Assembly: GCA_027485675.1 (NCBI GenBank)
Contig: JAIXQP010000018.1
Coordinates: 62,001 to 126,000, forward strand
From: Terriglobales bacterium
GTDB lineage: Bacteria > Acidobacteriota > Terriglobia > Bryobacterales > Bryobacteraceae
Direction: 5' to 3'
Length of the DNA stretch: 64,000 nt
Below the pieces are notes generated by a model. The model saw only the letters and a list, made by a program, of their open reading frames with translations, was not told the origin of the DNA and searched no databases. Below, in pieces: positions 1-64,000 of this stretch. How positions within the stretch are numbered: position 1 is the first letter of the stretch; each line of letters starts with the position of its first letter. The position numbers were made by a program, and so were the translations under genes.

Positions 1-2
1 CG

Positions 3-3000
3 CTCACCGTCGACTTTGCCCTCGAAGTCGGCAACCTGACCGAGTCGGTGACCATCACCGCCGAGACCCCGCTGCTCGAAACGGGCACCGCGGAGATTGG
101 CTCCTACGTCTCGAAGAAAGAGTTCGACACTTGGCCCATCGCCGTCGGCGACGGGCGCCGCCAAATCCAGCAGTTCATCTTCACGTCGCTGCCGGGCACC
201 GTGGGCGGCACGTGGCAGGGTTCGATCAATGGCGGGCAGAACTACTCGCACGAGATCCTGATCGACGGCATCTCGATCGGCCGCATGGACCTCGCCGGCG
301 GCGCCAACAACGAGTTCAGCCCCTCGGCCGAATCCATCTCGGAGTTCAAACTGCAGACCGGCACCGTCTCGGCGCAGTACTCCGGCGGTCAGACCTCGGT
401 GGCCAACTTCGCCACCAAGTCGGGTACGAACGAACTGCACGGTTCGGCCTATTACTACGGGCAGAACGACGCTTTGCGGGCGAATGGTTTCAGCCAAAAC
501 GCCGCGAGCGTCCGGCGGCAACCGTTCAAGCAGCACAACTACGGGTACTCCGTTGGCGGCCCCGTGATGCTTCCGAAGCTCTACGACGGCAGGAACAAGA
601 CGTTTTTCTTCCACAATATGGAACGGACGAAGCAGAAGAATTACAGCCAAACCTCGTTCACTACGCTGCCGATGCCCGAGTTCCAGCAAGGCGACTTCCG
701 CCGCATTCTGAATCCGGCGTTCACCGGCAACAGCGTCTCCGGCTCCTCGGTCGGCACGGACGCGCTCGGCCGGCCCGTGATCGGCGGCACCATCTACGAT
801 CCCGCCTCGGCTCGCCAGGTCGGCAACGCGTGGGTTCGGGACATCTTCCCCGGCAACATGATTCCGCGGACGCGCATCAGCCCGGTGTCGCAGAAAATCC
901 TGGACGTCGCCACGCTCGACAAGCCGGTGTTCGACACCATGCTCAACAACATCCCGGCCCTGGCCTCCGGCAGCCCGGAGTTCAACGAGACGATGCTCAC
1001 CTTCAAGGGGGATCACAACATCAACGAGAAGCACCGTTTGAGCGGCATGGTGAATCGCAATTTCCGGCAGCGGTACAACTCGCCGGCCGGCCGTTGGGGA
1101 ACGCCTCCGGGAACTCCCACGGGCGTCTATCAGAACCAGAACACCCCCGGCACGATGGTCCGGCTGGCTTATGACTTCACGGTCACGCCCACCTTGCTTG
1201 GCCGCGCCAACCTGGGCTACAACCGGTTCGGCAACATCAACGAAAGCTACTTCGTCGACCAGGATTGGCCCGCCAAAATTGGTCTGCAGAACGTTCCCGG
1301 CGTGCACTTCCCGGTGCTGACCTTCTCCGGACTCCCGTTCCAGGGAGGCGGCATTGGCGCGGGCGGACGCGTCGGCTCCGGCAATCGCGGCGCCGGTTTT
1401 AACGGCTCGACGATCGCGCAGGTGGACTTCACCAAGGTCTCCGGCAAACACAATTACAAGTTCGGCTTTGAAAACCGCCGCTACTACTACAACACCCGCA
1501 ACAAGTCCGGCTCCGGCGACTTTGCCTTCTCGCCGAACCAGACCGCCCTGCCCGGCTTCATCAACCAGACCGGCCACAGCTTCGCCAGCTTCCTGCTCGG
1601 CGACTACGCCTCCACCAGCCGTGGCATTGCGGCCGCCAACTTCGGCCACCGCTGGCGCACCGCCGGCTTCTACTTCCAGGACGATTGGAAGATCTCCCGC
1701 AAACTGACCTTCAATGTCGGTCTGCGTTGGGAGATGGTCGGCGGCCTCATCGAAGTCGCAGGCCGCATGTCGGCCATTGATTTCGGGGTGCCCAACCCGG
1801 GCGCGGGCAACCGGCCGGGGGCGCTCGTCTTCGCCGACGACCGCAACGCCAAAGGTTTCCAGGATACCTACTGGAAGCAGATCTCGCCCAAGTTCGGCTT
1901 CGCTTACGCGATGTCCGACAAGTTGGTTTGGCGCGGCGGCTACGGCATCAACAACACTCCGGCCATCTCGAACGGCTTCGGCTTCGGCGGTACGCTCGGC
2001 TTTAACGGCAACATCGTCGTGAACTCGGGCAACACCTCCGTCCCGTTTGCCGAAGCGCCGCTGGGCAACATTTCGAGTCCCTATCCGAACTTCGCCGGAA
2101 CCTTGCCCAACAAGATTCCGACGCTCGCCAACGGCCAGGGCATCGACTACTACCCCACCACCGGCAACCAGTTGCCCTACGTCCAGAACTGGAACTTCGG
2201 CTTCCAGTACCAACTGCCGTCGAACATGGTGGTGGAGGTGAACTATGTCGGCAACAAGGGCACGCGCCTGATTGCCAAGGGTTTCGATCAGCCGAACAAC
2301 GTGCCGTTCGCGGCGACAGAGCAGTACGGCGACCTCCTTCCCCGGCCGTGGAACGCCTCGAGCCCCATTCCGCAGCCGTTCCCCGGCTTCGCCGGCACCA
2401 ACCTGCAGGCGTTGCGGCCCTATCCGCAGTTCACCGGAATCAACAACATCTTCCCGAACATCGGATCGTCGTCCTACAACTCCATGCAGGTTCAGTTGAC
2501 CCGCCACTTCAGCAAGGGCCTAGCGCTACTCGGCGCCTACACGTGGTCGAAGGCGATCGGCCTGACCGACAATGCTATCGACGCCGAAGGTGTGGCTGAC
2601 GTGTTCAATCGGCGCTTGGAACGGTCCATCACCAACTTCCACTATCCCCATTTGGCGAAGCTGAGCTGGATCTACGAACTCCCCGTGGGCCAGGGCAAGC
2701 TGCTGAAAACCAGCGGCCTCGTCGACAAACTCATCGGCGGCTGGCAGTTGAGCGGCATTCACCAGTGGCGCAGCGGTAACCCGGTCGCCATCGGCACCGG
2801 CGGCATCAACCTGCCCACCGGCAGCTCGGTCCGTCCGGACCTCGTTGCCGGGGTACCCATCGTGCTGAACTCCGACGCTGGCATCAACTTCCGCGGCATT
2901 ACGGGCGGCACGGCTTACCTCAACCGCGACGCGTTCACCAATCCTCCGGTCTTCGCAGGCGGCCAGAACGTTGTGCAGCGGCTCGGCACCGTTGGGCCGT

Positions 3001-3233
3001 ACCTGCCCAACATTCGCGACCGTCACCTCGTCACCTTCGACGCCAGCATCCAGAAGCTCTTCAAGTTCGATGAAGTGCGGAACATCCAACTCCGCGGCAC
3101 GTTCTTGAACGCCTTCAACTGGGCCGGCATCGGTGGCTTGAACACGAACATCACCAGCCCCTTCTTCGGCCAGTTCACCGGCCCGCAGCTGGGACCGCGG
3201 AACATTGAAATTGCGCTACGCTTTACGTTTTAG
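3..3233 (+). CDS. TonB-dependent receptor, Oar-like (5' truncated by window edge)
   Basis: C-terminal about 1,075 residues of an outer-membrane TonB-dependent receptor; the reading frame is open to the left edge, so the signal peptide and the carboxypeptidase-like N-terminal domain lie outside. The visible start (residues reading VGNLTESVTITAETPLLE) is the end of the CarboxypepD_reg-like domain that precedes the plug in acidobacterial Oar-like proteins. The plug includes IDGISIGRMD and SAQYSGGQTSVANFATKSGTN; a long beta-barrel rich in Asn, Gly and aromatics follows and ends in a terminal Phe (LRFTF), the usual signal for outer-membrane insertion. The substrate cannot be told from sequence; relatives take up oligosaccharides, peptides or metal chelates. 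The stop codon abuts the GTG start of the following cytochrome gene, which suggests cotranscription. Confidence 0.93.
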   Translation, partial: LTVDFALEVGNLTESVTITAETPLLETGTAEIGSYVSKKEFDTWPIAVGDGRRQIQQFIFTSLPGTVGGTWQGSINGGQNYSHEILIDGISIGRMDLAGGANNEFSPSAESISEFKLQTGTVSAQYSGGQTSVANFATKSGTNELHGSAYYYGQNDALRANGFSQNAASVRRQPFKQHNYGYSVGGPVMLPKLYDGRNKTFFFHNMERTKQKNYSQTSFTTLPMPEFQQGDFRRILNPAFTGNSVSGSSVGTDALGRPVIGGTIYDPASARQVGNAWVRDIFPGNMIPRTRISPVSQKILDVATLDKPVFDTMLNNIPALASGSPEFNETMLTFKGDHNINEKHRLSGMVNRNFRQRYNSPAGRWGTPPGTPTGVYQNQNTPGTMVRLAYDFTVTPTLLGRANLGYNRFGNINESYFVDQDWPAKIGLQNVPGVHFPVLTFSGLPFQGGGIGAGGRVGSGNRGAGFNGSTIAQVDFTKVSGKHNYKFGFENRRYYYNTRNKSGSGDFAFSPNQTALPGFINQTGHSFASFLLGDYASTSRGIAAANFGHRWRTAGFYFQDDWKISRKLTFNVGLRWEMVGGLIEVAGRMSAIDFGVPNPGAGNRPGALVFADDRNAKGFQDTYWKQISPKFGFAYAMSDKLVWRGGYGINNTPAISNGFGFGGTLGFNGNIVVNSGNTSVPFAEAPLGNISSPYPNFAGTLPNKIPTLANGQGIDYYPTTGNQLPYVQNWNFGFQYQLPSNMVVEVNYVGNKGTRLIAKGFDQPNNVPFAATEQYGDLLPRPWNASSPIPQPFPGFAGTNLQALRPYPQFTGINNIFPNIGSSSYNSMQVQLTRHFSKGLALLGAYTWSKAIGLTDNAIDAEGVADVFNRRLERSITNFHYPHLAKLSWIYELPVGQGKLLKTSGLVDKLIGGWQLSGIHQWRSGNPVAIGTGGINLPTGSSVRPDLVAGVPIVLNSDAGINFRGITGGTAYLNRDAFTNPPVFAGGQNVVQRLGTVGPYLPNIRDRHLVTFDASIQKLFKFDEVRNIQLRGTFLNAFNWAGIGGLNTNITSPFFGQFTGPQLGPRNIEIALRFTF

Positions 3234-4523
3234 GTGCGGAAGCCGTTTTTCTTGTTCGTCTTTGCTGCCCGGGTCCTCGCGGATCCGGGCAGTGCTGTCT
3301 GTGCCCCCTGCCACGCGGAGATTGTCGAACGCTTTTCGCATTCCCGCATGGCCCGGACCGCGGCGATGGAATCGCCCGGAAACTGGTCGCTTGGTTCCGG
3401 CAAGATCGGCAAAAGTTATGTGGCCTTTGTCGGCGAGTTCCTCGTTCAGTCCCCCCGCTCTTACTTCACCGCCACGAAATCCTACGGCCTCTCCCCCGGC
3501 TTCCCCAACGCCCAAACCTTCCGGCCCGTCGAAGAGCCCTGCCTCCAGTGCCACGCTACCGGCGTGAAGCTCGTCAAGGGAGCCCAGAACCGCTATCCGA
3601 ATCCGCCCTTCGCCGAACCCGGCATCTCCTGCGAACGCTGCCATGGCCCCGCCGCGCACCACTCCGTCAACCCCGCGAAACTCCCGCCCGAACGCCGCGA
3701 CAACGTCTGCGAACAGTGCCACCTCACCGGCGCCGCCAAGGTCACCCGCGCCGCCAAAAATCCCTACGACTATAAACCCGGCGACCGCTTGGGCGACTTC
3801 GTCTCCATCTTCGTCAACGGCGCGAAGAACAACGCCACCGACCACGCCGAACAACTCGCCGAAAGCGCCTGCAAGCAAGGCGCCGGCGACAAGCTCTGGT
3901 GCGTCACCTGCCACGACCCGCACGGCGGGCTGAAAGCCAATACCTGCCAGGGTTGCCACACTCCGGACAAGTGCAACCGCGGCCCCAACTGCGCCAGTTG
4001 CCACATGCCGAAAACGGATAGCAAGGACGCCCACGTGGCCTTCACCAACCATCGCATCGGTCGCAAGCCGCCGCCCCCGCGCCCGCTGCGCCTATTCTGG
4101 GACGCGCCGATCCCGCCCCGCGACCTCGCCCTAGCCCAGCCTTCGATTCCCCGCCTCGAACGCGTCGAGCCGAAGGACGCCGCCGTACTCACCCAGCTCG
4201 GCCAGCTTTACGACCAAGCCGGCCGCGCCGCCGACGCCGTCCGCGTTTATCGCGAAGCGCTCCGCCTGAACCCGGAGGAACCCACCGCCGCCGCCAACCT
4301 CGCCATCTACGAAGCGCAACGCGGCGACACCGCCTCCGCCGAGGCCCGCTGGAAGTCGGTCTTCGCCCGCTACCCCGGACTGCCTGGCCCGGGGCTGAAT
4401 CTCGCGGCTGCCCAGGCGCAGCGCGGCGACCGCAAAGCGGCCATCGAGACCCTGCGCCGCCTCCTCCAATTTCATCCCGGCCACACCCAAGCCAAGGAGA
4501 TTCTCAACCGCCTCACCCGCTAG
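3234..4523 (+). CDS. Secreted seven-haem c-type cytochrome with C-terminal TPR repeats
   Basis: 429 residues. An N-terminal signal peptide (MRKPFFLFVFAARVLA) is followed by seven CxxCH haem c motifs at about residues 23, 103, 133, 159, 223, 238 and 253, so the protein should be exported and loaded with haem in the periplasm. The spacing resembles the cytochrome c-554/multihaem family. From about residue 310 to the end there are about three TPR-like units (for example AVLTQLGQLYDQAGRAADAV), probably for protein contacts. The start is a GTG placed directly after the TAG of the TonB receptor, with no room for an independent ribosome site, so translation is probably coupled. The electron donor and acceptor are unknown; no terminal oxidase or reductase is nearby. 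Confidence 0.88.
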   Translation: MRKPFFLFVFAARVLADPGSAVCAPCHAEIVERFSHSRMARTAAMESPGNWSLGSGKIGKSYVAFVGEFLVQSPRSYFTATKSYGLSPGFPNAQTFRPVEEPCLQCHATGVKLVKGAQNRYPNPPFAEPGISCERCHGPAAHHSVNPAKLPPERRDNVCEQCHLTGAAKVTRAAKNPYDYKPGDRLGDFVSIFVNGAKNNATDHAEQLAESACKQGAGDKLWCVTCHDPHGGLKANTCQGCHTPDKCNRGPNCASCHMPKTDSKDAHVAFTNHRIGRKPPPPRPLRLFWDAPIPPRDLALAQPSIPRLERVEPKDAAVLTQLGQLYDQAGRAADAVRVYREALRLNPEEPTAAANLAIYEAQRGDTASAEARWKSVFARYPGLPGPGLNLAAAQAQRGDRKAAIETLRRLLQFHPGHTQAKEILNRLTR

Positions 4524-4545
4524 GCCTGCTACCTTGGAAGTTCGG

Positions 4546-6183
4546 ATGATCGCGTTTTCCAACCTCAACAAGCAGTACGGCAAGCAGCTCGTTTTTGTCG
4601 ACGCCAATTTCCAATTGAACCCCGGCGAGAAGGTCGGCCTTGTGGGCCCCAACGGCGCCGGCAAGACGACCCTGTTTCGCATGATCGTCGGCGAAGAGGC
4701 TCCCGACGAAGGCGACGTCACCGTGCCGAAGAAGCTCACTATCGGCTACTTCCGCCAGGACGTCGAAGAGATGAAGGGCCGCTCCGTGCTGATGGAAGCC
4801 ATCGCCGGCTCGGGCCGCGTCGGCGAGCTGCACCACGAATTGGAGTTGCTCCAACAGGCCCTTGAAGACCCCGCCCGCTTCGATGAGATGGACAAGATCC
4901 TCGAACGCTTCGGCGAAGTCCAGGAAGAGTACGAGCACCTGAACGGCTACACGCTCGAAGCCCAGGCCCGCGAGGTGCTGCACGGCCTCAGCTTCAAGGA
5001 CGAGCAGATCGATGGCGACGTCGGCGCGCTCTCCGGCGGATGGAAGATGCGTGTGGCGCTCGCCCGCGTCTTGCTTGGCCGCCCCGACGTGCTGCTGATG
5101 GACGAACCGACCAACCACCTCGATCTCGAGTCGATCATCTGGCTCGAGAGCTTCCTCCGTAACTATCAGGGTTCGCTGCTGATGACCTCGCACGACCGCG
5201 AGTTCATGAACCGGCTCGTCTCGAAGATCGCCGAAATCGACTCCGGCGAGATCGTCGTCTACTCCGGCAACTACGACTTCTACGAGCGCGAGCGCAGCGT
5301 CCGCGAGACCAACCAACAGGCGGCCTTCGCCCGGCAACAGGCGATGCTCGCCAAAGAGCAGCGCTTCATTGAACGCTTCAAGACGCACGCGGCCAAGGCC
5401 GCGCAGGTGCAGAGCCGCATCAAGGCGCTCGACAAGATCGACAAGATCGAATTGCCGAAGAAGCGCCAGGTGGTGAAGTTCGATTTCCGCGCCCCGTCCC
5501 GCTCCGGTGACCAGGTGGCCGTGATTGAAGACATCCACAAAGCCTACGGCAACCGCGTCATCTACGACGGGCTCAACCTCACCATCCGCCGCGGCGAACG
5601 CTGGGCCGTCATGGGCCGCAACGGCGCCGGCAAGACGACGCTGCTCAAGATGATCGCCGGCGCCACCAACCCGGACGCAGGCACCGTCCGGCTCGGTGCC
5701 AGCCTGCAGATGGGCTACTTCGCCCAGCAGTCGCTGGACGTGCTCGACCCGGAACTCACGATCTTCGAGCAGCTCCAGAAGGACTTCCCGCAGGATTCGA
5801 TCGGCTCGCTCCGTTCGCTGGCCGGGGCGTTTCAGTTCTCCGGCGATGATGTTGATAAGCGCATCCGTGCGCTCTCGGGCGGCGAGAAGTCCCGCCTCGC
5901 TATGGCCCGCATGCTCTTCAACCCGCCGAACTTCCTGGTGCTTGACGAGCCGACGAACCACTTGGACTTGGCCACCAAAGAAATGCTCGTCGAAGCGCTG
6001 GCCGATTTTGAAGGCACGATGATCTTCGTCTCGCACGACCGCACGTTCCTCCGTGGCCTCGGCACCCGTGTGCTCGAACTCGGCGGGGAGACCGGCACGG
6101 AACGCGTCCCGCGTGTTTACCCCGGCACCTATGTCGAATACGTGCAGGCGCTCGGCCACGAGGCTCCCGGCATTTATTCTTAG
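4546..6183 (+). CDS. ABC-F family ATPase (Uup/YbiT/EttA type)
   Basis: 545 residues with two ABC ATPase domains on one chain and no membrane segments. Walker A motifs (GPNGAGKTT near residue 34, GRNGAGKTT near 357), signature motifs (LSGGWKMR near 161, LSGGEKSR near 443) and Walker B motifs (DVLLMDEPTNHLD, NFLVLDEPTNHLD) are all intact. Between the domains lies the charged helical P-site tRNA interaction motif region typical of ABC-F translation factors. Such proteins bind the ribosomal E site and relieve stalled or slow translation. I chose the ATG at 4546 because GGAAG sits five bases upstream; an in-frame TTG at 4534 would overlap that site. The exact ABC-F subgroup cannot be fixed without alignment. 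Confidence 0.93.
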   Translation: MIAFSNLNKQYGKQLVFVDANFQLNPGEKVGLVGPNGAGKTTLFRMIVGEEAPDEGDVTVPKKLTIGYFRQDVEEMKGRSVLMEAIAGSGRVGELHHELELLQQALEDPARFDEMDKILERFGEVQEEYEHLNGYTLEAQAREVLHGLSFKDEQIDGDVGALSGGWKMRVALARVLLGRPDVLLMDEPTNHLDLESIIWLESFLRNYQGSLLMTSHDREFMNRLVSKIAEIDSGEIVVYSGNYDFYERERSVRETNQQAAFARQQAMLAKEQRFIERFKTHAAKAAQVQSRIKALDKIDKIELPKKRQVVKFDFRAPSRSGDQVAVIEDIHKAYGNRVIYDGLNLTIRRGERWAVMGRNGAGKTTLLKMIAGATNPDAGTVRLGASLQMGYFAQQSLDVLDPELTIFEQLQKDFPQDSIGSLRSLAGAFQFSGDDVDKRIRALSGGEKSRLAMARMLFNPPNFLVLDEPTNHLDLATKEMLVEALADFEGTMIFVSHDRTFLRGLGTRVLELGGETGTERVPRVYPGTYVEYVQALGHEAPGIYS

Positions 6184-6236
6184 GCTGTCACATTCCGCCG
6201 CCAACCGAATCTGTACTGGTGAACAGGAGGTTGGTC

Positions 6237-6788
6237 ATGAGAACACGAAGAGAGTGGTTGACGATGGGAATCGGAGCGCTGGCTGCCGCGCCTTTGCTGG
6301 CGCAGCAGGGGCCCGGCGGCGGCAAGCTTCCGGCAGTTTTGACGGCCGAAGAGTCTGCTCGTCTGCTCCTCATGCGAGAAGAGGAGAAACTGGCTCACGA
6401 TGTCTACACCTTAGCCGGTGAACGCTGGAACGTGCGCATCTTCCCGAACATCGCCCAGAGCGAGACGGCGCATTTCCGTCAGGTGGGCCGTTTGCTGACG
6501 ACCTACAACCTTCCCGACCCGGCAGCCGGCAGGGCGGCAGGTGAATTCGCCGATCCGCGGATGGCGGCCCTATACTTCGATCTGACCACCAAGGTCGCCC
6601 TCTCGTTGAAGGATGCGCTCGAAGTTGGGGTACTCATCGAGAAGACGGACATTCAGGACCTGGAGGCAGGCCTTGCGGAAGCCAAACAGCCCGATATCAA
6701 GCGGGTCTATGCGAATCTGATGAACGCTTCCTACAATCACCTGGAATCCTTCGAAGCGAACCTGGAGCTCTTGGCCGCTGCGGCGTAG
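6237..6788 (+). CDS. Secreted DUF2202 (ferritin-like) protein
   Basis: 183 residues. It begins with a twin-arginine-like export signal (RTRREWLTMGIGALAAAPLLA) and is followed by an all-helical domain with the DUF2202 hallmarks: LLMREEEKLAHDVYTLAGERW, FPNIAQSETAHFRQVGRLL and the later DLEAGLAEAKQPDIKRVYANLM and NASYNHLESF segments. The repeated Glu and His residues on paired helices resemble a ferritin-like four-helix bundle that could bind a di-metal centre; the function of the family is not established. The ATG at 6237 has a perfect AGGAGG six bases upstream, so it is preferred over an earlier in-frame GTG at 6219. The gene converges on the DsbD-like gene with a gap of only four bases. Confidence 0.85.
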   Translation: MRTRREWLTMGIGALAAAPLLAQQGPGGGKLPAVLTAEESARLLLMREEEKLAHDVYTLAGERWNVRIFPNIAQSETAHFRQVGRLLTTYNLPDPAAGRAAGEFADPRMAALYFDLTTKVALSLKDALEVGVLIEKTDIQDLEAGLAEAKQPDIKRVYANLMNASYNHLESFEANLELLAAAA

Positions 6789-6792
6789 CGGG

Positions 6793-7296
6793 CTATGGGG
6801 TGCGCACCAGTTCGAGGGGCGCACCCTCTACGGGTCCTGCCGATAACCCGACGTCGAGTTTCACGTCAATGTTCTTGCAAATCGAAGGCGTGCAAGCCTG
6901 CCCCTTCACCCCCACCTTGCCCACCGCCCCTTCCCGCTTCACCGGCGCGACGAATACGGCCTCGGCCTCATATCCCCAAGTGAAGATCCGCAGCTCCGGC
7001 TTCGAGAAATCCGTGGGTGGCGTCTGCTTCCACGGCCCCGTCACCGTCAATCCCTCGCCCACCGTCACTTTCGTGGGCATGTCGGCACTCAGCGCCTTCT
7101 TGCCTTTCAAGGCCTCGACGGCCCGCACCGCGTTGTCCATGGCGAACGTTTTCCAGCCTTTACCCAACCGCACCCGCACCACGAGTTGATCGCCCGCCAA
7201 GCGCGCGTCATAGGTCGCGCACACCTCGTCGTCCACGCGCACCTCCACCGGCGCACCCCATCCCGTCGCCAACAACACCAGGCTCAGCAGTTTCAT
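6793..7296 (-). CDS. DsbD alpha-domain-like periplasmic protein
   Basis: 167 residues with a short signal peptide (MKLLSLVLLATGWGAPV). The body is an immunoglobulin-like beta domain resembling the N-terminal (alpha) domain of the thiol:disulfide transporter DsbD: the segment GQACTPSICKNIDVKL near residue 130 matches the family position of the redox cysteine pair, here CTPSIC. DsbD-alpha domains pass electrons between a membrane hub and periplasmic thiol proteins. There is no membrane domain here, so the protein would need a partner. Its ATG overlaps the TGA of the upstream Trx7/PDZ gene by four bases (ATGA), strong evidence that the two are translated together and may act in the same thiol pathway. 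Confidence 0.75.
   Translation of the reverse strand: MKLLSLVLLATGWGAPVEVRVDDEVCATYDARLAGDQLVVRVRLGKGWKTFAMDNAVRAVEALKGKKALSADMPTKVTVGEGLTVTGPWKQTPPTDFSKPELRIFTWGYEAEAVFVAPVKREGAVGKVGVKGQACTPSICKNIDVKLDVGLSAGPVEGAPLELVRTP
6798..6826. terminator. Candidate terminator hairpin after DUF2202 gene
   Basis: A perfect 8-bp GC-rich inverted repeat (GGGTGCGC / GCGCACCC) with a 13-nt loop starts ten bases after the DUF2202 stop codon. It lies inside the 3' coding end of the converging DsbD-like gene and has no T tract, so it may be chance; it is listed as the only terminator-like structure between these convergent genes. Confidence 0.3.
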
Positions 7297-8507
7297 TTTC
7301 TAAAGCTCATTTGAATCGTCTTGAGCGGCATCTCGATCTTCTTCCCGCCGCGCAGTACCTCCAGCATCGCCGAATCGCCGGGCATTTTGCGCAGGATCAA
7401 AAACAGCGAAGCCGTATGCGCATCCGGGTCCACGCGTTTGCCGTCGATCGCCGTAATCACATCGCCCTCTTGCAACGCATGCAGCTCCATCGTCCGCGCG
7501 GTGCTCGACACGTACTTCACCATGCTGGCGAATCCCTCAGCCGGCAGCCCCATCGTCTGCTTCTCCGCCGCCGTCAGCGGCCGGTCATCGAAGTAGAACC
7601 GCGGCTCCACGCTCGATTGGCGGAACTTCGTCTCGCTCCACCACCAACGCGGCGGCAGCGCCATCGTCACGTCCACCATCTTGCCGGCCCGCTCCACGGT
7701 CAGCTTCGCTTCCTTCGCCGTGCGGGGCGTCTGGTTGTAACGATGCTGCACGTCGGCAAACGTCCACACATCCGTCCCTTCCCACTTGGCGATCCGATCG
7801 CCGGGCTGCAAGCCGGCCGCCGCCGCCGCGCCGGTGGCCTCTTTCAACACCAACCCCTTCGGAACATCGAGAAGGATTCCCACCGCCTTCAAATCCGGCG
7901 ACCGGAACAGGTGCACGAGCTTATCGAGCGTGCCATCCTGCTGCCGGTGCAGGTTCTGGTAGTCGCCAATCAGATGGCACTCCACGCACTGGTTCCGCGC
8001 AAAGGTCCGCTCCACCAACAGCGGCTAGTTCTTCGGAAAATCGGGCTTTGGCCGCGGCGGCGCCGACGGCCGGTTGGCATGCAACTCCAAACCCTTCGCC
8101 GCGGCCAGCGTCAGGCTTTCGAGATTCAAGTACGTATCCGGCGAAGCGTTGTCCCGGCCGCCGTACCGCATGTAGATCTGCTCATCGGCGTTCAGGATAT
8201 AGAAGTAGATCGTGTTGTTCCGGTCGTGTTCGAACAGACCAATGTCGATATTGTCCATGCGGATAATGCGCACGGTGACGTACTGCCGCAGCAGTTTGCC
8301 CAGGGGCGAATCTTTCGGTGACAGCACAACCTGTGCGTCAAATGTTCTGCCGTTCGTTCAAGGCTCGCAGCGGAATTCGAGGAAGATCGGCTTGCCCGTC
8401 GCCTTGGCGGTCTTCACCGCTTCCGCATAGTTATCGAGCCACACGATATCATCATCCTGATCCATGGCCATTGCGGCCAAACCGAGAATCAGCAGCAAAA
8501 CCCGCAT
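7293..8507 (-). CDS. Trx7/PDZ-domain selenoprotein candidate (in-frame TGA and TAG)
   Basis: One frame from the ATG at 8507 to the stop at 7293 (404 residues) is interrupted by TGA at codon 50 and TAG at codon 161, yet protein homology continues across both. Order: signal peptide (MRVLLLILGLAAMAM), thioredoxin-7-like domain (KPIFLEFRCEP-U-TNGRTFDAQVVLSPKD, then YVTVRIIRMDNIDIGLFEHD), a CVECH motif at about residue 174, and two PDZ domains (about 205-270 and 310-400). The TGA sits exactly where the second Cys of CxxC would be (CEPU), and a SECIS-like hairpin follows; I recall Trx7/PDZ (seleno)proteins of this architecture from acidobacteria. The TAG has no such explanation: nonsense mutation, sequence error, or a split gene whose second part starts at TTG 8018. 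An ATG at 8519 is an alternative start. It is coupled to the DsbD-like gene. Confidence 0.72.
8025..8027 (-). other. In-frame TAG within the Trx7/PDZ gene
   Basis: Amber codon between PKPDFPKN and PLLVERTFARNQCVECH in one uninterrupted frame. As I recall the family, the Trx7 and CxxCH-PDZ parts form one protein, so this stop looks secondary. No recoding signal is evident around it. Two possible downstream restarts exist at TTG 8018 and GTG 8015, with only a weak purine stretch upstream. Confidence 0.6.
8319..8340 (-). promoter_or_regulatory. Bacterial SECIS-like stem-loop after the TGA
   Basis: Starting 17 nt after the TGA: lower stem TGAC/GTCA, a single bulged T on the 3' side, upper stem GCACA/TGTGC, apical loop GGT. 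The loop begins with GG about 26 nt after TGA, within the usual window for bacterial SECIS elements, which also need a G in the first loop positions. E. coli fdhF has a similar bulged-U hairpin with a GGU-containing loop, though there the bulge is on the 5' side. Confidence 0.65.
8358..8360 (-). other. In-frame TGA, probable selenocysteine codon (CEPU)
   Basis: The codon follows Cys-Glu-Pro, giving C-x-x-U, the selenium form of a thioredoxin CxxC redox motif. Upstream (GKPIFLEFR) and downstream (TNGRTFDAQ) residues in the same frame belong to the same Trx7 fold. selA, selB, selC and selD are not in this window, so whether the host can make selenocysteine is unknown from here. Confidence 0.7.
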
Positions 8508-8528
8508 AATTACCCACATTGTAGCAAC

Positions 8529-9437
8529 ATGCCCATTCGCCTCTCCGCCTTTCCCAAGTGCTATCTCGACGCCATTGCCGGCGAAAAGCCCACCATGACC
8601 GTCTTCGATTGGATCGCCATGGCGCGCGACCTCGACGCCGACGGCCTCGAAATGTACGACGGCTTCTTCACGTCGCTCGACCCGGCCTATCTCGACTCGA
8701 TCGGCGAAGCCATCTCCAGCGCCGGTTTCGACATGCCGATGCTCTGCTGCTCGCCGGACTTCACCAACCCGGACGCCGACGCCCGGCGCCGCGCCGTCGA
8801 CCGCGAAGCCGCCATGATCGCCGTCACCCGCCGCCTCGGCGGACCCGGCGCCGTCTGCCGCGTCCTCAGCGGCCAACGGTATCCCGGCCTCTCCCGCGAG
8901 CAGGGCCTGCACTGGGTGGTCGAATGCATCGAGTCGCTCCTGCCCGTCGCCCGCGAGCATGGCATCATCCTTGGCCTCGAAAATCATTACAAGGACGGCT
9001 TCTGGCGCTATCCCGAATTCGCCCAGAAGAAGGACGTCTTCCTCGAACTCCTCGCCCTGATCAACGACACCGAAAACTTTGGCGTTCAGTACGATCCCTC
9101 GAACGCTCTCGTTGCCGGCGACGACCCGATCGAGCTTCTTGAAATCGTCGCGCCCCGCGTCGTCTCCATGCACGCGAGCGACCGCTACCTCGTCCCCGGC
9201 GCCTCGCTCGACGATCTGCGCCAGGCCGACGGCACGCTCGGCTATTCGCCCAACCTCCGCCACGGCGTCACCGGCCAGGGTCTCAATGATTATCACGAGA
9301 TCTTCCGCATCCTCGCCGCCCACAAATACAACGGCTGGATCAGCCTCGAAGACGGCATGAACGGCATGGACGAGATGGTCGCCTCGCTCGCCTTCCTCCG
9401 TCGCATGAGCGCGCAGTACTTCCCGGAGGCGAACTAA
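8529..9437 (+). CDS. Sugar phosphate isomerase/epimerase (AP-endonuclease-2-like TIM barrel)
   Basis: 302 residues, cytoplasmic by sequence. It has the metal-binding TIM-barrel pattern of the xylose-isomerase-like superfamily: GLEMYDGF near residue 38, ILGLENHYKDGFW near 152, FGVQYDPSNALVAGDDP near 187, VVSMHASDR near 213 and GWISLEDGMNGMDE near the end, where acidic and His residues coordinate the metal. The substrate is unknown; members isomerise, epimerise or cleave keto-sugars. It sits one base before a Gfo/Idh/MocA oxidoreductase and one gene before a GDSL-DUF1080 protein, a grouping suggestive of oxidised (3-keto) sugar metabolism. Its ATG is only 21 bp from the divergent Trx7 start, so its promoter must overlap that gene. 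Confidence 0.88.
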   Translation: MPIRLSAFPKCYLDAIAGEKPTMTVFDWIAMARDLDADGLEMYDGFFTSLDPAYLDSIGEAISSAGFDMPMLCCSPDFTNPDADARRRAVDREAAMIAVTRRLGGPGAVCRVLSGQRYPGLSREQGLHWVVECIESLLPVAREHGIILGLENHYKDGFWRYPEFAQKKDVFLELLALINDTENFGVQYDPSNALVAGDDPIELLEIVAPRVVSMHASDRYLVPGASLDDLRQADGTLGYSPNLRHGVTGQGLNDYHEIFRILAAHKYNGWISLEDGMNGMDEMVASLAFLRRMSAQYFPEAN

Positions 9438-9438
9438 C

Positions 9439-10467
9439 ATGCGCACCGGCCTTGTCGGCTGCGGCAAGGTGGGCCACCTGCACGCCGCCGCGCTCTCCCA
9501 GCTCAGCACCTTCACCGCCGTTTGCGACCACGACCCCGCCCGCGCCGCGGCCTTCTCCGCACAGTACGGCGCCACGCCCTGCGCCGACGTCGCCTCCATG
9601 CTCGGCGCCGTCGACGCGCTCGTCGTCTGCACGCCCCATCCGCTCCACGCCGCGCCCGCCGTTCCCGCGCTCGAAGCCGGCGTCCACGTCCTCGTCGAAA
9701 AGCCGCTTGCCGCCACGCTCGAAGATTGCGACCGCATGCTTGAAGCCGCCGTCCGCGGCCGCGCCCGCCTGGGCGTCGTCAGCCAACGCCGTTTCTTTGA
9801 ACCGGTTCTCGCCATGAAGGCGGCCATCGACGCCGGCAAGATCGGCCAGCCCATTCTCGGCACCGTCGCCATGTTCAGTTGGCGCGACGAAGCCTACTAC
9901 CGCTCCGACCCATGGCGCGGCAAATGGTCCACCGAAGGCGGCGGCGTGCTCATCAACCAAGCCCCGCACCACCTCGACATCCTGCAATGGATGATGGGCC
10001 CCATGCGCGAAGTCTCCGGCGAATGGAGCAACCTGAACCATCCCTACGTTGAAGTGGAAGACACGGCCCTCGCCAACATCCGCTTCGCCAATGGCGGTCT
10101 CGGCAACATCGTCTGCAGCCTCTCGCAAAACCCCGGCATTCACACGAAAATTCACGTCCACGGCAAGAACGGCTACTCCGTCGGCACGCAGACCGACGGC
10201 GGCGCCACCTTCATCGCCGGCATGTCCGGCGCCATTCTCGAACCTGCCTACAACGACCTCTGGACCATCCCCGGCGAGACCGCGCCGACCTACGAGGCGC
10301 CCGCCGACCCCATCCCGCACTATCACCGGCTCCAAGTCCAGGACTTCCTCGCAGCCATCGACCAGGGCCGCCCCTTTGTCTCGCCGGCGGAAGACGGCCG
10401 AGCCGTCGTCGCGCTCATCCAAGGCATTTACCGCTCTAGCCGCGAGCGCCGCCCCGTCACCCTATAA
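9439..10467 (+). CDS. Gfo/Idh/MocA family NAD(P)-dependent oxidoreductase
   Basis: 342 residues. The N-terminal Rossmann domain opens with GLVGCGKVGHLHAAAL; the dinucleotide-binding half ends with the family hallmark VEKPLAATLEDCD near residue 90, whose Lys is the usual catalytic residue. The C-terminal alpha/beta domain carries GGGVLINQAPHHLDILQWMMG, the conserved His-bearing helix at about residue 175. Members oxidise or reduce sugar hydroxyls, often at C3. No signal peptide is seen. The ATG lies one base after the TAA of the TIM-barrel gene, so the two are almost certainly cotranscribed and probably act on the same sugar. Confidence 0.92.
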   Translation: MRTGLVGCGKVGHLHAAALSQLSTFTAVCDHDPARAAAFSAQYGATPCADVASMLGAVDALVVCTPHPLHAAPAVPALEAGVHVLVEKPLAATLEDCDRMLEAAVRGRARLGVVSQRRFFEPVLAMKAAIDAGKIGQPILGTVAMFSWRDEAYYRSDPWRGKWSTEGGGVLINQAPHHLDILQWMMGPMREVSGEWSNLNHPYVEVEDTALANIRFANGGLGNIVCSLSQNPGIHTKIHVHGKNGYSVGTQTDGGATFIAGMSGAILEPAYNDLWTIPGETAPTYEAPADPIPHYHRLQVQDFLAAIDQGRPFVSPAEDGRAVVALIQGIYRSSRERRPVTL

Positions 10468-10474
10468 GCTACCC

Positions 10475-12298
10475 ATGAGGTACGATACCGCCGTGCGTCT
10501 TCTTCTCTTCTCTCTGCTCTCCCTCGCCGCGTTCGCCCAGGACTTCCACCTCAAAGACGGCGACCGCGTTGTCTTCTTCGGCGACTCGATCACGGATCAG
10601 CGCCTCTATACGACCTTCACGGAGACCTTCGCAGTCACCCGCTACCCCGACCGCAAGATCACCTTCACGCACTCGGGTTGGGGCGGCGATCGCGTCACCG
10701 GCGGCGCCGGGGGCGGCATTGCCGAACGTCTCGATCGCGACGTCTTCGCCTACAAGCCCACCGTCGTCTCCATCATGCTCGGCATGAACGATGGCCGCGT
10801 CCGCGCCTTCGAGCAGCAGATCTTCGATATCTACTCAAACGGCTTCCGCAACATCGTCAAGCAGTTGAAGGAGAAGGCCCCCGGCGTCCGCATCACGGCC
10901 ATTCAGCCCTCGCCCTACGACGACGTCACCTATGAGCCCCGCTTCCCCGGCGGTTACAACGCCGTCCTGCTGCGCTACGCCGACTTTCTCTCCCAACTGG
11001 CCAAGGAGCAGCAGCTCACCCTTGCCGATCTCAACCGCCCCGTCACCGCCATGCTCGCCAAGGCCAAGGCCACCGACGCTGCCCGGTCGCAGCGGATCAT
11101 TCCGGACCGCGTCCACCCCGGCCCGGCGGGCCACTTGATCATGGCCGGCGGTCTGCTGCAGGGCTGGGGCGCACCCAGCGTCGTCTCCGCCGTCACCATC
11201 GACGCGAAGACGCAGAAGGTCACCGCCTCGACCAACACCACCGTCTCCAATCTCGCCAAGCTCTCCTGGACCCAACTCGACCGCGCCCTGCCCTTCCCCA
11301 TCGATACGGCCGACCCCATCATGGCGCTCGCCGTCAACTCTTCGGACTTCATCGACCGCTTCAATCAGCAGACGCTGCAGATCACGGGGCTCCCCGCCGG
11401 CCCGCATACCCTGCGCATCGATGGCAGTGAAGTCGCCACCCGCACCGCTGCCGAATGGGCCGCCGGTGTGAATCTCGCCACCCTGCGCACCCCCATGTGG
11501 GCGCAGGCCGCGCAGGTGCACGCGCTCACGCTCCGCCGCGCCAATGTCCACAACACCCGCTGGCGCAGCCTGCAAGTACCGCTCAGCCAGGACGGCCTCG
11601 CCGGCCTCGCCAAGGCCACCGATGCCATCGACGTGCTCACCGCCGAACTCACCGAAAAGCAGCGCGCCGCCGCGCAGCCGGTCGCCCACCAGTTCGAACT
11701 CGTCCCCGGCCCGTCCGCGTTCAAGTCGCTTTGGAACGGCAAGGACCTCACCGGCTGGCACATCAGCCAGGTGAACCACCACGGCAAAACCGAAGGCTGG
11801 AAGGTGGAAGAAGGCGCCCTGACCGGCACGCAGGACCGGCCCGGCCACGGCGGCATTCTGCTGACGGACCGGCCCTACAAGAACTTCGAGATCAGCCTGG
11901 AGATCAACCCCACCTACGGCTGCGACGGGGGCCTCTTCCTCCGCGCCAATGAGAAGGGCCAGGCTTATCAGGTGCTGCTCGACTATCTCGACGGCGGCGC
12001 CATCGGTGGGGTCTACGGCGAGCGCCTGCAGGGCGTCCAGACCTTCGTCCCCAACTGGCGGGAGTGGTATCGCGGCAACGATTGGAACCATCTCCGCGCC
12101 CGCATTGAAGGCGACGTCCCGCGCATCCGCGTGTGGCTGAACGGCATCCTGATCACGGACTTCCAGGACACCGCCAACCACCTGCCCGAAGGCGCCACCA
12201 GCGGCATGATCGCCGTGCAGGTGCACGCGGGCAACCGCTGGATTCCCGGCGGCAAGCAGCGCTTTCGAAATCTGATGGTGCGCGAACTGCCGAACTAG
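10475..12298 (+). CDS. Secreted GDSL/SGNH hydrolase fused to a DUF1080 (3-keto-glycoside hydrolase-like) domain
   Basis: 607 residues from the ATG at 10475; an in-frame GTG at 10493 with GAGG 12 bases upstream is an alternative. A signal peptide (VRLLLFSLLSLAAFA) is followed by a complete SGNH hydrolase: GDSITDQ near residue 31, GGDRV, GMNDG near 105 and DRVHPGPAGH near 210 give the Ser, Gly, Asn and Asp-His blocks. From about residue 418 a DUF1080 concanavalin-like domain runs to the end (SLWNGKDLTGWH, CDGGLFLRANEKG, NDWNHLRARIEG, WLNGILITDFQD). DUF1080 members are linked to hydrolysis of 3-keto-glycosides. The fusion could deacylate and cleave one glycan outside the cytoplasm. It converges on kdsA with stops sharing the palindrome CTAG. 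Confidence 0.88.
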   Translation: MRYDTAVRLLLFSLLSLAAFAQDFHLKDGDRVVFFGDSITDQRLYTTFTETFAVTRYPDRKITFTHSGWGGDRVTGGAGGGIAERLDRDVFAYKPTVVSIMLGMNDGRVRAFEQQIFDIYSNGFRNIVKQLKEKAPGVRITAIQPSPYDDVTYEPRFPGGYNAVLLRYADFLSQLAKEQQLTLADLNRPVTAMLAKAKATDAARSQRIIPDRVHPGPAGHLIMAGGLLQGWGAPSVVSAVTIDAKTQKVTASTNTTVSNLAKLSWTQLDRALPFPIDTADPIMALAVNSSDFIDRFNQQTLQITGLPAGPHTLRIDGSEVATRTAAEWAAGVNLATLRTPMWAQAAQVHALTLRRANVHNTRWRSLQVPLSQDGLAGLAKATDAIDVLTAELTEKQRAAAQPVAHQFELVPGPSAFKSLWNGKDLTGWHISQVNHHGKTEGWKVEEGALTGTQDRPGHGGILLTDRPYKNFEISLEINPTYGCDGGLFLRANEKGQAYQVLLDYLDGGAIGGVYGERLQGVQTFVPNWREWYRGNDWNHLRARIEGDVPRIRVWLNGILITDFQDTANHLPEGATSGMIAVQVHAGNRWIPGGKQRFRNLMVRELPN

Positions 12299-13092
12299 AT
12301 CAGCTCTTCCACCGGCCGCAAGTGCTGCCGCGTCACCGCGTCCAGCTCGGTCAGCCGCCGCCAGAATCCGGCGAGCTGATCGATCGGCAACGCGTTCGCC
12401 CCGTCCGATAGCGCCCGCTCCGGCGCTTCGTGGACTTCGACGAACAAGCCGTCGATCCCCACGCCTACGGCTGCCCGCGCGAGCGGCTCAATGAACTCCG
12501 GCTGCCCGCCGCTGCCATGCCCCGCCGCGCCCGGCAGTTGCACGCTGTGCGTCGCATCGAACACCACCGGCCAGCCGAAGCTGCGCATGATGATCAGGCT
12601 GCGCATGTCGACGACGAGGTTGTTGTAGCCAAACGTCGTCCCGCGCTCGGTCAGAATGATGTTGTTGTTCCCCGTCGAGGCCACCTTGTCGGCCGCCAGC
12701 CGGATGTCCCACGGCGAAACGAACTGACCCTTCTTGATGTTGATCACGCGACCCGACCGCCCGGCTTCGACGAGAAGATCCGTCTGCCGGCACAGAAACG
12801 CCGGAATCTGCAGAATGTCGCAGACCTCGGCGGCCGGCCCAACCTGCCACGGTTCATGGATGTCCGTCAGAATGCGAAAGCCTCGCTGCTTCACCTGCCC
12901 GAGCATCCGCAACCCTTCCACCAGGCCCGGCCCGCGATACGAGTGCACACTCGACCGGTTGGCCTTATCAAACGATGCCTTGAAAACGAAGTCCCCCACG
13001 ATCGCCTGAATGCTCTCCGACAGGAAATGGAGATGCTCTTCGCTTTCGATGACGCAGGGTCCCGCGATGAGGTCTAACGTGTCATTGGGCAT
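12295..13092 (-). CDS. kdsA: 3-deoxy-8-phosphooctulonate synthase
   Basis: 265 residues. It condenses arabinose 5-phosphate with phosphoenolpyruvate to Kdo 8-phosphate for lipopolysaccharide core. Family motifs are intact: LIAGPCVIES at the N terminus, FKASFDKANRSS, LTDIHEPWQ, CRQTDLL, INIKKGQFVSPWD, LTERGTTFGYNNLVVDM, VFDATHSVQLPG and FVEVHEAPERALSDG. The Cys in AGPC marks the metal-dependent subclass, as opposed to the Asn-type enterobacterial enzyme. Its start overlaps the 3' end of pyrG by 11 bases, and it is the last gene of the kdsB-pyrG-kdsA unit. Confidence 0.96.
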   Translation of the reverse strand: MPNDTLDLIAGPCVIESEEHLHFLSESIQAIVGDFVFKASFDKANRSSVHSYRGPGLVEGLRMLGQVKQRGFRILTDIHEPWQVGPAAEVCDILQIPAFLCRQTDLLVEAGRSGRVINIKKGQFVSPWDIRLAADKVASTGNNNIILTERGTTFGYNNLVVDMRSLIIMRSFGWPVVFDATHSVQLPGAAGHGSGGQPEFIEPLARAAVGVGIDGLFVEVHEAPERALSDGANALPIDQLAGFWRRLTELDAVTRQHLRPVEELI

Positions 13093-14716
13093 GCATCAGC
13101 TCCGCGCTCCGGCCAATGCGGCGGAGGTGCTCTTCGTAGGAGGCGCCCACGAAAGCGGTGAAGAGCGGATGCGGCTCAAGCGGCTTCGATTTGAGTTCGG
13201 GGTGAAACTGGCAGCCGAGATACCAGGGGTGGTCTTTGATTTCGCAGATTTCAACGTAGATACCGTCCGGGGTTTGCCCGGTTAACTGTAGTCCGCCGTC
13301 GGTGAGAACTTTCTCAAAATCGCGATTAAATTCAAAGCGGTGCCGGTGGCGTTCGCTCACCAACTCCTGCCCGTAGGCCTCCCGCGCAAAGCTGCCCGGA
13401 GCCAACTTGCAGGGGTAAGCGCCCAGCCGCATCGTGCCGCCCAACTCGTCAATGCCCTTCAACTCGCGGAGCTTGTAGATCACGCGGTGCGGCGTCGACG
13501 GATCGAACTCGGTGGAATCCGCCTGCGGCATGCCGCATACGTTGCGGGCGTACTCAATCACCATCGTCTGCATGCCGAGGCAGATGCCGAAGTAGGGCAC
13601 CTTGTTCTCCCGGGCGTAGCGAATGGCGTTCAGCATTCCCGCCACGCCGCGCTTGCCGAAGCCGCCCGGCACCAGGATGCCATCGTACTGTTTCAACGTC
13701 TCGGCGCACTCCGGCCACGTCAAGTTCTCGGCTTCAATCCAGTGGATGTTCACCTTCAACCGCTTCGCCAGGCCGCCGTGCAGCAGCGCCTCTTTCAAGC
13801 TCTTATAGCTATCCTCGTACTCGACGTACTTACCCACCAGGCCGATGTTCACTTCGTCGACGGTGTTCTGCATGCGGTCGAGCATCTCGGTCCACCGGGT
13901 CAGATCCCGCGGCGCGCTCTCCATGCGGAACTGGTCGAGAATGATCTCGTCCACGCCCTGTTCGGCGAACATCAGCGGCACTTCGTAGATGGTGCTCGCG
14001 TCGGAAGCGCTGATCACCGCCCGCGGCGCCACGTCGCAGAACAGCGCGATCTTTTCCTTCAACTCCGCGCCAATTGGCCGTTCGCTGCGGCAGACGAGAA
14101 TATCCGGCTGCACGCCAATCGCCCGCAGCTCCTTCACGCTATGCTGCGTCGGCTTGGTCTTCAACTCATGCGCCGCCGCAATCCAGGGCACCAGGCTGAC
14201 ATGGACGAAGATCGTGTTGTCCCGGCCCTTCTCGTGCCGTACCTGCCGGATGGCTTCGAGAAAGGGCAGAGACTCAATGTCGCCCACCGTGCCGCCGATC
14301 TCGACGATGACGACATCCACGTCCGGCGAAACCCGCTCGATGCCGGCTTTGATTTCGTTCGTCACGTGGGGAATCACCTGCACGGTCTTGCCGAGGTAGT
14401 CGCCCCGGCGCTCGCGGCTGATGATCGTCTCGTAGATGCGTCCTGACGTCAGGTTGTTGGCCTGTGTCAGCGGCGCGTGGGTGAAGCGTTCATAGTGACC
14501 CAGGTCCAGGTCGGTCTCGGCGCCGTCATCGGTGACGAAGACTTCGCCGTGCTGGAACGGGCTCATGGTGCCCGGGTCCACGTTCAGGTAGGGATCGAAC
14601 TTCTGCAGCGTGACGCGCAATCCCCGGCTTTCGAGCAAGCAGCCGATGGACGCTGCGGCGATGCCCTTACCCAAAGAACTCACCACGCCGCCCGTCACGA
14701 ATATGTATTTGGCCAT
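13082..14716 (-). CDS. pyrG: CTP synthase
   Basis: 544 residues, the standard full length. It makes CTP from UTP, ATP and glutamine. The synthetase domain opens with YIFVTGGVVSSLGKGIAAASIG (P-loop) and has the DPYLNVDPGTMSPFQHGEVFVTDDGAE-type block; the glutaminase domain has PGGFGKRG and the nucleophile Cys in GICLGMQ near residue 378, with a C-terminal His-Glu pair in FHPELKSKP. It lies between kdsB and kdsA with a 9-nt gap upstream and an 11-nt overlap downstream. CTP is the direct substrate of KdsB, so the operon couples nucleotide supply to Kdo activation. Confidence 0.97.
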   Translation of the reverse strand: MAKYIFVTGGVVSSLGKGIAAASIGCLLESRGLRVTLQKFDPYLNVDPGTMSPFQHGEVFVTDDGAETDLDLGHYERFTHAPLTQANNLTSGRIYETIISRERRGDYLGKTVQVIPHVTNEIKAGIERVSPDVDVVIVEIGGTVGDIESLPFLEAIRQVRHEKGRDNTIFVHVSLVPWIAAAHELKTKPTQHSVKELRAIGVQPDILVCRSERPIGAELKEKIALFCDVAPRAVISASDASTIYEVPLMFAEQGVDEIILDQFRMESAPRDLTRWTEMLDRMQNTVDEVNIGLVGKYVEYEDSYKSLKEALLHGGLAKRLKVNIHWIEAENLTWPECAETLKQYDGILVPGGFGKRGVAGMLNAIRYARENKVPYFGICLGMQTMVIEYARNVCGMPQADSTEFDPSTPHRVIYKLRELKGIDELGGTMRLGAYPCKLAPGSFAREAYGQELVSERHRHRFEFNRDFEKVLTDGGLQLTGQTPDGIYVEICEIKDHPWYLGCQFHPELKSKPLEPHPLFTAFVGASYEEHLRRIGRSAELMHAQ

Positions 14717-14725
14717 AAAGAGAGA

Positions 14726-15454
14726 TCAAAGAAGGCCCAGGTGGGCCTGCACTCGCACAAGGTCTTCCGGGGTATCCACCCCCAGGGATTCATACTGCGT
14801 TTCGGCTACATGAATGGCGAACCCATTCTCGAGAGCCCGCAACTGCTCCAGCCGTTCGGCCTGCTCCAGCGGACCCACCGGAAGGTCCGAGTATTCGAGC
14901 AGAAATTCGCGGCGGTAGACATAGAGCCCGATGTGCTTAAAGTAGGTCACGGCGCCGCCCCGGTTAAAAGGAATGGGGCTGCGCGAAAAGTAGATTGCCA
15001 ATCCGCGATGATCCGTTACAACTTTTACGACATTCGGATTGGTGATTTCGTCCAGCCGGTCGATCTTCCGCTTCAAGGTCGCCATCTGCGCGTGGGGCTG
15101 GTCGAGCAGGCCCTGTACGGCCAGGTCAATCGCGGCGGGATCGATCAGCGGCTCGTCCCCTTGAATGTTCACGACAATTTCGTGGGCATGGTTCCCGGCG
15201 ACTTCGGCGACGCGGTCGGTACCGGAAAGGTGCGTGGGCAGGGTCATTTGGACCGGAGCCCCAAAAGCGCGGCTGGCGGCGACGATGGCATCGTCGTCGG
15301 TGGCGATCAAAACCTGATCGAGGGATTTGCAGAGGCAGGCGCGTTCATAAACGTGCTGCAGCATCGGCTTGCCGTCCAGAGGGACGAGGGGTTTCCCTGG
15401 AAACCGAGTAGAAGCCAGGCGCGCCGGAATAATTCCTAAAACTCTGGCGGGCAC
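14726..15454 (-). CDS. kdsB: 3-deoxy-manno-octulosonate cytidylyltransferase (CMP-Kdo synthetase)
   Basis: 242 residues from a GTG at 15454, matching the usual KdsB length; longer in-frame extensions would run into the divergent gene. It activates Kdo with CTP. Motifs: VLGIIPARLASTRFPGKPL at the N terminus, MLQHVYERA, VLIATDD, MTLPTHLSGTDRVAEVA, EIVVNIQGDEPLIDP near residue 93 and YFKHIGLYVYRREFL near 180. No good Shine-Dalgarno precedes the GTG. It is the first gene of the kdsB-pyrG-kdsA unit, so its product consumes the CTP made by its neighbour and the Kdo made via kdsA. Confidence 0.95.
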   Translation of the reverse strand: MPARVLGIIPARLASTRFPGKPLVPLDGKPMLQHVYERACLCKSLDQVLIATDDDAIVAASRAFGAPVQMTLPTHLSGTDRVAEVAGNHAHEIVVNIQGDEPLIDPAAIDLAVQGLLDQPHAQMATLKRKIDRLDEITNPNVVKVVTDHRGLAIYFSRSPIPFNRGGAVTYFKHIGLYVYRREFLLEYSDLPVGPLEQAERLEQLRALENGFAIHVAETQYESLGVDTPEDLVRVQAHLGLL

Positions 15455-15497
15455 ATTCGATGGTAACACGCGCTCCGCCGAGTGATAAGATTCCCGC

Positions 15498-17942
15498 ATG
15501 GCAATTCGCGGCCTCGGCTTCGCTCTTTTCGCGCTGCCCCTGCTGTGCCCGGCCGCCCCGGCTGATTTCTTTGAACAGCGCATTCGCCCGCTCTTCGTGA
15601 AGCGCTGCCAGGGCTGCCACACCATCGACAAACTATCGAGCGCCGCCGTCGTACCCGGCAACCCGGAAGCCAGCGTGCTCTATCAAGCCGTCGCCCGCAC
15701 CCACGCCAAACTGCAGATGCCGCCCACCGGCAAGCTGCCCGATGCCGAGATCGCCGATCTCGCCCGCTGGATCACCGAAGGCGCCGTCATCCCCGCGGCC
15801 CCGCCCCCCGGCAAACCCTCCTCCTGGGCCTTCTCCGCCCTACCTCAGCCCGCCCCCGTCAACATCGACGCCCAACTAGCAAAACAACGAAACGAAGCCA
15901 AACTTACCCCCAACCCCCGCGCCGATAAACGCACTCTGCTCCGCCGGGTCACCTACGACCTCACCGGCCTCCCGCCCACCCCCGCCGAACTTGCCGCCTT
16001 CGACGCCGACCGGTCCCCGGATGCCTTTGCCAAAGTCGTCGATCGCCTCCTCGCCTCCCCCCACTACGGCGAACGCTGGGCCCGCCACTGGCTCGACCTC
16101 GCCCGCTACGCCGATGGCCAGCTCGGCGCCAGCAGCGACACGCCCTACCCCAACGCCTACCGCTACCGCGACTGGGTGATCCACGCGCTCAACGCCGATC
16201 GACCCTATAACGAGTTCGCCCGCGCGCAGATCGCCGCCGAAAAGCCCGAAGACCTCGCCGCCCTCGGCTTTCAGGCCCTCGGCCACGGCGCCAACGATCA
16301 GCTCGACGTCACGACGCGCACCTTCCTCGGCCTCACCGTCGCCTGCGCCCAGTGCCACGACCATAAGTACGACCCCATCCCCACCAAGGATTACTACTCG
16401 CTGCTCGGCGTCTTCAAGAGCAGCAAAGTCCACGAACACCCCCTCGCCGACGAAGCCACCGTCAAGGCTTACCAGGACCACAAAAAGCGGATCGACGACG
16501 CCAAGTTCGCCCTCGAGCGCTTCGTCCAACTCCAGGCCGCCGACCTCGCCGAACTTCTCGCCCGCCAAACCGCGCAGTACCTCACCGCCAAGACCGCCGA
16601 CGGCCTCGACCCCGAGATCTTCGCCCGCTGGCAGGCCTACCTGAAGGGCCCCGCCAAGGACCACCCGTTCCTCGAAAACACGACCCCCGAAAAGTTCCAG
16701 GCCCTCGTCAACCGCATCTTCGCCGACCGCCGCGGCATGGAGGAACGCAACTTCGTCAAACTCGGCGGCACCAAGGGCCTCCGCGACGAATCCACCCGCC
16801 AGTGGACCAACCTCGAATCGCTGCCCATTCTCGAGTACTACCTCTGGCGCGACCTCGCCTCGGACCCTTACAACAAGGACTTCTTCTCCTTCGCCGGCGG
16901 CATCTACTACTTCGGCGAAAAGGAGATTGACCGCTGGCTCTCCCCGCTCTGGAAGGCCGAGCACGACCGCCTGCGCCGCGAACTGAAGGAGCTGCAAGAC
17001 ACGCTCCCCAAGCAGTACCCGTTCCTCCATACGCTGCGGGACGCCGACAAACCGGCCAATGCGAAAGTGGCCATCCGCGGCGACGAGCAGAACCTGGGGG
17101 AAGAGGTGCCCCGCCACTTCCTGACCGCCCTCTGCGACTCCGAACCCGCGCCGTTCACAAAAGGCAGCGGCCGCGCCGAACTCGCCGACGCCATCCTCGG
17201 CCACCCGCTCACCGCCCGCGTCATCGTCAACCGCGTCTGGCAGGGCCACTTCGGCGCCGGCATCGTCGCTAGCGCTTCGAACTTCGGCCAACTCGGCGAA
17301 CGGCCCACGCACCCAGCGCTGCTCGACGCCCTCGCCGCCGAGTTCATCGCCGATGGGTGGTCACTCAAGCGGCTCCACCGCCGCATCGTCCTGACGGACG
17401 CTTATGCGATGAGCTCCGCTTACACAGCCGCCAACGCGCAGATCGACCCCGAGAACAAGCTCCTGTGGCGCGCCAACCTGAAGCCCCGCCTGGATGCCGA
17501 GGCGCTCCGCGATAGCCTGCTCGCCGTCGCCGGCCAGCTCGACCGCACCGCTGGCGGCCCCGCCCAACCCCTCGCCGACACCTTCCACCGGCGCACCGTT
17601 TATGGCTACGTCGGCCGCACGAAGCCGGACCCCAGCCTCGCCCTCTTCGATTTCCCCAACCCCAACAACCCGGCCGAAAAACGCACCGTTACCCTCGGGC
17701 CGATGCAGCGGCTCTACTTCCTGAACAACTCATTCGTCGCCCGCCAGGCCGAAGCGTTCACACAGCGGCTCACAGGCGACGACCGCACCAAGATCCAGCA
17801 GGCCTACCAAACGCTCTACCTCCGCGCTCCCCGCGAAGAGGAGATCACCATGGGCCTGCAATTCCTGCAGCAAAGCGGCGGCGCCTGGCCGCAGTACGCG
17901 CAGGTGCTGATGACCGCAACCGAATTCACGGCGGTGAACTGA
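15498..17942 (+). CDS. Secreted DUF1549/DUF1553 protein with N-terminal cytochrome c domain
   Basis: 814 residues. Signal peptide (GLGFALFALPLLCPAAPA), then a planctomycete-type cytochrome c domain with one haem motif CQGCH at residue 37 and a distal LQMPPTGKLPDAEIADLARWI. DUF1549 follows (about 130-340: RVTYDLTGLPPTPAELAAF, YGERWARHWLDLARYAD, CAQCHDHKYDPI, which holds a second CxxCH). DUF1553 occupies about 540-800 (HPLTARVIVNRVWQGHFGAGIV, SNFGQLGERPTHPALLDALA). Such proteins form pairs with DUF1501 proteins in Planctomycetes and Acidobacteria and are associated with polysaccharide breakdown; the reaction is not known. The paired DUF1501 gene starts two bases after its stop. Confidence 0.92.
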   Translation: MAIRGLGFALFALPLLCPAAPADFFEQRIRPLFVKRCQGCHTIDKLSSAAVVPGNPEASVLYQAVARTHAKLQMPPTGKLPDAEIADLARWITEGAVIPAAPPPGKPSSWAFSALPQPAPVNIDAQLAKQRNEAKLTPNPRADKRTLLRRVTYDLTGLPPTPAELAAFDADRSPDAFAKVVDRLLASPHYGERWARHWLDLARYADGQLGASSDTPYPNAYRYRDWVIHALNADRPYNEFARAQIAAEKPEDLAALGFQALGHGANDQLDVTTRTFLGLTVACAQCHDHKYDPIPTKDYYSLLGVFKSSKVHEHPLADEATVKAYQDHKKRIDDAKFALERFVQLQAADLAELLARQTAQYLTAKTADGLDPEIFARWQAYLKGPAKDHPFLENTTPEKFQALVNRIFADRRGMEERNFVKLGGTKGLRDESTRQWTNLESLPILEYYLWRDLASDPYNKDFFSFAGGIYYFGEKEIDRWLSPLWKAEHDRLRRELKELQDTLPKQYPFLHTLRDADKPANAKVAIRGDEQNLGEEVPRHFLTALCDSEPAPFTKGSGRAELADAILGHPLTARVIVNRVWQGHFGAGIVASASNFGQLGERPTHPALLDALAAEFIADGWSLKRLHRRIVLTDAYAMSSAYTAANAQIDPENKLLWRANLKPRLDAEALRDSLLAVAGQLDRTAGGPAQPLADTFHRRTVYGYVGRTKPDPSLALFDFPNPNNPAEKRTVTLGPMQRLYFLNNSFVARQAEAFTQRLTGDDRTKIQQAYQTLYLRAPREEEITMGLQFLQQSGGAWPQYAQVLMTATEFTAVN

Positions 17943-17944
17943 TC

Positions 17945-19288
17945 ATGCTTCGCAGAGACATCCTGAAAGGAATTGGCGGCAGCCTCGGCATGTTGGGCAT
18001 GGCCCACGCCGCGGCCCCCGGCCCCCACTTCGCGCCCAAAGCCAAACGCGTCATCTTCCTCTTCCTGAACGGCGGCATGTCCCAGGTGGACACCTTCGAC
18101 CCCAAGCCCGTGCTCGACCAGCGCGACGGCCAACCCATGCCCGGCCCGAAACTACAGACCGACCGCGCCGCCGGCAACCTGATGAAGTCGCCCTTCCGCT
18201 TCGCCCGCCACGGCCAAAGCGGCCTGCCGGTCAGCGAGATCTTCCCCAAACTGGCCAAGCGCGCCGACGACCTCTGCGTCATCCGCTCCATGCACTCGGA
18301 CAACGGCAACCATGGCCCGTCGCTGCTCATGATGAACTGCGGCCACAACCTGCCCGGCCGCCCCAGTATGGGCTCCTGGCTCACCTACGGCCTCGGCACG
18401 GACAATCACAACCTGCCCGGCTTCGTCGTCCTCTGTCCCGGCTATCCTGTGCTAGGCCCGCAGCTCTGGGACTCCGCCTTTCTGCCCGCCACTTACCAGG
18501 GCACCCACCTGCTCACGAAAGAGAGCGGCCCCGAAAAGATCCTGCAGAACATCCGCAACGCCAAGCTTTCGCTCGGCGAACAGGAGCGGCAACTCGCCCT
18601 GCTCGACCGGCTCAACGCCGGTTACCTGCAACAACTCGGCCACGAGCCGCAGATGGAAGCGAGTATTGCCTCGATGGAAGTCGCCTTCCGCATGCAGACC
18701 GAAGCGCCGGAGATATTCAACATCAGCAACGAACCCGAAGCGATCCGTGCCCGCTACGGCGACCACGAGTTCGGCCGCGGCTGCCTGATGGCCCTGCGCC
18801 TCGCCGAGAAGGGCGTCCGCATGGTGCAGGTCTACTTCGGCAACTTCCAGCCGTGGGATAGCCACGACGATATCCGCGTCCATTCCAAGCTCGCGCAGGC
18901 CGCTGACGGGCCCATCGCGGCTTTGCTTGAAGACCTGAAGCAGCGCGGCATGTTCGACGATACGCTCGTCGTCATCGGCAGTGAGTTCGGCCGCACGCCC
19001 ATGATTCAGAACAGCGGCCTCGAACGAGTCGGCAACGGCCGGGACCATAACGTTCACGGCTTCACCACGGTGCTCGCCGGCGGTGGTGTGAAGGGCGGCA
19101 TGGCCTACGGCGCCACCGATGAGTTCGGCTATAAGGCCGTCGAGAACAAGGTGCACGTCCACGACCTGCAAGCCACCATCCTGCATCTGATGGGCCTCGA
19201 CCATACCCGCCTCACGTATCGCTACAGCGGGCGGGACTACCGGCTCACCGACGTGGGCGGCCACGTCGTGAAGCCGGTACTCGCTTAG
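17945..19288 (+). CDS. DUF1501 (sulfatase-like fold) exported protein
   Basis: 447 residues. Metal-dependent alkaline phosphatase/sulfatase-like fold: VIFLFLNGGMSQVDTFDPKP near residue 33, VIRSMHSDNGNHGPS near 115, DTLVVIGSEFGRTPMIQ near 340 and GRDHNVHGFTTVLAGGGVKGG near 362 supply the Asp and His ligands. The N terminus (LRRDILKGIGGSLGMLGMAHAA) looks like a degenerate twin-arginine signal. There is no formylglycine motif of true sulfatases, and the substrate is unknown. It starts two bases after the DUF1549/DUF1553 gene, the usual partner. Its stop is immediately followed by the stop of the converging beta-helix gene with no spacer. Confidence 0.92.
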   Translation: MLRRDILKGIGGSLGMLGMAHAAAPGPHFAPKAKRVIFLFLNGGMSQVDTFDPKPVLDQRDGQPMPGPKLQTDRAAGNLMKSPFRFARHGQSGLPVSEIFPKLAKRADDLCVIRSMHSDNGNHGPSLLMMNCGHNLPGRPSMGSWLTYGLGTDNHNLPGFVVLCPGYPVLGPQLWDSAFLPATYQGTHLLTKESGPEKILQNIRNAKLSLGEQERQLALLDRLNAGYLQQLGHEPQMEASIASMEVAFRMQTEAPEIFNISNEPEAIRARYGDHEFGRGCLMALRLAEKGVRMVQVYFGNFQPWDSHDDIRVHSKLAQAADGPIAALLEDLKQRGMFDDTLVVIGSEFGRTPMIQNSGLERVGNGRDHNVHGFTTVLAGGGVKGGMAYGATDEFGYKAVENKVHVHDLQATILHLMGLDHTRLTYRYSGRDYRLTDVGGHVVKPVLA

Positions 19289-21247
19289 TTACCGGTAGAA
19301 CGGCTGCCAGGTCAGCCAACGCGGCCCGTAGTGCATCGGCGGCGCGCCCACTTCGTGCGCGCCCAGGTCCGGCGCTTTGCCCACAAAGTTTTCGTTCACC
19401 GTCGGGATCACGATGCCTGCGTCCACGGCCTTGCTGCCCGGCTTCAGTTTGAGGTTGATGTCCATCGCGTGATAGACATCGAAGCGCTTGGCCGGATCCG
19501 GCGGCGACAACTTCTCGAAGATGTCGTAGTCGACCTCGATGCTGTGCGCCTCCTGCCCCGAACCGGCTTTGTATTCGGCCAGTGTCGCGAAGGTCTTCCA
19601 GTCCGTGGTCTTCGGCTCGTAGACCCGCTGCCCGGGCGGCGGCGCGAACCAGCTGTACTGGGCCGCGACACCCTTGTTCGGCCGGTAGCCATTGTAGTCG
19701 GAGGTGTTGGTGGAAACGGAGTTCGCCAGGCGCAGGACGCCACGGTCCGGCGTATCGCGGCCGAGGAACAGGTTGTTGCGGAAGTGCATGTTGGCCGACG
19801 GATCGCCGATAATGTTCTCGCCGATGATCGTGTTGTGATAAACGAACAGGCCCGCGGGCTTGGCCGAGAACTTGAACGCCACGCCGCTTGGCGTATGGTA
19901 GAGCGTGTTCCGAATGTAGTAGAAGGGGCCGCCGAAGGCCGGCTGGGCGCTATAGCCGCCTTGCGCCGAATTGGTCCCGCGATTGTTGAACACGCGAATG
20001 TTGTGCACGCCGCCGTCGGCTTCAATGTAGTCGTCGTTGAACATGTGCATGTCGTTGTTATAGATGTCGATCGACGAAGCCCGCATGTCCGGGTCCGTCG
20101 GCGGCGTGCCGTAAGTCGAAATGCCGATCGCGTCGTGGAAGTAGGCGATGGCGTTATGCGCAATGACATGGCCTTGGCCGTACACTTTGACCGCGTAGTA
20201 ACTCACCATGCGATGCGATTTGAATGGCGGCTCCACCCACTGGTTGCCTCCTGGCTCCCGCTGGCGGCCGCCCCAGCCGATCAGGCGGAACCGGTCATCG
20301 CGGCCGATGAACAGGTTGTCGGCAATGTAGAAATCGTTTGAGCCGGCGTACTCCGTCCATACGCCGAAGCCGATGTTTTCAAAGCGGCAGTTCTTCACCG
20401 TGAGACCCACAGCGCCGGTGACCTCTTTCTGTCCGGCGAAGATGGCGACGTCGGTATTGCGGAACGTCAGCCCTTCGAAGATGTGATGGTGCGAGGCCAT
20501 CACGTCGAACAGCCGATGGTTGTTGTCGCCGTCGAGGATCACCTCGCCGTCGCCGGCGGCCTTGATGGTGATCGGCTTCTCCGCCGTGCCCTTCAACGTC
20601 AGCGACATCGAGCCATCAAACGGCGTCATCATCGGGTCGACATAGTCCAGCCGCTCCGGCCGGTACAGCCCGCTATGCAGCAGCAGGGTATCGCCCGGCT
20701 GCGCGCGCCGCTCCCACACAACAGACCAGTCGCCGAGGCCGGCGCCGTAGTAGGCCTGCAGAATGCCGGTGAAGGACGGCTGCTGCCGCGGCCCGAAGTA
20801 GTCCGGCGGATAGACGTGCAACGTGCGGCCGCCCGCGTATGGCTTCGGCTCGGTCCGCGTGCGGACCTTCACGACTTGGGTCGTCTGCCCGCTCACGCCG
20901 TCGGGGTCGGTCATCACGAAGCGGCACTCGTACTCGGTGCCGGGGGTGAGGTTCAGAATGCTTCCCGCAAAGCCATGGGGAACGGTGTAATCCAGGTTCT
21001 CCTTCCGGCGATAGACGTTTTCTCCGCCAATGCGCAACAGCGGCATTCCCTGCTTCCAGGTGGCGTCGCCCACGCGCCGGTATTCAACGGAAACAGCGGC
21101 GTTCCGATTGGCGTCGCCGGTAATGGGCCACTCAAAGCCCAAGTTCAGTAACGTCGGATGTTCAACGTGAAACTTGCCGGCCTGCGTGGCGTTTTGAGCC
21201 AACGCGCAGGAAGCAACCAGGAGAAAGGAGAGATAACGGATGCCCAT
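19289..21247 (-). CDS. Secreted right-handed beta-helix protein with N-terminal Fn3-like domain
   Basis: 652 residues with a signal peptide (YLSFLLVASCALA). Residues about 30-135 resemble a fibronectin-III-like beta domain (EWPITGDANRNAAVSVEYRR, LTPGTEYECRFVM). From about 190 to 520 the protein shows the repeating short-strand pattern of a right-handed parallel beta-helix (GTAEKPITIKAAGDGEVILDG, HHHIFEGLTFRNTDVAIF, GLTVKNCRFENIGFGVW, IYNNDMHMFNDDYIE), a fold shared by polysaccharide lyases and glycan-binding proteins. No catalytic residues can be assigned with confidence. A TTGACT-16-TATAAT promoter lies just upstream, inside the end of the alcohol dehydrogenase gene, and would give a leader of only about four bases. 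Confidence 0.8.
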   Translation of the reverse strand: MGIRYLSFLLVASCALAQNATQAGKFHVEHPTLLNLGFEWPITGDANRNAAVSVEYRRVGDATWKQGMPLLRIGGENVYRRKENLDYTVPHGFAGSILNLTPGTEYECRFVMTDPDGVSGQTTQVVKVRTRTEPKPYAGGRTLHVYPPDYFGPRQQPSFTGILQAYYGAGLGDWSVVWERRAQPGDTLLLHSGLYRPERLDYVDPMMTPFDGSMSLTLKGTAEKPITIKAAGDGEVILDGDNNHRLFDVMASHHHIFEGLTFRNTDVAIFAGQKEVTGAVGLTVKNCRFENIGFGVWTEYAGSNDFYIADNLFIGRDDRFRLIGWGGRQREPGGNQWVEPPFKSHRMVSYYAVKVYGQGHVIAHNAIAYFHDAIGISTYGTPPTDPDMRASSIDIYNNDMHMFNDDYIEADGGVHNIRVFNNRGTNSAQGGYSAQPAFGGPFYYIRNTLYHTPSGVAFKFSAKPAGLFVYHNTIIGENIIGDPSANMHFRNNLFLGRDTPDRGVLRLANSVSTNTSDYNGYRPNKGVAAQYSWFAPPPGQRVYEPKTTDWKTFATLAEYKAGSGQEAHSIEVDYDIFEKLSPPDPAKRFDVYHAMDINLKLKPGSKAVDAGIVIPTVNENFVGKAPDLGAHEVGAPPMHYGPRWLTWQPFYR

Positions 21248-21257
21248 ACGTGGGGCG

Positions 21258-21285
21258 ATTATATCGACTTACGAGGAGCAGTCAA
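21258..21285 (-). promoter_or_regulatory. Sigma-70 promoter for the beta-helix gene
   Basis: TTGACT (21280-21285) and a perfect TATAAT (21258-21263) on the minus strand, 16-bp spacer. The expected transcript start near 21251 is about four bases before the ATG at 21247. The promoter is embedded in the 3' end of the upstream coding region. Confidence 0.7.
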
Positions 21286-22291
21286 CCAGGATCTTCATCA
21301 CGTCCGCTCCCTGCTCCATTTCGAGCAGGCCCTTCTGCACATCGTCGAGCGGATAGATGTTAGTAATCAGACGGCGGAAGGGCACTTCGCCCGCAGCTAG
21401 CAGCGCGATGGCTTCGTCAAAGTCGACGGCTTCATAGACCCGCGTGCCGATCATCTCCTGCTCTTTCCAGAACATTTTGTGCAGATCGACGGGCACCGGC
21501 TTGGGGAAGACGGCGACGATCACAATCCGCGCCCGGACGCGGCCGAGCTTCGTCATCAACTCCGCGCCCGGCGCCGAGCCCGAGACTTCGAAGACGACGT
21601 CCGCGCCGTCGTTGCCGGTTTCGGCCGCGACGAAAGCCGGCACGTCCACCGCCCGAGGGTCGAGGACTTCGAGGCCCATCTCGCGCAGCAGACGAATGCG
21701 GAAGGGATTGATTTCGGTGACGACAACGCGGGCGCCGTGCTGCCGGGCGACCAGGGCGACGAGCGCGCCGATGGGGCCACCGCCTATGACGACGGCGAAT
21801 TCGCCGGGAGTGACGCGGCCGAGGCGGACGTCGTGGCAAGCGACGGCGATGGGCTCGATGAGCGCGGCGTCGAGCAGGGACAGCGCATCCGGCAGGCGGT
21901 GGAGGGTGTGGGCGGGAATGGTCCAGAGGCCTTGCATGGCGCCGGGCGCGTCAATGCCGATGAACTTGAGTTTGGGGCAGACGTGGGAGTGTCCGCGGCG
22001 GCAGGTGGGGCAGTCGCCGCAGGGGGCAAGGGGGCGAACGGTGACGCGGTCGCCGGCGGCCCAATCGGCGACGCCTGCGCCGACGGCGGTGATGGTGCCG
22101 GAGCTTTCGTGGCCGATGACTTGGGGGAGGGTGACGCGGTGGTCCATATTCCCGTGGAAGAGGTGGAGGTCGGTGCCACAGATGCCGCAGTGGGAGACTT
22201 GGATCTGGACCTCTCCGGGGGAGGGGGGAATGGAGATGCAGGGGGCGACGGAAATCTTTCTGTCACTTAAATATTGGGCGGCGCGAAACAT
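21269..22291 (-). CDS. Zinc-dependent medium-chain alcohol/sugar dehydrogenase
   Basis: 340 residues from the ATG at 22291; further in-frame upstream sequence is only antisense to the next gene. It has catalytic zinc residues in HCGICGTDLHLFHG (near residue 36) and GHESSGTI, the structural-zinc cysteine cluster CGDCPTCRRGHSHVC (near 92-106), and a Rossmann GGGPIGALVALVA near 168. This is the threonine/sorbitol/galactitol dehydrogenase-like branch, NAD(P)-dependent oxidation of a secondary alcohol; the substrate is not decided by sequence. It has no Shine-Dalgarno, and a TTGACC-17-GATACT promoter would start transcription at the A of the ATG. Confidence 0.9.
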   Translation of the reverse strand: MFRAAQYLSDRKISVAPCISIPPSPGEVQIQVSHCGICGTDLHLFHGNMDHRVTLPQVIGHESSGTITAVGAGVADWAAGDRVTVRPLAPCGDCPTCRRGHSHVCPKLKFIGIDAPGAMQGLWTIPAHTLHRLPDALSLLDAALIEPIAVACHDVRLGRVTPGEFAVVIGGGPIGALVALVARQHGARVVVTEINPFRIRLLREMGLEVLDPRAVDVPAFVAAETGNDGADVVFEVSGSAPGAELMTKLGRVRARIVIVAVFPKPVPVDLHKMFWKEQEMIGTRVYEAVDFDEAIALLAAGEVPFRRLITNIYPLDDVQKGLLEMEQGADVMKILVDCSS

Positions 22292-22297
22292 CGCCCT

Positions 22298-22326
22298 AGT
22301 ATCCGTCGTCTTGGATGCATGGTCAA
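22298..22326 (-). promoter_or_regulatory. Promoter for alcohol dehydrogenase, predicted leaderless
   Basis: TTGACC (22321-22326) and GATACT (22298-22303) on the minus strand with a 17-bp spacer. Seven bases past the -10 box is position 22291, the first base of the ATG. The -35 box overlaps the start of the divergent small secreted protein gene. Confidence 0.55.
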
Positions 22327-22678
22327 ACAACTCCTCGTAGCGTTTACGCTCATGGCCGCCTCCCTGGTGGCCGCAGATGTGACAGGAAAGTGGTCGGCGC
22401 AGGTGCCGGGCCGCGGCGGGGAAACCCGGGAACAGATTTTCAATCTCAAGGCTGCCGGCGCGGCTTTGACGGGCACGGTGGAAGGAATGGGCGAGCCGGC
22501 CCCGATTGCGGACGGCAAGGTGGACGGAGACAACGTTTCGTTCACGATGACGCGGGAGATGAACGGCAACCAGATGAAGTGGACGTTCACGGGAACGGTA
22601 TCGGGCGACGAGATGAAGCTGAAACGCGCCGGCGGCCGCGGGGAGCCGCGGGAGTTTACGGCCAAGCTGGTGAAGTAA
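22319..22678 (+). CDS. Small secreted beta-rich protein of unknown function
   Basis: 119 residues: signal peptide (VKQLLVAFTLMAASLVA) and a mature part of about 100 residues that starts DVTGKWSAQVPGRGGETREQ and alternates short beta strands (FNLKAAGAALTGTVEGMG, GDNVSFTMTREMNGNQMKWTFTGTVSGDEMKLKR). The pattern is like the lipocalin-like or 'GKW' small secreted proteins common in Solibacter-type genomes. No ligand or enzyme residues can be named. A weak TTGGGC-17-TAGTAT promoter (22275-22302) precedes it. The gene stands alone between the divergent dehydrogenase and the converging gmhB. Confidence 0.72.
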   Translation: MVKQLLVAFTLMAASLVAADVTGKWSAQVPGRGGETREQIFNLKAAGAALTGTVEGMGEPAPIADGKVDGDNVSFTMTREMNGNQMKWTFTGTVSGDEMKLKRAGGRGEPREFTAKLVK

Positions 22679-22742
22679 CCGAACGAAACCGGAAGTGGCG
22701 GCGCAGAGCGACTCTGGGCCGCCTAGCTTACGCCGGAGATGG

Positions 22743-23330
22743 CTACGCCTCTCCGAGTTGGGAATCGGTGATTCCAGCCCCTCGCGAGGAATCCGCCAGG
22801 ATCCACGCAATCGCGTCCGCCAGCGAAGAGACCGTCATCGAAGGGCGATGAGAGGGGCCGCGTTCCTCGTAGGCGAAATCGAGAAAGACGGTGCGACACC
22901 CGGCCGAGTGCCCGGCGTCGATGTCCCTCCAGCGGTCGCCGACCATGTAGGAGGCGGCCAGGTCCAGTCCATGGCGGGCCGCCCCGTCCAGTAACAGCCC
23001 GGGCTTCGGCTTGCGGCAGGCGCAGCGTTCCGCGTCATCGTGGTAGCAGACCAGAAAGTCATCGAGAGGCATGGCCGCGGCGAGGGCATCGTGAATGCGT
23101 TCCACCTCCGCCCGAGACTGCGTGCCGCGCGCGACATCCGGTTGATTGGTGACGACCAGCAAAGCGAAGCCGGCTTGACGCAATCGAGCGAGATGGACCG
23201 CCGCATCGGGCACCATCTCCATCTCCTCTACCGACGCCGGCGGATAGGGCTTACCCGCCCGAACCACCGCCCGATTCAAGACCCCATCCCGATCGAGGAA
23301 GACCGCCGGCCTTAGGGGATGGATTCCCAT
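22743..23330 (-). CDS. gmhB: D-glycero-D-manno-heptose 1,7-bisphosphate 7-phosphatase
   Basis: 195 residues, HAD superfamily. Motif I VFLDRDGVLN near residue 10, motif II LLVVTNQPDVARG near 52, the zinc-site loop CACRKPKPGLLLDGA near 104 and motif III/IV YMVGDRWRDIDAG near 128 are typical of GmhB. It removes the 7-phosphate from heptose 1,7-bisphosphate. The chosen ATG at 23330 overlaps the end of gmhA by 19 bases. Together with gmhA, hddA and hddC it completes the route to GDP-D-glycero-alpha-D-manno-heptose. It is the last gene of the run 28084-22743. Confidence 0.92.
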   Translation of the reverse strand: MGIHPLRPAVFLDRDGVLNRAVVRAGKPYPPASVEEMEMVPDAAVHLARLRQAGFALLVVTNQPDVARGTQSRAEVERIHDALAAAMPLDDFLVCYHDDAERCACRKPKPGLLLDGAARHGLDLAASYMVGDRWRDIDAGHSAGCRTVFLDFAYEERGPSHRPSMTVSSLADAIAWILADSSRGAGITDSQLGEA

Positions 23331-23908
23331 TTCGTTTGTACCCGTTTCAGGTCCGGATGCGAGACGAACAGATGCCAAACAACCGCCTGAAACGCTTCGG
23401 CGTGAGGCGTCACATGCACGGGGTTCACAGTGGGAATCTTCACCACGGCGTTAGCCACTTGCGCGGTGAAGCCGCCATCCCGCCCGACAATGCCGATGAT
23501 GGAAGAGCCCACGGATTGGGCGTAGCGCAGGGCGGACACCAGATTTGGGCTGACGTTCATTTCCTGATTGCCGCCGCCCACAGATAGAACCAACAAGGTG
23601 TCGCGAGCGGAACAGCGGGAGGTTTGCAACCACGAAGAAAAGACGGTCTCCCATCCCTCATCGTTGGTCCGCGCCGTCAACTCACTGACATTGTCGGTGG
23701 GCGCATACGTTTCGAGCCCGACAATCTTCCGGAAATCGTTCACCGCGTGCGATGCGTTCGCCGCGCTTCCGCCCACCCCCAGGATGAAAAGACGTCCGCC
23801 TTGCTCACGTGTCTTGACGAGGATTTGAACCGCATTGTCGATCGCTTCCGTGTCGAGACGCTGAAGAATTTCGATCGCTTCTTGGAGAAATTGTTGGGTA
23901 AAGCCCAT
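23312..23908 (-). CDS. gmhA: Phosphoheptose isomerase (SIS domain)
   Basis: 198 residues. SIS fold with LFILGVGGSAANASHAVNDFRKI near residue 40, a later SVGGGNQEMNVSPNLVSALRYAQ near 114 and GIVGRDGGFTA near 141, the GmhA pattern. It converts sedoheptulose 7-phosphate to D-glycero-D-manno-heptose 7-phosphate. The ATG at 23908 is preferred over a TTG further upstream. It sits between hddA and gmhB in the order of a GDP-heptose pathway. I cannot exclude that it serves a close relative of heptose, but the neighbouring genes make the assignment firm. Confidence 0.9.
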   Translation of the reverse strand: MGFTQQFLQEAIEILQRLDTEAIDNAVQILVKTREQGGRLFILGVGGSAANASHAVNDFRKIVGLETYAPTDNVSELTARTNDEGWETVFSSWLQTSRCSARDTLLVLSVGGGNQEMNVSPNLVSALRYAQSVGSSIIGIVGRDGGFTAQVANAVVKIPTVNPVHVTPHAEAFQAVVWHLFVSHPDLKRVQTKWESIP

Positions 23909-23980
23909 GATGAATGTTTGATCCGAACCTTTCAACAGCGTACTACGCGTCGCCAGCCAATGGGTGCCTTGTGGGAGGGC

Positions 23981-24970
23981 TCAGGAATGGGAGACGACAC
24001 TGGTTCCGGCCAGGTCAAAGCGCATCCGCACCTCGCGCAGTCCGGCCGCGAGCATGGTTCGACGCAATTTGGTCTTGTTCTCGCAGTAGAAGAGCAAAAA
24101 TCCGCCGCCCCCGGCTCCGATCACCTTCCCGCCCAGAGCACCGTTCCGACGGCCCAATTCATACCACTCATCAATCTGCGAGTTCGACATGCCTTGGGAA
24201 CGCCGCTTCTTCAACTCCCAGTGGGTATGCATGATGTCGGCGAATCCGCCCAGATCCCCCTGTTCCAGCAGACGCCGGGAGTCGAGCCCCAGCTGTTTGA
24301 CCACATGGAGATTTTCGATCATCGCCTGATCGTGCTGCTTGGAGCGAGTATCTTGATCCTGAAGAATAGCGGACGCCGACCGGGTGAAGCCCGTAAAGAA
24401 GGTGGCCAGATTGTCTTCTAACGTAGCCACGGTCTCGTGCGAAGCCCGCAGCGGCTCGGCCAGGACCTCTCCGGAGCGGTCGAAAGTAAAGCAGGTCAGT
24501 CCGCCGTAGGCAGCGATGAATTGGTCTTGCTTCCCAATCGGCTCTTTGAGCAAATCTAACTCAATCTCACAAGCAGCTTCCGCCAGCGCATGACGAGAGA
24601 TCACTTGCTTGTCGAGAGTATAGAGCGCCTGGAGCAGGGCGGTTGTAAAGCTGCCGGAAGAGCCCAGCCCGGTCCCCGCAGGAATATCAGCCATACTGGC
24701 GATCTCTAAGTCGGGCCTGGGGTCCGCCGGAAATACTTTTCGCAAAGCCTCGCGAATGATCGGATGTTGGATCTCCTCTACTGTGGCGGTCGACTCAAAC
24801 TTCGAGTACTTCAGCAGAAAGCCGGGACGGAAATTGGGATGCAGGGTAACGTGCACATACTTATCGATGGCCCCGGCAATCAGAAACCCTCCGTACTCGC
24901 GGTAATAAGACGGCAGATCGGTTCCGCCGCCGCCGAGCGAGATTCGCAAAGGACTTCGAGTGATGATCAT
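23981..24970 (-). CDS. hddA: D-glycero-alpha-D-manno-heptose 7-phosphate kinase (GHMP family)
   Basis: 329 residues. GHMP kinase with PLRISLGGGGTDLPSYY at the N terminus, the ATP-binding loop DIPAGTGLGSSGSFTTALL near residue 95 and a C-terminal GGKVIGAGGGGFLLFYC near 282. These match HddA-type heptose kinases, which phosphorylate C1 to give the alpha-1,7-bisphosphate used in the GDP-heptose branch. In the ADP-heptose (LPS core) branch this step is done by the unrelated HldE, so this gene points to GDP-heptose. It follows the GT39 C-terminal gene by 27 bases and precedes gmhA. Confidence 0.92.
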   Translation of the reverse strand: MIITRSPLRISLGGGGTDLPSYYREYGGFLIAGAIDKYVHVTLHPNFRPGFLLKYSKFESTATVEEIQHPIIREALRKVFPADPRPDLEIASMADIPAGTGLGSSGSFTTALLQALYTLDKQVISRHALAEAACEIELDLLKEPIGKQDQFIAAYGGLTCFTFDRSGEVLAEPLRASHETVATLEDNLATFFTGFTRSASAILQDQDTRSKQHDQAMIENLHVVKQLGLDSRRLLEQGDLGGFADIMHTHWELKKRRSQGMSNSQIDEWYELGRRNGALGGKVIGAGGGGFLLFYCENKTKLRRTMLAAGLREVRMRFDLAGTSVVSHS

Positions 24971-24997
24971 TATTGAATTTCCTATAAGAACGCAGGG

Positions 24998-26362
24998 TCA
25001 GAAACGAATCGAACAACCCAACGGCGATGCCGTCTCCACCTTGGCATTTCGGATAGCCACGGCCAGGGGACGGGTGTCGTTCGGCGCCTGGCTGGCCGGC
25101 TTCTGGCTAATAATGTCCAGCCGGTTCCTACCAGGGCGCAGTTGCAGTTCCACGGGACCTATGGGGACCTGGGCAGCGGCCTTCCCGTCGATCTCGGTCT
25201 CACTCACTAGGCGTTGATTGAGTTCTAACCGGACCCGATTCGGAATCGGCAAGGAGCTAACTTCCGCTACAAACTTGACAGACTGTGCCGTTGCCACGGT
25301 GATCCAGAGAACGCCGGTACCAGAGTTCCAGCGGAGCCAGGAATCGGCTCCTTTCTCCACCCCGTGCCAACCCTCTCCAAAACCGAACTCGCAGCCGGAG
25401 GAAGGAACCGCCGCGGGGGTAAACTGCCCGATCCGCAAACCTTGCACTCCAGTCATCAAGGGACGCCGGTCGCCGTTGGCCAACTGTGCGTTACGCGGCC
25501 GGTCGATGGGGGTCAGGACGATCTCAGACCAGCCGGCATCGACGTTGACATCGAACGAGCCCCTACCACTTCCAATGGGGAGTTCAAAACCCCCGCCCGC
25601 GGTGGAACGCAGCTGATACCGGACAGTTTCCCCAAAACTGGGGCCAAAATGAAAGAGCCCTTGCAACGTTACCTTGCCACCGGTGGCGCTGGCGATTCGC
25701 AAAATCGTAGAACCCTTACCCATCCAAAAAAAGTCGTCGGCACCCATTTTTTCAAGCCCATTGGGGTTGTCGACCGCTACGATGCGCGCCTCTTCACCCG
25801 GTCCGAACTGCGGTAGCGGAGCGATCTGATCCGGCCGAATCATCAGTGAGGATTCCAGTTGATAAACATCGATATCCGCCGGCGAATCGGGCCGATCAAA
25901 GCTGAAGACCGGTTGCAGGGCCGGCTGGACGGCCGTCACTAGCTCGGTCGGCAGTTCACAATTGGTCCTCTCGGAAACAATGACAACGGTCCGCTGCGAA
26001 GATTCCGCGATAGCCTGGCGCAACTGCGACCGGTTGGCAATCGGGAAGCTCCTGTACTCGAGATTTTTGGCCGTCTTGGTCAGCATCGGCAGGGTCCACA
26101 ATCCGTGACAGCCGAACCCTCCCGCCAAGACCAGAATCGGACGATCCGCTCGCACCGCAATCTTGTTCAAGAAGGCCGCTGTCTCGCGCACCCCCGTTCC
26201 GCTTGGCCAACCGTTGAGGTACTGCACCATATCGTCCGGCGTCAAGGCGAGAGACATCGGCTCGACGGCATTGGTGGCGTCAAACTGCAGCCACGCGGCC
26301 AGAGCCAACCCGACCGCGCCGATCATGGCGAAACTTTGACCAGACCCCATGGCGGATCTCAT
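24998..26362 (-). CDS. C-terminal half of a split GT39 protein, with extracytoplasmic beta domains
   Basis: 454 residues. One membrane helix (FAMIGAVGLALAAWLQF) is followed by YLNGWPSGTGVRETAAFLNKIA, a segment normally found just after the last membrane helix of GT39 glycosyltransferases, and about 300 residues of beta-rich sequence. The last 120 residues resemble the end of the membrane protein encoded at 32325-34790 (compare LRPGRNRLDIIS with LSEGLNEMELFS, and DTRPLAVAIRNAKVE with DTRHLIVGLNSIRIHV). Its ATG overlaps the TGA of the preceding GT39 frame (ATGA). Either a real two-chain enzyme or one gene broken by a frameshift. Confidence 0.75.
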   Translation of the reverse strand: MRSAMGSGQSFAMIGAVGLALAAWLQFDATNAVEPMSLALTPDDMVQYLNGWPSGTGVRETAAFLNKIAVRADRPILVLAGGFGCHGLWTLPMLTKTAKNLEYRSFPIANRSQLRQAIAESSQRTVVIVSERTNCELPTELVTAVQPALQPVFSFDRPDSPADIDVYQLESSLMIRPDQIAPLPQFGPGEEARIVAVDNPNGLEKMGADDFFWMGKGSTILRIASATGGKVTLQGLFHFGPSFGETVRYQLRSTAGGGFELPIGSGRGSFDVNVDAGWSEIVLTPIDRPRNAQLANGDRRPLMTGVQGLRIGQFTPAAVPSSGCEFGFGEGWHGVEKGADSWLRWNSGTGVLWITVATAQSVKFVAEVSSLPIPNRVRLELNQRLVSETEIDGKAAAQVPIGPVELQLRPGRNRLDIISQKPASQAPNDTRPLAVAIRNAKVETASPLGCSIRF

Positions 26363-27417
26363 TGGGCTACGGGGACCTCCGGAGAAGGCGCGGCTTCCCG
26401 TCGAAGCGATGCCAGATGGGCCCAGGCCGCGGATAAAGACAGCGAGACACAAATCAGCAGAAAGAAAAGATCCGGCACCAGATATCGAGCGAAAAACACT
26501 TTCAATGTCAGACAATGCACCAGGACAACGGCGACGAAGGTAACTGCGGCGGCGGAATGCAATCCCCACGGCCGCCGGAAACAGAAGATGAGGGACAGCA
26601 CGGCCAGAACGACAAATGGGACGGAGCTGTAACTTCGAAACCAAGTGAAGACTTTCTGCAGGTTCAGAACGAAAAGCGTTAACCGGCTACCCGTGCCGCC
26701 ACCATCATTGAGAAACTGATCAGCAAACTGATTTTGATTGGTCAACGAGGTGTAGATTAAACTCGCCAGGGAGGCCAGCGGGGCAACCAATCCGAGCACG
26801 AAAAACAAGAAAAGTCTCGCTGTCCGCCGATAATCTCCGCCGGCTAAGGAGGCAAGGAGAAGGAAGCCGAACCACAACAAGTACATGGCCGCGGAGACCT
26901 TGGTCCCGATCGCCAGCCCCATCAGTACCCCGGAACCGAAGGACTCCAGTCTCGCGTCCCGTTCCAAGGCCCGCAGCCACAGGATGGTAGCAAACACAAT
27001 GAAAAACGTAATCAGCGGATCGTGCAGCGCCATTCGGTCGTGAAACGAAACATAAGGCCAGAGGGCCCAAATGCCCCCGCCGATCGCCGCGGCGACGGGA
27101 TTGGCGAGCCGGCGCAGAACGAAGTAGATACCGGCGGTCGTCGCCACGCCAACCAGTGCGACGACTACTCGCGTCGTCCAAAACGGGTCGCTGGCCCACT
27201 TCGCCATGGGATAAAAGAACATGTAGCCGAATACCTTCCCGTGCTGGACCCGGCCGAGGAGGGGATAGAAATCATAGTCAACGGCGGCATACAAGTGACC
27301 CGTTTCATCGATGAAAGGGCCCAATTCACCGAGATTTAGTAATCTGACCACAGCGGCGACGGCCAGGATCGCGAATAGGACCAGAGACTGCCTCGAAGCG
27401 ACGAAGGAACTAAGCAT
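26359..27417 (-). CDS. GT39-family membrane glycosyltransferase, N-terminal half
   Basis: 352 residues with about eight to nine hydrophobic helices. The first loop holds FIDETGHLYAAVDYD after the first helix, corresponding to the catalytic acidic (Asp-Glu) loop of protein mannosyltransferase/ArnT-like GT39 enzymes that use lipid-phosphate sugars; HDRMALHDPLITFF is the second conserved loop. It lacks the usual final helix and C-terminal domain, which are encoded by the next gene in another frame with an ATGA overlap. It overlaps the end of the upstream methyltransferase gene by eight bases. The probable role is transfer of a sugar onto a surface glycan at the outer face of the inner membrane. 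Confidence 0.82.
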   Translation of the reverse strand: MLSSFVASRQSLVLFAILAVAAVVRLLNLGELGPFIDETGHLYAAVDYDFYPLLGRVQHGKVFGYMFFYPMAKWASDPFWTTRVVVALVGVATTAGIYFVLRRLANPVAAAIGGGIWALWPYVSFHDRMALHDPLITFFIVFATILWLRALERDARLESFGSGVLMGLAIGTKVSAAMYLLWFGFLLLASLAGGDYRRTARLFLFFVLGLVAPLASLASLIYTSLTNQNQFADQFLNDGGGTGSRLTLFVLNLQKVFTWFRSYSSVPFVVLAVLSLIFCFRRPWGLHSAAAVTFVAVVLVHCLTLKVFFARYLVPDLFFLLICVSLSLSAAWAHLASLRREAAPSPEVPVAQ

Positions 27418-28084
27418 TGGAAGGTTTTCGCAGCGTCAAGTGGTAATAGAAAAGGGTATTCACCTGCTTCTCCACCTCGAACTTTCCTTCGTGAAGTAAC
27501 TTCCTGGTCTGCGGCCACTGGGGAAGATAGTATTGCAAAAAGGACCACTCTTCCTCAATGACTTTTCCGAAGTACTTCAAGTAAGGGGTCCATAAACCGA
27601 TGCGCTGGCGGAAGAACCAGAAGGCGAGGCGGATCTGCGGGCTGCTGGGGAAATCGACGACACAAAGCCGGCCCCCGGGACGCAACACCCGATAGCACTC
27701 ATCGAGAAACAAAGCTACCGTTTCGGTATTCCGAAAGTGATGCAGCGCATGAATATTCAAGACCCAATCGAAAGACTCGCCGGGTAATCCGGTGGCGCAC
27801 GCATCACCCACTAACGTATGAAATCTGGCATCGCCTTGGATGGCCGGAGGGATGGTGAGATCCACGCCGTGCAGATCCCGAAAGCCCATTTCATGCAGTG
27901 CGTCCAGCGCTTCTCCACATCCGCAGCACATATCCAAAATGCGGGCGGATCGCGGCGCCTGGGCAAGACCTAGCAGTTCCAGCTTCGCGGGCATCGCATC
28001 CCGGCGACGCTGGACTTCAGCATCTTGTCCGTACGCCGACAACCAATCGGCGGATTCCGACCGGATGGGCCCAGTGGTAGACAT
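27410..28084 (-). CDS. Class I SAM-dependent methyltransferase
   Basis: 224 residues. Motif I ILDMCCGCGEALDAL near residue 50, the acidic loop LHGVDLTI near 71, FDWVLNIHALHHF near 106 and the post-motif CYRVLRPGGRLCVVDFP near 131 define a UbiE/Methyltransf_11-type fold. The substrate is unknown; in this glycan locus a sugar O-methyltransferase is plausible but inferred from context only. It is the first gene of the run to gmhB and is divergent from hddC with a 53-bp spacer. The Cys-rich motif I (CCGCG in place of GxGxG) is slightly unusual. Confidence 0.85.
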   Translation of the reverse strand: MSTTGPIRSESADWLSAYGQDAEVQRRRDAMPAKLELLGLAQAPRSARILDMCCGCGEALDALHEMGFRDLHGVDLTIPPAIQGDARFHTLVGDACATGLPGESFDWVLNIHALHHFRNTETVALFLDECYRVLRPGGRLCVVDFPSSPQIRLAFWFFRQRIGLWTPYLKYFGKVIEEEWSFLQYYLPQWPQTRKLLHEGKFEVEKQVNTLFYYHLTLRKPSNA

Positions 28085-28137
28085 TTTTAAAGTTTAGCAT
28101 AGCGATTCGCACTCCAATTCGGCGATAATGTGTGGTC

Positions 28138-28860
28138 ATGAAGACGCTACTGCTGGCGGCAGGCGAAGGCCAAAGACTGCGCCCGCTGACGCTCGAGGTG
28201 CCCAAGCCGATGATCCGGGTGGCGGGCCTTCCGATCCTCGAGCACAACATCCGGCTGTTAGTAAAGCACGGCTTCGATGAGATATTCATCAACACCCACT
28301 ACAAGCCAGAGTCGGTAACCGGATACTTTGGGGATGGATCCGCCTGGGGCGCCCGAATCCAGTATGCGCACGAGCCTACTTTGCGAGGAACAGCGGGCGC
28401 GCTGGACCAGTTGCGCGACTACCTGAACGAAACCTTTCTTCTGTTTTTCGGCGACAATCTAACAAATTGTAATCTGACCAAGCTACTCGCCCTGCACCGC
28501 CAGCGCGGAGGCTGCGCGACGATGGCCCTGTTTGCCCGTGAAAACACCGCGGCTAGCGGCATCGCTGAACTGGGTCCAGACGATCAAATTCTGCGATTTG
28601 TCGAAAAGCCGAAACCGGAAGAGTCCTTCAGTAACCTCGTGAATGCTGGAATGATCGTCTGCGAACCCAGCGTGCTGTCATCCATTCCCGCGGGGGTACC
28701 CTTTGACTTTGGGCGCGACCTTCTCCCGAAGCTGATCGCAAATGGCGAAAAGCTATTCGGCTATCGAATGGTCGAAGAACTCTACTGGATCGACTCGCTA
28801 GATGACTATGAGCGAACGACCCGTGAGTTAGCGAACGGCTTCATTAGTGACCGAGAGTAA
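28138..28860 (+). CDS. hddC: D-glycero-alpha-D-manno-heptose 1-phosphate guanylyltransferase-type nucleotidyltransferase
   Basis: 240 residues. Sugar-nucleotidyltransferase N terminus TLLLAAGEGQRLRPLTLEVPKPMIRVAG, then LRGTAGALDQL near residue 86, LLFFGDNLTN near 101 (metal-binding Asp) and FVEKPKPEE near 157. With hddA, gmhA and gmhB beside it the likely product is GDP-heptose, although mannose-1-phosphate guanylyltransferase-like or glucose-1-phosphate thymidylyltransferase-like activity cannot be excluded from sequence alone. A GATAAT box (28124-28129) ends eight bases before the ATG, so the mRNA may be leaderless. Its end overlaps the converging transaldolase gene by 17 bases. Confidence 0.82.
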   Translation: MKTLLLAAGEGQRLRPLTLEVPKPMIRVAGLPILEHNIRLLVKHGFDEIFINTHYKPESVTGYFGDGSAWGARIQYAHEPTLRGTAGALDQLRDYLNETFLLFFGDNLTNCNLTKLLALHRQRGGCATMALFARENTAASGIAELGPDDQILRFVEKPKPEESFSNLVNAGMIVCEPSVLSSIPAGVPFDFGRDLLPKLIANGEKLFGYRMVEELYWIDSLDDYERTTRELANGFISDRE

Positions 28861-29566
28861 ATCCCGCGCTCAAGGCGTCTTCGCGGAACATCTTGACGGT
28901 TTCAAGCGAATAATCATCCAGATTCTTGCCGACGAGCGATAGCTTTTTGAGAATATCGCTGGTGGCCGTGATGACGTGACAACCGATCTCGTCCGCTTGA
29001 AAGACGTTCAGCAGTTCCCGGGGACTGGCCCAGATGAGTTCCAGTTGCGGCTCCCGAGCAAGCAAACGCACCGATTCCCGCATCAGTGGCAGGGGATCGA
29101 CGCCGGTGTCGGCGACCCGGCCTGCGAACACGGAAACGAAAGCGGCAGGTCCGCCGGCGAGGGCCTCCACGGCGGCCTCAACTTGCTCGAGAGTGGTAAT
29201 CGCGGTTACGTTGACGGAAATCCCATCCGCACTCAGAGTGCGCGCGAGTGGCATCGTGCTTTCTCGTTTTGTGTTCGTGATGGGGAGCTTGACATTCACG
29301 TTGGGGGACCAAGCGGCAATCTTGCGCGCTTGGCGCTCCATCTCCGCGAAATCGTCGGAAAACACTTCGAAGGAGATGGGACGGTCCGGAATCGCAGCGA
29401 GAATCTCGCGAGCGAATGACTCATAGTCCGAGATCCCAGCCTTCCGCATCAGCGTTGGATTGGTGGTGAATCCCTGAATCAGCGGATTCTGATACAACTC
29501 AAGCATGGCCGCGCGGTCCGCGCCATCAGCAAATAGTTTGGTTTTGAGCGAGGTTAGACGATTCAC
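28844..29566 (-). CDS. Transaldolase family protein
   Basis: 240 residues. Type-3/4-like small transaldolase: LFADGADRAAMLELYQNPLIQGFTTNPTL at the N terminus, FEVFSDDFAEM, the Schiff-base Lys in VNVKLPITNT near residue 94, SVNVTAITTLEQ, VSVFAGRVADTG and HVITATSDILKKL. It transfers dihydroxyacetone units and so interconverts fructose 6-phosphate plus erythrose 4-phosphate with sedoheptulose 7-phosphate and glyceraldehyde 3-phosphate. Sedoheptulose 7-phosphate is the GmhA substrate, so its place in this locus suggests precursor supply. It is 15 bases after the SDR gene on the same strand. Confidence 0.9.
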   Translation of the reverse strand: MNRLTSLKTKLFADGADRAAMLELYQNPLIQGFTTNPTLMRKAGISDYESFAREILAAIPDRPISFEVFSDDFAEMERQARKIAAWSPNVNVKLPITNTKRESTMPLARTLSADGISVNVTAITTLEQVEAAVEALAGGPAAFVSVFAGRVADTGVDPLPLMRESVRLLAREPQLELIWASPRELLNVFQADEIGCHVITATSDILKKLSLVGKNLDDYSLETVKMFREDALSAGFTLGH

Positions 29567-29581
29567 GGTTTCTCTTCGGGG

Positions 29582-30613
29582 TTAGATCAGTTTCTTATTG
29601 CGGCACCATTCGATCGAGCGCCGCATGCCCTCTTCGAGACTAACAGAGGGCTTATAACCCAAGCGACGGATGGCTTTGGCTGGCGAGATGCCGACGTGCC
29701 AAGTCGATTCTCCCACAAGGTGAAGCGGCTGGACGTAGATGCCAGCGGCGGCCAGCACCCGGTCGGCCAGGTAGCAAACGGGGCCGATGGCCGAAGGCAG
29801 GCGGATATAACTGACTTTACATCCGAGTGCGGTGGCCATGGCGTCTGTGATCGCCTTCGTCGTGTAGGGTTGCTCATCCACAATATAGAAAATCTCGCCC
29901 CCGGCCCCGGGGTGAGTTAGAGCGAGCCGGCAGGCCTGAACGAGATGATCGATATAAGTGATGCTGCGGGAGTAGAGTCCATTCCCAACCATCGGCATCT
30001 TGCCGTGGAGGATGCGTTTGTAGATATCAACGTGGCGAGCGGGAACCGGGGGGCCATAGAACATGGACGGGCGCAAGATTACGACTTCGAATCGATCCGG
30101 CTCGTGCATCGCCAGGAGGGCATCTTCGGCGAGTTGCTTGCTCTTGCCGTAGTGACTGAGTGGCTCTGCGGGAATCTCCTCGGTAAGCCGGTCCTCGAAA
30201 CTGCGTGCCCGCCCCCCGGCGGCGTTAGAGCTGATAAACACGAACCGCCGCACGCCGGCGCGCCGGGCCGCCTTGGCGAGCGCAATCGTACCATCGGTGT
30301 TGATTCGATACCAATCCTGTGTCTGTTGCACATGGATGATAGCCGCGCTGTGCAGCACCGTATCCACGCCGGCTAAAGCATCGTCAACATCCACGGGCTG
30401 ACCGAGATCACAATAGGCGATTTCCGACAGAACATCGAAATCGCGCCGGAGCTCCTCCGCAAGCGGCGCCGATGCCGGATGCAACAAAGCGCGGACCGAC
30501 TGCAGCCCGGCAAGGGCCGTGTGGTGCAGATCATTCAGGAGCGCAGTTGCCAACCACCCAGGAACACCTGTAATTAATAGTCGGCCAGGCGAAAGGGCAG
30601 GATTTCCCATCAT
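29582..30613 (-). CDS. NAD(P)-dependent epimerase/dehydratase (extended SDR)
   Basis: 343 residues from the ATG at 30613, which overlaps the TGA of the preceding GT2 gene (ATGA). Nucleotide-binding LLITGVPGWLATALLNDL at the N terminus replaces the usual GxxGxxG with GVPGWLA; DTVLHSAAIIH near residue 85, the catalytic FISSNAAGG Ser and HYGKSK (Tyr and Lys, near 155) and LRPSMFYGPP near 178 follow. The family covers sugar-nucleotide epimerases, 4,6-dehydratases, reductases and 3-beta-hydroxysteroid-dehydrogenase-like enzymes. In this locus modification of the heptose nucleotide is possible but not shown. Confidence 0.88.
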   Translation of the reverse strand: MMGNPALSPGRLLITGVPGWLATALLNDLHHTALAGLQSVRALLHPASAPLAEELRRDFDVLSEIAYCDLGQPVDVDDALAGVDTVLHSAAIIHVQQTQDWYRINTDGTIALAKAARRAGVRRFVFISSNAAGGRARSFEDRLTEEIPAEPLSHYGKSKQLAEDALLAMHEPDRFEVVILRPSMFYGPPVPARHVDIYKRILHGKMPMVGNGLYSRSITYIDHLVQACRLALTHPGAGGEIFYIVDEQPYTTKAITDAMATALGCKVSYIRLPSAIGPVCYLADRVLAAAGIYVQPLHLVGESTWHVGISPAKAIRRLGYKPSVSLEEGMRRSIEWCRNKKLI

Positions 30614-31368
30614 TTCAAGGCGCCCGCTTGGCTGCTCACCCGGGAGTAGGTTCCGGCCAAGCCGCGCCAACGAATTCGGATCAGGTCAATCGGGTCCAGG
30701 AAGAAACACTTCAGAAAGTTGATGCGGGAGCCATCTTTGTTTTTCCAGCGCACGGGCTCGTAATACACCGGAATGTTCAACCGGTGCATCAGGAAAAACA
30801 GCTCCACATCGAACATGCCGCCGTCAGTCTTTTGCAAAGAGAATATCCGCCGGGCAACGTCTCGGCTGAAACATTTGAACCCACACTGACTATCTACGAC
30901 CGCGCGCTCAAAGACAATGAGATGCGCCAGAATCTGTAGCGAGAGCCCCACGATCCTACGCCATTTCGACTCGTCCTCTTGGTAAGTTCGCACTCCAACA
31001 ACCGCTCCGTACCGGCCAGGACCGATGTGGTTCAACATGGACTCAATGGATTCGATGGGCGTAGCGTGATCCGCGTCCATGAAGAGCACGACGTCGCACG
31101 TACCGGCGAGGCACCCCCGGCGCACGGCGGCCCCTTTGCCGAAGTTTCGTGGCTGCCGGATCAGGGAGAGTTGGGGCCAAGATCGCGCCCAATCCTCAAC
31201 GATCTCGCCGGTGCCGTCTTTGCTGCCGTCGTCAACGACAATCACCTCGTGGACCGGAAATCTCTCGTGAAGGTAACCCTTAATCTCCCGCAGCGTTTGC
31301 GGGAGACGATGCGATTCGTTGAAGGTCGGCAGGACAACGGTGAGAGAAGGAAAAGCTTGCGTTTCCAT
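30610..31368 (-). CDS. Family 2 glycosyltransferase, dolichyl-phosphate glucosyltransferase-like
   Basis: 252 residues. GT-A fold with LTVVLPTFNESHRLPQTL at the N terminus, VIVVDDGSKDGTGEI near residue 40, NFGKGAAVRRG near 73 and the DXD-type VLFMDADHATP near 91; DSQCGFKCFSRDVARRIF near 152 is typical of the ALG5/DPM1-like branch that charges a lipid phosphate with a sugar. Such lipid-phosphate sugars are the donors of GT39 enzymes, two of which are encoded nearby, so the pair forms a plausible donor/transferase system. The ATG at 31368 lies five bases after the upstream methyltransferase stop. Confidence 0.88.
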   Translation of the reverse strand: METQAFPSLTVVLPTFNESHRLPQTLREIKGYLHERFPVHEVIVVDDGSKDGTGEIVEDWARSWPQLSLIRQPRNFGKGAAVRRGCLAGTCDVVLFMDADHATPIESIESMLNHIGPGRYGAVVGVRTYQEDESKWRRIVGLSLQILAHLIVFERAVVDSQCGFKCFSRDVARRIFSLQKTDGGMFDVELFFLMHRLNIPVYYEPVRWKNKDGSRINFLKCFFLDPIDLIRIRWRGLAGTYSRVSSQAGALK

Positions 31369-31373
31369 GAAAT

Positions 31374-32096
31374 CTACCCGCGGCCAGTTCTCTCGTAGGT
31401 CACGAGAATCACAACGCTGGAGCACTGCCATCGAAAAAAGGGAATCCGTTCAACGCGATGATTGAACCAAACGAGAGTGGGCAGGAACCACTGTGGACAC
31501 TTAAATGGGAACAAGAAAGGGTAAATCACAAAATCGACGACTTTGTATCCGGGGTGCCCTTCAAAAAAACTTCGATACTGGGAAGGAGTGTAGGAACGTT
31601 CTCCGGCAGCACGATGGCCTGGGGTGAATTCCAGCAGCCGGCGAATCACGCTTAAGCCATTGGACTCCACCAATAAGGTTCGGCCCCGGCCAACCCGCAT
31701 CAATTCCCGAGCCATATCTCGCGGGCGGTCGACGTGATGCATGACATCGAAATCGATCGCGGCATCGTATTCGGCATCGCCGCAGGGAAGAGACTGGGCG
31801 TCGGCTTGCACAGCGGTCAGCCCGAGGCTCTGCAGCCACTCCACAGACTCGGGGAAGTAATCCGAGCAGACATAACGGCGAATCTGTCCCGCATTTTTAG
31901 CCAGAATGGCGCGCGGCAAATCTCCATTTCCCGACCCGACTTCGAAAAAGTCCTGGTTTTTCTTCTCCCCGAACGTGTCGTAGAACAGCTTGACGTAACG
32001 CGGCACGACGAACGCATCACTAATTTCACCAACAAGTTGTTTGCGCCAAGATGCGTCTTTGGTGTGGATTGCGCTCCATTCCTGCTTGCTGCTCAC
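31374..32096 (-). CDS. Class I SAM-dependent methyltransferase
   Basis: 240 residues. Motif I QDFFEVGSGNGDLPRAIL near residue 49, VCSDYFPESVEWL near 76, a Methyltransf_11-like core with AAIDFDVMHHVDRPRDMARELMRVG near 112, and a C-terminal part rich in aromatic and hydrophobic residues (VIYPFLFPFKCPQWFLP) that may dock at the membrane. The substrate is unknown; the operon (GT2, SDR, transaldolase downstream) suggests a glycan or lipid-linked sugar. The start is a GTG with GGGAG about six bases upstream. Confidence 0.84.
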   Translation of the reverse strand: MSSKQEWSAIHTKDASWRKQLVGEISDAFVVPRYVKLFYDTFGEKKNQDFFEVGSGNGDLPRAILAKNAGQIRRYVCSDYFPESVEWLQSLGLTAVQADAQSLPCGDAEYDAAIDFDVMHHVDRPRDMARELMRVGRGRTLLVESNGLSVIRRLLEFTPGHRAAGERSYTPSQYRSFFEGHPGYKVVDFVIYPFLFPFKCPQWFLPTLVWFNHRVERIPFFRWQCSSVVILVTYERTGRG

Positions 32097-32324
32097 ACGG
32101 AACTCCCAAGGCGACGCGGGGAGACCAGCTTCAAAGGCCAGGAGCGAGATGGGGACAAATATTGGAAGGAAAACGGCACAAAAGATGGTTTCAACACTCT
32201 GCCCTCGATATTGTATACCAGGCGAGGCCGTAGTTGCTAGGCACCAGAACAGAGTGAGGGGACCCTGCGGGTATGGTAGTCTCTGAAGGAACGGCTACTC
32301 TGAACGGCCTCGTGATCGACTCGA
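32097..32324. other. Divergent intergenic region of the glycan locus
   Basis: 228 bp between two divergent genes, AT-richer than its surroundings. An extended -10-like TGGTATACA (TATACA at 32212-32217, minus strand) could drive the methyltransferase operon, though no good -35 box is seen. I see no tRNA, conserved small ORF or terminator here. Confidence 0.4.
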
Positions 32325-34790
32325 ATGACATTTTTCCTATCGTTTAGCCTGCTGATAGTGCTGGGCCTGGTCGTGACTTTGCGATTGAGCCGCAGCAATG
32401 ACGAGCGATTCTGGTTCTTCTGGGGCGCGGTCTCGCTGCAATTGAGTGTGGTGGCGTGTGCGCTTTCGCTCGTATACATGCTCAGCCCGTGGATGTGGAT
32501 AGCCGCCCAGGTGGGAGCAGCCGGTTTTGTGATCTGGTGGTGGCGGCAACCCGGGAAGCCGTTGCTGACACTGCCGCCGGTAACGCGGCCCAGCGAATGG
32601 AATGTGGCGACTCGAATTCTGGGCGGGATCCTGGTGGTCCTCTGCCTGGCCTCTCTTTGGGTCCAGTTCTCCCAGCCCATCCCCCCTGGCGATGCCCGAA
32701 ACTATCATGCCTCGCGCGTCATTTACTGGATCCAGAATGCCTCCTTGCTGGCATACCCATCGCACAATGACCGGCAGGTTACCTTCGGCTTTGGTGGTGA
32801 ACTTTTCTTTTTGTGGCCTGTTCTGCATACGAAGAGCGAACTGATTGGGCGGCTGATTTTTTGGCTTGGATTCCCGCTGAGTTTACGAGGTCTCTTCATT
32901 TTGAGCCGAGCCCTGGGAGCGCGGACGGAGACCGCGTTGGGCGCATGCGTGGTGTTTGCCGCGGCGCCGATTGTCTTTGAGCAGACGATCGGCCTGAAAC
33001 CGGAGTTGTGGCTAACATTTTTTGTCCTTGGTTTCTGTTATTGGATGGTGCGAGCAACGGAACCTGGCGAGACAGGGCGTTCTTTCCTCTGCGCTGGTAT
33101 CTTCCTTGGGCTTTCGATCAGTGCGAAGTTTCTGGCGCTCGCCTTAGTTGTCCCGGCGGCGGTCTTCGCGCTGGTGACGGCGAGAAATCAGGGCCGCTCG
33201 ATAGTATGGCACCGCGCAGTAGTGGGATTGATCCTCGGCGTTTTGGCGAGCGGAGTAGTTATTCCGCTGGTGCAAAATCTAGTGCGAGATGGCCACCCCA
33301 TGGGGTCCGCCACGTTCCGGAAGCAACATAGTGCCCAGATCAGCCTGCAGCAAGTAAAAACACATTTGATTCGGTTGCCGATGCTCTTGCTCGAACTCCC
33401 GGAACTTCCCCAGGAGGCGATGGCGCAAGCCGTGGGGCAGGCAGGCAACCGGGCCATTGAGCTGTTGGATGCCAGTCGGCCGCTCGAACGCGAAAAACCC
33501 GATAGCTGGCCCGGACTCTTCATTTTCAGTCAGACGCCAGTTGCCCGGCGTTACTCAACCGGAGGGATGCTCTTGCTTCCTCTGTTGTGGATCGGGCTCG
33601 TGAAACTTGGCGAAGATCTGGTGCGGACAGCCCCACGATTTCAGCTGCGGCCAATCGGCCTGATTGCACTTTCCATCTTGTCCTTTTTGATTCCCACCAT
33701 TCTTTCCGTGCGCTGGATGGTCCACTCCGGGGTCCCGGACCGCTTCCTGGTGGCCCCATTTGCCGCCTCGATGGCCCTGGGGGGCGCCCTGTTGGCCACC
33801 AGACTGCAGCGTAGCGCGGGTTGGCAGGCCTTGGCCGTGGTCCTTTTGACGATGACCGTGTACACCCCGATCCGTGCGGCAATTGGCAGAGCCATAGAGG
33901 CGGGTAGCCGGACCTATTCGAGAGAATGGCTGGAGGCGCCATACATGGATGCCTTGACACGAATCCCGGCCGGTTCGAGGATTCTGTTCGTGGGGAATCC
34001 TGAGTCCCCTGACTATGCGTTGTTCGCTCCTCATCTCGGCTATGCGAATACCGTGGTTTCCTGGGGCAAAGAGCCCTTTTCGCCACAGCGGGTCGAAGGG
34101 TTGCTTCGCAGCCGGGGGATCACTCACGTGCTCATGGAGCGGGCGGAGGTAATCCCGATGGATTGGGATCCCCCCCTGCAAATGGCTCCGCTCGTGAAGT
34201 GGCTCGAAGCGCAGCCCGGAACGAGGCGAATTCCGATTCCGGGCTCGCCCTTGGTACTGTTCACGACCGGAAAGGCCGGCGCCGCCCAGGAAGGGGTAGC
34301 CGGGGTCCTGGTCAGCAAGAGCGAGCCCAAGGAGCGCCCCCTCATGACAGTGGAGGCTTCCGCCGCGGCGGCCGTTGGGATTGGGGTTGATTCGATTCGC
34401 GGAAAGTGGCAGATCGAAGCGATTGGGGACCCACCGCGGGCCTTTCAGTGGATCGGATCCGGCCAGGCCGAGGGACTCAACTTCAGCCTCGTCGCCAAGC
34501 GACCGGTCCGGGCCGAACTAGTGATCGATCTCGTAGCCGGACCCAGCCGGAAGGGGCTGGGTCGCGAGATCCAGGTAGCGGTCAACAAGAAGCTGACGAA
34601 CGTGGTCAACCTTGAGGCAGCGAGTGGCGTTGTCCGGATTGCTGTGGATCTGAGCGAAGGGCTCAACGAAATGGAGCTGTTCTCAAACTCAGAGGCAGAC
34701 GTGGCCGCGATGCCGAACGGTGATACCCGCCATCTCATTGTTGGACTGAACTCGATACGGATTCACGTTCCCACCGGCACCACCAAATAG
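32325..34790 (+). CDS. Large GT39-like polytopic membrane protein with C-terminal beta domain
   Basis: 821 residues. About a dozen hydrophobic helices fill residues 1-530; the loop QPIPPGDARNYHASRVIYWIQNASLLAYPSHN-like region (near 120) and KPELWLTFFVLGFCYWMV (near 225) resemble GT39/GT-C enzymes working on lipid-linked sugars. Residues about 530-640 form a soluble alpha/beta segment (SRILFVGNPESPDYALF). The last 150 residues are a beta domain that resembles the C terminus of the protein at 24998-26362. Thus this gene carries in one chain what that gene pair carries in two. A precise reaction cannot be stated. Confidence 0.75.
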   Translation: MTFFLSFSLLIVLGLVVTLRLSRSNDERFWFFWGAVSLQLSVVACALSLVYMLSPWMWIAAQVGAAGFVIWWWRQPGKPLLTLPPVTRPSEWNVATRILGGILVVLCLASLWVQFSQPIPPGDARNYHASRVIYWIQNASLLAYPSHNDRQVTFGFGGELFFLWPVLHTKSELIGRLIFWLGFPLSLRGLFILSRALGARTETALGACVVFAAAPIVFEQTIGLKPELWLTFFVLGFCYWMVRATEPGETGRSFLCAGIFLGLSISAKFLALALVVPAAVFALVTARNQGRSIVWHRAVVGLILGVLASGVVIPLVQNLVRDGHPMGSATFRKQHSAQISLQQVKTHLIRLPMLLLELPELPQEAMAQAVGQAGNRAIELLDASRPLEREKPDSWPGLFIFSQTPVARRYSTGGMLLLPLLWIGLVKLGEDLVRTAPRFQLRPIGLIALSILSFLIPTILSVRWMVHSGVPDRFLVAPFAASMALGGALLATRLQRSAGWQALAVVLLTMTVYTPIRAAIGRAIEAGSRTYSREWLEAPYMDALTRIPAGSRILFVGNPESPDYALFAPHLGYANTVVSWGKEPFSPQRVEGLLRSRGITHVLMERAEVIPMDWDPPLQMAPLVKWLEAQPGTRRIPIPGSPLVLFTTGKAGAAQEGVAGVLVSKSEPKERPLMTVEASAAAAVGIGVDSIRGKWQIEAIGDPPRAFQWIGSGQAEGLNFSLVAKRPVRAELVIDLVAGPSRKGLGREIQVAVNKKLTNVVNLEAASGVVRIAVDLSEGLNEMELFSNSEADVAAMPNGDTRHLIVGLNSIRIHVPTGTTK

Positions 34791-34825
34791 AGCGGCCCCT
34801 CCTAGTAGCAGATCGTTTCCAGAGG

Positions 34826-36820
34826 CTAGGGCTTGACGGTTTCACCGAGTGGATCAATCGAGCGGACAACCGTAACGGAGCGCGGAGCGATCGCTTTGAC
34901 CACATCCGCCACTTCGAACTGTTGCAGCACACCGGGCAGCACTTGTTCGTAGACGCGCCGATGCAGCGTTGAGTCGACCACCGACTGATAGGACTGCAGC
35001 AACCCATCGAGCTCGACCGCGGCGATCCGGTTGTCAAACGCCGTCGCAAATAGCATCGGCATCGCCGCCGACCCGATGCCAATCGCCTTAACCTGGCTCA
35101 CCCCCAGCCCCGCGCGCGTATTCAGCAGATCAATGCCCGCCGTAATATCCAGCACCCGCATACCCAGCATCGTCCGCCCCAAAAGCAACGCCGCCGTCGT
35201 GTTGCGATATTCGCCGTACCAGGGATTCACCCCCCGCGGCGCCGGCACCGTCAACTCCCCGCAGCCGCGGATATCCACCGACAACACAATCGATCCAGCC
35301 TTCGCCAACTCGTCGAGCCGCGCAGCCGAAGCGGACTTGCCCGCACAATTGGCCAAGACCACCGCAGGAGCACCAGCCTTCGGCGCAGCCGGAATCGCCA
35401 GCACCGCCGGAATCTGAATGCCCGGCTCAGACTCGTACGTCAGCTTCTCCACCCGATAACCGGGACGCAGCAAAACCCCATATGCCGAAGCCGCAGGAGC
35501 CCCGGAGTTCGCCTTGTATTTGACAATTTCGCGGGCCTTCGCAATCACCTCCGCCCCCGGACGCACCGGACGCCGAAGCGCCAGGGCACGAGCCCGGTTG
35601 AGACTGTGCACGCTTTCGCCACCCAACGAGGTCAACACCTGACCCGTCCGCGTACACCAAAGCTCCTCCTCGGAAAGCAGCTGAATGTCCGGCTCAATCC
35701 CATCATCTTCCCGGTTGGCAAGCCACCGCGAAAACCACGCGTACGCCGCCAAACGGCGCGGCTTCGTGTAGCCATGGCCGTCATCGGCGTCCACCATGCT
35801 GATCTTTTGGCCTTGGCCAAACTGGTCGTAGACGCGCTTGGCTTCGGCAACCGTCGAGCGGGCGCCGCCGATCGGGAAGAAATCCCGAATGGCCGACAGC
35901 ACGAGATACGGCTTGAGACCGAAAGCATAGATGAAATCAGGAAAATCAAAACCGTCCGACAGCCACGGCGGCAGGTTCTGCTCGGCGTCCTGGGGGCCCA
36001 ACTGCGTCATCAGCGACTTCCATGAAGTGATGTAACAACTCGGCGCGGCAACCTTCAAACGGTCGTCGAGCGCCGCGAGATAAGCGGTCATCATGCCACC
36101 GCCGGAGTTGCCGGTGACGCCGACGCGGTTCGGATCAACCTCGGGCCGGCTGACGAGATAGTCGAGCGCGCGGATGCCATCGTGGATCATGTGGCGGGCC
36201 ATGTTGTCGCCGATCAGCAGCGCCTGAATTCCCAGGACGGAGTGCTCCGTCGTCGATTGCACCAGCTTGGAGGCGCGCAGGTCCGTGTCCCAAAACTGCT
36301 GGCGTTCGCCTTGTCCCACCGGGTCCCAGGCGAGCGCCACGAACCCTTTCGAAGCGAAAGAGCCGAGGACATACTGCCAGGCGTCATGAGCCTTGGCGCC
36401 GTTCTCGTGGCCCAGCGGAAAGAGAATCGCCGGGAACGGGCCCTTGGCGCCATTCGGAATGTACAGATTGGCGGTGACGTAGAAACGCGGCTGGCTTTCA
36501 AAAATCACCTTCTCAATGCGGTACTTGCCGCGGTCAAGAGTGGCGACGGTGCGGGCGTTCAGCGGCGTCTTCGCGGGCAGGCCGCCAATGTTGCGGAGGA
36601 TCTGCTGGCGCACCTGCGCGGCGCGCGCCTGCACCTGCGCCTCCGTGGTAAACGTGGGCCGGTTGGCGAGATAGCGATTGCCTTCGGCGATCAGGAGTTG
36701 GGTGGTGGCGTGAGAGAGTTCCCGCAGGTCGCCGATGGCGGCCGTGAAGTCGAGTTCGGAAGCCGGTTGGGCTTCAAGGAGAGCGGCGGCGAAAACGAAA
36801 GCGGCAAGGTGGCGTAACAT
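34826..36820 (-). CDS. Secreted acetylxylan-esterase-like alpha/beta hydrolase
   Basis: 664 residues from the ATG at 36820 with signal peptide LRHLAAFVFAAALLEA. The first half is an alpha/beta hydrolase: AILFPLGHENGAK, GFVALAWDPVGQGER, nucleophile elbow VTGNSGGGMMTAYLAALD near residue 237, VDADDGHGY near 375 (probable His). The second half repeats an esterase-like fold (VVLANCAGKSASAARLDELAKAGSIVLSVDIRGCGE) without an obvious nucleophile elbow, so it may be structural. AXE1/prolyl-oligopeptidase-like enzymes deacetylate or hydrolyse plant polysaccharide esters; the true substrate is unknown. A TACTAT box 10 bases before the ATG hints at a near-leaderless mRNA. Confidence 0.85.
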   Translation of the reverse strand: MLRHLAAFVFAAALLEAQPASELDFTAAIGDLRELSHATTQLLIAEGNRYLANRPTFTTEAQVQARAAQVRQQILRNIGGLPAKTPLNARTVATLDRGKYRIEKVIFESQPRFYVTANLYIPNGAKGPFPAILFPLGHENGAKAHDAWQYVLGSFASKGFVALAWDPVGQGERQQFWDTDLRASKLVQSTTEHSVLGIQALLIGDNMARHMIHDGIRALDYLVSRPEVDPNRVGVTGNSGGGMMTAYLAALDDRLKVAAPSCYITSWKSLMTQLGPQDAEQNLPPWLSDGFDFPDFIYAFGLKPYLVLSAIRDFFPIGGARSTVAEAKRVYDQFGQGQKISMVDADDGHGYTKPRRLAAYAWFSRWLANREDDGIEPDIQLLSEEELWCTRTGQVLTSLGGESVHSLNRARALALRRPVRPGAEVIAKAREIVKYKANSGAPAASAYGVLLRPGYRVEKLTYESEPGIQIPAVLAIPAAPKAGAPAVVLANCAGKSASAARLDELAKAGSIVLSVDIRGCGELTVPAPRGVNPWYGEYRNTTAALLLGRTMLGMRVLDITAGIDLLNTRAGLGVSQVKAIGIGSAAMPMLFATAFDNRIAAVELDGLLQSYQSVVDSTLHRRVYEQVLPGVLQQFEVADVVKAIAPRSVTVVRSIDPLGETVKP

Positions 36821-36931
36821 GAAGGCTTCTATAGTACCAAGGCCGTACGCTGTAGTACCGGGGTTGCGCGCTGTTTGCGGGTCACAGGACCGCCGGTCTG
36901 TTACCATGACTTCACGCTTGTGTTTTATCCC

Positions 36932-37735
36932 ATGGGAAGCCGGTTCAAAAAACTTCAAGACCTTCATCACGCGGCATCCAGCCTGGAGTTAAACCCTCTG
37001 GACTATGCCAAGCTCCTGGGCGGGACCTATTTGCCCCGGCTCAATGCTCGATTCTCCTTCATTCCGACTCCCGACTTCTCCATTCGGTTTCCTTTCGAAG
37101 GGAATTCCGTCCACTATCACATGCGATCGAACGACCTCGATCACTCGTTTCTCTCGGGCATTTTCTTGCGCCACGAGTATCGGGTGCCGGTCTCCCCGCG
37201 CCGCATCCTGGACCTGGGGGGCAATATCGGCGCGGCCGACCTCTACTTCCACACCGCGTTTCCCGAGGCCGAAATCGTCACCGTGGAACCGCTGCCGGAG
37301 AACCTGGCTATCCTCCGCCGCAACTGGCAGGCCAACGCCATCCGCGGCCAGATCATCGCGGCCGCCGTCTCGGACCGTTCCGGGGAAGCCACCTTCTACC
37401 TGGGCCCCGCCGATTGCTCGAGCCTAATCGCGCGGCCGGATATCGCCGACCATTCGATCACCGTCAAGACCATGACCATTCCGGAGATTATGGAACAGGT
37501 TGGCTGGCAGCACATCGACCTGCTCAAGATCGATATCGAAGGCGGGGAAGTTGCGGTTTTCCGGGATTCGAAAGCGTGGGCTAACAAGGTTGACTGCATC
37601 ACCGGCGAACTCCACAACGGTTACTCAGTTGCTGACGTGGAGCGGGATCTCGGCGGTCTGTTCGACTGCGTCCAGACGTTTGAATACCCGGCGCCGGGAT
37701 GCATGAAAGGCTTTCTCGCCGTGCGGAAAGCGTAG
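36932..37735 (+). CDS. FkbM family SAM-dependent methyltransferase
   Basis: 267 residues. Motif I RILDLGGNIGAADLYF near residue 91, IVTVEPLPENLAILRRN near 115 and the FkbM signature HIDLLKIDIEGGEVAVF near 194 are clear. FkbM enzymes O-methylate sugars, polyketides and other small molecules. The ATG at 36932 was chosen because the homologous region starts a few residues later; an in-frame start at 36875 has no support. The 111-bp spacer to the divergent esterase gene holds no clear promoter in this direction. It converges on the Oar-like receptor. Confidence 0.88.
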   Translation: MGSRFKKLQDLHHAASSLELNPLDYAKLLGGTYLPRLNARFSFIPTPDFSIRFPFEGNSVHYHMRSNDLDHSFLSGIFLRHEYRVPVSPRRILDLGGNIGAADLYFHTAFPEAEIVTVEPLPENLAILRRNWQANAIRGQIIAAAVSDRSGEATFYLGPADCSSLIARPDIADHSITVKTMTIPEIMEQVGWQHIDLLKIDIEGGEVAVFRDSKAWANKVDCITGELHNGYSVADVERDLGGLFDCVQTFEYPAPGCMKGFLAVRKA

Positions 37736-37777
37736 CGATACGGCCCCGGCTCGTCATGGTTGAGCGAGTTCGGACCA

Positions 37778-37805
37778 TGCCTCCCGCCCCAAGGGACGGG
37801 AGGCA
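37778..37805. terminator. Inverted repeat between convergent genes, candidate bidirectional terminator
   Basis: A perfect 9-bp GC-rich stem (TGCCTCCCG / CGGGAGGCA) with a 10-nt loop, midway between the FkbM methyltransferase stop and the receptor stop. No T tract follows on either strand, so termination would be atypical. Confidence 0.45.
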
Positions 37806-37825
37806 CGCCATCACTCCGCGCCAGC

Positions 37826-40800
37826 TTAGAAGCTGTACCGGAGTGCGATCTGGATCTGCCGGGAGTCGATACGCGTGGAGCTCAACACCCCGTAGTCCGG
37901 CGTCCGCAAGGTGGTGCCGGGTTGCGAGAAGTTGGCCCGGTTGGGCGCATTGAAGAACTCTCCACGCAACTCGACGGTGTGTTTGCCTTCGGAGAAGCGG
38001 AAGAATTTGTTGATGCTCGCATCGATGCCGATGATTCCCGGTCCGATGATGGTGTTGCGGCCGGCGGTGCCATAGCGGAACACCGGCTGCGGGGCGCCCG
38101 GCGCTACACCGAGACGATCCACAAAGGCGTTCGTGTTGAAGTACCGCTGCACAGTACGCTGGTCGTCCGGCAGGCCGGTGGTTTCCGTGGAGATAGCGTC
38201 CGGCTTGCAGTAGCCGCCGCCATTCTGCACGTTGCCCGGACCGCAGAAAGCGGTGGCGGGAAAGCCGTCCTGGAAGGTGGTGATGCCGCCGATCTGCCAG
38301 CCGCCTAGCACGGCATCCACAAAGCCGTTCGCCGGAACGAACTTGCGGCCCTTGCCAAACGGCAGCTCATACAGGAAGGAGGTGGTTAACCGCTGGCGGA
38401 AGTCGAAGGCGGAGAGGCCGCGTTCGGCCCGCAGGTTGTAGTTGTCCGAAGGGGTGAGCGGATCGCCGTCCGTGGTGCGAACGCCGGAGCCGTTGTCGAT
38501 GGACTTGCCGTAAGCGTAGGAGGCGAGCAGCGTGAACCCGTTCGAGAAGCGCTGCTGGAGACGCATCTGGAAAGCGTGATAGCTCGAGTGGCTCGGAGCG
38601 TTCATGTTCTGGAAGCTGCCGTTGAATTTCGGGAACGGCCGGTTCAGATTGGGGTTGCCCGGGCCGGGCTCCGGGTTGTTGTAGCTGGTCAACCGGCGCA
38701 GCTTGATGCCGGCCGAACCCATGTAGGTGACTTCGAGAGACATGTCCTGCGTCAACTGGCGCTGGATGGAGGTCTGCCACTGCGTAACGTAGGAGGTCCG
38801 CTCGCCAAACTCGTTGATGAGGAGGAAGCTCGGCGCGCCGGGGCGCGTGAAGAGCTGGTTCCAGCCCAGGTTCGGCCGGGTGGTGTCGGCGACTTCGGCC
38901 TGGCGAATGGTGAAGGGGATGTTCCGCACGATGTCGAAGACGGCGTTCCCGATGTCGCGGACGAAGTAGACACCGCCACTGGTCCGCACGACCGTCTTGG
39001 CGTTCAGCTGATAGGCCAGGCCGATGCGCGGTCCGAAGTCATTGCGATCCGGCTTAGCGGCGCCCCGGCCGAAGCGGCCGTCACGCACCAACTGCCATCC
39101 GGGCGGGGCGGGAAACGCGGGGTTGCCCTGGTTCAAGTCGCCGGTGCCTGCGCGGACGAAGACCGGTTCGCGCGAGTTATCCCAGGCAAAGTCGACGTTC
39201 ACAATCGCGTCGTTCTTGTCGACGAAGGGAGATTCGTACTCCCAGCGGAGCCCCCAGTTCATCGTCAGTTTGTTGGTGAGCTTCCAGGTATCGTTGAGAT
39301 ACAACGCCATGTAGTTCTGCCGGAAGCTGGCGACCGGGGCGCCCACCTGGCCTTCGGTGTTCGACATGTGGCCGAGCAGCATGTCGGCCATCGGTTCGCC
39401 GGTGTACTGGCCGTTCCAGGAGAAGCGGCCGCGCGGAACGACGGCGCCAATCTGGTTGTAGCGCAGCCGCCGGTATTCGCCGCCGAACTTGAAGGTGTGG
39501 CGACCCGAGGTCCAGGAGAAGTTGTCCGAGAGCTGGAAGGTGGTGTTCCAGTTCACGAACGGGCAGTCGTTACACTCGCCGACGTTGGCGAAGCCGGAGA
39601 TCTGGAAGACCGGCAGGCCCCAGAAGAGCGGGTCCTGCGAGATCCCGGGTAAGCCGAGGTTGCCCACGATGTTCTCGCGGAAGGCGCGCTGCTGGATGTT
39701 GGCCGAGTTGAAGTAGTTCATGCCGAACTTGAACTCGTTCACCTTGTTCGGCCCAATCACCGAGGTGTGGCCGAGGACGCCCTGCTGGCCGAGGATATCG
39801 ACATTGTTGCCCGTGTTGCGGATGGCGAACGGGATGTACTGGGGTTCCTTGGTTTGCGAGAAGCGAAAGAAGAAGGTCTGATTCTGGAAGGCGGTCAAGT
39901 CCCCCCGGGTGGTGAACTGGTTGCCGTCAGTACGGCGCGACTCGTCGTTCAGATAGTTATTGGTGATGCCGAGCGCGCCGCCACCCGTCTGGTTCGGCAG
40001 CGGGTAGTACTCATTCAGAACCCGGCGCGAGGTGGGATGGATGCGGCTTTCGGGGATGATCCCGCCCGGAAAGACCTGGCCGGCGTTGAGCGGGTCGCGA
40101 ATGGCGCGATTGAGAAAGCCGAAGTTGCCGCTGCGGAAGCGGGCGTCGGGCAGGGTGCCCTGCTGAGTGAGCGCGCGGCGCTCGCGCAGCCCTTCGTAGT
40201 TGAACATGAAGAAGAGCTTGTTGCGGCCATCGAAGATTTTCGGAATGCGGACCGGGCCGGAGAGGGTGCCGCCGAACTGATTGCGTTTGAAGGGCGGGTT
40301 GACCGGCGCGAAGAAGTTCCGGGCATCGAAGAAGGAGTTGCGGACGAAGGAGAATCCGACGCCGTGAAAATCGTTCGTGCCGGATTTTGTCGAGACGTTG
40401 ACTTGCGCGATGCCACGGCCGTACTCGGCGGAGAAGAGGCCGGACTCCACCTTGAACTCCTGCAGCGCGTCGAGCGAGGGCAGGAAGAGGTAGGTATTGA
40501 AGTTCGGGTCGGTGTTCTCCATGCCGTCGAGCGTGTAGTGGTTGAAGTGCACGCGCTGGCCGGCGACGTTGAGGGCGAAGGTATTGCGGGCGCCGCCCAT
40601 GCGCTGCTGGCCCTGGCTGGAGGCGGGGCCGTTGGTGGTGGCTCCCGGGATGAGCGAGGCCAACTGGAGATAGTTGCGGCCGTTAAGCGGGAGTTCGACA
40701 ATGCGCTTATTCTCGATGACCGTTCCGACGGAGGTCGTTTCCGTTTCGAGCACGGGCGCGCCGCCCTTTACCTCGATGACTTCGGCGACATTGCCGACCG

Positions 40801-41122
40801 TGAGCGTGAAGTTGAGCGTGGGCGATTGGCCGACCTGCAGTTCGATGCCGGCTCGCGATTGGCTCTGAAACCCTTCTTTCTCGACCTTGATGGTATAGGC
40901 TCCGGGATTCAACGCCGGCGCGGCGTAGATGCCCCCGTCGTTGGTGCGCAGGACGCGGCTGAAGCCGGTTGCGGGGTTGGAGATGGTGACCGTAGCGCCG
41001 GCCACGGCGGCACCCGACGAGTCGAAGACGGTGCCACCAAGATCACCCGTTCCGGACTGTGCGAATGCACTAACCACCGCGAGGGCAAGGAGCCCTATAT
41101 ATCGAAGGAGAAATGAGGACAT
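37826..41122 (-). CDS. TonB-dependent receptor, Oar-like, full length
   Basis: 1,098 residues. Signal peptide (RYIGLLALAVVSAFA), then a CarboxypepD_reg-like beta domain (GTVFDSSGAAVAGATVTISNPATG, residues about 25-110), the linking VGNVAEVIEVKGGAPVLETETT, the plug (NGRNYLQLASLIPG, YTLDGMENTD, SAEYGRGIAQVNVSTKSGTNDFHG) and a long beta-barrel ending in Phe (IALRYSF). This is the acidobacterial Oar-like architecture, an outer-membrane importer or adhesin of unknown substrate. It stands alone on its strand with a TTGACT-17-TACAAG promoter that would place the transcript start about two bases before the ATG, and no Shine-Dalgarno. Confidence 0.95.
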   Translation of the reverse strand: MSSFLLRYIGLLALAVVSAFAQSGTGDLGGTVFDSSGAAVAGATVTISNPATGFSRVLRTNDGGIYAAPALNPGAYTIKVEKEGFQSQSRAGIELQVGQSPTLNFTLTVGNVAEVIEVKGGAPVLETETTSVGTVIENKRIVELPLNGRNYLQLASLIPGATTNGPASSQGQQRMGGARNTFALNVAGQRVHFNHYTLDGMENTDPNFNTYLFLPSLDALQEFKVESGLFSAEYGRGIAQVNVSTKSGTNDFHGVGFSFVRNSFFDARNFFAPVNPPFKRNQFGGTLSGPVRIPKIFDGRNKLFFMFNYEGLRERRALTQQGTLPDARFRSGNFGFLNRAIRDPLNAGQVFPGGIIPESRIHPTSRRVLNEYYPLPNQTGGGALGITNNYLNDESRRTDGNQFTTRGDLTAFQNQTFFFRFSQTKEPQYIPFAIRNTGNNVDILGQQGVLGHTSVIGPNKVNEFKFGMNYFNSANIQQRAFRENIVGNLGLPGISQDPLFWGLPVFQISGFANVGECNDCPFVNWNTTFQLSDNFSWTSGRHTFKFGGEYRRLRYNQIGAVVPRGRFSWNGQYTGEPMADMLLGHMSNTEGQVGAPVASFRQNYMALYLNDTWKLTNKLTMNWGLRWEYESPFVDKNDAIVNVDFAWDNSREPVFVRAGTGDLNQGNPAFPAPPGWQLVRDGRFGRGAAKPDRNDFGPRIGLAYQLNAKTVVRTSGGVYFVRDIGNAVFDIVRNIPFTIRQAEVADTTRPNLGWNQLFTRPGAPSFLLINEFGERTSYVTQWQTSIQRQLTQDMSLEVTYMGSAGIKLRRLTSYNNPEPGPGNPNLNRPFPKFNGSFQNMNAPSHSSYHAFQMRLQQRFSNGFTLLASYAYGKSIDNGSGVRTTDGDPLTPSDNYNLRAERGLSAFDFRQRLTTSFLYELPFGKGRKFVPANGFVDAVLGGWQIGGITTFQDGFPATAFCGPGNVQNGGGYCKPDAISTETTGLPDDQRTVQRYFNTNAFVDRLGVAPGAPQPVFRYGTAGRNTIIGPGIIGIDASINKFFRFSEGKHTVELRGEFFNAPNRANFSQPGTTLRTPDYGVLSSTRIDSRQIQIALRYSF

Positions 41123-41130
41123 AGAGGGGA

Positions 41131-41159
41131 CTTGTATCAACTTCCCGCCACCGAGTCAA
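41131..41159 (-). promoter_or_regulatory. Promoter for the Oar-like receptor, predicted leaderless
   Basis: TTGACT (41154-41159) and TACAAG (41131-41136) on the minus strand, 17-bp spacer. The expected transcript start near 41124 almost coincides with the ATG at 41122. Confidence 0.55.
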
Positions 41160-41202
41160 GGCCCTGAGTGCTACTCTGGCGAAGGACCGACAGGAGGGAT
41201 TC

Positions 41203-41637
41203 TTGCTGTTGCTGGCCATGTTACTGCTGTCCCTGTGTGATGCCGCCAAAGAGCGGGGAGGAGCGGCAGCCGAAGAGGTGACTCTCGAGGGGCTCCTGCT
41301 CCTGGGCTATCACGATTCGAGGCTACAGGATCGTGTGCGGCCGCCTGGTTCGTTGGAATGCGCCGTGTTTGTCGCGTTTCCGGGGACGCCGCCGTTTCTC
41401 ACGCCGGGCTATGACTGGGAGCATTACCGAGGCGGCCCTCGAATGACCGCTTTCAGCCTGGCCTATCAGGACGCATCCAGGCGGCCAGGTTTTCGGCCCA
41501 AGCGGGTAATGATTCGCGGGACCCTGATCCGGCGCACCGGCTTCCGATTCCATGCGGCGCACCGGGGAAATGGCTTCGGCTATCGCGGCGTCTATCCGGC
41601 GGCGATCCTCGTTAAGGCGATCGAATTCGCGCCGTAA
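41203..41637 (+). CDS. Hypothetical exported protein
   Basis: 144 residues from a TTG at 41203, chosen because AGGAGGG lies four to five bases upstream; the next ATG (41218) would be farther from it. The N terminus is a leucine-rich export signal (LLLLAMLLLSLCDA). The mature part has no recognisable motif; it contains LLLLGYHDSRLQDRVRPPG, a YDWEHYRGG stretch and several Arg-rich segments, which suggests a small globular protein. It lies between the divergent Oar-like receptor and the converging DapA-like gene with no operon partner. I do not recognise the family. Confidence 0.65.
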   Translation: MLLLAMLLLSLCDAAKERGGAAAEEVTLEGLLLLGYHDSRLQDRVRPPGSLECAVFVAFPGTPPFLTPGYDWEHYRGGPRMTAFSLAYQDASRRPGFRPKRVMIRGTLIRRTGFRFHAAHRGNGFGYRGVYPAAILVKAIEFAP

Positions 41638-41647
41638 GGCCGGGCGC

Positions 41648-42607
41648 TCATCTGAGCACTTTATCCGCGGCCGCTCGCAGCTCGCGTAGAGTTTGCATCT
41701 GCTCAGGCGTCAGCTCCACCACCTTCCGGCGGCAGACCGGTTGAATCGGCTGACCCGCCCAGTTGGCCATGAGTTTGGCCGATAGCGGATAACGCACGTT
41801 GAGTATCGTCTCGGCGTCGGTGAGGAACCGCTGCACCCGGCCCGCCTCCGGGCCGCCCTGGCCGGCTTGCCGGACGGCATACGCCACGACGTTCGGATAC
41901 GCATTGGCCGCGATGCCGCTGAAGCCGTGGCCGCCCGCGCGGATGGCGTCCACCAGGATGGGCACATGCGCGTTGAAGACGCTGAGGGGCGAACTCTGCA
42001 CCGCGCGAACCTTCGCGGTAACGGCCGAGAGATCGCACGAAGTGTCCTTGTGGAACACGAATCGGCCGGTGCCACCCGCCCAACGCATCATCTCCGGCGA
42101 GAGCAGCCGCTTGTATGGGCTGGGCGCTTCGTAGAGACCGAAAGGCAGGGCGGGCGCGGCGGCGAGAATCGCTTCGACGCGTTCGCGCCAAAGCGTGTCG
42201 GGATCCTGTTTCTCGGTGACCTGCGAAGTGGTGAGCACGGCGGCGACGGCCCCACCACCCTCGAGACGCTTGACGAACTCGCTGACGGGTCCCACAGCGA
42301 ATCCGGGCAAGCCACCGGCCACGACAGGCGTACGGCCCGCGCGCTTCACCACGCGCGCCGTCACCTGCAGGCGTTCGGCTTCGGTGAGGTTCCATACTTC
42401 GCTCGACTGACAGCAGGCAAACAGGCCGGCGGCGCCGTTGGCAAGATACCAATCGGTGAGCGCATCGAGGGCCGGCCAGTCGATGGAAAGATCGGCGCGG
42501 AAGGGCGTGAGCATCACGGGCCATAGGCCCGCGGGGATGCGGTTGCCAGCTCCGCCGAGGAGGGGCGTCGCGAAAGGGGCGAGTAGCGCATGGCGCCTCG
42601 TGAGCAT
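41648..42607 (-). CDS. Exported dihydrodipicolinate synthase/N-acetylneuraminate lyase family protein
   Basis: 319 residues. (Beta/alpha)8 class I aldolase of the DapA/NanA family: GLWPVMLTPFRADLSIDWPALDAL, the AAGLFACCQSSEVWNLTEAERLQV block replacing the usual GTTGE motif, and a Schiff-base Lys in RFVFHKDTSCDL near residue 186. The N terminus TRRHALLAPFATPLLGG looks like a twin-arginine signal, unusual for this cytoplasmic family, so it may work in the periplasm. The diverged substrate loop means it is probably not DapA; the substrate is likely a keto acid or sugar acid. A GAAAAT box (42614-42619) lies six bases before the ATG. Confidence 0.84.
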   Translation of the reverse strand: MLTRRHALLAPFATPLLGGAGNRIPAGLWPVMLTPFRADLSIDWPALDALTDWYLANGAAGLFACCQSSEVWNLTEAERLQVTARVVKRAGRTPVVAGGLPGFAVGPVSEFVKRLEGGGAVAAVLTTSQVTEKQDPDTLWRERVEAILAAAPALPFGLYEAPSPYKRLLSPEMMRWAGGTGRFVFHKDTSCDLSAVTAKVRAVQSSPLSVFNAHVPILVDAIRAGGHGFSGIAANAYPNVVAYAVRQAGQGGPEAGRVQRFLTDAETILNVRYPLSAKLMANWAGQPIQPVCRRKVVELTPEQMQTLRELRAAADKVLR

Positions 42608-42786
42608 CTGCGCATTTTCTCACGACGAGCTATCCGCGGCAGCCAGCCACACGAAGAGCAACCCCAGCCGGAGCGAGGCCGGAGGATCTATGGCGTGTTC
42701 TCAACACATATTTTTGCGTCAGACCCGGCCGTTCGCATTTCGAGCGATGATTTCGGGCGGTCCGTCGGGTCTAATAAGGCAAGCCC

Positions 42787-43236
42787 ATGGCAACCAACAC
42801 CGTGCAGTTACACCGCGTTTTCCGCGCTAAGCCCGAGAGAGTCTACAAAGCCTTCCTCGATCCGGAGGCGATGGTGAAATGGTTACCACCCCACGGATTC
42901 ACCGGCAAGGTGCTCCATTCGGACGTCCGGGAAGGCGGGAGCTACCGGATGTCCTTCACCAATTTCGCGACCGGCCAGATCCACTCGTTCGGCGGCACCT
43001 ACCTCGAACTGACTCCCTCGGAACGGATCCGGTACAACGATCAGTTCGACGACCCAAACCTGCCCGGGTCCATGCACGTGACCGTCACCCTGCGGGAGGT
43101 CTCCTGGGGGACGGAGCTGCGGATCGTGCAGGAGGGCCTGCCGGAGGTGATTCCGCTAGAGGCCTGCTACCTGGGCTGGCAGGAGTCCCTGCACCTGCTG
43201 GCGATGCTGGTGGAGGCGGAGATTCCAGCGGCGTGA
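42787..43236 (+). CDS. SRPBCC/AHSA1-family ligand-binding protein
   Basis: 149 residues. START-like helix-grip fold: VQLHRVFRAKPERVYKAFLDPEAMVKWLPPHGF at the N terminus, REGGSYRMSFTNFATGQIHSFGGTYLELTPSERIRY in the middle and GWQESLHLLAMLVEAEIP as the C-terminal helix. Family members bind hydrophobic ligands or assist stress responses; no specific function is evident. A 179-bp spacer separates it from the divergent DapA-like gene. Its last 152 bases are antisense to the tail of the converging kinase-fold gene. Confidence 0.88.
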   Translation: MATNTVQLHRVFRAKPERVYKAFLDPEAMVKWLPPHGFTGKVLHSDVREGGSYRMSFTNFATGQIHSFGGTYLELTPSERIRYNDQFDDPNLPGSMHVTVTLREVSWGTELRIVQEGLPEVIPLEACYLGWQESLHLLAMLVEAEIPAA

Positions 43237-44107
43237 CCGCGGGCCGGTCCTTGGCCCAAAGCTCGCGGAGGACAGCGGGATTCACCGCATCGCGCCAGCG
43301 CGCGTCAAAACGCGCGGCGATCTCGGGGTGGTCCGCGAGCAGGGACTCGAGGCCAAGACGAACGTGCGGGGCCGCGCCGCCAAGCTCCCGGGCGAGTTTT
43401 TCTTCGATGTCGACGAGTTGGTTCGTCAGGCCGCCAGGGTCGATGAGGACCACACGGCCTTGCACGATGCCGTAGTTCCTGAGGTGGGCGTCGAGTGAGA
43501 ACAGACCCAGGCGCCAACCGGATTGGCGGGTCAGAAGCAACTGTTCGAGCCAGTGTTCGAACTCGGCGAACCCGTCCGCAGCGGCCAGCGCGGCGAGCCG
43601 ATCGTAGAGAATCGCTTCGACGCGCTCGGTAGCCTTGGAGACCGTGAGGAAGCCGGGCCAGCCGCCAACCGAAACCCGGACCGAGGGGAACGCCACCTCT
43701 TCCGGCACGAGCGAGGTGCCCTGCAGGTGTTCGCGGGCGAGGCGTTCGCCGCGGGCGCTCTGGAAGTGGTATTGCCGCCAGACCTGCCGGATATGCGTGG
43801 AGAACCAGACGGCGCGGGGTAGGACGGCCATGGAGGCCTGGGCGGCCACGCGCAGCAGCCGCAGTTGCCGGGACGGCCGTTCGAGGAGATCGCGGCCGAG
43901 GCCGAAGGGGAGAATCCGTTCGAGGAAGCGGACGAGGCGCCAGATGCCGATGAGGGCGACCACTTCCGAAGGCGTCCGTTCCCGCTTGACCACCCAGTGT
44001 TCGGAGGCATAGACGACTTTGCCGATCCCTTCGCCGAGGCGCCGCAGGCGGCCGCGCGTAAGTTCGGCCGGGGCCTCGGAAAGTACGCGCAACTGCGGCG
44101 TCGCCAT
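43085..44107 (-). CDS. Protein-kinase-fold phosphotransferase of unknown substrate
   Basis: 340 residues. The N lobe has GIGKVVYASEHWVVKRE (glycine-rich turn and ATP-binding Lys); the catalytic loop is SLDAHLRNYGIVQGRVVLIDPGG at about residues 203-225, with Asp, Asn and the metal-binding DPG of aminoglycoside/Kdo-kinase-like enzymes. About 50 residues at the C terminus are Pro/Ala/Ser rich and are encoded antisense to the SRPBCC gene, so that tail is likely disordered or an accidental extension. A TATAGT box (44114-44119) ends six bases before the ATG, consistent with a leaderless mRNA. The substrate might be a sugar or surface polymer; not decidable. Confidence 0.72.
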   Translation of the reverse strand: MATPQLRVLSEAPAELTRGRLRRLGEGIGKVVYASEHWVVKRERTPSEVVALIGIWRLVRFLERILPFGLGRDLLERPSRQLRLLRVAAQASMAVLPRAVWFSTHIRQVWRQYHFQSARGERLAREHLQGTSLVPEEVAFPSVRVSVGGWPGFLTVSKATERVEAILYDRLAALAAADGFAEFEHWLEQLLLTRQSGWRLGLFSLDAHLRNYGIVQGRVVLIDPGGLTNQLVDIEEKLARELGGAAPHVRLGLESLLADHPEIAARFDARWRDAVNPAVLRELWAKDRPAVTPLESPPPPASPAGAGTPASPGSRPLAESPPAGPPARSAAPSPRRPPAG

Positions 44108-44157
44108 GCGAGCACTATACGGCTTTTCGCGGTGGGCGGCTATGCTGAGAGAGAGCC

Positions 44158-44568
44158 GTGGCGATTCAGATTCCCAGTTCGGAGTTGACGGAAGCGTTCG
44201 TTCGGGCCTCCGGCCCGGGCGGCCAGAACGTGAACAAGGTATCGACGGCGGTGGAGCTGCGGTTCGACGTCGAGCGGTCTACCGTGTTGCCCGAAGCGGT
44301 GCGGCAGCGGCTGCGCGTGTTGGCGGGCAAGCGGTTGACGCAGGACGGGATTCTGGTGATTACGGCCAGCGAGCACCGGACCCAGGAAGGCAACCGGGCG
44401 GCGGCGCGGGCGCGCCTCGACGAACTCGTGGCGCGGGCCGAGATTGCTCCCAAGCGGCGGAAGGCGAGCCGGCCAACGCTGGGGTCGAAGCTGCGGCGGC
44501 TGACCGAGAAGTCCGAACGCGGACAAACGAAGAAGGGGCGGGGGCGGCCCCGGGACAGCGAAGGCTAA
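44158..44568 (+). CDS. arfB: Alternative ribosome-rescue factor B (YaeJ-like)
   Basis: 136 residues, the standard length. It carries the release-factor GGQ motif in RASGPGGQNVNKVSTAVELRF near residue 22 and lacks codon-recognition domains; the C-terminal tail is Lys/Arg rich (PKRRKASRP, SERGQTKKGRGRPRD), as needed for insertion in the mRNA channel of stalled ribosomes. It hydrolyses peptidyl-tRNA on non-stop ribosomes. The start is a GTG preceded by GAGAGAG. It overlaps the end of the converging dioxygenase gene by four bases. Confidence 0.94.
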   Translation: MAIQIPSSELTEAFVRASGPGGQNVNKVSTAVELRFDVERSTVLPEAVRQRLRVLAGKRLTQDGILVITASEHRTQEGNRAAARARLDELVARAEIAPKRRKASRPTLGSKLRRLTEKSERGQTKKGRGRPRDSEG

Positions 44569-45335
44569 CCCACCTGGACGCTGAGCATCGAGATGGACCG
44601 GCCGTCGAAGCCCTCCACCGGGAACGAGACCGCGTCGGCCGGCTGCCGCGCACCCAGGACGTAGAGCAGCGGCAGATAGTGCTCCGGGGTGGGGACGGCC
44701 AGCGCGGACTCCGGCCCCAGCAAGCCGTAGTCGAGCAATGGCTTCGTTTCGTTGGCCAGCATGAGCTCTCTGGCGCGATCCTCAAAACGGACGGTCCAAT
44801 CGAAGGGATCGGCTTGGGGACGGTCCCAGGCGTAGGCGCGCAGGTTGTGGACGAGATTACCGCTGCCGGCGATCAGCACGCCTTCTTCGCGGAGAGGAGC
44901 GAGTTTGCGGCCGATCTCGTAGTGAAACGCCGCGGGCTTCGCCCGATCGATGCTGAGTTGGACGACGGGCACATCGGCTTGGGGATAGACGTGACAGAGC
45001 ACGGACCACGTGCCGTGATCGAGTCCCCAGGCAGAATCCAGTTGGACGGGCAGAGGCTGCAGGAGTTGCTCCACACGGTGCGCGAGAGCCGGATCGCCGG
45101 GGGCGGGATAGGAGACCGCGTAGAGCGATTCCGGGAAGCCGCCGAAGTCGTGAATGGTTCGGGGAGCGGTGCTGACGGTGACGCCGGTGCCGGGAACGTA
45201 CCAATGCGCCGAGATGGCGAGGATCGCCCGCGGCTTCGGCGCCGTGAGACCGAAGCGGCGCCAGGCCGCCGTGAACGCGTTCTCCGAGATCGCATTCATC
45301 GGGTTCCCATGGCCAAAGAAGATAGCGGGCAGCAT
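44565..45335 (-). CDS. ygiD: DODA-type extradiol ring-cleavage dioxygenase (YgiD-like)
   Basis: 256 residues. LigB-type fold: AIFFGHGNPMNAI at the N terminus, LAISAHWYVPG near residue 42, YPAPGDPALA, DHGTWSVLCHVYP near 108, GSGNLVHNLRAYAWD near 160 and the C-terminal PTPEHYLPLLYVLGA supply the zinc/iron-binding His residues of the 4,5-DOPA dioxygenase family. Bacterial YgiD opens the ring of catechols such as DOPA; the natural substrate is uncertain. It starts four bases after the gamma-glutamyltransferase stop, so the two genes form a unit. Confidence 0.92.
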   Translation of the reverse strand: MLPAIFFGHGNPMNAISENAFTAAWRRFGLTAPKPRAILAISAHWYVPGTGVTVSTAPRTIHDFGGFPESLYAVSYPAPGDPALAHRVEQLLQPLPVQLDSAWGLDHGTWSVLCHVYPQADVPVVQLSIDRAKPAAFHYEIGRKLAPLREEGVLIAGSGNLVHNLRAYAWDRPQADPFDWTVRFEDRARELMLANETKPLLDYGLLGPESALAVPTPEHYLPLLYVLGARQPADAVSFPVEGFDGRSISMLSVQVG

Positions 45336-45339
45336 GCTT

Positions 45340-46995
45340 CTATTGTGGCTGCGGGATGGCGGCGCCGTCGGCGCGAGGGTCGGAGGCAGCCGAGTTCACC
45401 TTCGTTTTAGCATTGTGCATCACGGCGTTGCCGCGGCCCATGCGGGCGGTGTAGGGCTGGGCGATGGTGATCAGATGACCCTTGGCGGAGAGCTGCTGCA
45501 GAGTGTCGAGGCCGACGCGGGATTCGATGGTGACATCGCAGCCGGTGGCGCGGGATTTCGTGAAGCGGGGCGCTTCGAGAGCCTCCTGCAGATTCATGCC
45601 GTGGTCGGCGAGATAGGAGACGAACTGCGCGTGAGCCAGCGGCTGGTTGGCGCCGCTCATGATGCCGAAGCCGATATGGAGTTCGTCCTTCTGCAACAGG
45701 CCGGGGATGATCGTGTGGAACGGGCGCTTGCCGGGCAGCAGCGCGTTGGGCGCGGACTTGTCAAAGCTGAAGCTGGCGCCGCGATTGTGCAGATGGAAGC
45801 CCATGCCATCCACCATCACCCCGGAGGCCCAGCCGCCGGAGACGCTCTGGATCCAGGAGGCGATGTTGCCCTCCTGATCGACGACGGAGAAGTAAGTGGT
45901 GTCGCTCGAAGTGGGCGGTTGGCCGGGCGCGACGGCGCAGTTGGCGGTGTCCGCCTTAATGAGCTTGGCGCGCTGGGCGGCGTAAGGCTTGGCGATCATG
46001 CCGGCGGTGGGCACCTTGACGACGCGGGGGTCGGCAACGTACTTGAGGTCGGCGTAGGCCAGCTTCATGGCTTCGATTTTGCGATGGAACTCGACGGCGG
46101 AATAGGGCCCGGCGGCGTCGAAGTTTTCGAGGATATTCAGCATGGACAAGGCGGCGAGGCCCTGCCCGTTGGGCGGGAGTTCGTGGACGCGCCAACCGCG
46201 ATAGGTGGTGGAGATGGGGGTGACCCATTCGGGCTCGAAGGAGGCCAGGTCGGCGGGCGCCAGCAGGCCGCCGAGTTGCTTCGACTTCTTGACGATGGCG
46301 GCGGCGATATCGCCGGTGTAGAACGCGTCGGCGCCCTGTTCGGCAATGAGCTTCATGGCGCGGCCGAGATCGGGGTTCTTCCAAAGGTCGCCTACGGCGG
46401 GCACTTTGCCGTTGGGATAGAAGACGCGAATGCCTTCGGGATCTTTGCGAACGAGCGCGGAGTCCCAGCCGCGGCCGACCATCTCCTGAATGGGGAAGCC
46501 TTCGTTGGCAAGACGGATGGTGGTGGCGAAGAGAGATTTCCAGGGGAGTTTGCCGTACTTCTTGTGCATGGCCTGCCAGCCGCGGACGCAGCCCGGGACG
46601 GTGACGGAGTGGATGCCGGTGGAGTCCATTTTCTTGAGGCCCTTCGCCTGGAGGGCTTCAATGGTCATGGCTTGGGGCGCGGGGCCGGAGGCGTTGAGGC
46701 CGGTGATCTGCCCGGTTTTGGCGTCGCGGTAGAGGACGAAGAGGTCGCCGCCGATGCCGCACATCATGGGTTCGACGAGGCCGAGGACGGCGTTGGCGGC
46801 AATGGCCGCGTCAACGGCGTTGCCGCCCTGGGCCAGGATTTGGGCCCCGGCCTGCGAGGCGAGGACCTGGCTGGTGGCGACGATGCCGCCGGTGGCGATG
46901 ACCATGGAACGGCCATGGGCGCGATCGTTTTTCTGCGCCAAGGCGAGGACGGCAAGAACGAGGAGAGAGGGGAGCAGTCGAAAGATGGGGCGCAT
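45340..46995 (-). CDS. ggt: Gamma-glutamyltransferase
   Basis: 551 residues with a signal peptide (LLPSLLVLAVLALA). N-terminal nucleophile hydrolase that self-cleaves: the nucleophile Thr lies in SSDTTYFSVVDQEGN near residue 364, upstream are GGIVATSQVLASQAGAQIL and EPMMCGIGGDLFVLYRD, and downstream GVMVDGMGFHLHNRGASF and KRPFHTIIPGLL. It splits glutathione and other gamma-glutamyl compounds in the periplasm. It is the first gene of a pair with the DODA-type dioxygenase. Confidence 0.94.
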   Translation of the reverse strand: MRPIFRLLPSLLVLAVLALAQKNDRAHGRSMVIATGGIVATSQVLASQAGAQILAQGGNAVDAAIAANAVLGLVEPMMCGIGGDLFVLYRDAKTGQITGLNASGPAPQAMTIEALQAKGLKKMDSTGIHSVTVPGCVRGWQAMHKKYGKLPWKSLFATTIRLANEGFPIQEMVGRGWDSALVRKDPEGIRVFYPNGKVPAVGDLWKNPDLGRAMKLIAEQGADAFYTGDIAAAIVKKSKQLGGLLAPADLASFEPEWVTPISTTYRGWRVHELPPNGQGLAALSMLNILENFDAAGPYSAVEFHRKIEAMKLAYADLKYVADPRVVKVPTAGMIAKPYAAQRAKLIKADTANCAVAPGQPPTSSDTTYFSVVDQEGNIASWIQSVSGGWASGVMVDGMGFHLHNRGASFSFDKSAPNALLPGKRPFHTIIPGLLQKDELHIGFGIMSGANQPLAHAQFVSYLADHGMNLQEALEAPRFTKSRATGCDVTIESRVGLDTLQQLSAKGHLITIAQPYTARMGRGNAVMHNAKTKVNSAASDPRADGAAIPQPQ

Positions 46996-47049
46996 GAGAG
47001 TCGGGTGCCGGGGGTTTTGCGCTTATGGTAGCAGAAGGAGATTTTGCAC

Positions 47050-47748
47050 ATGGAAACGATGCAAGGGCTTTGGATCGGGCCCCGGCTTTCGGCGATGGAA
47101 CGGCTATCGATCGCTTCCTTTCTGGCGCATGGACACCCGTACCACCTGTACGTCTACGAGGAGGTGGAAGGAGTTCCGGCTGGGGCGGAGGTGAAGGATG
47201 CGAACGAGATACTGCCGGCGAGCCGCATCTTCCGCTATGCGAACGGTGGCTCGTATGCAGGGTTTTCGAACTTCTTTCGATACCAGTTGCTACGGGACCG
47301 GGGGAACTGGTGGGTGGATCTGGATATGGTGTGCCTGCGGCCGTTCGATTTCGCCGAACCGGTTGTGATCTCGTCGGAGCGCGCGGCGGACGGGTGCCGA
47401 TTCGTGAACTCGGGGGCGCTGAAGTTTCCGGCCGGAAGCCCGGCGCTGGAGGCGGCGTGCAGAATTTGTGCGGGGAAGGACCCGGCATCGCTCGTGTATG
47501 GCGAGATCGGCCCGTCCTTAATGGAGTGGCTCGTGCAGCGTTACTCGCTGGAGGCGGCGGTTCAAGAGCCGGAGGTCTTCTGCCCGATTCCCTGTGAGAG
47601 GGTAGCCGAGCTGGTCAAGCCGGGGACACAGGTGCCACGCGGAGCCTACGCCGTGCATCTCTGGCACGAGCTCTGGCGCCGCAACGGGTTGAACAAAGAC
47701 GGCGACTTCCCCAAAGACTCTATCTATGGCCGGCTTTGCGCAGCCTGA
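47050..47748 (+). CDS. Glycosyltransferase with DXD motif (GT32/capsular type)
   Basis: 232 residues. GT-A-like enzyme of the OCH1/alpha-1,4-glycosyltransferase group: LWIGPRLSAMERLSIASFLAHGHPYHLY at the N terminus, FSNFFRYQLLRDRGNWWVDLDMVCLRPFD near residue 80-100 with the metal-binding DLD, and a late YAVHLWHELWRR near 205 that matches the conserved His-Trp element. It probably adds a sugar to a surface glycan using a nucleotide sugar. The ATG at 47050 has GAAGGAG nine bases upstream; a TTG at 47044 is too close to it. It overlaps the converging PAP2 gene by 25 bases. Confidence 0.85.
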   Translation: METMQGLWIGPRLSAMERLSIASFLAHGHPYHLYVYEEVEGVPAGAEVKDANEILPASRIFRYANGGSYAGFSNFFRYQLLRDRGNWWVDLDMVCLRPFDFAEPVVISSERAADGCRFVNSGALKFPAGSPALEAACRICAGKDPASLVYGEIGPSLMEWLVQRYSLEAAVQEPEVFCPIPCERVAELVKPGTQVPRGAYAVHLWHELWRRNGLNKDGDFPKDSIYGRLCAA

Positions 47749-48722
47749 TCGAGTGCTGCCAAGCCGGGGTGGTACGGGTGAGCCGGGTCGCCTTGGGCGG
47801 CGGCGCGGATCTCTTGATAGACATAGCTCTGCTTCGTGATGGCTGACCAGAGGGCGGTCTTTACCCGTTGATCGGTGTAGACGCGATTGGCGAGATGCAG
47901 GAAGATGAGCCAAGAGCAGAGATTGTCGGAAGGGTAGTGAACACCGGCCAAAACGCGGCGATCTCCTGCGTCGACGGCCCACTGCGTCAGAGCGAGGACA
48001 GAGGGAGAGTTCGGAGTCAGGAACCCAGGAACCTTCTCCGCCCAAAAGCGCTCTAACATGCCGCCTGCCGCCAGGGCAGATTGAACCGCGTGACCACTAC
48101 ACATGGACGGCGTATGCGAAGTCAGAGCCGCGTGGTACCGAAACTCGTTTCCAGCAAACAACACCGCGGTTTGGTAAGGGCGCGGGCGCTGAAGGTGGTA
48201 TTTGAACTGGGTGCTCACGTTGGCCACTTTGGCATACATGGCCTGGACTCGGAGCGTCTCAATGGCTTCGCCAGAATACAACTTGGCCAGTTCGCGATCG
48301 TAGTACCGATAGGCCGTGGCCAGCTTTTCCGTGTCTTCGAGCGTGAAGAGTTCTTCCTGGATTGGGCAGTTCGCGGCACGAATAGGAGAGCGGACGGGAC
48401 GGTAGAGCTCGAGGCCCTGGGGATGGGATTGAATGCGAGCCAGGACCTCGTGGTCTTTCTTCGTGAGGAGGCGCATCCGGGAGGCGCTATCGCCGACCCA
48501 CTCCTGGCTGCTGTAATCGAACCGCGGCCAGAGCGTCGCGTTGATAACGTCGAGAGTTGCTTCAAAAAACTCTATCCAACTGGCGGCTCGCTGCTTGGGC
48601 GCTTGGCCCGGCAGCAGCCGAAAATCAGTTGGCGCGATGCTCAGGAAGTCGTTCCGTGTTTCTGTGTGGCGCATTTTCCCCCACGGAGACAGGGCCATTG
48701 GATCGTTGATCGATAGTTTCAT
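47724..48722 (-). CDS. PAP2-superfamily phosphatase / vanadium haloperoxidase-like protein
   Basis: 332 residues without an obvious signal peptide. The three PAP2 active-site blocks are present: KYHLQRPRPYQ near residue 180, SMCSGHAVQSALAAGG near 212 and DRRVLAGVHYPSDNLCSW near 258. These residues bind phosphate or vanadate, so the protein may be an acid phosphatase or haloperoxidase-like enzyme; its all-helical N-terminal 150 residues favour the vanadium-haloperoxidase-like branch. Its ATG overlaps the last base of the GT41 stop (TAATG). It is the fifth and last gene of the sigma-kinase operon. Confidence 0.85.
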   Translation of the reverse strand: MKLSINDPMALSPWGKMRHTETRNDFLSIAPTDFRLLPGQAPKQRAASWIEFFEATLDVINATLWPRFDYSSQEWVGDSASRMRLLTKKDHEVLARIQSHPQGLELYRPVRSPIRAANCPIQEELFTLEDTEKLATAYRYYDRELAKLYSGEAIETLRVQAMYAKVANVSTQFKYHLQRPRPYQTAVLFAGNEFRYHAALTSHTPSMCSGHAVQSALAAGGMLERFWAEKVPGFLTPNSPSVLALTQWAVDAGDRRVLAGVHYPSDNLCSWLIFLHLANRVYTDQRVKTALWSAITKQSYVYQEIRAAAQGDPAHPYHPGLAALDQAAQSRP

Positions 48723-50599
48723 TAGATTTTTCCTGTTTGCTGAGAGCAGAATTGGCGCCATATTTGTCGCAGGGCAGTTTCCGTTTCGTGGGCCAGCCGG
48801 CCGCTATTGACAAAGCCGGAAGCGACCAGACGATCGCGCAACTCCCGGCGCAGGGAGGCAAGAGAGGGCAGATCCGCAGCCAGGCGCTGGGCGATGGCGA
48901 CGTACTCGGCGGGGGAGTGGGCCACGCAGGCGGAGAGCCCGGCCGAGGCGAGCAAGGAAGCGCCGACGCGGGAGGGATGGGTATCTCCTGCAAGGGTAAC
49001 CACAGGAACGCCCATCCAGAGAGACTCGCAGGTCGTGGTCTGTCCGGCAAAGGGGAAGGTATCGAGGATGACATCGGTTTCGGCCATGAGCGCCATCAGA
49101 GCGGCGCGAGGCCGAGCGCCACAGTAGCGAACGCGGGATTCCGGGATGCCACGGAGGAGGAACTCGCGGATCAGGTTGTGGCGAGAGGAGGAGCCGGGAT
49201 CGTCAAGCGTGGGGTCGTCGTGCTGGATGAGGAGTTGACCACCGGGGCACTGCCGGAGGATTTCGGCAAGCGCATCAAAGACGGCGTTGTTGAGTTTCGT
49301 GCGGCGTTGGAACATCCCGAAGGTGGGGAAGCCATTGCCGAGAGCGGGGAGCGGGGCAACTGGCGGTGCGTCGGGCGGGGGCAAGTAGCTCAGATATCCC
49401 GATGGGAGCCGGACGGGGATCTCCGCATACTGCGATTCCGTGCCGGTGGGCGTGGCCCATTGGTCGGTCAGGATGAAATCGAAGCAGGCCAGGCCGCGGG
49501 TACACGGATAGCTGGGATAGACGATCTGGAGCGGGGCCGCGCGCAGAGCGAAGACGGAAAGGCGATGGTTGGCGGAGTAGCCGGAGGGGTCAATGAGGAT
49601 GTCAATCTGATCGTGACGGATGAGGTCAAGCAGCTCCGCATCCGAAAGGGAATGGCATTCCCGCCAATGGCAGGCTTGGGCGCGGAACCACTCGGTATGT
49701 TCATCCTGCCGGGAGGAGGCGTGATAGAGAAAGATCTCGACCTGCTGGCGGTCGTGGCCGGCGAGCAGCGGAGCCAGGAAAAACACCGGGGGACCGCCGA
49801 AGAACTCCGCGGAGAGATAGCCGATGCGCAGGCGGCGGCCGGGGTCGGCAGTCCCGGCGAAAACGAAGGGCGCCGGAGCCGGGGCGAAGCGGCGAGCCCA
49901 TTCTTCATGCGCGGTGCGCAGGCTGGCGCCGGTCTGAGCGGGATCGAACAAAAGCAGGTAGAGGAAAACGCCATGGAAATCCGGGGTGGAGGCATGGGCG
50001 GAGACGACCAGGTTCGAGTGATGAAGGGCGCCAGCCAAGTCGTCGGCCAGCCAACAATCCAAGGCGATACGAGCGCGACACGCGAAGTCTTTGGGGTTGG
50101 CGCGAAGGACCTCAGCCTCGTGGCGGCGGGCGAGATCGAACTCCTGATCGGCGCGATGGACCGCAGCGAAGAAACGGTGGGCAGCGGCGGAGGCGGGGTC
50201 CAGACTAAGGCTTTGCCGCATTGCTGCGAAAGACTCGCGAGAACGGCCGCACGCGGACAGCGCGTGGGCGAGACCACGCCAGGCACGGGCGAGTTGGGGG
50301 TTTAGAGACAGAGCCGCTTCAAAGGCGGAGGCCGCAGCCTCGGGCGCTTGGGCGGAGAGAAGGCTGGCGCCGAGGTCGCATTGCCACGCGGCCCGGAACG
50401 GCTCAGCGGCAACCGCGCGCTGTAGCCGTTCGGCCGCCGCACCATAGCGGCCTCGCGTTCCGTCAATGAGTGCCGCAAGGTGAAGGATCTCCGGAGAAGG
50501 GGTGGACTCGACGAGGGCGGAAATCTGGACCTCCGCTGTATCCAGATCTCCGCGCGCGAGAGTCGCCTTTATCGAACCGAAGGAGACGGACTCCGTCAA
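48722..50599 (-). CDS. TPR-containing SPINDLY/O-GlcNAc-transferase-like glycosyltransferase (GT41)
   Basis: 625 residues. Residues about 1-200 are TPR repeats (RYGAAAERLQRAVAAEPF, EAAASAFEAALSLNPQLARAW, RSRESFAAMRQSLSLDPAS). The GT41 catalytic part follows: RLRIGYLSAEFFGG near 255, DILIDPSGYSANHRLSVFALRAAPLQIVYPSYPCTRG near 335, GFPTFGMFQRRTKLNNAVFDALAEIL near 430, and DTFPFAGQTTTCESLWMGVPVVTLAGDTHPSRVGASLL near 525, the sugar-nucleotide site. Members transfer GlcNAc or fucose to Ser/Thr or Asn of proteins. It follows a 66-residue gene by two bases, a possible small substrate or cofactor. Confidence 0.92.
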   Translation of the reverse strand: MTESVSFGSIKATLARGDLDTAEVQISALVESTPSPEILHLAALIDGTRGRYGAAAERLQRAVAAEPFRAAWQCDLGASLLSAQAPEAAASAFEAALSLNPQLARAWRGLAHALSACGRSRESFAAMRQSLSLDPASAAAHRFFAAVHRADQEFDLARRHEAEVLRANPKDFACRARIALDCWLADDLAGALHHSNLVVSAHASTPDFHGVFLYLLLFDPAQTGASLRTAHEEWARRFAPAPAPFVFAGTADPGRRLRIGYLSAEFFGGPPVFFLAPLLAGHDRQQVEIFLYHASSRQDEHTEWFRAQACHWRECHSLSDAELLDLIRHDQIDILIDPSGYSANHRLSVFALRAAPLQIVYPSYPCTRGLACFDFILTDQWATPTGTESQYAEIPVRLPSGYLSYLPPPDAPPVAPLPALGNGFPTFGMFQRRTKLNNAVFDALAEILRQCPGGQLLIQHDDPTLDDPGSSSRHNLIREFLLRGIPESRVRYCGARPRAALMALMAETDVILDTFPFAGQTTTCESLWMGVPVVTLAGDTHPSRVGASLLASAGLSACVAHSPAEYVAIAQRLAADLPSLASLRRELRDRLVASGFVNSGRLAHETETALRQIWRQFCSQQTGKI

Positions 50600-50601
50600 T
50601 T

Positions 50602-50802
50602 TCAGGACTCCAGTTCGAGGTAGAGCGAGCCGTCTTCAGCCTGCTGAATCGACAGTTTCTTAAAATTGAAGGCATCCGGCAATTTGACAGCCGCAGGTTC
50701 TTGACCGGGAACGAATTGGTGTGTCGTAAACACATAGCCGCCGTCGGGAAGGCGTTCGTGGGTGCCGAACAAAGTGAGAGGGATCTTGATCTTATCGGGC
50801 AT
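50602..50802 (-). CDS. 66-residue protein between kinase and GT41 genes
   Basis: A short gene starting at ATG 50802, nine bases after the kinase stop and ending two bases before the GT41 start. The protein is soluble and lacks a signal peptide. It reads as a compact beta-rich polypeptide (IKIPLTLFGTHERLPDGG, YVFTTHQFVPGQEPAAVKLP, FKKLSIQQAEDGSLYLELES), with Ser and Thr but no Cys and no leader/core pattern of known RiPPs. The spacing shows it is a real operon member. It may be a substrate or regulator of the glycosyltransferase or kinase; that is context inference only. I do not recognise the family. Confidence 0.75.
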   Translation of the reverse strand: MPDKIKIPLTLFGTHERLPDGGYVFTTHQFVPGQEPAAVKLPDAFNFKKLSIQQAEDGSLYLELES

Positions 50803-50811
50803 TAGTTCTCC

Positions 50812-53397
50812 TTAGGTCAGCCGCATAGCGGCGACGAGGCTGGGAAAGCGCGGATGTTGCCTTACGTTTTCGAGGAAAGGATCAACCTTTATATAGCCAA
50901 GCGAGGTATCCCGAGCGAGAAGGGCTCGTTCGAGGAGAGAGATTGCGCCATCCAGATCCCGTTGAATCGAGTAGACCCGGGCGAGGCGGCCAGGTGAGGC
51001 GGCGCCTTGGGCGACTTGTTGTTCGAGCAGAACGGCGTACGGACGAGCGGCTGAATGGTCTCCCCGGAGCGAATAGACCATGGCAAACAGTTGCGTCGAA
51101 AGCAACGGCTGCGCCGCCTCGACACGCCCAATATGGGCCGCCTGCTGCAGAGCCTTTTCGAAAAGACCACTCGAAAACTGGTTAGACAACAGAAACGCCT
51201 GCCGGGCGTAGGCCTCTCCCAGATTGAACCGGGCACTCATGATGTCGCGGCCGTGCAAAGCGTTCTCCAGAAGATCAATCGCCTGCGGAACCCGGCCAGC
51301 GAACAGCAACGTAAGGCCATGACCGGAGGCGGAGGTACGGTCATGGGGGTCCAATTGATGGGCCTGTTCCATCCCGGCGACCGCTTCGTCAAACCGCCCG
51401 AACTGCAGGAGCAGGCCCGCCCGCCAACGCAGAGCCCGCGGGAAGCGGGGGCGCAGGCGAAGAGCGGCATCGTAGCTTTCCATGGCGCCCTGCCAGTCCC
51501 AAAATCGCTGGCGCACGGCGGCCAGTGATGCATGGGCTTCGGGAAGCTGGGGGTCTTCGGCGAGGGCGCGTTCGGCGTGCGACTTGGCGCTGCGGCCATG
51601 CTCCTCCGCACGGCGTTGATCAAAGTTCAAGGCGGACAGATGGGCTTGCGTAAGGGCGGCGAAGGCGAGCGCGAAGCGGGGATCCTCCGTGACGGCCCGT
51701 TCCAGGCTCTCAATGGCGGCATCAAGCGAAGCGGGAGATCCCTCCTGCATCAGCGTCTGCCCTCGCAGGAAGTGGTCGAAAGCCAGATTGCTCGACGTCG
51801 GGCTGCCGATGGAAAACTCGCGATTGCGCCGCCACGGGCGGAGGACGCTATTCAGACGAAGGACCATGCCCAGGGCGGACTCCAGCGCCCGGAGGGTTTG
51901 CTCGGCGATTTCAGATTGAATTTCGAGGAGGTTGCTGACCGACGAGGGCCCCGTGGGATGACCGATCCGGCCGCCAAAATCCTCCGACCAGAGCACGCGT
52001 TCCGCGGCATGATCGTACAGTTGGAACTTGAGCTGAAGGTTGCCCGGAGCGCCGGCGAGGGAACCGCTGAGCGAGAAGCGCTGACCAGGCGCGGCGCCGG
52101 GACGGAAAACCCGATAGAGACGCAGCACCTCGACCCCCTCCATCCCGCTGAGCCGACGCATCAACTCCACCACCGTCCCGCGGCAGAGATGTTCATACGC
52201 CTCACCTGCTTCGTTCTCGATGTCGAAGACGCCAACCTTCGCCCACACCGGAAGTCCACTCACGGCAGTGACGGCCACGCCACCCAACAGGATCGGCGCG
52301 GCGACGCCCGCCGCCAACAGAAACCGGCGCCGGAGCGACTTCCGCGGCGCACCCGGCGCAGTCTCGAGCGCCGTCACCACCTCGGCAATGGTGGCAAAGC
52401 GTTGCGCGGGATCCAGCGACAGACAACGGAGAATGGCTTGGTTCCAGTGTTCCGGCAAGCTGCTGGCCCGGTCGCGCGGCGGGGTCGGCGCTTCCCAAAG
52501 CTTGGCGAAGTAGAGCGCCTGCAGGGAATCCGCCGCAAAGGCGCGGCTGCTGGTTACCATTTCGTCAATAAGTAGACCGAAGGAGTAGATGTCGGAAGCG
52601 ATGCTGGGCTTTTCGCCGCGCAACAGTTCCGGCGCCATGAAGTACGGCGCGCCCGCCTGGAGGTTCACCTGCGACTCAAACAGCTCCGACTCCGCGTTGC
52701 GCACCTTCGCCAGGCCGAAGTCCATGACGATCGCCTGCAGTGCCGAACTGTCGCGGCTCGCCAGCATCACGTTCGAGGGCTTAAGGTCACGGTGAACAAT
52801 GTGGCGGCGGTGCAGCGTGGAGACGGCGGCGCCAATCTGACGAATCCAGGGCAGCGCGGTGGCGGCATCGAGCGGACGCTGGCGGAGCAGCAGGTCCGCA
52901 AGGCTCTCGCCCACAAGGAGCTCCATCGTCAGGCAGGGCAAAACGCCGTTCGGGGTCTGGTGTTCGACCAGGTCGAACAGGCGGCAAAGGCCGTCGTGAG
53001 CGACGTCGCGAGTGATCAGCAACTCCCGTTCAAAGCGGGCCAGCGCTGCCTTATCGGCGGCGAGCTCAGCGCGCAGAACCTTGAGGGCGAGGCGGCAGCG
53101 GAGCCGTTCGTCGAATACCTCATACACCTCTCCCATCCCGCCGCGCGCGAGAAACCGGGTGATCCGGTAGCGGTTCGCCACCAACTCCCCCCGGCCGAGC
53201 ACGGGAAGAGAACGGGCCGCAGGAGGCAGATCACCGGTTCCGGATTCGAGATGGTTATCGAGCAGCTCCTGAACAACGGCGCGCAGGTGGTCTCGATTGC
53301 CGCAGGAGCGGGCCAGGAAGTCTGGGCGGTCGGCGGCTGGCAGGGCCAGCGCCGAGGCGAACAACGACTTGATCTCCTCCCACTCTTCGGCCGACAT
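50812..53397 (-). CDS. Transmembrane Ser/Thr protein kinase with TolB-like and TPR domains
   Basis: 861 residues from the ATG at 53397, four bases after the sigma-factor stop. Complete Hanks-type kinase: FLARGGMGEVYEVFD near residue 81, Lys in LALKVL near 101, HRDLKPSN near 200, DFGLAK near 225, then APYFMAPELL. One membrane helix (about 354-385) is followed by a TolB/FlgO-like domain (VGVFDIENEAGEAYEHL, LSGSLAGAPGNLQLKFQLYD) and about seven TPR-like units to the end. The kinase faces the cytoplasm and the TPR part the periplasm if orientation is standard. With the adjacent ECF sigma factor it is the acidobacterial/planctomycete kinase-sigma pairing, where phosphorylation is thought to activate the sigma factor. 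Confidence 0.94.
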   Translation of the reverse strand: MSAEEWEEIKSLFASALALPAADRPDFLARSCGNRDHLRAVVQELLDNHLESGTGDLPPAARSLPVLGRGELVANRYRITRFLARGGMGEVYEVFDERLRCRLALKVLRAELAADKAALARFERELLITRDVAHDGLCRLFDLVEHQTPNGVLPCLTMELLVGESLADLLLRQRPLDAATALPWIRQIGAAVSTLHRRHIVHRDLKPSNVMLASRDSSALQAIVMDFGLAKVRNAESELFESQVNLQAGAPYFMAPELLRGEKPSIASDIYSFGLLIDEMVTSSRAFAADSLQALYFAKLWEAPTPPRDRASSLPEHWNQAILRCLSLDPAQRFATIAEVVTALETAPGAPRKSLRRRFLLAAGVAAPILLGGVAVTAVSGLPVWAKVGVFDIENEAGEAYEHLCRGTVVELMRRLSGMEGVEVLRLYRVFRPGAAPGQRFSLSGSLAGAPGNLQLKFQLYDHAAERVLWSEDFGGRIGHPTGPSSVSNLLEIQSEIAEQTLRALESALGMVLRLNSVLRPWRRNREFSIGSPTSSNLAFDHFLRGQTLMQEGSPASLDAAIESLERAVTEDPRFALAFAALTQAHLSALNFDQRRAEEHGRSAKSHAERALAEDPQLPEAHASLAAVRQRFWDWQGAMESYDAALRLRPRFPRALRWRAGLLLQFGRFDEAVAGMEQAHQLDPHDRTSASGHGLTLLFAGRVPQAIDLLENALHGRDIMSARFNLGEAYARQAFLLSNQFSSGLFEKALQQAAHIGRVEAAQPLLSTQLFAMVYSLRGDHSAARPYAVLLEQQVAQGAASPGRLARVYSIQRDLDGAISLLERALLARDTSLGYIKVDPFLENVRQHPRFPSLVAAMRLT

Positions 53398-53401
53398 CGC
53401 T

Positions 53402-53959
53402 CTATCTCTTCCGCAGGCGGCCAACCAGCCACGCGCGCGCGACCTGCCAATCCCGCTTGGCGGTTCGTTCGTCGATGGCGAGCGCGTCGCCAATCTCGCG
53501 GAAGGTGAGACCGCCGAAGGCGCGCATTTCAACGATGCGAGCCATGCGGGGCTCCTCAGCGGCGAGCTGGTCGAGCGCCTCGCCGATTTCAAGAGCGTCA
53601 ACGAACGGCTCGGCATGGGGCAGCACGAAGTCGTCGAGTTGGAGGCGGAGAACACCACCGCCCCGCTTCTCCGAACGGTGCGCCCGCGCATGATCGATCA
53701 GCAACCGGCGCATCGCCTCCGAGGCGGCGGCCAGAAAGTGCGCTCGTCCGCGCCAGGCGATGGGCCCCCGGCGAGCGCATTGCAGGAAGAACTCGTTGAC
53801 CAAAGCCGTGGGTTGCAGCGTATGATCGCTCCGTTCCGTACGCATGCGATGGTCCGCGATACGCCGAAGTTCCGGATGCAGGATCTCAATCAGTTTGGCG
53901 TGGGCTCCCCCGTCGCCGTCGCTCAATTGCTGAAGTAGTGCAGTTACATCTCCGATCAT
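53402..53959 (-). CDS. ECF RNA polymerase sigma factor (SigSK/TIGR02999-like)
   Basis: 185 residues, the typical size. Sigma region 2 includes LHPELRRIADHRMRTERSDHTLQPTALVNEFFLQ, where LQPTALVNE is the hallmark of kinase-linked ECF factors; region 4 is ARIVEMRAFGGLTFREIGDALAIDERTAKRDWQVARAWLVGRL with the helix-turn-helix. No anti-sigma gene is present. The ATG at 53959 is supported by the position of the sigma-70 promoter at 54018-54046, which would exclude an upstream in-frame ATG at 54022. An AGGAG lies 12 bases upstream. It heads the five-gene operon ending with PAP2. Confidence 0.94.
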   Translation of the reverse strand: MIGDVTALLQQLSDGDGGAHAKLIEILHPELRRIADHRMRTERSDHTLQPTALVNEFFLQCARRGPIAWRGRAHFLAAASEAMRRLLIDHARAHRSEKRGGGVLRLQLDDFVLPHAEPFVDALEIGEALDQLAAEEPRMARIVEMRAFGGLTFREIGDALAIDERTAKRDWQVARAWLVGRLRKR

Positions 53960-54017
53960 GGACGGACGATACTCCTGATCGACGGAATTGCCCAATAGAC
54001 GACGCAAAAGCCTCTGA

Positions 54018-54046
54018 ATCATAACTAAATGAAGAATCCCTGTCAA
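54018..54046 (-). promoter_or_regulatory. Near-consensus sigma-70 promoter of the sigma-kinase-GT41-PAP2 operon
   Basis: TTGACA (54041-54046) and TATGAT (54018-54023) on the minus strand with a 17-bp spacer. The expected transcript start near 54011 leaves a leader of about 52 nt before the ATG at 53959. It lies in the 181-bp gap after the topoisomerase-RecQ stop; nothing else is visible in that gap. Confidence 0.75.
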
Positions 54047-54140
54047 CGCGATTCGAGGACTAACGATTCTTCGCTTTGGCACGACCCGGAAGCCGGCGAT
54101 ACTTATTTAGCGAGATACTGCGCGCAAAAGGGGCACGAAT

Positions 54141-58061
<3,921 letters not shown>

Positions 58062-58113
58062 GGTAGACCTATATTGTATCGGCGCGGTCGTGTACGCTAA
58101 AAGAGAAGCCCCA

Positions 58114-58280
58114 CGACGGGAGAGACTGGGTTCCGCCCAGCGCCGAAGGAGCAACCGCCCCGGAAACTCTCAGGCAGAAGGACCGTCGATCGGGGTCGCA
58201 CTCTGGAAAGTGGCCGCGGAGAGCGAAGTCTCTCCAAGAAGCCCGCCGACGGGATAACGTTCTCAGGCGAACCGACAGAG
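58114..58280 (+). promoter_or_regulatory. Tandem glycine riboswitch upstream of gcvP
   Basis: Two aptamers of the gcvT type. Aptamer 1 (58114-58188): P1 CGACGG/CCGTCG, GAGAG/CTCTC stem, GCGCCGAAGGAGCAA core and GAAACTCTCAGGCAGAAGGAC. Aptamer 2 (58201-58280): P1 CTCTG/CAGAG, TCTGGAAAG, GCCGACGGGATAACG core and TTCTCAGGCGAACC. The linker is 12 nt. Binding of glycine normally turns on expression of the glycine cleavage system, which matches the downstream gene. Confidence 0.95.
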
Positions 58281-58281
58281 G

Positions 58282-58309
58282 GGGCAAAGGACCGCCGTCC
58301 TTTGTGCCC
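58282..58309 (+). promoter_or_regulatory. Hairpin after the riboswitch, candidate expression platform
   Basis: Stem GGGCAAAGGAC with GTCCTTTGTGCCC (two-base bulge) and loop CGCC, starting one base after P1 of aptamer 2. It is not followed by a T tract and lies about 60 nt before the gcvP ATG, so it could be a Rho-dependent or anti-sequestration element rather than an intrinsic terminator. Confidence 0.4.
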
Positions 58310-58370
58310 GGGGTATCTTCCGGACCGGACGGCTGGCCAGGCCAATTCTGGAACCGAAAGGAAGGGACGC

Positions 58371-61226
58371 ATGGGCAACACGGTAGAGAGGACGATGGGC
58401 ACGGCAAACGTCGCGACGGATTTCGCGCGGCGCCATATTGGGCCGGGGCCGCAGGAATTGCAAGAGATGTTGGCGGCGGTGAACGTCGACTCGCTCGAAG
58501 AGTTGGTGGCGCAGACGGTGCCGGCCTCGATTCGCCAGGCGCGGCCGCTCGACTTCGGCCCGGCGCTCTCGGAAACCGCGGCGCTGGAGCGCATGCGGGA
58601 ACTGGCGAACCAGAATCAGGTGTTCACGTCGTTGATCGGCATGGGCTACCACGGCACGATTCTGCCGGGCGTGATTCAGCGGAACATCCTCGAGAATCCG
58701 GCCTGGTACACGGCCTATACGCCGTATCAGCCCGAAATCAGCCAGGGCCGTTTGGAAGCGCTGCTGAACTACCAGACGATGATTTGCGACCTGACGGGGT
58801 TGGACGTGGCGAACGCCTCGCTGCTGGACGAAGCGACGGCCGCGGCCGAAGCCATGGCGCTGGCCAAGCGCGTGGCGGGGTCGGCCTCCACGCGGTTCTT
58901 CGTCGACTCCGAGGTGCACCCGCAGACGCTGGCCCTGCTGAAGACGCGGAGCGAGCCGCTGGGTTGGGAACTGGTGGTGGGGAATCCGCTGACGGAGTTG
59001 GCGGGTGCGGATGTGTTCGGAGCGATCTTCCAGTACCCGGCGTCGCACGGCGAAGTGCGGGACTTGCGGGGCGCCGTCGAAGCCGTCCACGCGCAAAAAG
59101 GCATCGCGATTTTCGCCGCGGATCCGCTGGCGTTGACGTTGCTCGTGCCGCCGGGTGAGATGGGCGCCGACATCGCCGTCGGCTCGACGCAGCGGTTCGG
59201 GGTGCCGATGGGATACGGCGGTCCGCACGCGGCGTATATGGCCGTGAAGGACGCCCTCAAGCGGAACATTCCGGGGCGTCTGGTGGGTGTTTCGATTGAT
59301 TCTCGCAGCAACCAGGCGTTCCGGCTGGCGCTGCAGACTCGCGAGCAGCATATCCGTCGGGAGAAGGCGACTTCGAACATCTGCACGGCGCAGGTACTGC
59401 TCTCGGTGATGGCTTCCATGTATGCCGTCTACCACGGGCCGAAGGGGCTGACGCAGATTGCCGGCGAGATCTTCCGCAAGACGGCGCGCCTGGCGGCGAG
59501 CCTGCGGGCGGCCGGGTTCACGGTGCAGAACAAGACGTTCTTCGACACGATCACGGTGTCCGTGGGCGACCGGCAGGCGGCGATTGTCGCTCAGGCCGCC
59601 GAGGCCAAAATCAACTTCCGCATCGTGGGCGAGCACGCCCTCGGCATCACGCTGGACGAGGCGACCACCGAGACGATTCTGGCGGCCGTGGCCGCTTCGT
59701 TCGGCGCCAAACTGCAGGAGGAAGACGACTGCGAGATCGCGATGCCGCGGACTAGCGCATTCCTGACTCATGCGGTATTCCACAAGTACCGGAGCGAAAC
59801 CGAACTGCTGCGGTACATGCGGAAACTCTCCGACCGCGACCTGGCGCTGGACCGCGCCATGATCCCGCTGGGCTCTTGCACGATGAAGCTGAACGCTACG
59901 GCGGAAATGACGCCGGTCACCTGGCCCGAGTTCGGGGCGCTGCATCCGTTCGCGCCCGCCGTGCAGGCGGCTGGTTACCACATCATGTTCGAAGACTTGA
60001 AGCGGGACCTCTGCACGATCACCGGCTACGACGCCGTTTCGCTGCAGCCCAACTCCGGCGCGCAGGGCGAGTACGCGGGTCTGCTGGCCATCCGCGGCTA
60101 TCACGTGAGCCGGGGCGATTCCCACCGCAACATCTGCCTGATTCCGAGTTCGGCGCACGGCACCAATCCCGCCTCCGCCCACATGGTGGGGATGGAAGTG
60201 GTGGTGGTAAGTTGCGATGAGGACGGCAATGTGGACTTGGCCGACCTGAAGGCAAAAGCGGAGAAGCACGCCGCCAATCTCGCCGCGGTGATGGTGACCT
60301 ACCCCTCAACTCACGGCGTCTTCGAAGAGCACATCCGGGAGATCTGCGCGGTGGTGCACCGGCACGGCGGGCAGGTCTACCTCGACGGCGCGAACATGAA
60401 TGCGCAGGTGGGCCTGTCGCGGCCTGGCGACTACGGCGCCGACGTGTCCCATTTGAACCTGCACAAGACGTTCTGCATTCCACACGGCGGCGGTGGGCCG
60501 GGCATGGGTCCGATTGGGGTGAAGGCGCATCTGGCGCCGTTCCTGCCCGGTCATCCGATGGTGGATGGCGGCACGGCCCCGGTGGGTCCGGTGTCGGCGG
60601 CGCCGTACGGCTCGGCTTCGATCCTGCCCATCTCTTACGTCTACATCCTGATGATGGGCGGCGCCGGCTTGCAAAAGGCGACCGAGGTGGCGATTCTCTC
60701 CGCCAACTACATCGCCAAGCGGTTGAGCCCGCACTTCCCGGTGCTGTACAAGAACACGAACGGGCGCGTGGCGCACGAGTGCATCATTGATCCGCGGCCG
60801 CTCAAAGAGGCTTGCGGCGTCACGGTGGACGACATCGCCAAGCGGCTGATCGACTACGGCTTCCATGCGCCGACGATGAGCTTCCCGGTGGCGGGGACCC
60901 TGATGATTGAGCCGACCGAGAGCGAGTCCAAGGCCGAACTCGACCGTTTCTGCGACGCCATGATTGCCATCCGCCGCGAGATCCAGGAGGTGCAGGACGG
61001 CCGGTTTGCGATTACCGATTCGCCGCTGCGCCATGCGCCCCACACGGTGCATGATATTGCCGACGACAACTGGAACCGGAAGTATCCGCGCACGGAAGGC
61101 TGCTTCCCGGCGGGGACTTCGCGGCAGGATAAGTACTGGTCGTCGGTGGGCCGGATCGATAATGTGTACGGCGACCGAAATCTGGTCTGTTCGTGCCCCT
61201 CAATGGAGGAGTACGCGCGGGCTTAA
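58371..61226 (+). CDS. gcvP: Glycine dehydrogenase (decarboxylating), P protein
   Basis: 951 residues, the full-length single-chain form. It decarboxylates glycine with PLP and loads the aminomethyl group on H protein. Motifs: [18 protein letters not shown] at the start, [54 protein letters not shown]-type N half, and the PLP Lys in [23 protein letters not shown] near residue 699. The ATG at 58371 is preceded by AAAGGAAGGGA; an in-frame frame upstream to 58302 overlaps the riboswitch hairpin. gcvT, gcvH and lpd are not adjacent. The leader carries the tandem glycine riboswitch. Confidence 0.97.
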
Positions 61227-61699
61227 CGAGAGGCCGGCCCAGAGGTCAGCAAGGTCGAGGGAAAACCCGGCAACGGGCCCCTCGCCGTTGACATAGGAGA
61301 CACCCTTGCGAACTTCGCAGGGCCGATTAGGTCCGTAAATCGATACCGTTTTGGCATCGCCATCGATGAGCCAAGCCAAGGCGACCCCGCTCTCGACCCA
61401 CTCGGCCAGCTCGTTTTCGGTATCGGCCGGGCGGTCTCAGGGGAAGACGCCTTCCACTACAAAGTCGGGAGTTGATTGGAGGAAGCTGTCGCCTTAGTCC
61501 AGTTCCGAAGTTCAGCCGCAACATCCAAAGAGCGATAGGAGAACTCGCCACCCGCTGGAAGCATGATGATGATTTCTCCGTGTGCTGTCAGTTCCGCACG
61601 CAAAGAGGGATTCGCCGCGCAGAACTCCTCGAAGTCGGCAGCGGACACCTCGCGATTGAGGTTACGGGCCGCCGGAGCATCGAGTTCGGGGAGCGCCAC
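61200..61699 (-). pseudogene. Uma2-family (DUF820) restriction-endonuclease-like remnant, copy 2
   Basis: N-terminal frame 61699-61457 gives LPELDAPAARNLNREVSAADFEEFCAANPSLRAE and GEFSYRSLDVAAELRNW, then ends at TAG. The C-terminal frame, shifted, resumes at once with TPDFVVEGVFP, a stop, then DRPADTENELAEWVESGVALAWLIDGDAKTV and LDLADLWAGL. The middle of the fold, including the conserved Asp segment between the two parts, is missing. Uma2 proteins are PD-(D/E)XK-fold putative endonucleases common in cyanobacteria, Acidobacteria and Chloroflexi. With frameshift, internal deletion and in-frame stop this copy is dead. It overlaps the gcvP end antisense. Confidence 0.85.
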
Positions 61700-61723
61700 C
61701 TGCGTTTACTTTCACTAAAGGAT

Positions 61724-62235
61724 TTAGAGGCCGGCCCAGATGTCCAAGAGGTCAAGGGTAAAGCCGCCAACCGAACCCTCTCCGCGAACGGATAAGACGC
61801 CCGTCTGGATCTCCGGAGGCAAGCCCGCGCGGTAGATTGAGACGGTCCGGGTATCCCCGTTAATGAGCCAAGCGAGAGGGACACAATTGTCAATCCACTC
61901 AAGCATCTTGCTGTCGGTGTCGGCTAAGCGGTCCGATGGGGAGAGCACTTCGACCATGAGGTCGGGCGTCAGGCGGACGAACCGGCGGCGCTGGAGCCGA
62001 ACACGTTGCCGCGCCGGTCGGTACGCACCCAAGAGAAAAGGCGGGCGGCGACAACGACCCTACGGTAGGACGACTCCCCACCAGTAGAGGGCCGGATTGC
62101 GATTTCTCCGTTGGCTCTTAGTTCCAAACCAAGAGACGGATTGGCCGCGCAAAACTCCCCGAAATCCTCCGCGGAGACCTTCCGATTGCGGTTGATGGTC
62201 GCGGGAGCATCGAGTTCGGGAAGATCCACCTGCAT
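61724..62235 (-). pseudogene. Uma2-family (DUF820) remnant, copy 1
   Basis: N-terminal frame 62235-61969 gives LPELDAPATINRNRKVSAEDFGEFCAANPSLGLE, GESSYRRVVVAARLFSWVRTDRRGNVFGSSA, then a stop. The C-terminal frame (end 61724) gives RFVRLTPDLMVEVLSPSDRLADTDSKMLEWIDNCVPLAWLINGDTRTVSIY and LDLLDIWAGL. The central segment with the conserved RSPD-like region is absent and the two parts are in different frames. It is a tandem duplicate of the downstream copy. The C-terminal part has fewer lesions than copy 2. Confidence 0.85.
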
Positions 62236-62265
62236 TCGCTCTCAGAGTAGGGCAGCCCCCGCAGG

Positions 62266-63999
62266 CTAATTGCCGAACAGCAGTTCCACGGTGTTCGAGC
62301 GCTCCGTCCCCGAGACGACCAAAAGCGAGACGCGGTCGCGAGTCGCCCACGCCGGCGGGATCTCAAACGTGACCTGATCGAGGCCGGCAAACTGCGGCTG
62401 CGGGCCTGCATAAAGCGGCGAAATCCGCTCCTCCCCCGCCAGTACGGTAATGGCCGCGCCGCCTCGGACCCCAGTGGCATAGAGGTCCAGAAAGAGACGA
62501 TCGGGACCGAAACGGATGGGACCGCTCGTGAGCTCCGTCGAGCGGGTGCCATCCGGGGCGACGCGGAGCAGCACCGCGGCGGGTGCGCCCGTGCCAGCGC
62601 CATTGGCCGTAAAGATACCTGGGGCCGCGGCCACCAAACGCGTGGGAACATTCAGACGACGATCCGCGGAGCGTAGCCGGAGACTATACTCGCCCGGAGC
62701 CAAGGCCGCGGGCGCCAGAAAGCTCGCCTGCGAAGGGGAGACAAAGAACCACGGGGCGGCGGTCTCCGTGCCCGTGGCGGAACGGAGCACGGCGCTCACG
62801 CCGAGCAGAGTATTGGCCGGACCAGACTCGGGAACAGCGAGGGCTGGCGCTATGCCGTTCGCAAACAAGGTGGCAATAGAGCCAGGAGCAATACTGGAGC
62901 CGAGATAGCTGGCCGCGTTGATGGGCCGGAGGGCGGGCCGGCTCCCGATGGCGCGGAGGAAGAGGTCGATCGTCAGATGAGGCGCGTAGTTGGCAAACTC
63001 GTGGGTCATGTAGGTGGCCTCGAGCTGGACGTTGATAGACAGCCGCTGGTTTTCGGTGAACCGCGCGGGAAGAGCCGAGCGCCAGTCGAACGTGTTGGGA
63101 TTGCGCGTCAGAAAGTCGTTCGCGTCGAGCCAACCGCGGGAGCGGAAGAGGGTATAGAGTTCCTGCGAATCGGCGAGGGTGAGAATGGCTGAACGGGTGA
63201 AGCGCTCCGGGTATAGAGGCATGGCGCGGGTGATGGTGTGGCGGGCGAAGATATTGCGATTGGCCACCAGCTCGTAGCGCCCGATGGACGTTTGAATGCC
63301 ATTCACTTGGCCGACCTGCGGGTGGTCGTCGTTGGCGGGCATCCACCAGAGCATGGGGCCATCGAAGGCGGCGGTGGCGGGATTCGAGCCCTGCACGGCG
63401 GAGATCGAAACAGCGGTCCATTTGAGCTCAGGCGCCGAGTGATGGGCGAACTGGCCGCCGTTCGAATGGCCAAAGGCAAACAGCGGCAGATTGGCCGGGA
63501 TGAGCCCCTGGCCCCGAAGCGCGGCGATGACCGAGTTCACACGGACAATATCGGGATTGGCCGCCCCGGCAACGGTCGTGTTCCACTGGCCGGTGTCCCG
63601 ATTGAGGCAGTCGAAAGCAGCGACCCCAAAGCCCGCGCCGGTAAGGTCGCGAATGAACGACAGGAACTCCGCGCCGGTGAACTGCCCCGCGCCGGAACCG
63701 CCGGTACCGTGAAAGAAGAAGACGAGGCCGACCGGATTGGGCGGAATGTAGTGCGTAACGGGAATGTTGGCGAGAGTGGTCGAACGCGCTGTCCAAGCCG
63801 GCACCGTGCGGTAGTTGGCTTTGAGGGAGACGTCAACCCCAGGCATGGTGAGGGTCGTGTACGGCGCCTGCGGGTCCAGCAGCAGATGGCTGTCGCCAGA
63901 CCAGCTATGGAAAACCCGGCCGTTCGTGTTCTGCTGGGCGAACACGTGAACGGTGGCTCCTGGAGTCCGCTGGAGCGAGGCGTAACCGTCTTCGATGAG
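62266..63999 (-). CDS. Secreted alpha/beta hydrolase with Solibacter-type C-terminal domain (5' end beyond window)
   Basis: At least 577 residues; the frame is open to the right edge, so the start and signal peptide are outside. Residues about 70-350 (counted from the edge) form an alpha/beta hydrolase (VGLVFFFHGTGGSGAGQF, nucleophile elbow FAFGHSNGGQFAHH, and GPMLWWMPANDDHPQVG). The C-terminal 220 residues match the TIGR03437-type domain found almost only in Solibacter relatives: NAASYLGSSIAPGSIATLFANG, FFVSPSQASFLAPAALAPG, AAPGIFTANGAGTGA, LYATGVRGG and VTFEIPPAWATRDRVSLLVV. It is likely exported; the substrate is unknown. This domain is one of the best taxonomic clues in the window. Confidence 0.85.
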   Translation of the reverse strand, partial: LIEDGYASLQRTPGATVHVFAQQNTNGRVFHSWSGDSHLLLDPQAPYTTLTMPGVDVSLKANYRTVPAWTARSTTLANIPVTHYIPPNPVGLVFFFHGTGGSGAGQFTGAEFLSFIRDLTGAGFGVAAFDCLNRDTGQWNTTVAGAANPDIVRVNSVIAALRGQGLIPANLPLFAFGHSNGGQFAHHSAPELKWTAVSISAVQGSNPATAAFDGPMLWWMPANDDHPQVGQVNGIQTSIGRYELVANRNIFARHTITRAMPLYPERFTRSAILTLADSQELYTLFRSRGWLDANDFLTRNPNTFDWRSALPARFTENQRLSINVQLEATYMTHEFANYAPHLTIDLFLRAIGSRPALRPINAASYLGSSIAPGSIATLFANGIAPALAVPESGPANTLLGVSAVLRSATGTETAAPWFFVSPSQASFLAPAALAPGEYSLRLRSADRRLNVPTRLVAAAPGIFTANGAGTGAPAAVLLRVAPDGTRSTELTSGPIRFGPDRLFLDLYATGVRGGAAITVLAGEERISPLYAGPQPQFAGLDQVTFEIPPAWATRDRVSLLVVSGTERSNTVELLFGN

Positions 64000-64000
64000 G

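Follow-up and report, generated by a model that had tools for sequence, protein, structure and literature searches.

At this locus the question is whether the TGA at codon 50 of a gene for a thioredoxin and PDZ domain protein is read as selenocysteine (Sec), and what the resulting protein might then do. The gene lies on the minus strand of the 64,000-nucleotide stretch of DNA that was analysed, referred to here as the window, with its ATG at 8507 and its terminal stop at 7293-7295 (Table 1), and is split in the program-made list of open reading frames. An in-frame TGA stands at the place of the second Cys of a CxxC motif, as the preliminary description had it, the local context being FLEFRCEP-TGA-TNGRTFDAQVVL, and when stops flanked on either side by 50 open codons were scanned for codon usage, this TGA (8360) took rank 1 for coding signal on both sides. 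Ranks 2 and 3 of the same scan fall to TGAs at window positions 14728 (minus strand) and 43496 (plus strand), where both flanks are again coding-like. The homology had been described as unbroken on both sides of the TGA; the alignment does continue across it, but the same frame is interrupted further on by a TAG. That second stop was overlooked at the time, as was the fact that the family had already been catalogued, although the Sec interpretation itself is supported.

Table 1. Positions of the features of the selenoprotein gene and its neighbour in the window
Feature	Position	Strand	Details and basis
Trx7/PDZ selenoprotein gene	7293..8507	-	404 codons + stop; TGA = codon 50, TAG = codon 161; translation
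Hydrophobic N terminus, codons 1-15, signal-peptide-like	8463..8507	-	sequence
Thioredoxin_7 domain, codons 23-81	8265..8441	-	Pfam PF13899, 27.4 bits vs cut-off 27
Putative redox motif Cys-Glu-Pro-Sec, codons 47-50	8358..8369	-	CEP-TGA
Predicted Sec codon TGA, codon 50	8358..8360	-	homologue comparison
Predicted SECIS hairpin	8319..8340	-	lower stem 8337-8340/8319-8322; upper stem 8332-8336/8324-8328; loop GGU 8329-8331; bulged U 8323
Invariant His143, candidate second haem ligand	8079..8081	-	85/85
Extra in-frame stop TAG, codon 161	8025..8027	-	translation; before CxxCH + PDZ part
Cys-Val-Glu-Cys-His, codons 174-178, CxxCH; candidate c-type haem site or second dithiol	7974..7988	-	85/85 Cys174, Glu176, Cys177, His178
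First PDZ match, codons 226-253	7749..7832	-	Pfam PF00595
Second PDZ match, codons 345-395	7323..7475	-	Pfam PF13180
Partner gene, DsbD-alpha-like, 167 aa, C135-x4-C140	6793..7296	-	Pfam DsbD_N PF11412, 19.1 bits vs cut-off 25

Evidence that the TGA is a Sec codon comes in the first place from its column among homologues. The gene is present in 63 of the 257 genomes of the order, the window's own counted, and codon 50 is TGA in every one of the 63. A search of the genome collection found 103 relatives, 80 of which were kept, and in these named-record homologues the column holds TGA in 77 and Cys in three, the Cys forms being L170 and L172 (records named Verrucomicrobiales) and L175 (Akkermansiaceae). 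Relatives also occur in records named Planctomycetota, Hydrogenedentota and Thermoanaerobaculia, with the caution that metagenome bins can carry incorrect names. The closest named record is a Candidatus Sulfopaludibacter bin at 94%, which makes the host most probably an acidobacterium from the Bryobacteraceae; the nearest relatives are 93-94% identical. The order set and the named-record set overlap, and their 143 rows reduce to 85 distinct 120-nt stretches, 82 with TGA and 3 with Cys at codon 50, while Cys47 is kept in all 85. The aligned homologues therefore carry Sec or Cys at this column, and it is by such an exchange that a bacterial selenoprotein gene is recognised.

The hairpin downstream of the TGA is less telling when taken from the single sequence. 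It begins 17 nt past the TGA and had been correctly placed and described, with a loop starting in GG, a bulge and two stems: a lower stem of 4 pairs (UGAC with GUCA) and an upper stem of 5 (GCACA with UGUGC) enclose the loop GGU, and the bulged U lies on the 3' side of the stem. Published limits for bacterial SECIS elements, in the accessible text of PMC13188914, are a loop of 3-9 nt, an upper stem of 4-16 bp, a G in the first two loop bases, a UGA-to-loop distance of 16-37 nt and an energy of -7.5 kcal/mol or lower. The GGU loop, the 5 bp stem and a UGA-to-loop distance of 26 nt all lie inside these bounds, as does the energy when the bulge is allowed (-9.4 kcal/mol over 24 nt); without the bulge the energy is -3.9 and misses the -7.5 kcal/mol that 127 of the 1506 window TGAs reach under the same rule. 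The published limits also admit 128 of 500 random window TGAs, and 81 of the 500 equal or beat the TGA of codon 50. Folding of the 64-nt stretch is no better than that of its shuffles (z -0.34), and for the 24-nt hairpin core z is -2.45, with 4 of 200 shuffles equally good. Given how often random TGAs match it, the hairpin was rejected as a stand-alone proof of Sec: alone it is near chance, and it is conservation among homologues that settles the Sec reading. An Rfam scan of the window at gathering thresholds gave a single match, a glycine riboswitch at 58107-58195 (66.7 bits).

Seen across relatives the hairpin has a different standing, and to judge from codon choice and base pairing it is selected as RNA. 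Ala58 is encoded by GCA in 80 of 81 sequences, against a background of 309 GCA among 2734 Ala codons in the same genes, and when 103 conserved columns are ordered by the skew of their silent choices Ala58, Val60, Val61 and Leu62 take ranks 1, 2, 5 and 6, ranks 3 and 4 going to Arg54 and Ser131 outside the hairpin. The three Cys genes are without the hairpin codon string. For pair tallies the 82 Sec sequences were reduced to 71 distinct 51-mers, and four upper-stem pairs form in all 71; L161 has G-C in place of A-U at one pair and L171, from Roseibacillus persicicus, has A-U in place of G-C at another, with an amino-acid change each time. The lower stem is looser, two of its pairs forming in only 53 of the 71 and its closing pair being U-A in 39, C-G in 12, U-G in 2, C-A in 2 and some other unpaired combination in 16. 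Covariation was counted in 38 sequences chosen from the distinct set, where four pairs have both sides changed, a count that neither any slid version nor any of 500 shuffles equals, and where the number of further pair types is equalled by 28 of 500 shuffles; these counts and the codon tallies alike are of related, non-independent sequences. RNAalifold alone retains just the four core pairs, and its covariation term is -0.15. In the distant relatives L159, L160, L161, L163, L171 and L174 the foot of the hairpin differs, and in several of these, by eye, the bulged U has given way to a nucleotide that lengthens the stem and leaves no bulge. A 13-nt element, GCACAGGUUGUGC, is kept across phyla, and its paired changes cost amino acids; nearly frozen as it is, it amounts to a clear natural experiment on SelB recognition.

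A Sec codon calls for the machinery to read it, and a search of the window's genome found selA (391.9 bits), selB (380 bits), selC as a tRNA-Sec(UCA) (70.1 bits) and selD (356.5 bits). Of the two outcomes named beforehand as refuting the Sec reading, a host lacking selA-selD and homologues lacking both Cys and Sec at the column, neither was observed. The host selD (L025:1441-2412) is itself of the Sec type, with a TGA in GUASK and so a UxxK context, one that the accessible text of PMC13188914 lists for selenophosphate synthetase. In the host selA sits on another contig than the selenoprotein gene (C15 against C33). All 63 carriers in the order have at least one of selA, selB and tRNA-Sec, and 59 have selA; among those without it G150 and G225 have selB, and G099 and G214, without selB, have a tRNA-Sec above cut-off, all four being drafts that are 73 to 91% complete. 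With selA called at an E of at most 1e-60, 59 of 63 carriers have it against 147 of 194 non-carriers (Fisher p 0.0017, kinship ignored). The idea that the Sec machinery is a strict companion of the selenoprotein gene was nevertheless rejected, selA being frequent in non-carriers too; as it occurs in 206 of the 257 genomes of the order, its link to the gene is a loose one. A closer association is seen in one family of the order (f3), in which selA positions are complete for all 14 carriers and 12 of them have selA on the same strand, no more than 1 kb away, with 62 to 936 nt between the two in 10 contexts. In a set of 14 distant carriers, selB exceeds its cut-off for 10 of the 11 Sec hosts and for two of the three Cys hosts; in the Sec host G259 (2.9 Mb) the selB matches are weaker than the cut-off, and the tRNA-Sec scores 46.6 bits where 47 is required. 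On these comparisons of sequence, insertion of Sec in the Trx7/PDZ family is as good as certain.

The family is already catalogued, as the NCBIfam equivalog NF041199, "Trx7/PDZ domain-containing (seleno)protein". Its model matches the window protein over residues 22-396 and through both stops at 417.6 bits (cut-off 300), the separate halves giving 187.1 and 218.9 bits, below that cut-off, and it matches 47 of the 47 relatives scanned; the CxxU (or CxxC) motif expected of a member is present as CEP-TGA. The match is thus nearly full-length, at equivalog level and with the same CxxU, and the window copy differs by the TAG at codon 161. In the accessible text of the 2026 review PMC13188914, Table 1 contains the Trx7/PDZ family (NF041199, CxxU) with reference 61, Zhang and Gladyshev 2008. 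In the accessible text of PMC9312934 the same paper, there reference 64, stands beside an entry that combines Thioredoxin_7 and CxxU under the name "PDZ domain-containing protein". The paper is the GOS marine survey (PMC2398784, accessible text), where a "putative secreted serine protease MucD" is given a CxxU motif and a predicted SECIS and is represented by 2 Sec and 12 Cys sequences; a MucD with CxxC/U fused to a PDZ domain is mentioned in the part of PMC9402790 available. From the shared CxxU, the Trx7/PDZ row is probably this GOS entry; if so the family was described in 2008, and in the text available it still stands among the predicted selenoproteins. The window protein resembles the GOS "MucD", as far as its accessible description goes, in CxxU, predicted SECIS and Cys homologues, and differs in that the name implies a protease whereas the window protein holds only thioredoxin and PDZ domains; a protease reading was rejected, as Pfam finds no protease domain.

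What the protein does is suggested by its parts and its neighbour. The PDZ domains that had been proposed are there, as two Pfam matches, behind the thioredoxin domain, and the hydrophobic N terminus suggests that the product is exported. AlphaFold2 models were made not from the window copy but from a 94% identical relative, L099, which is open save for its Sec codon (Sec entered as Cys); mean pLDDT is 91.8 for the full model and 85.7 for the N-terminal part alone. Against the PDB, the whole model comes closest to DegP/DegQ and RseP entries, which fits its PDZ part, and Foldseek matches the N-terminal model to thioredoxin folds, AGR2, AGR3, DsbH-type proteins and DsbD gamma among them. The DsbD gamma matches, which include the DsbD alpha-gamma complex 1vrs, come at rank 20 and lower (E 0.005 to 0.011), with AGR2, AGR3 and the DsbH-type proteins ranking higher. 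Structure alignments comprised 47 sequences, L169 being omitted because of a TAG of its own. Among the tallied columns Arg46, Cys47, Phe56, Asp57, Val60, His143, Cys174, Glu176, Cys177, His178 and Asp182 are invariant in 85 of 85, and the cis-Pro position, placed by eye, seems to be Asn98 in 78 of 85, which is unusual for a thioredoxin.

A second gene follows directly, its ATG overlapping the stop of the selenoprotein gene (ATGA). The DsbD-alpha-like partner of the preliminary description does exist as a gene, but its DsbD_N match stays below the Pfam cut-off, for which reason the protein is called no more than DsbD-alpha-like. Of 81 neighbourhoods, 78 contain a relative of the partner (clustering gave 64 and a profile 14 more), within 400 nt in 61 of the 65 in the clustered set. 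Each of the partner's two Cys columns holds Cys in 59 of 65 sequences. In two of the three neighbourhoods without a partner the contig ends 470 or 5 nt past the gene, and the third, L161, has full flanks with no match. The arrangement recalls E. coli DsbD in that a thioredoxin fold adjoins a DsbD_N-like protein with a Cys pair; unlike DsbD it is split over two genes, has Sec for the second Cys, adds a PDZ tandem and a CxxCH, and shows no membrane domain by Pfam.

Overall the locus is best read as encoding a SECIS-directed selenoprotein of the known Trx7/PDZ family that is exported and takes part with its partner in a DsbD-gamma-like thiol relay, a reading to which a probability of roughly 0.8 is given; for the relay with the DsbD-alpha-like partner, judged separately, the balance tilts modestly in favour. 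By a mechanism established for selenoprotein genes of this kind, SelB on the GGU-loop hairpin would deliver Sec-tRNA(UCA), codon 50 being read as selenocysteine, and the product, going by its N terminus, would be exported. The exposed Cys47 may then attack a disulfide of a client or of the partner (C135/C140), and Sec50 would resolve the mixed disulfide as a selenenylsulfide, while the two PDZ domains may hold clients or partner and the invariant CxECH may serve as a second redox site, dithiol or haem. Export, the Cys47/Sec50 relay, electron exchange with the partner and the holding of clients by PDZ domains are each what the anatomy of the protein would suggest.

The window copy itself is a special case. 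A functional full-length member has an open frame apart from its Sec codon, and this one has the TAG at codon 161, so that as assembled it cannot give the full protein and would yield the Sec-thioredoxin part alone, unless the TAG is an assembly error; relatives do carry intact copies. It could be that the copy is decaying, in which case the TAG is a genuine mutation and the organism has ceased to make the full protein; the chances of this are put a little short of even. None of the 62 other homologues of the order or the 80 named-record ones has a stop at this column, a sense codon standing there instead, and no tRNA with a CUA anticodon is found among the 41 of 42 host tRNA matches that ARAGORN read; set against decay, nothing else about the copy looks damaged, from the TGA and hairpin through the sequence on either side of the TAG to the downstream frame and the partner gene, identity to the nearest relatives is 93-94%, one wrong base in the assembly would look identical, and a lone TAG occurs elsewhere in L169, so that such events or errors recur. 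In that Thermoanaerobaculia-named relative the TAG is in frame at the codon 184 column, besides its TGA. Amber suppression of the window TAG was rejected on the same 41 tRNAs, the 42nd match (30.5 bits) being uncalled by ARAGORN; the tRNA list may be incomplete, since no tRNA-Ile(GAU) is among those read.

The CxxCH of the C-terminal part admits another view of the chemistry, in which the selenoprotein carries one covalent c-type haem at CVECH, with His178 and perhaps His143 as axial ligands, and electrons pass between the Sec-Cys pair and a cytochrome chain, not just between that pair and dithiols; this is held tentatively, as the lesser option. CxECH is conserved as strictly as Cys-x-x-Sec, and Cys174, Cys177, His178 and His143 are invariant in all 85 sequences, the three Cys forms included. 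The selenoprotein looks exported, the host has three above-cut-off matches to the cytochrome c assembly family PF01578, the CxxCH falls at the start of a predicted helix (177-191) in the model, and MamP, a protein with PDZ and c-type haem, is among the weak NCBIfam matches. That match comes through PDZ only: the likeness to MamP and other magnetochrome proteins lies in the pairing of PDZ with CxxCH (PMC3971196, accessible text), and the window protein differs in its Sec thioredoxin domain. Against a haem, Pfam has no family that the 80-aa segment of L099 matches, the Foldseek results are mainly thioredoxin folds with no cytochrome c among the 50 matches listed, and an extra conserved Cys pair could equally be a thiol site, a role that the accessible text of PMC9402790 presumes for extra Cys of such fusions. 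A cytochrome fold for the CxxCH segment, with no support from Pfam and none among the Foldseek matches listed, was accordingly kept as a rival only. Haem in the Trx7/PDZ family goes without mention in the accessible text of PMC2398784 and PMC13188914 and among the literature matches listed; Sec together with haem is not unheard of, since PMC13188914, in the same accessible part, lists other selenoproteins with c-type haem motifs. At 3234-4523, some 4 kb from the selenoprotein gene, lies an exported-looking protein with several CxxCH, by eye a multihaem cytochrome. Rather unlikely is the fuller version, an exported seleno-haemoprotein in which a Cys-x-x-Sec thioredoxin, a c-type haem (CVECH, His143) and two PDZ domains would, with the DsbD-alpha-like partner, pass electrons between envelope thiols and a cytochrome chain. 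If true it would be a direct relay from thiol or selenol to haem, conserved across records that bear the names Acidobacteria, Planctomycetota, Verrucomicrobiales and Hydrogenedentota.

It is highly improbable that the TGA acts as a normal stop codon or specifies some other residue, Cys or Trp for instance: the window copy does have two stops in one frame, but TGA and Cys exchange at a single column across phyla, the hosts have Sec machinery, and the hairpin is frozen and covarying.

With the Sec reading sound, the TGA of codon 50 is not to be annotated as the end of the gene, and the TAG of the window copy is a caution that, beyond a true Sec codon, a further stop may go unnoticed. As far as the accessible literature and the matches listed go, what is new here is the conservation at RNA level across phyla, together with the selA neighbourhood, the presence of a partner gene, the invariant CxECH and His143, and a copy that is interrupted. 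The partner gene, CxECH with His143 and the adjacency of selA in the one family of the order provide concrete handles on the function of the Trx7/PDZ family.
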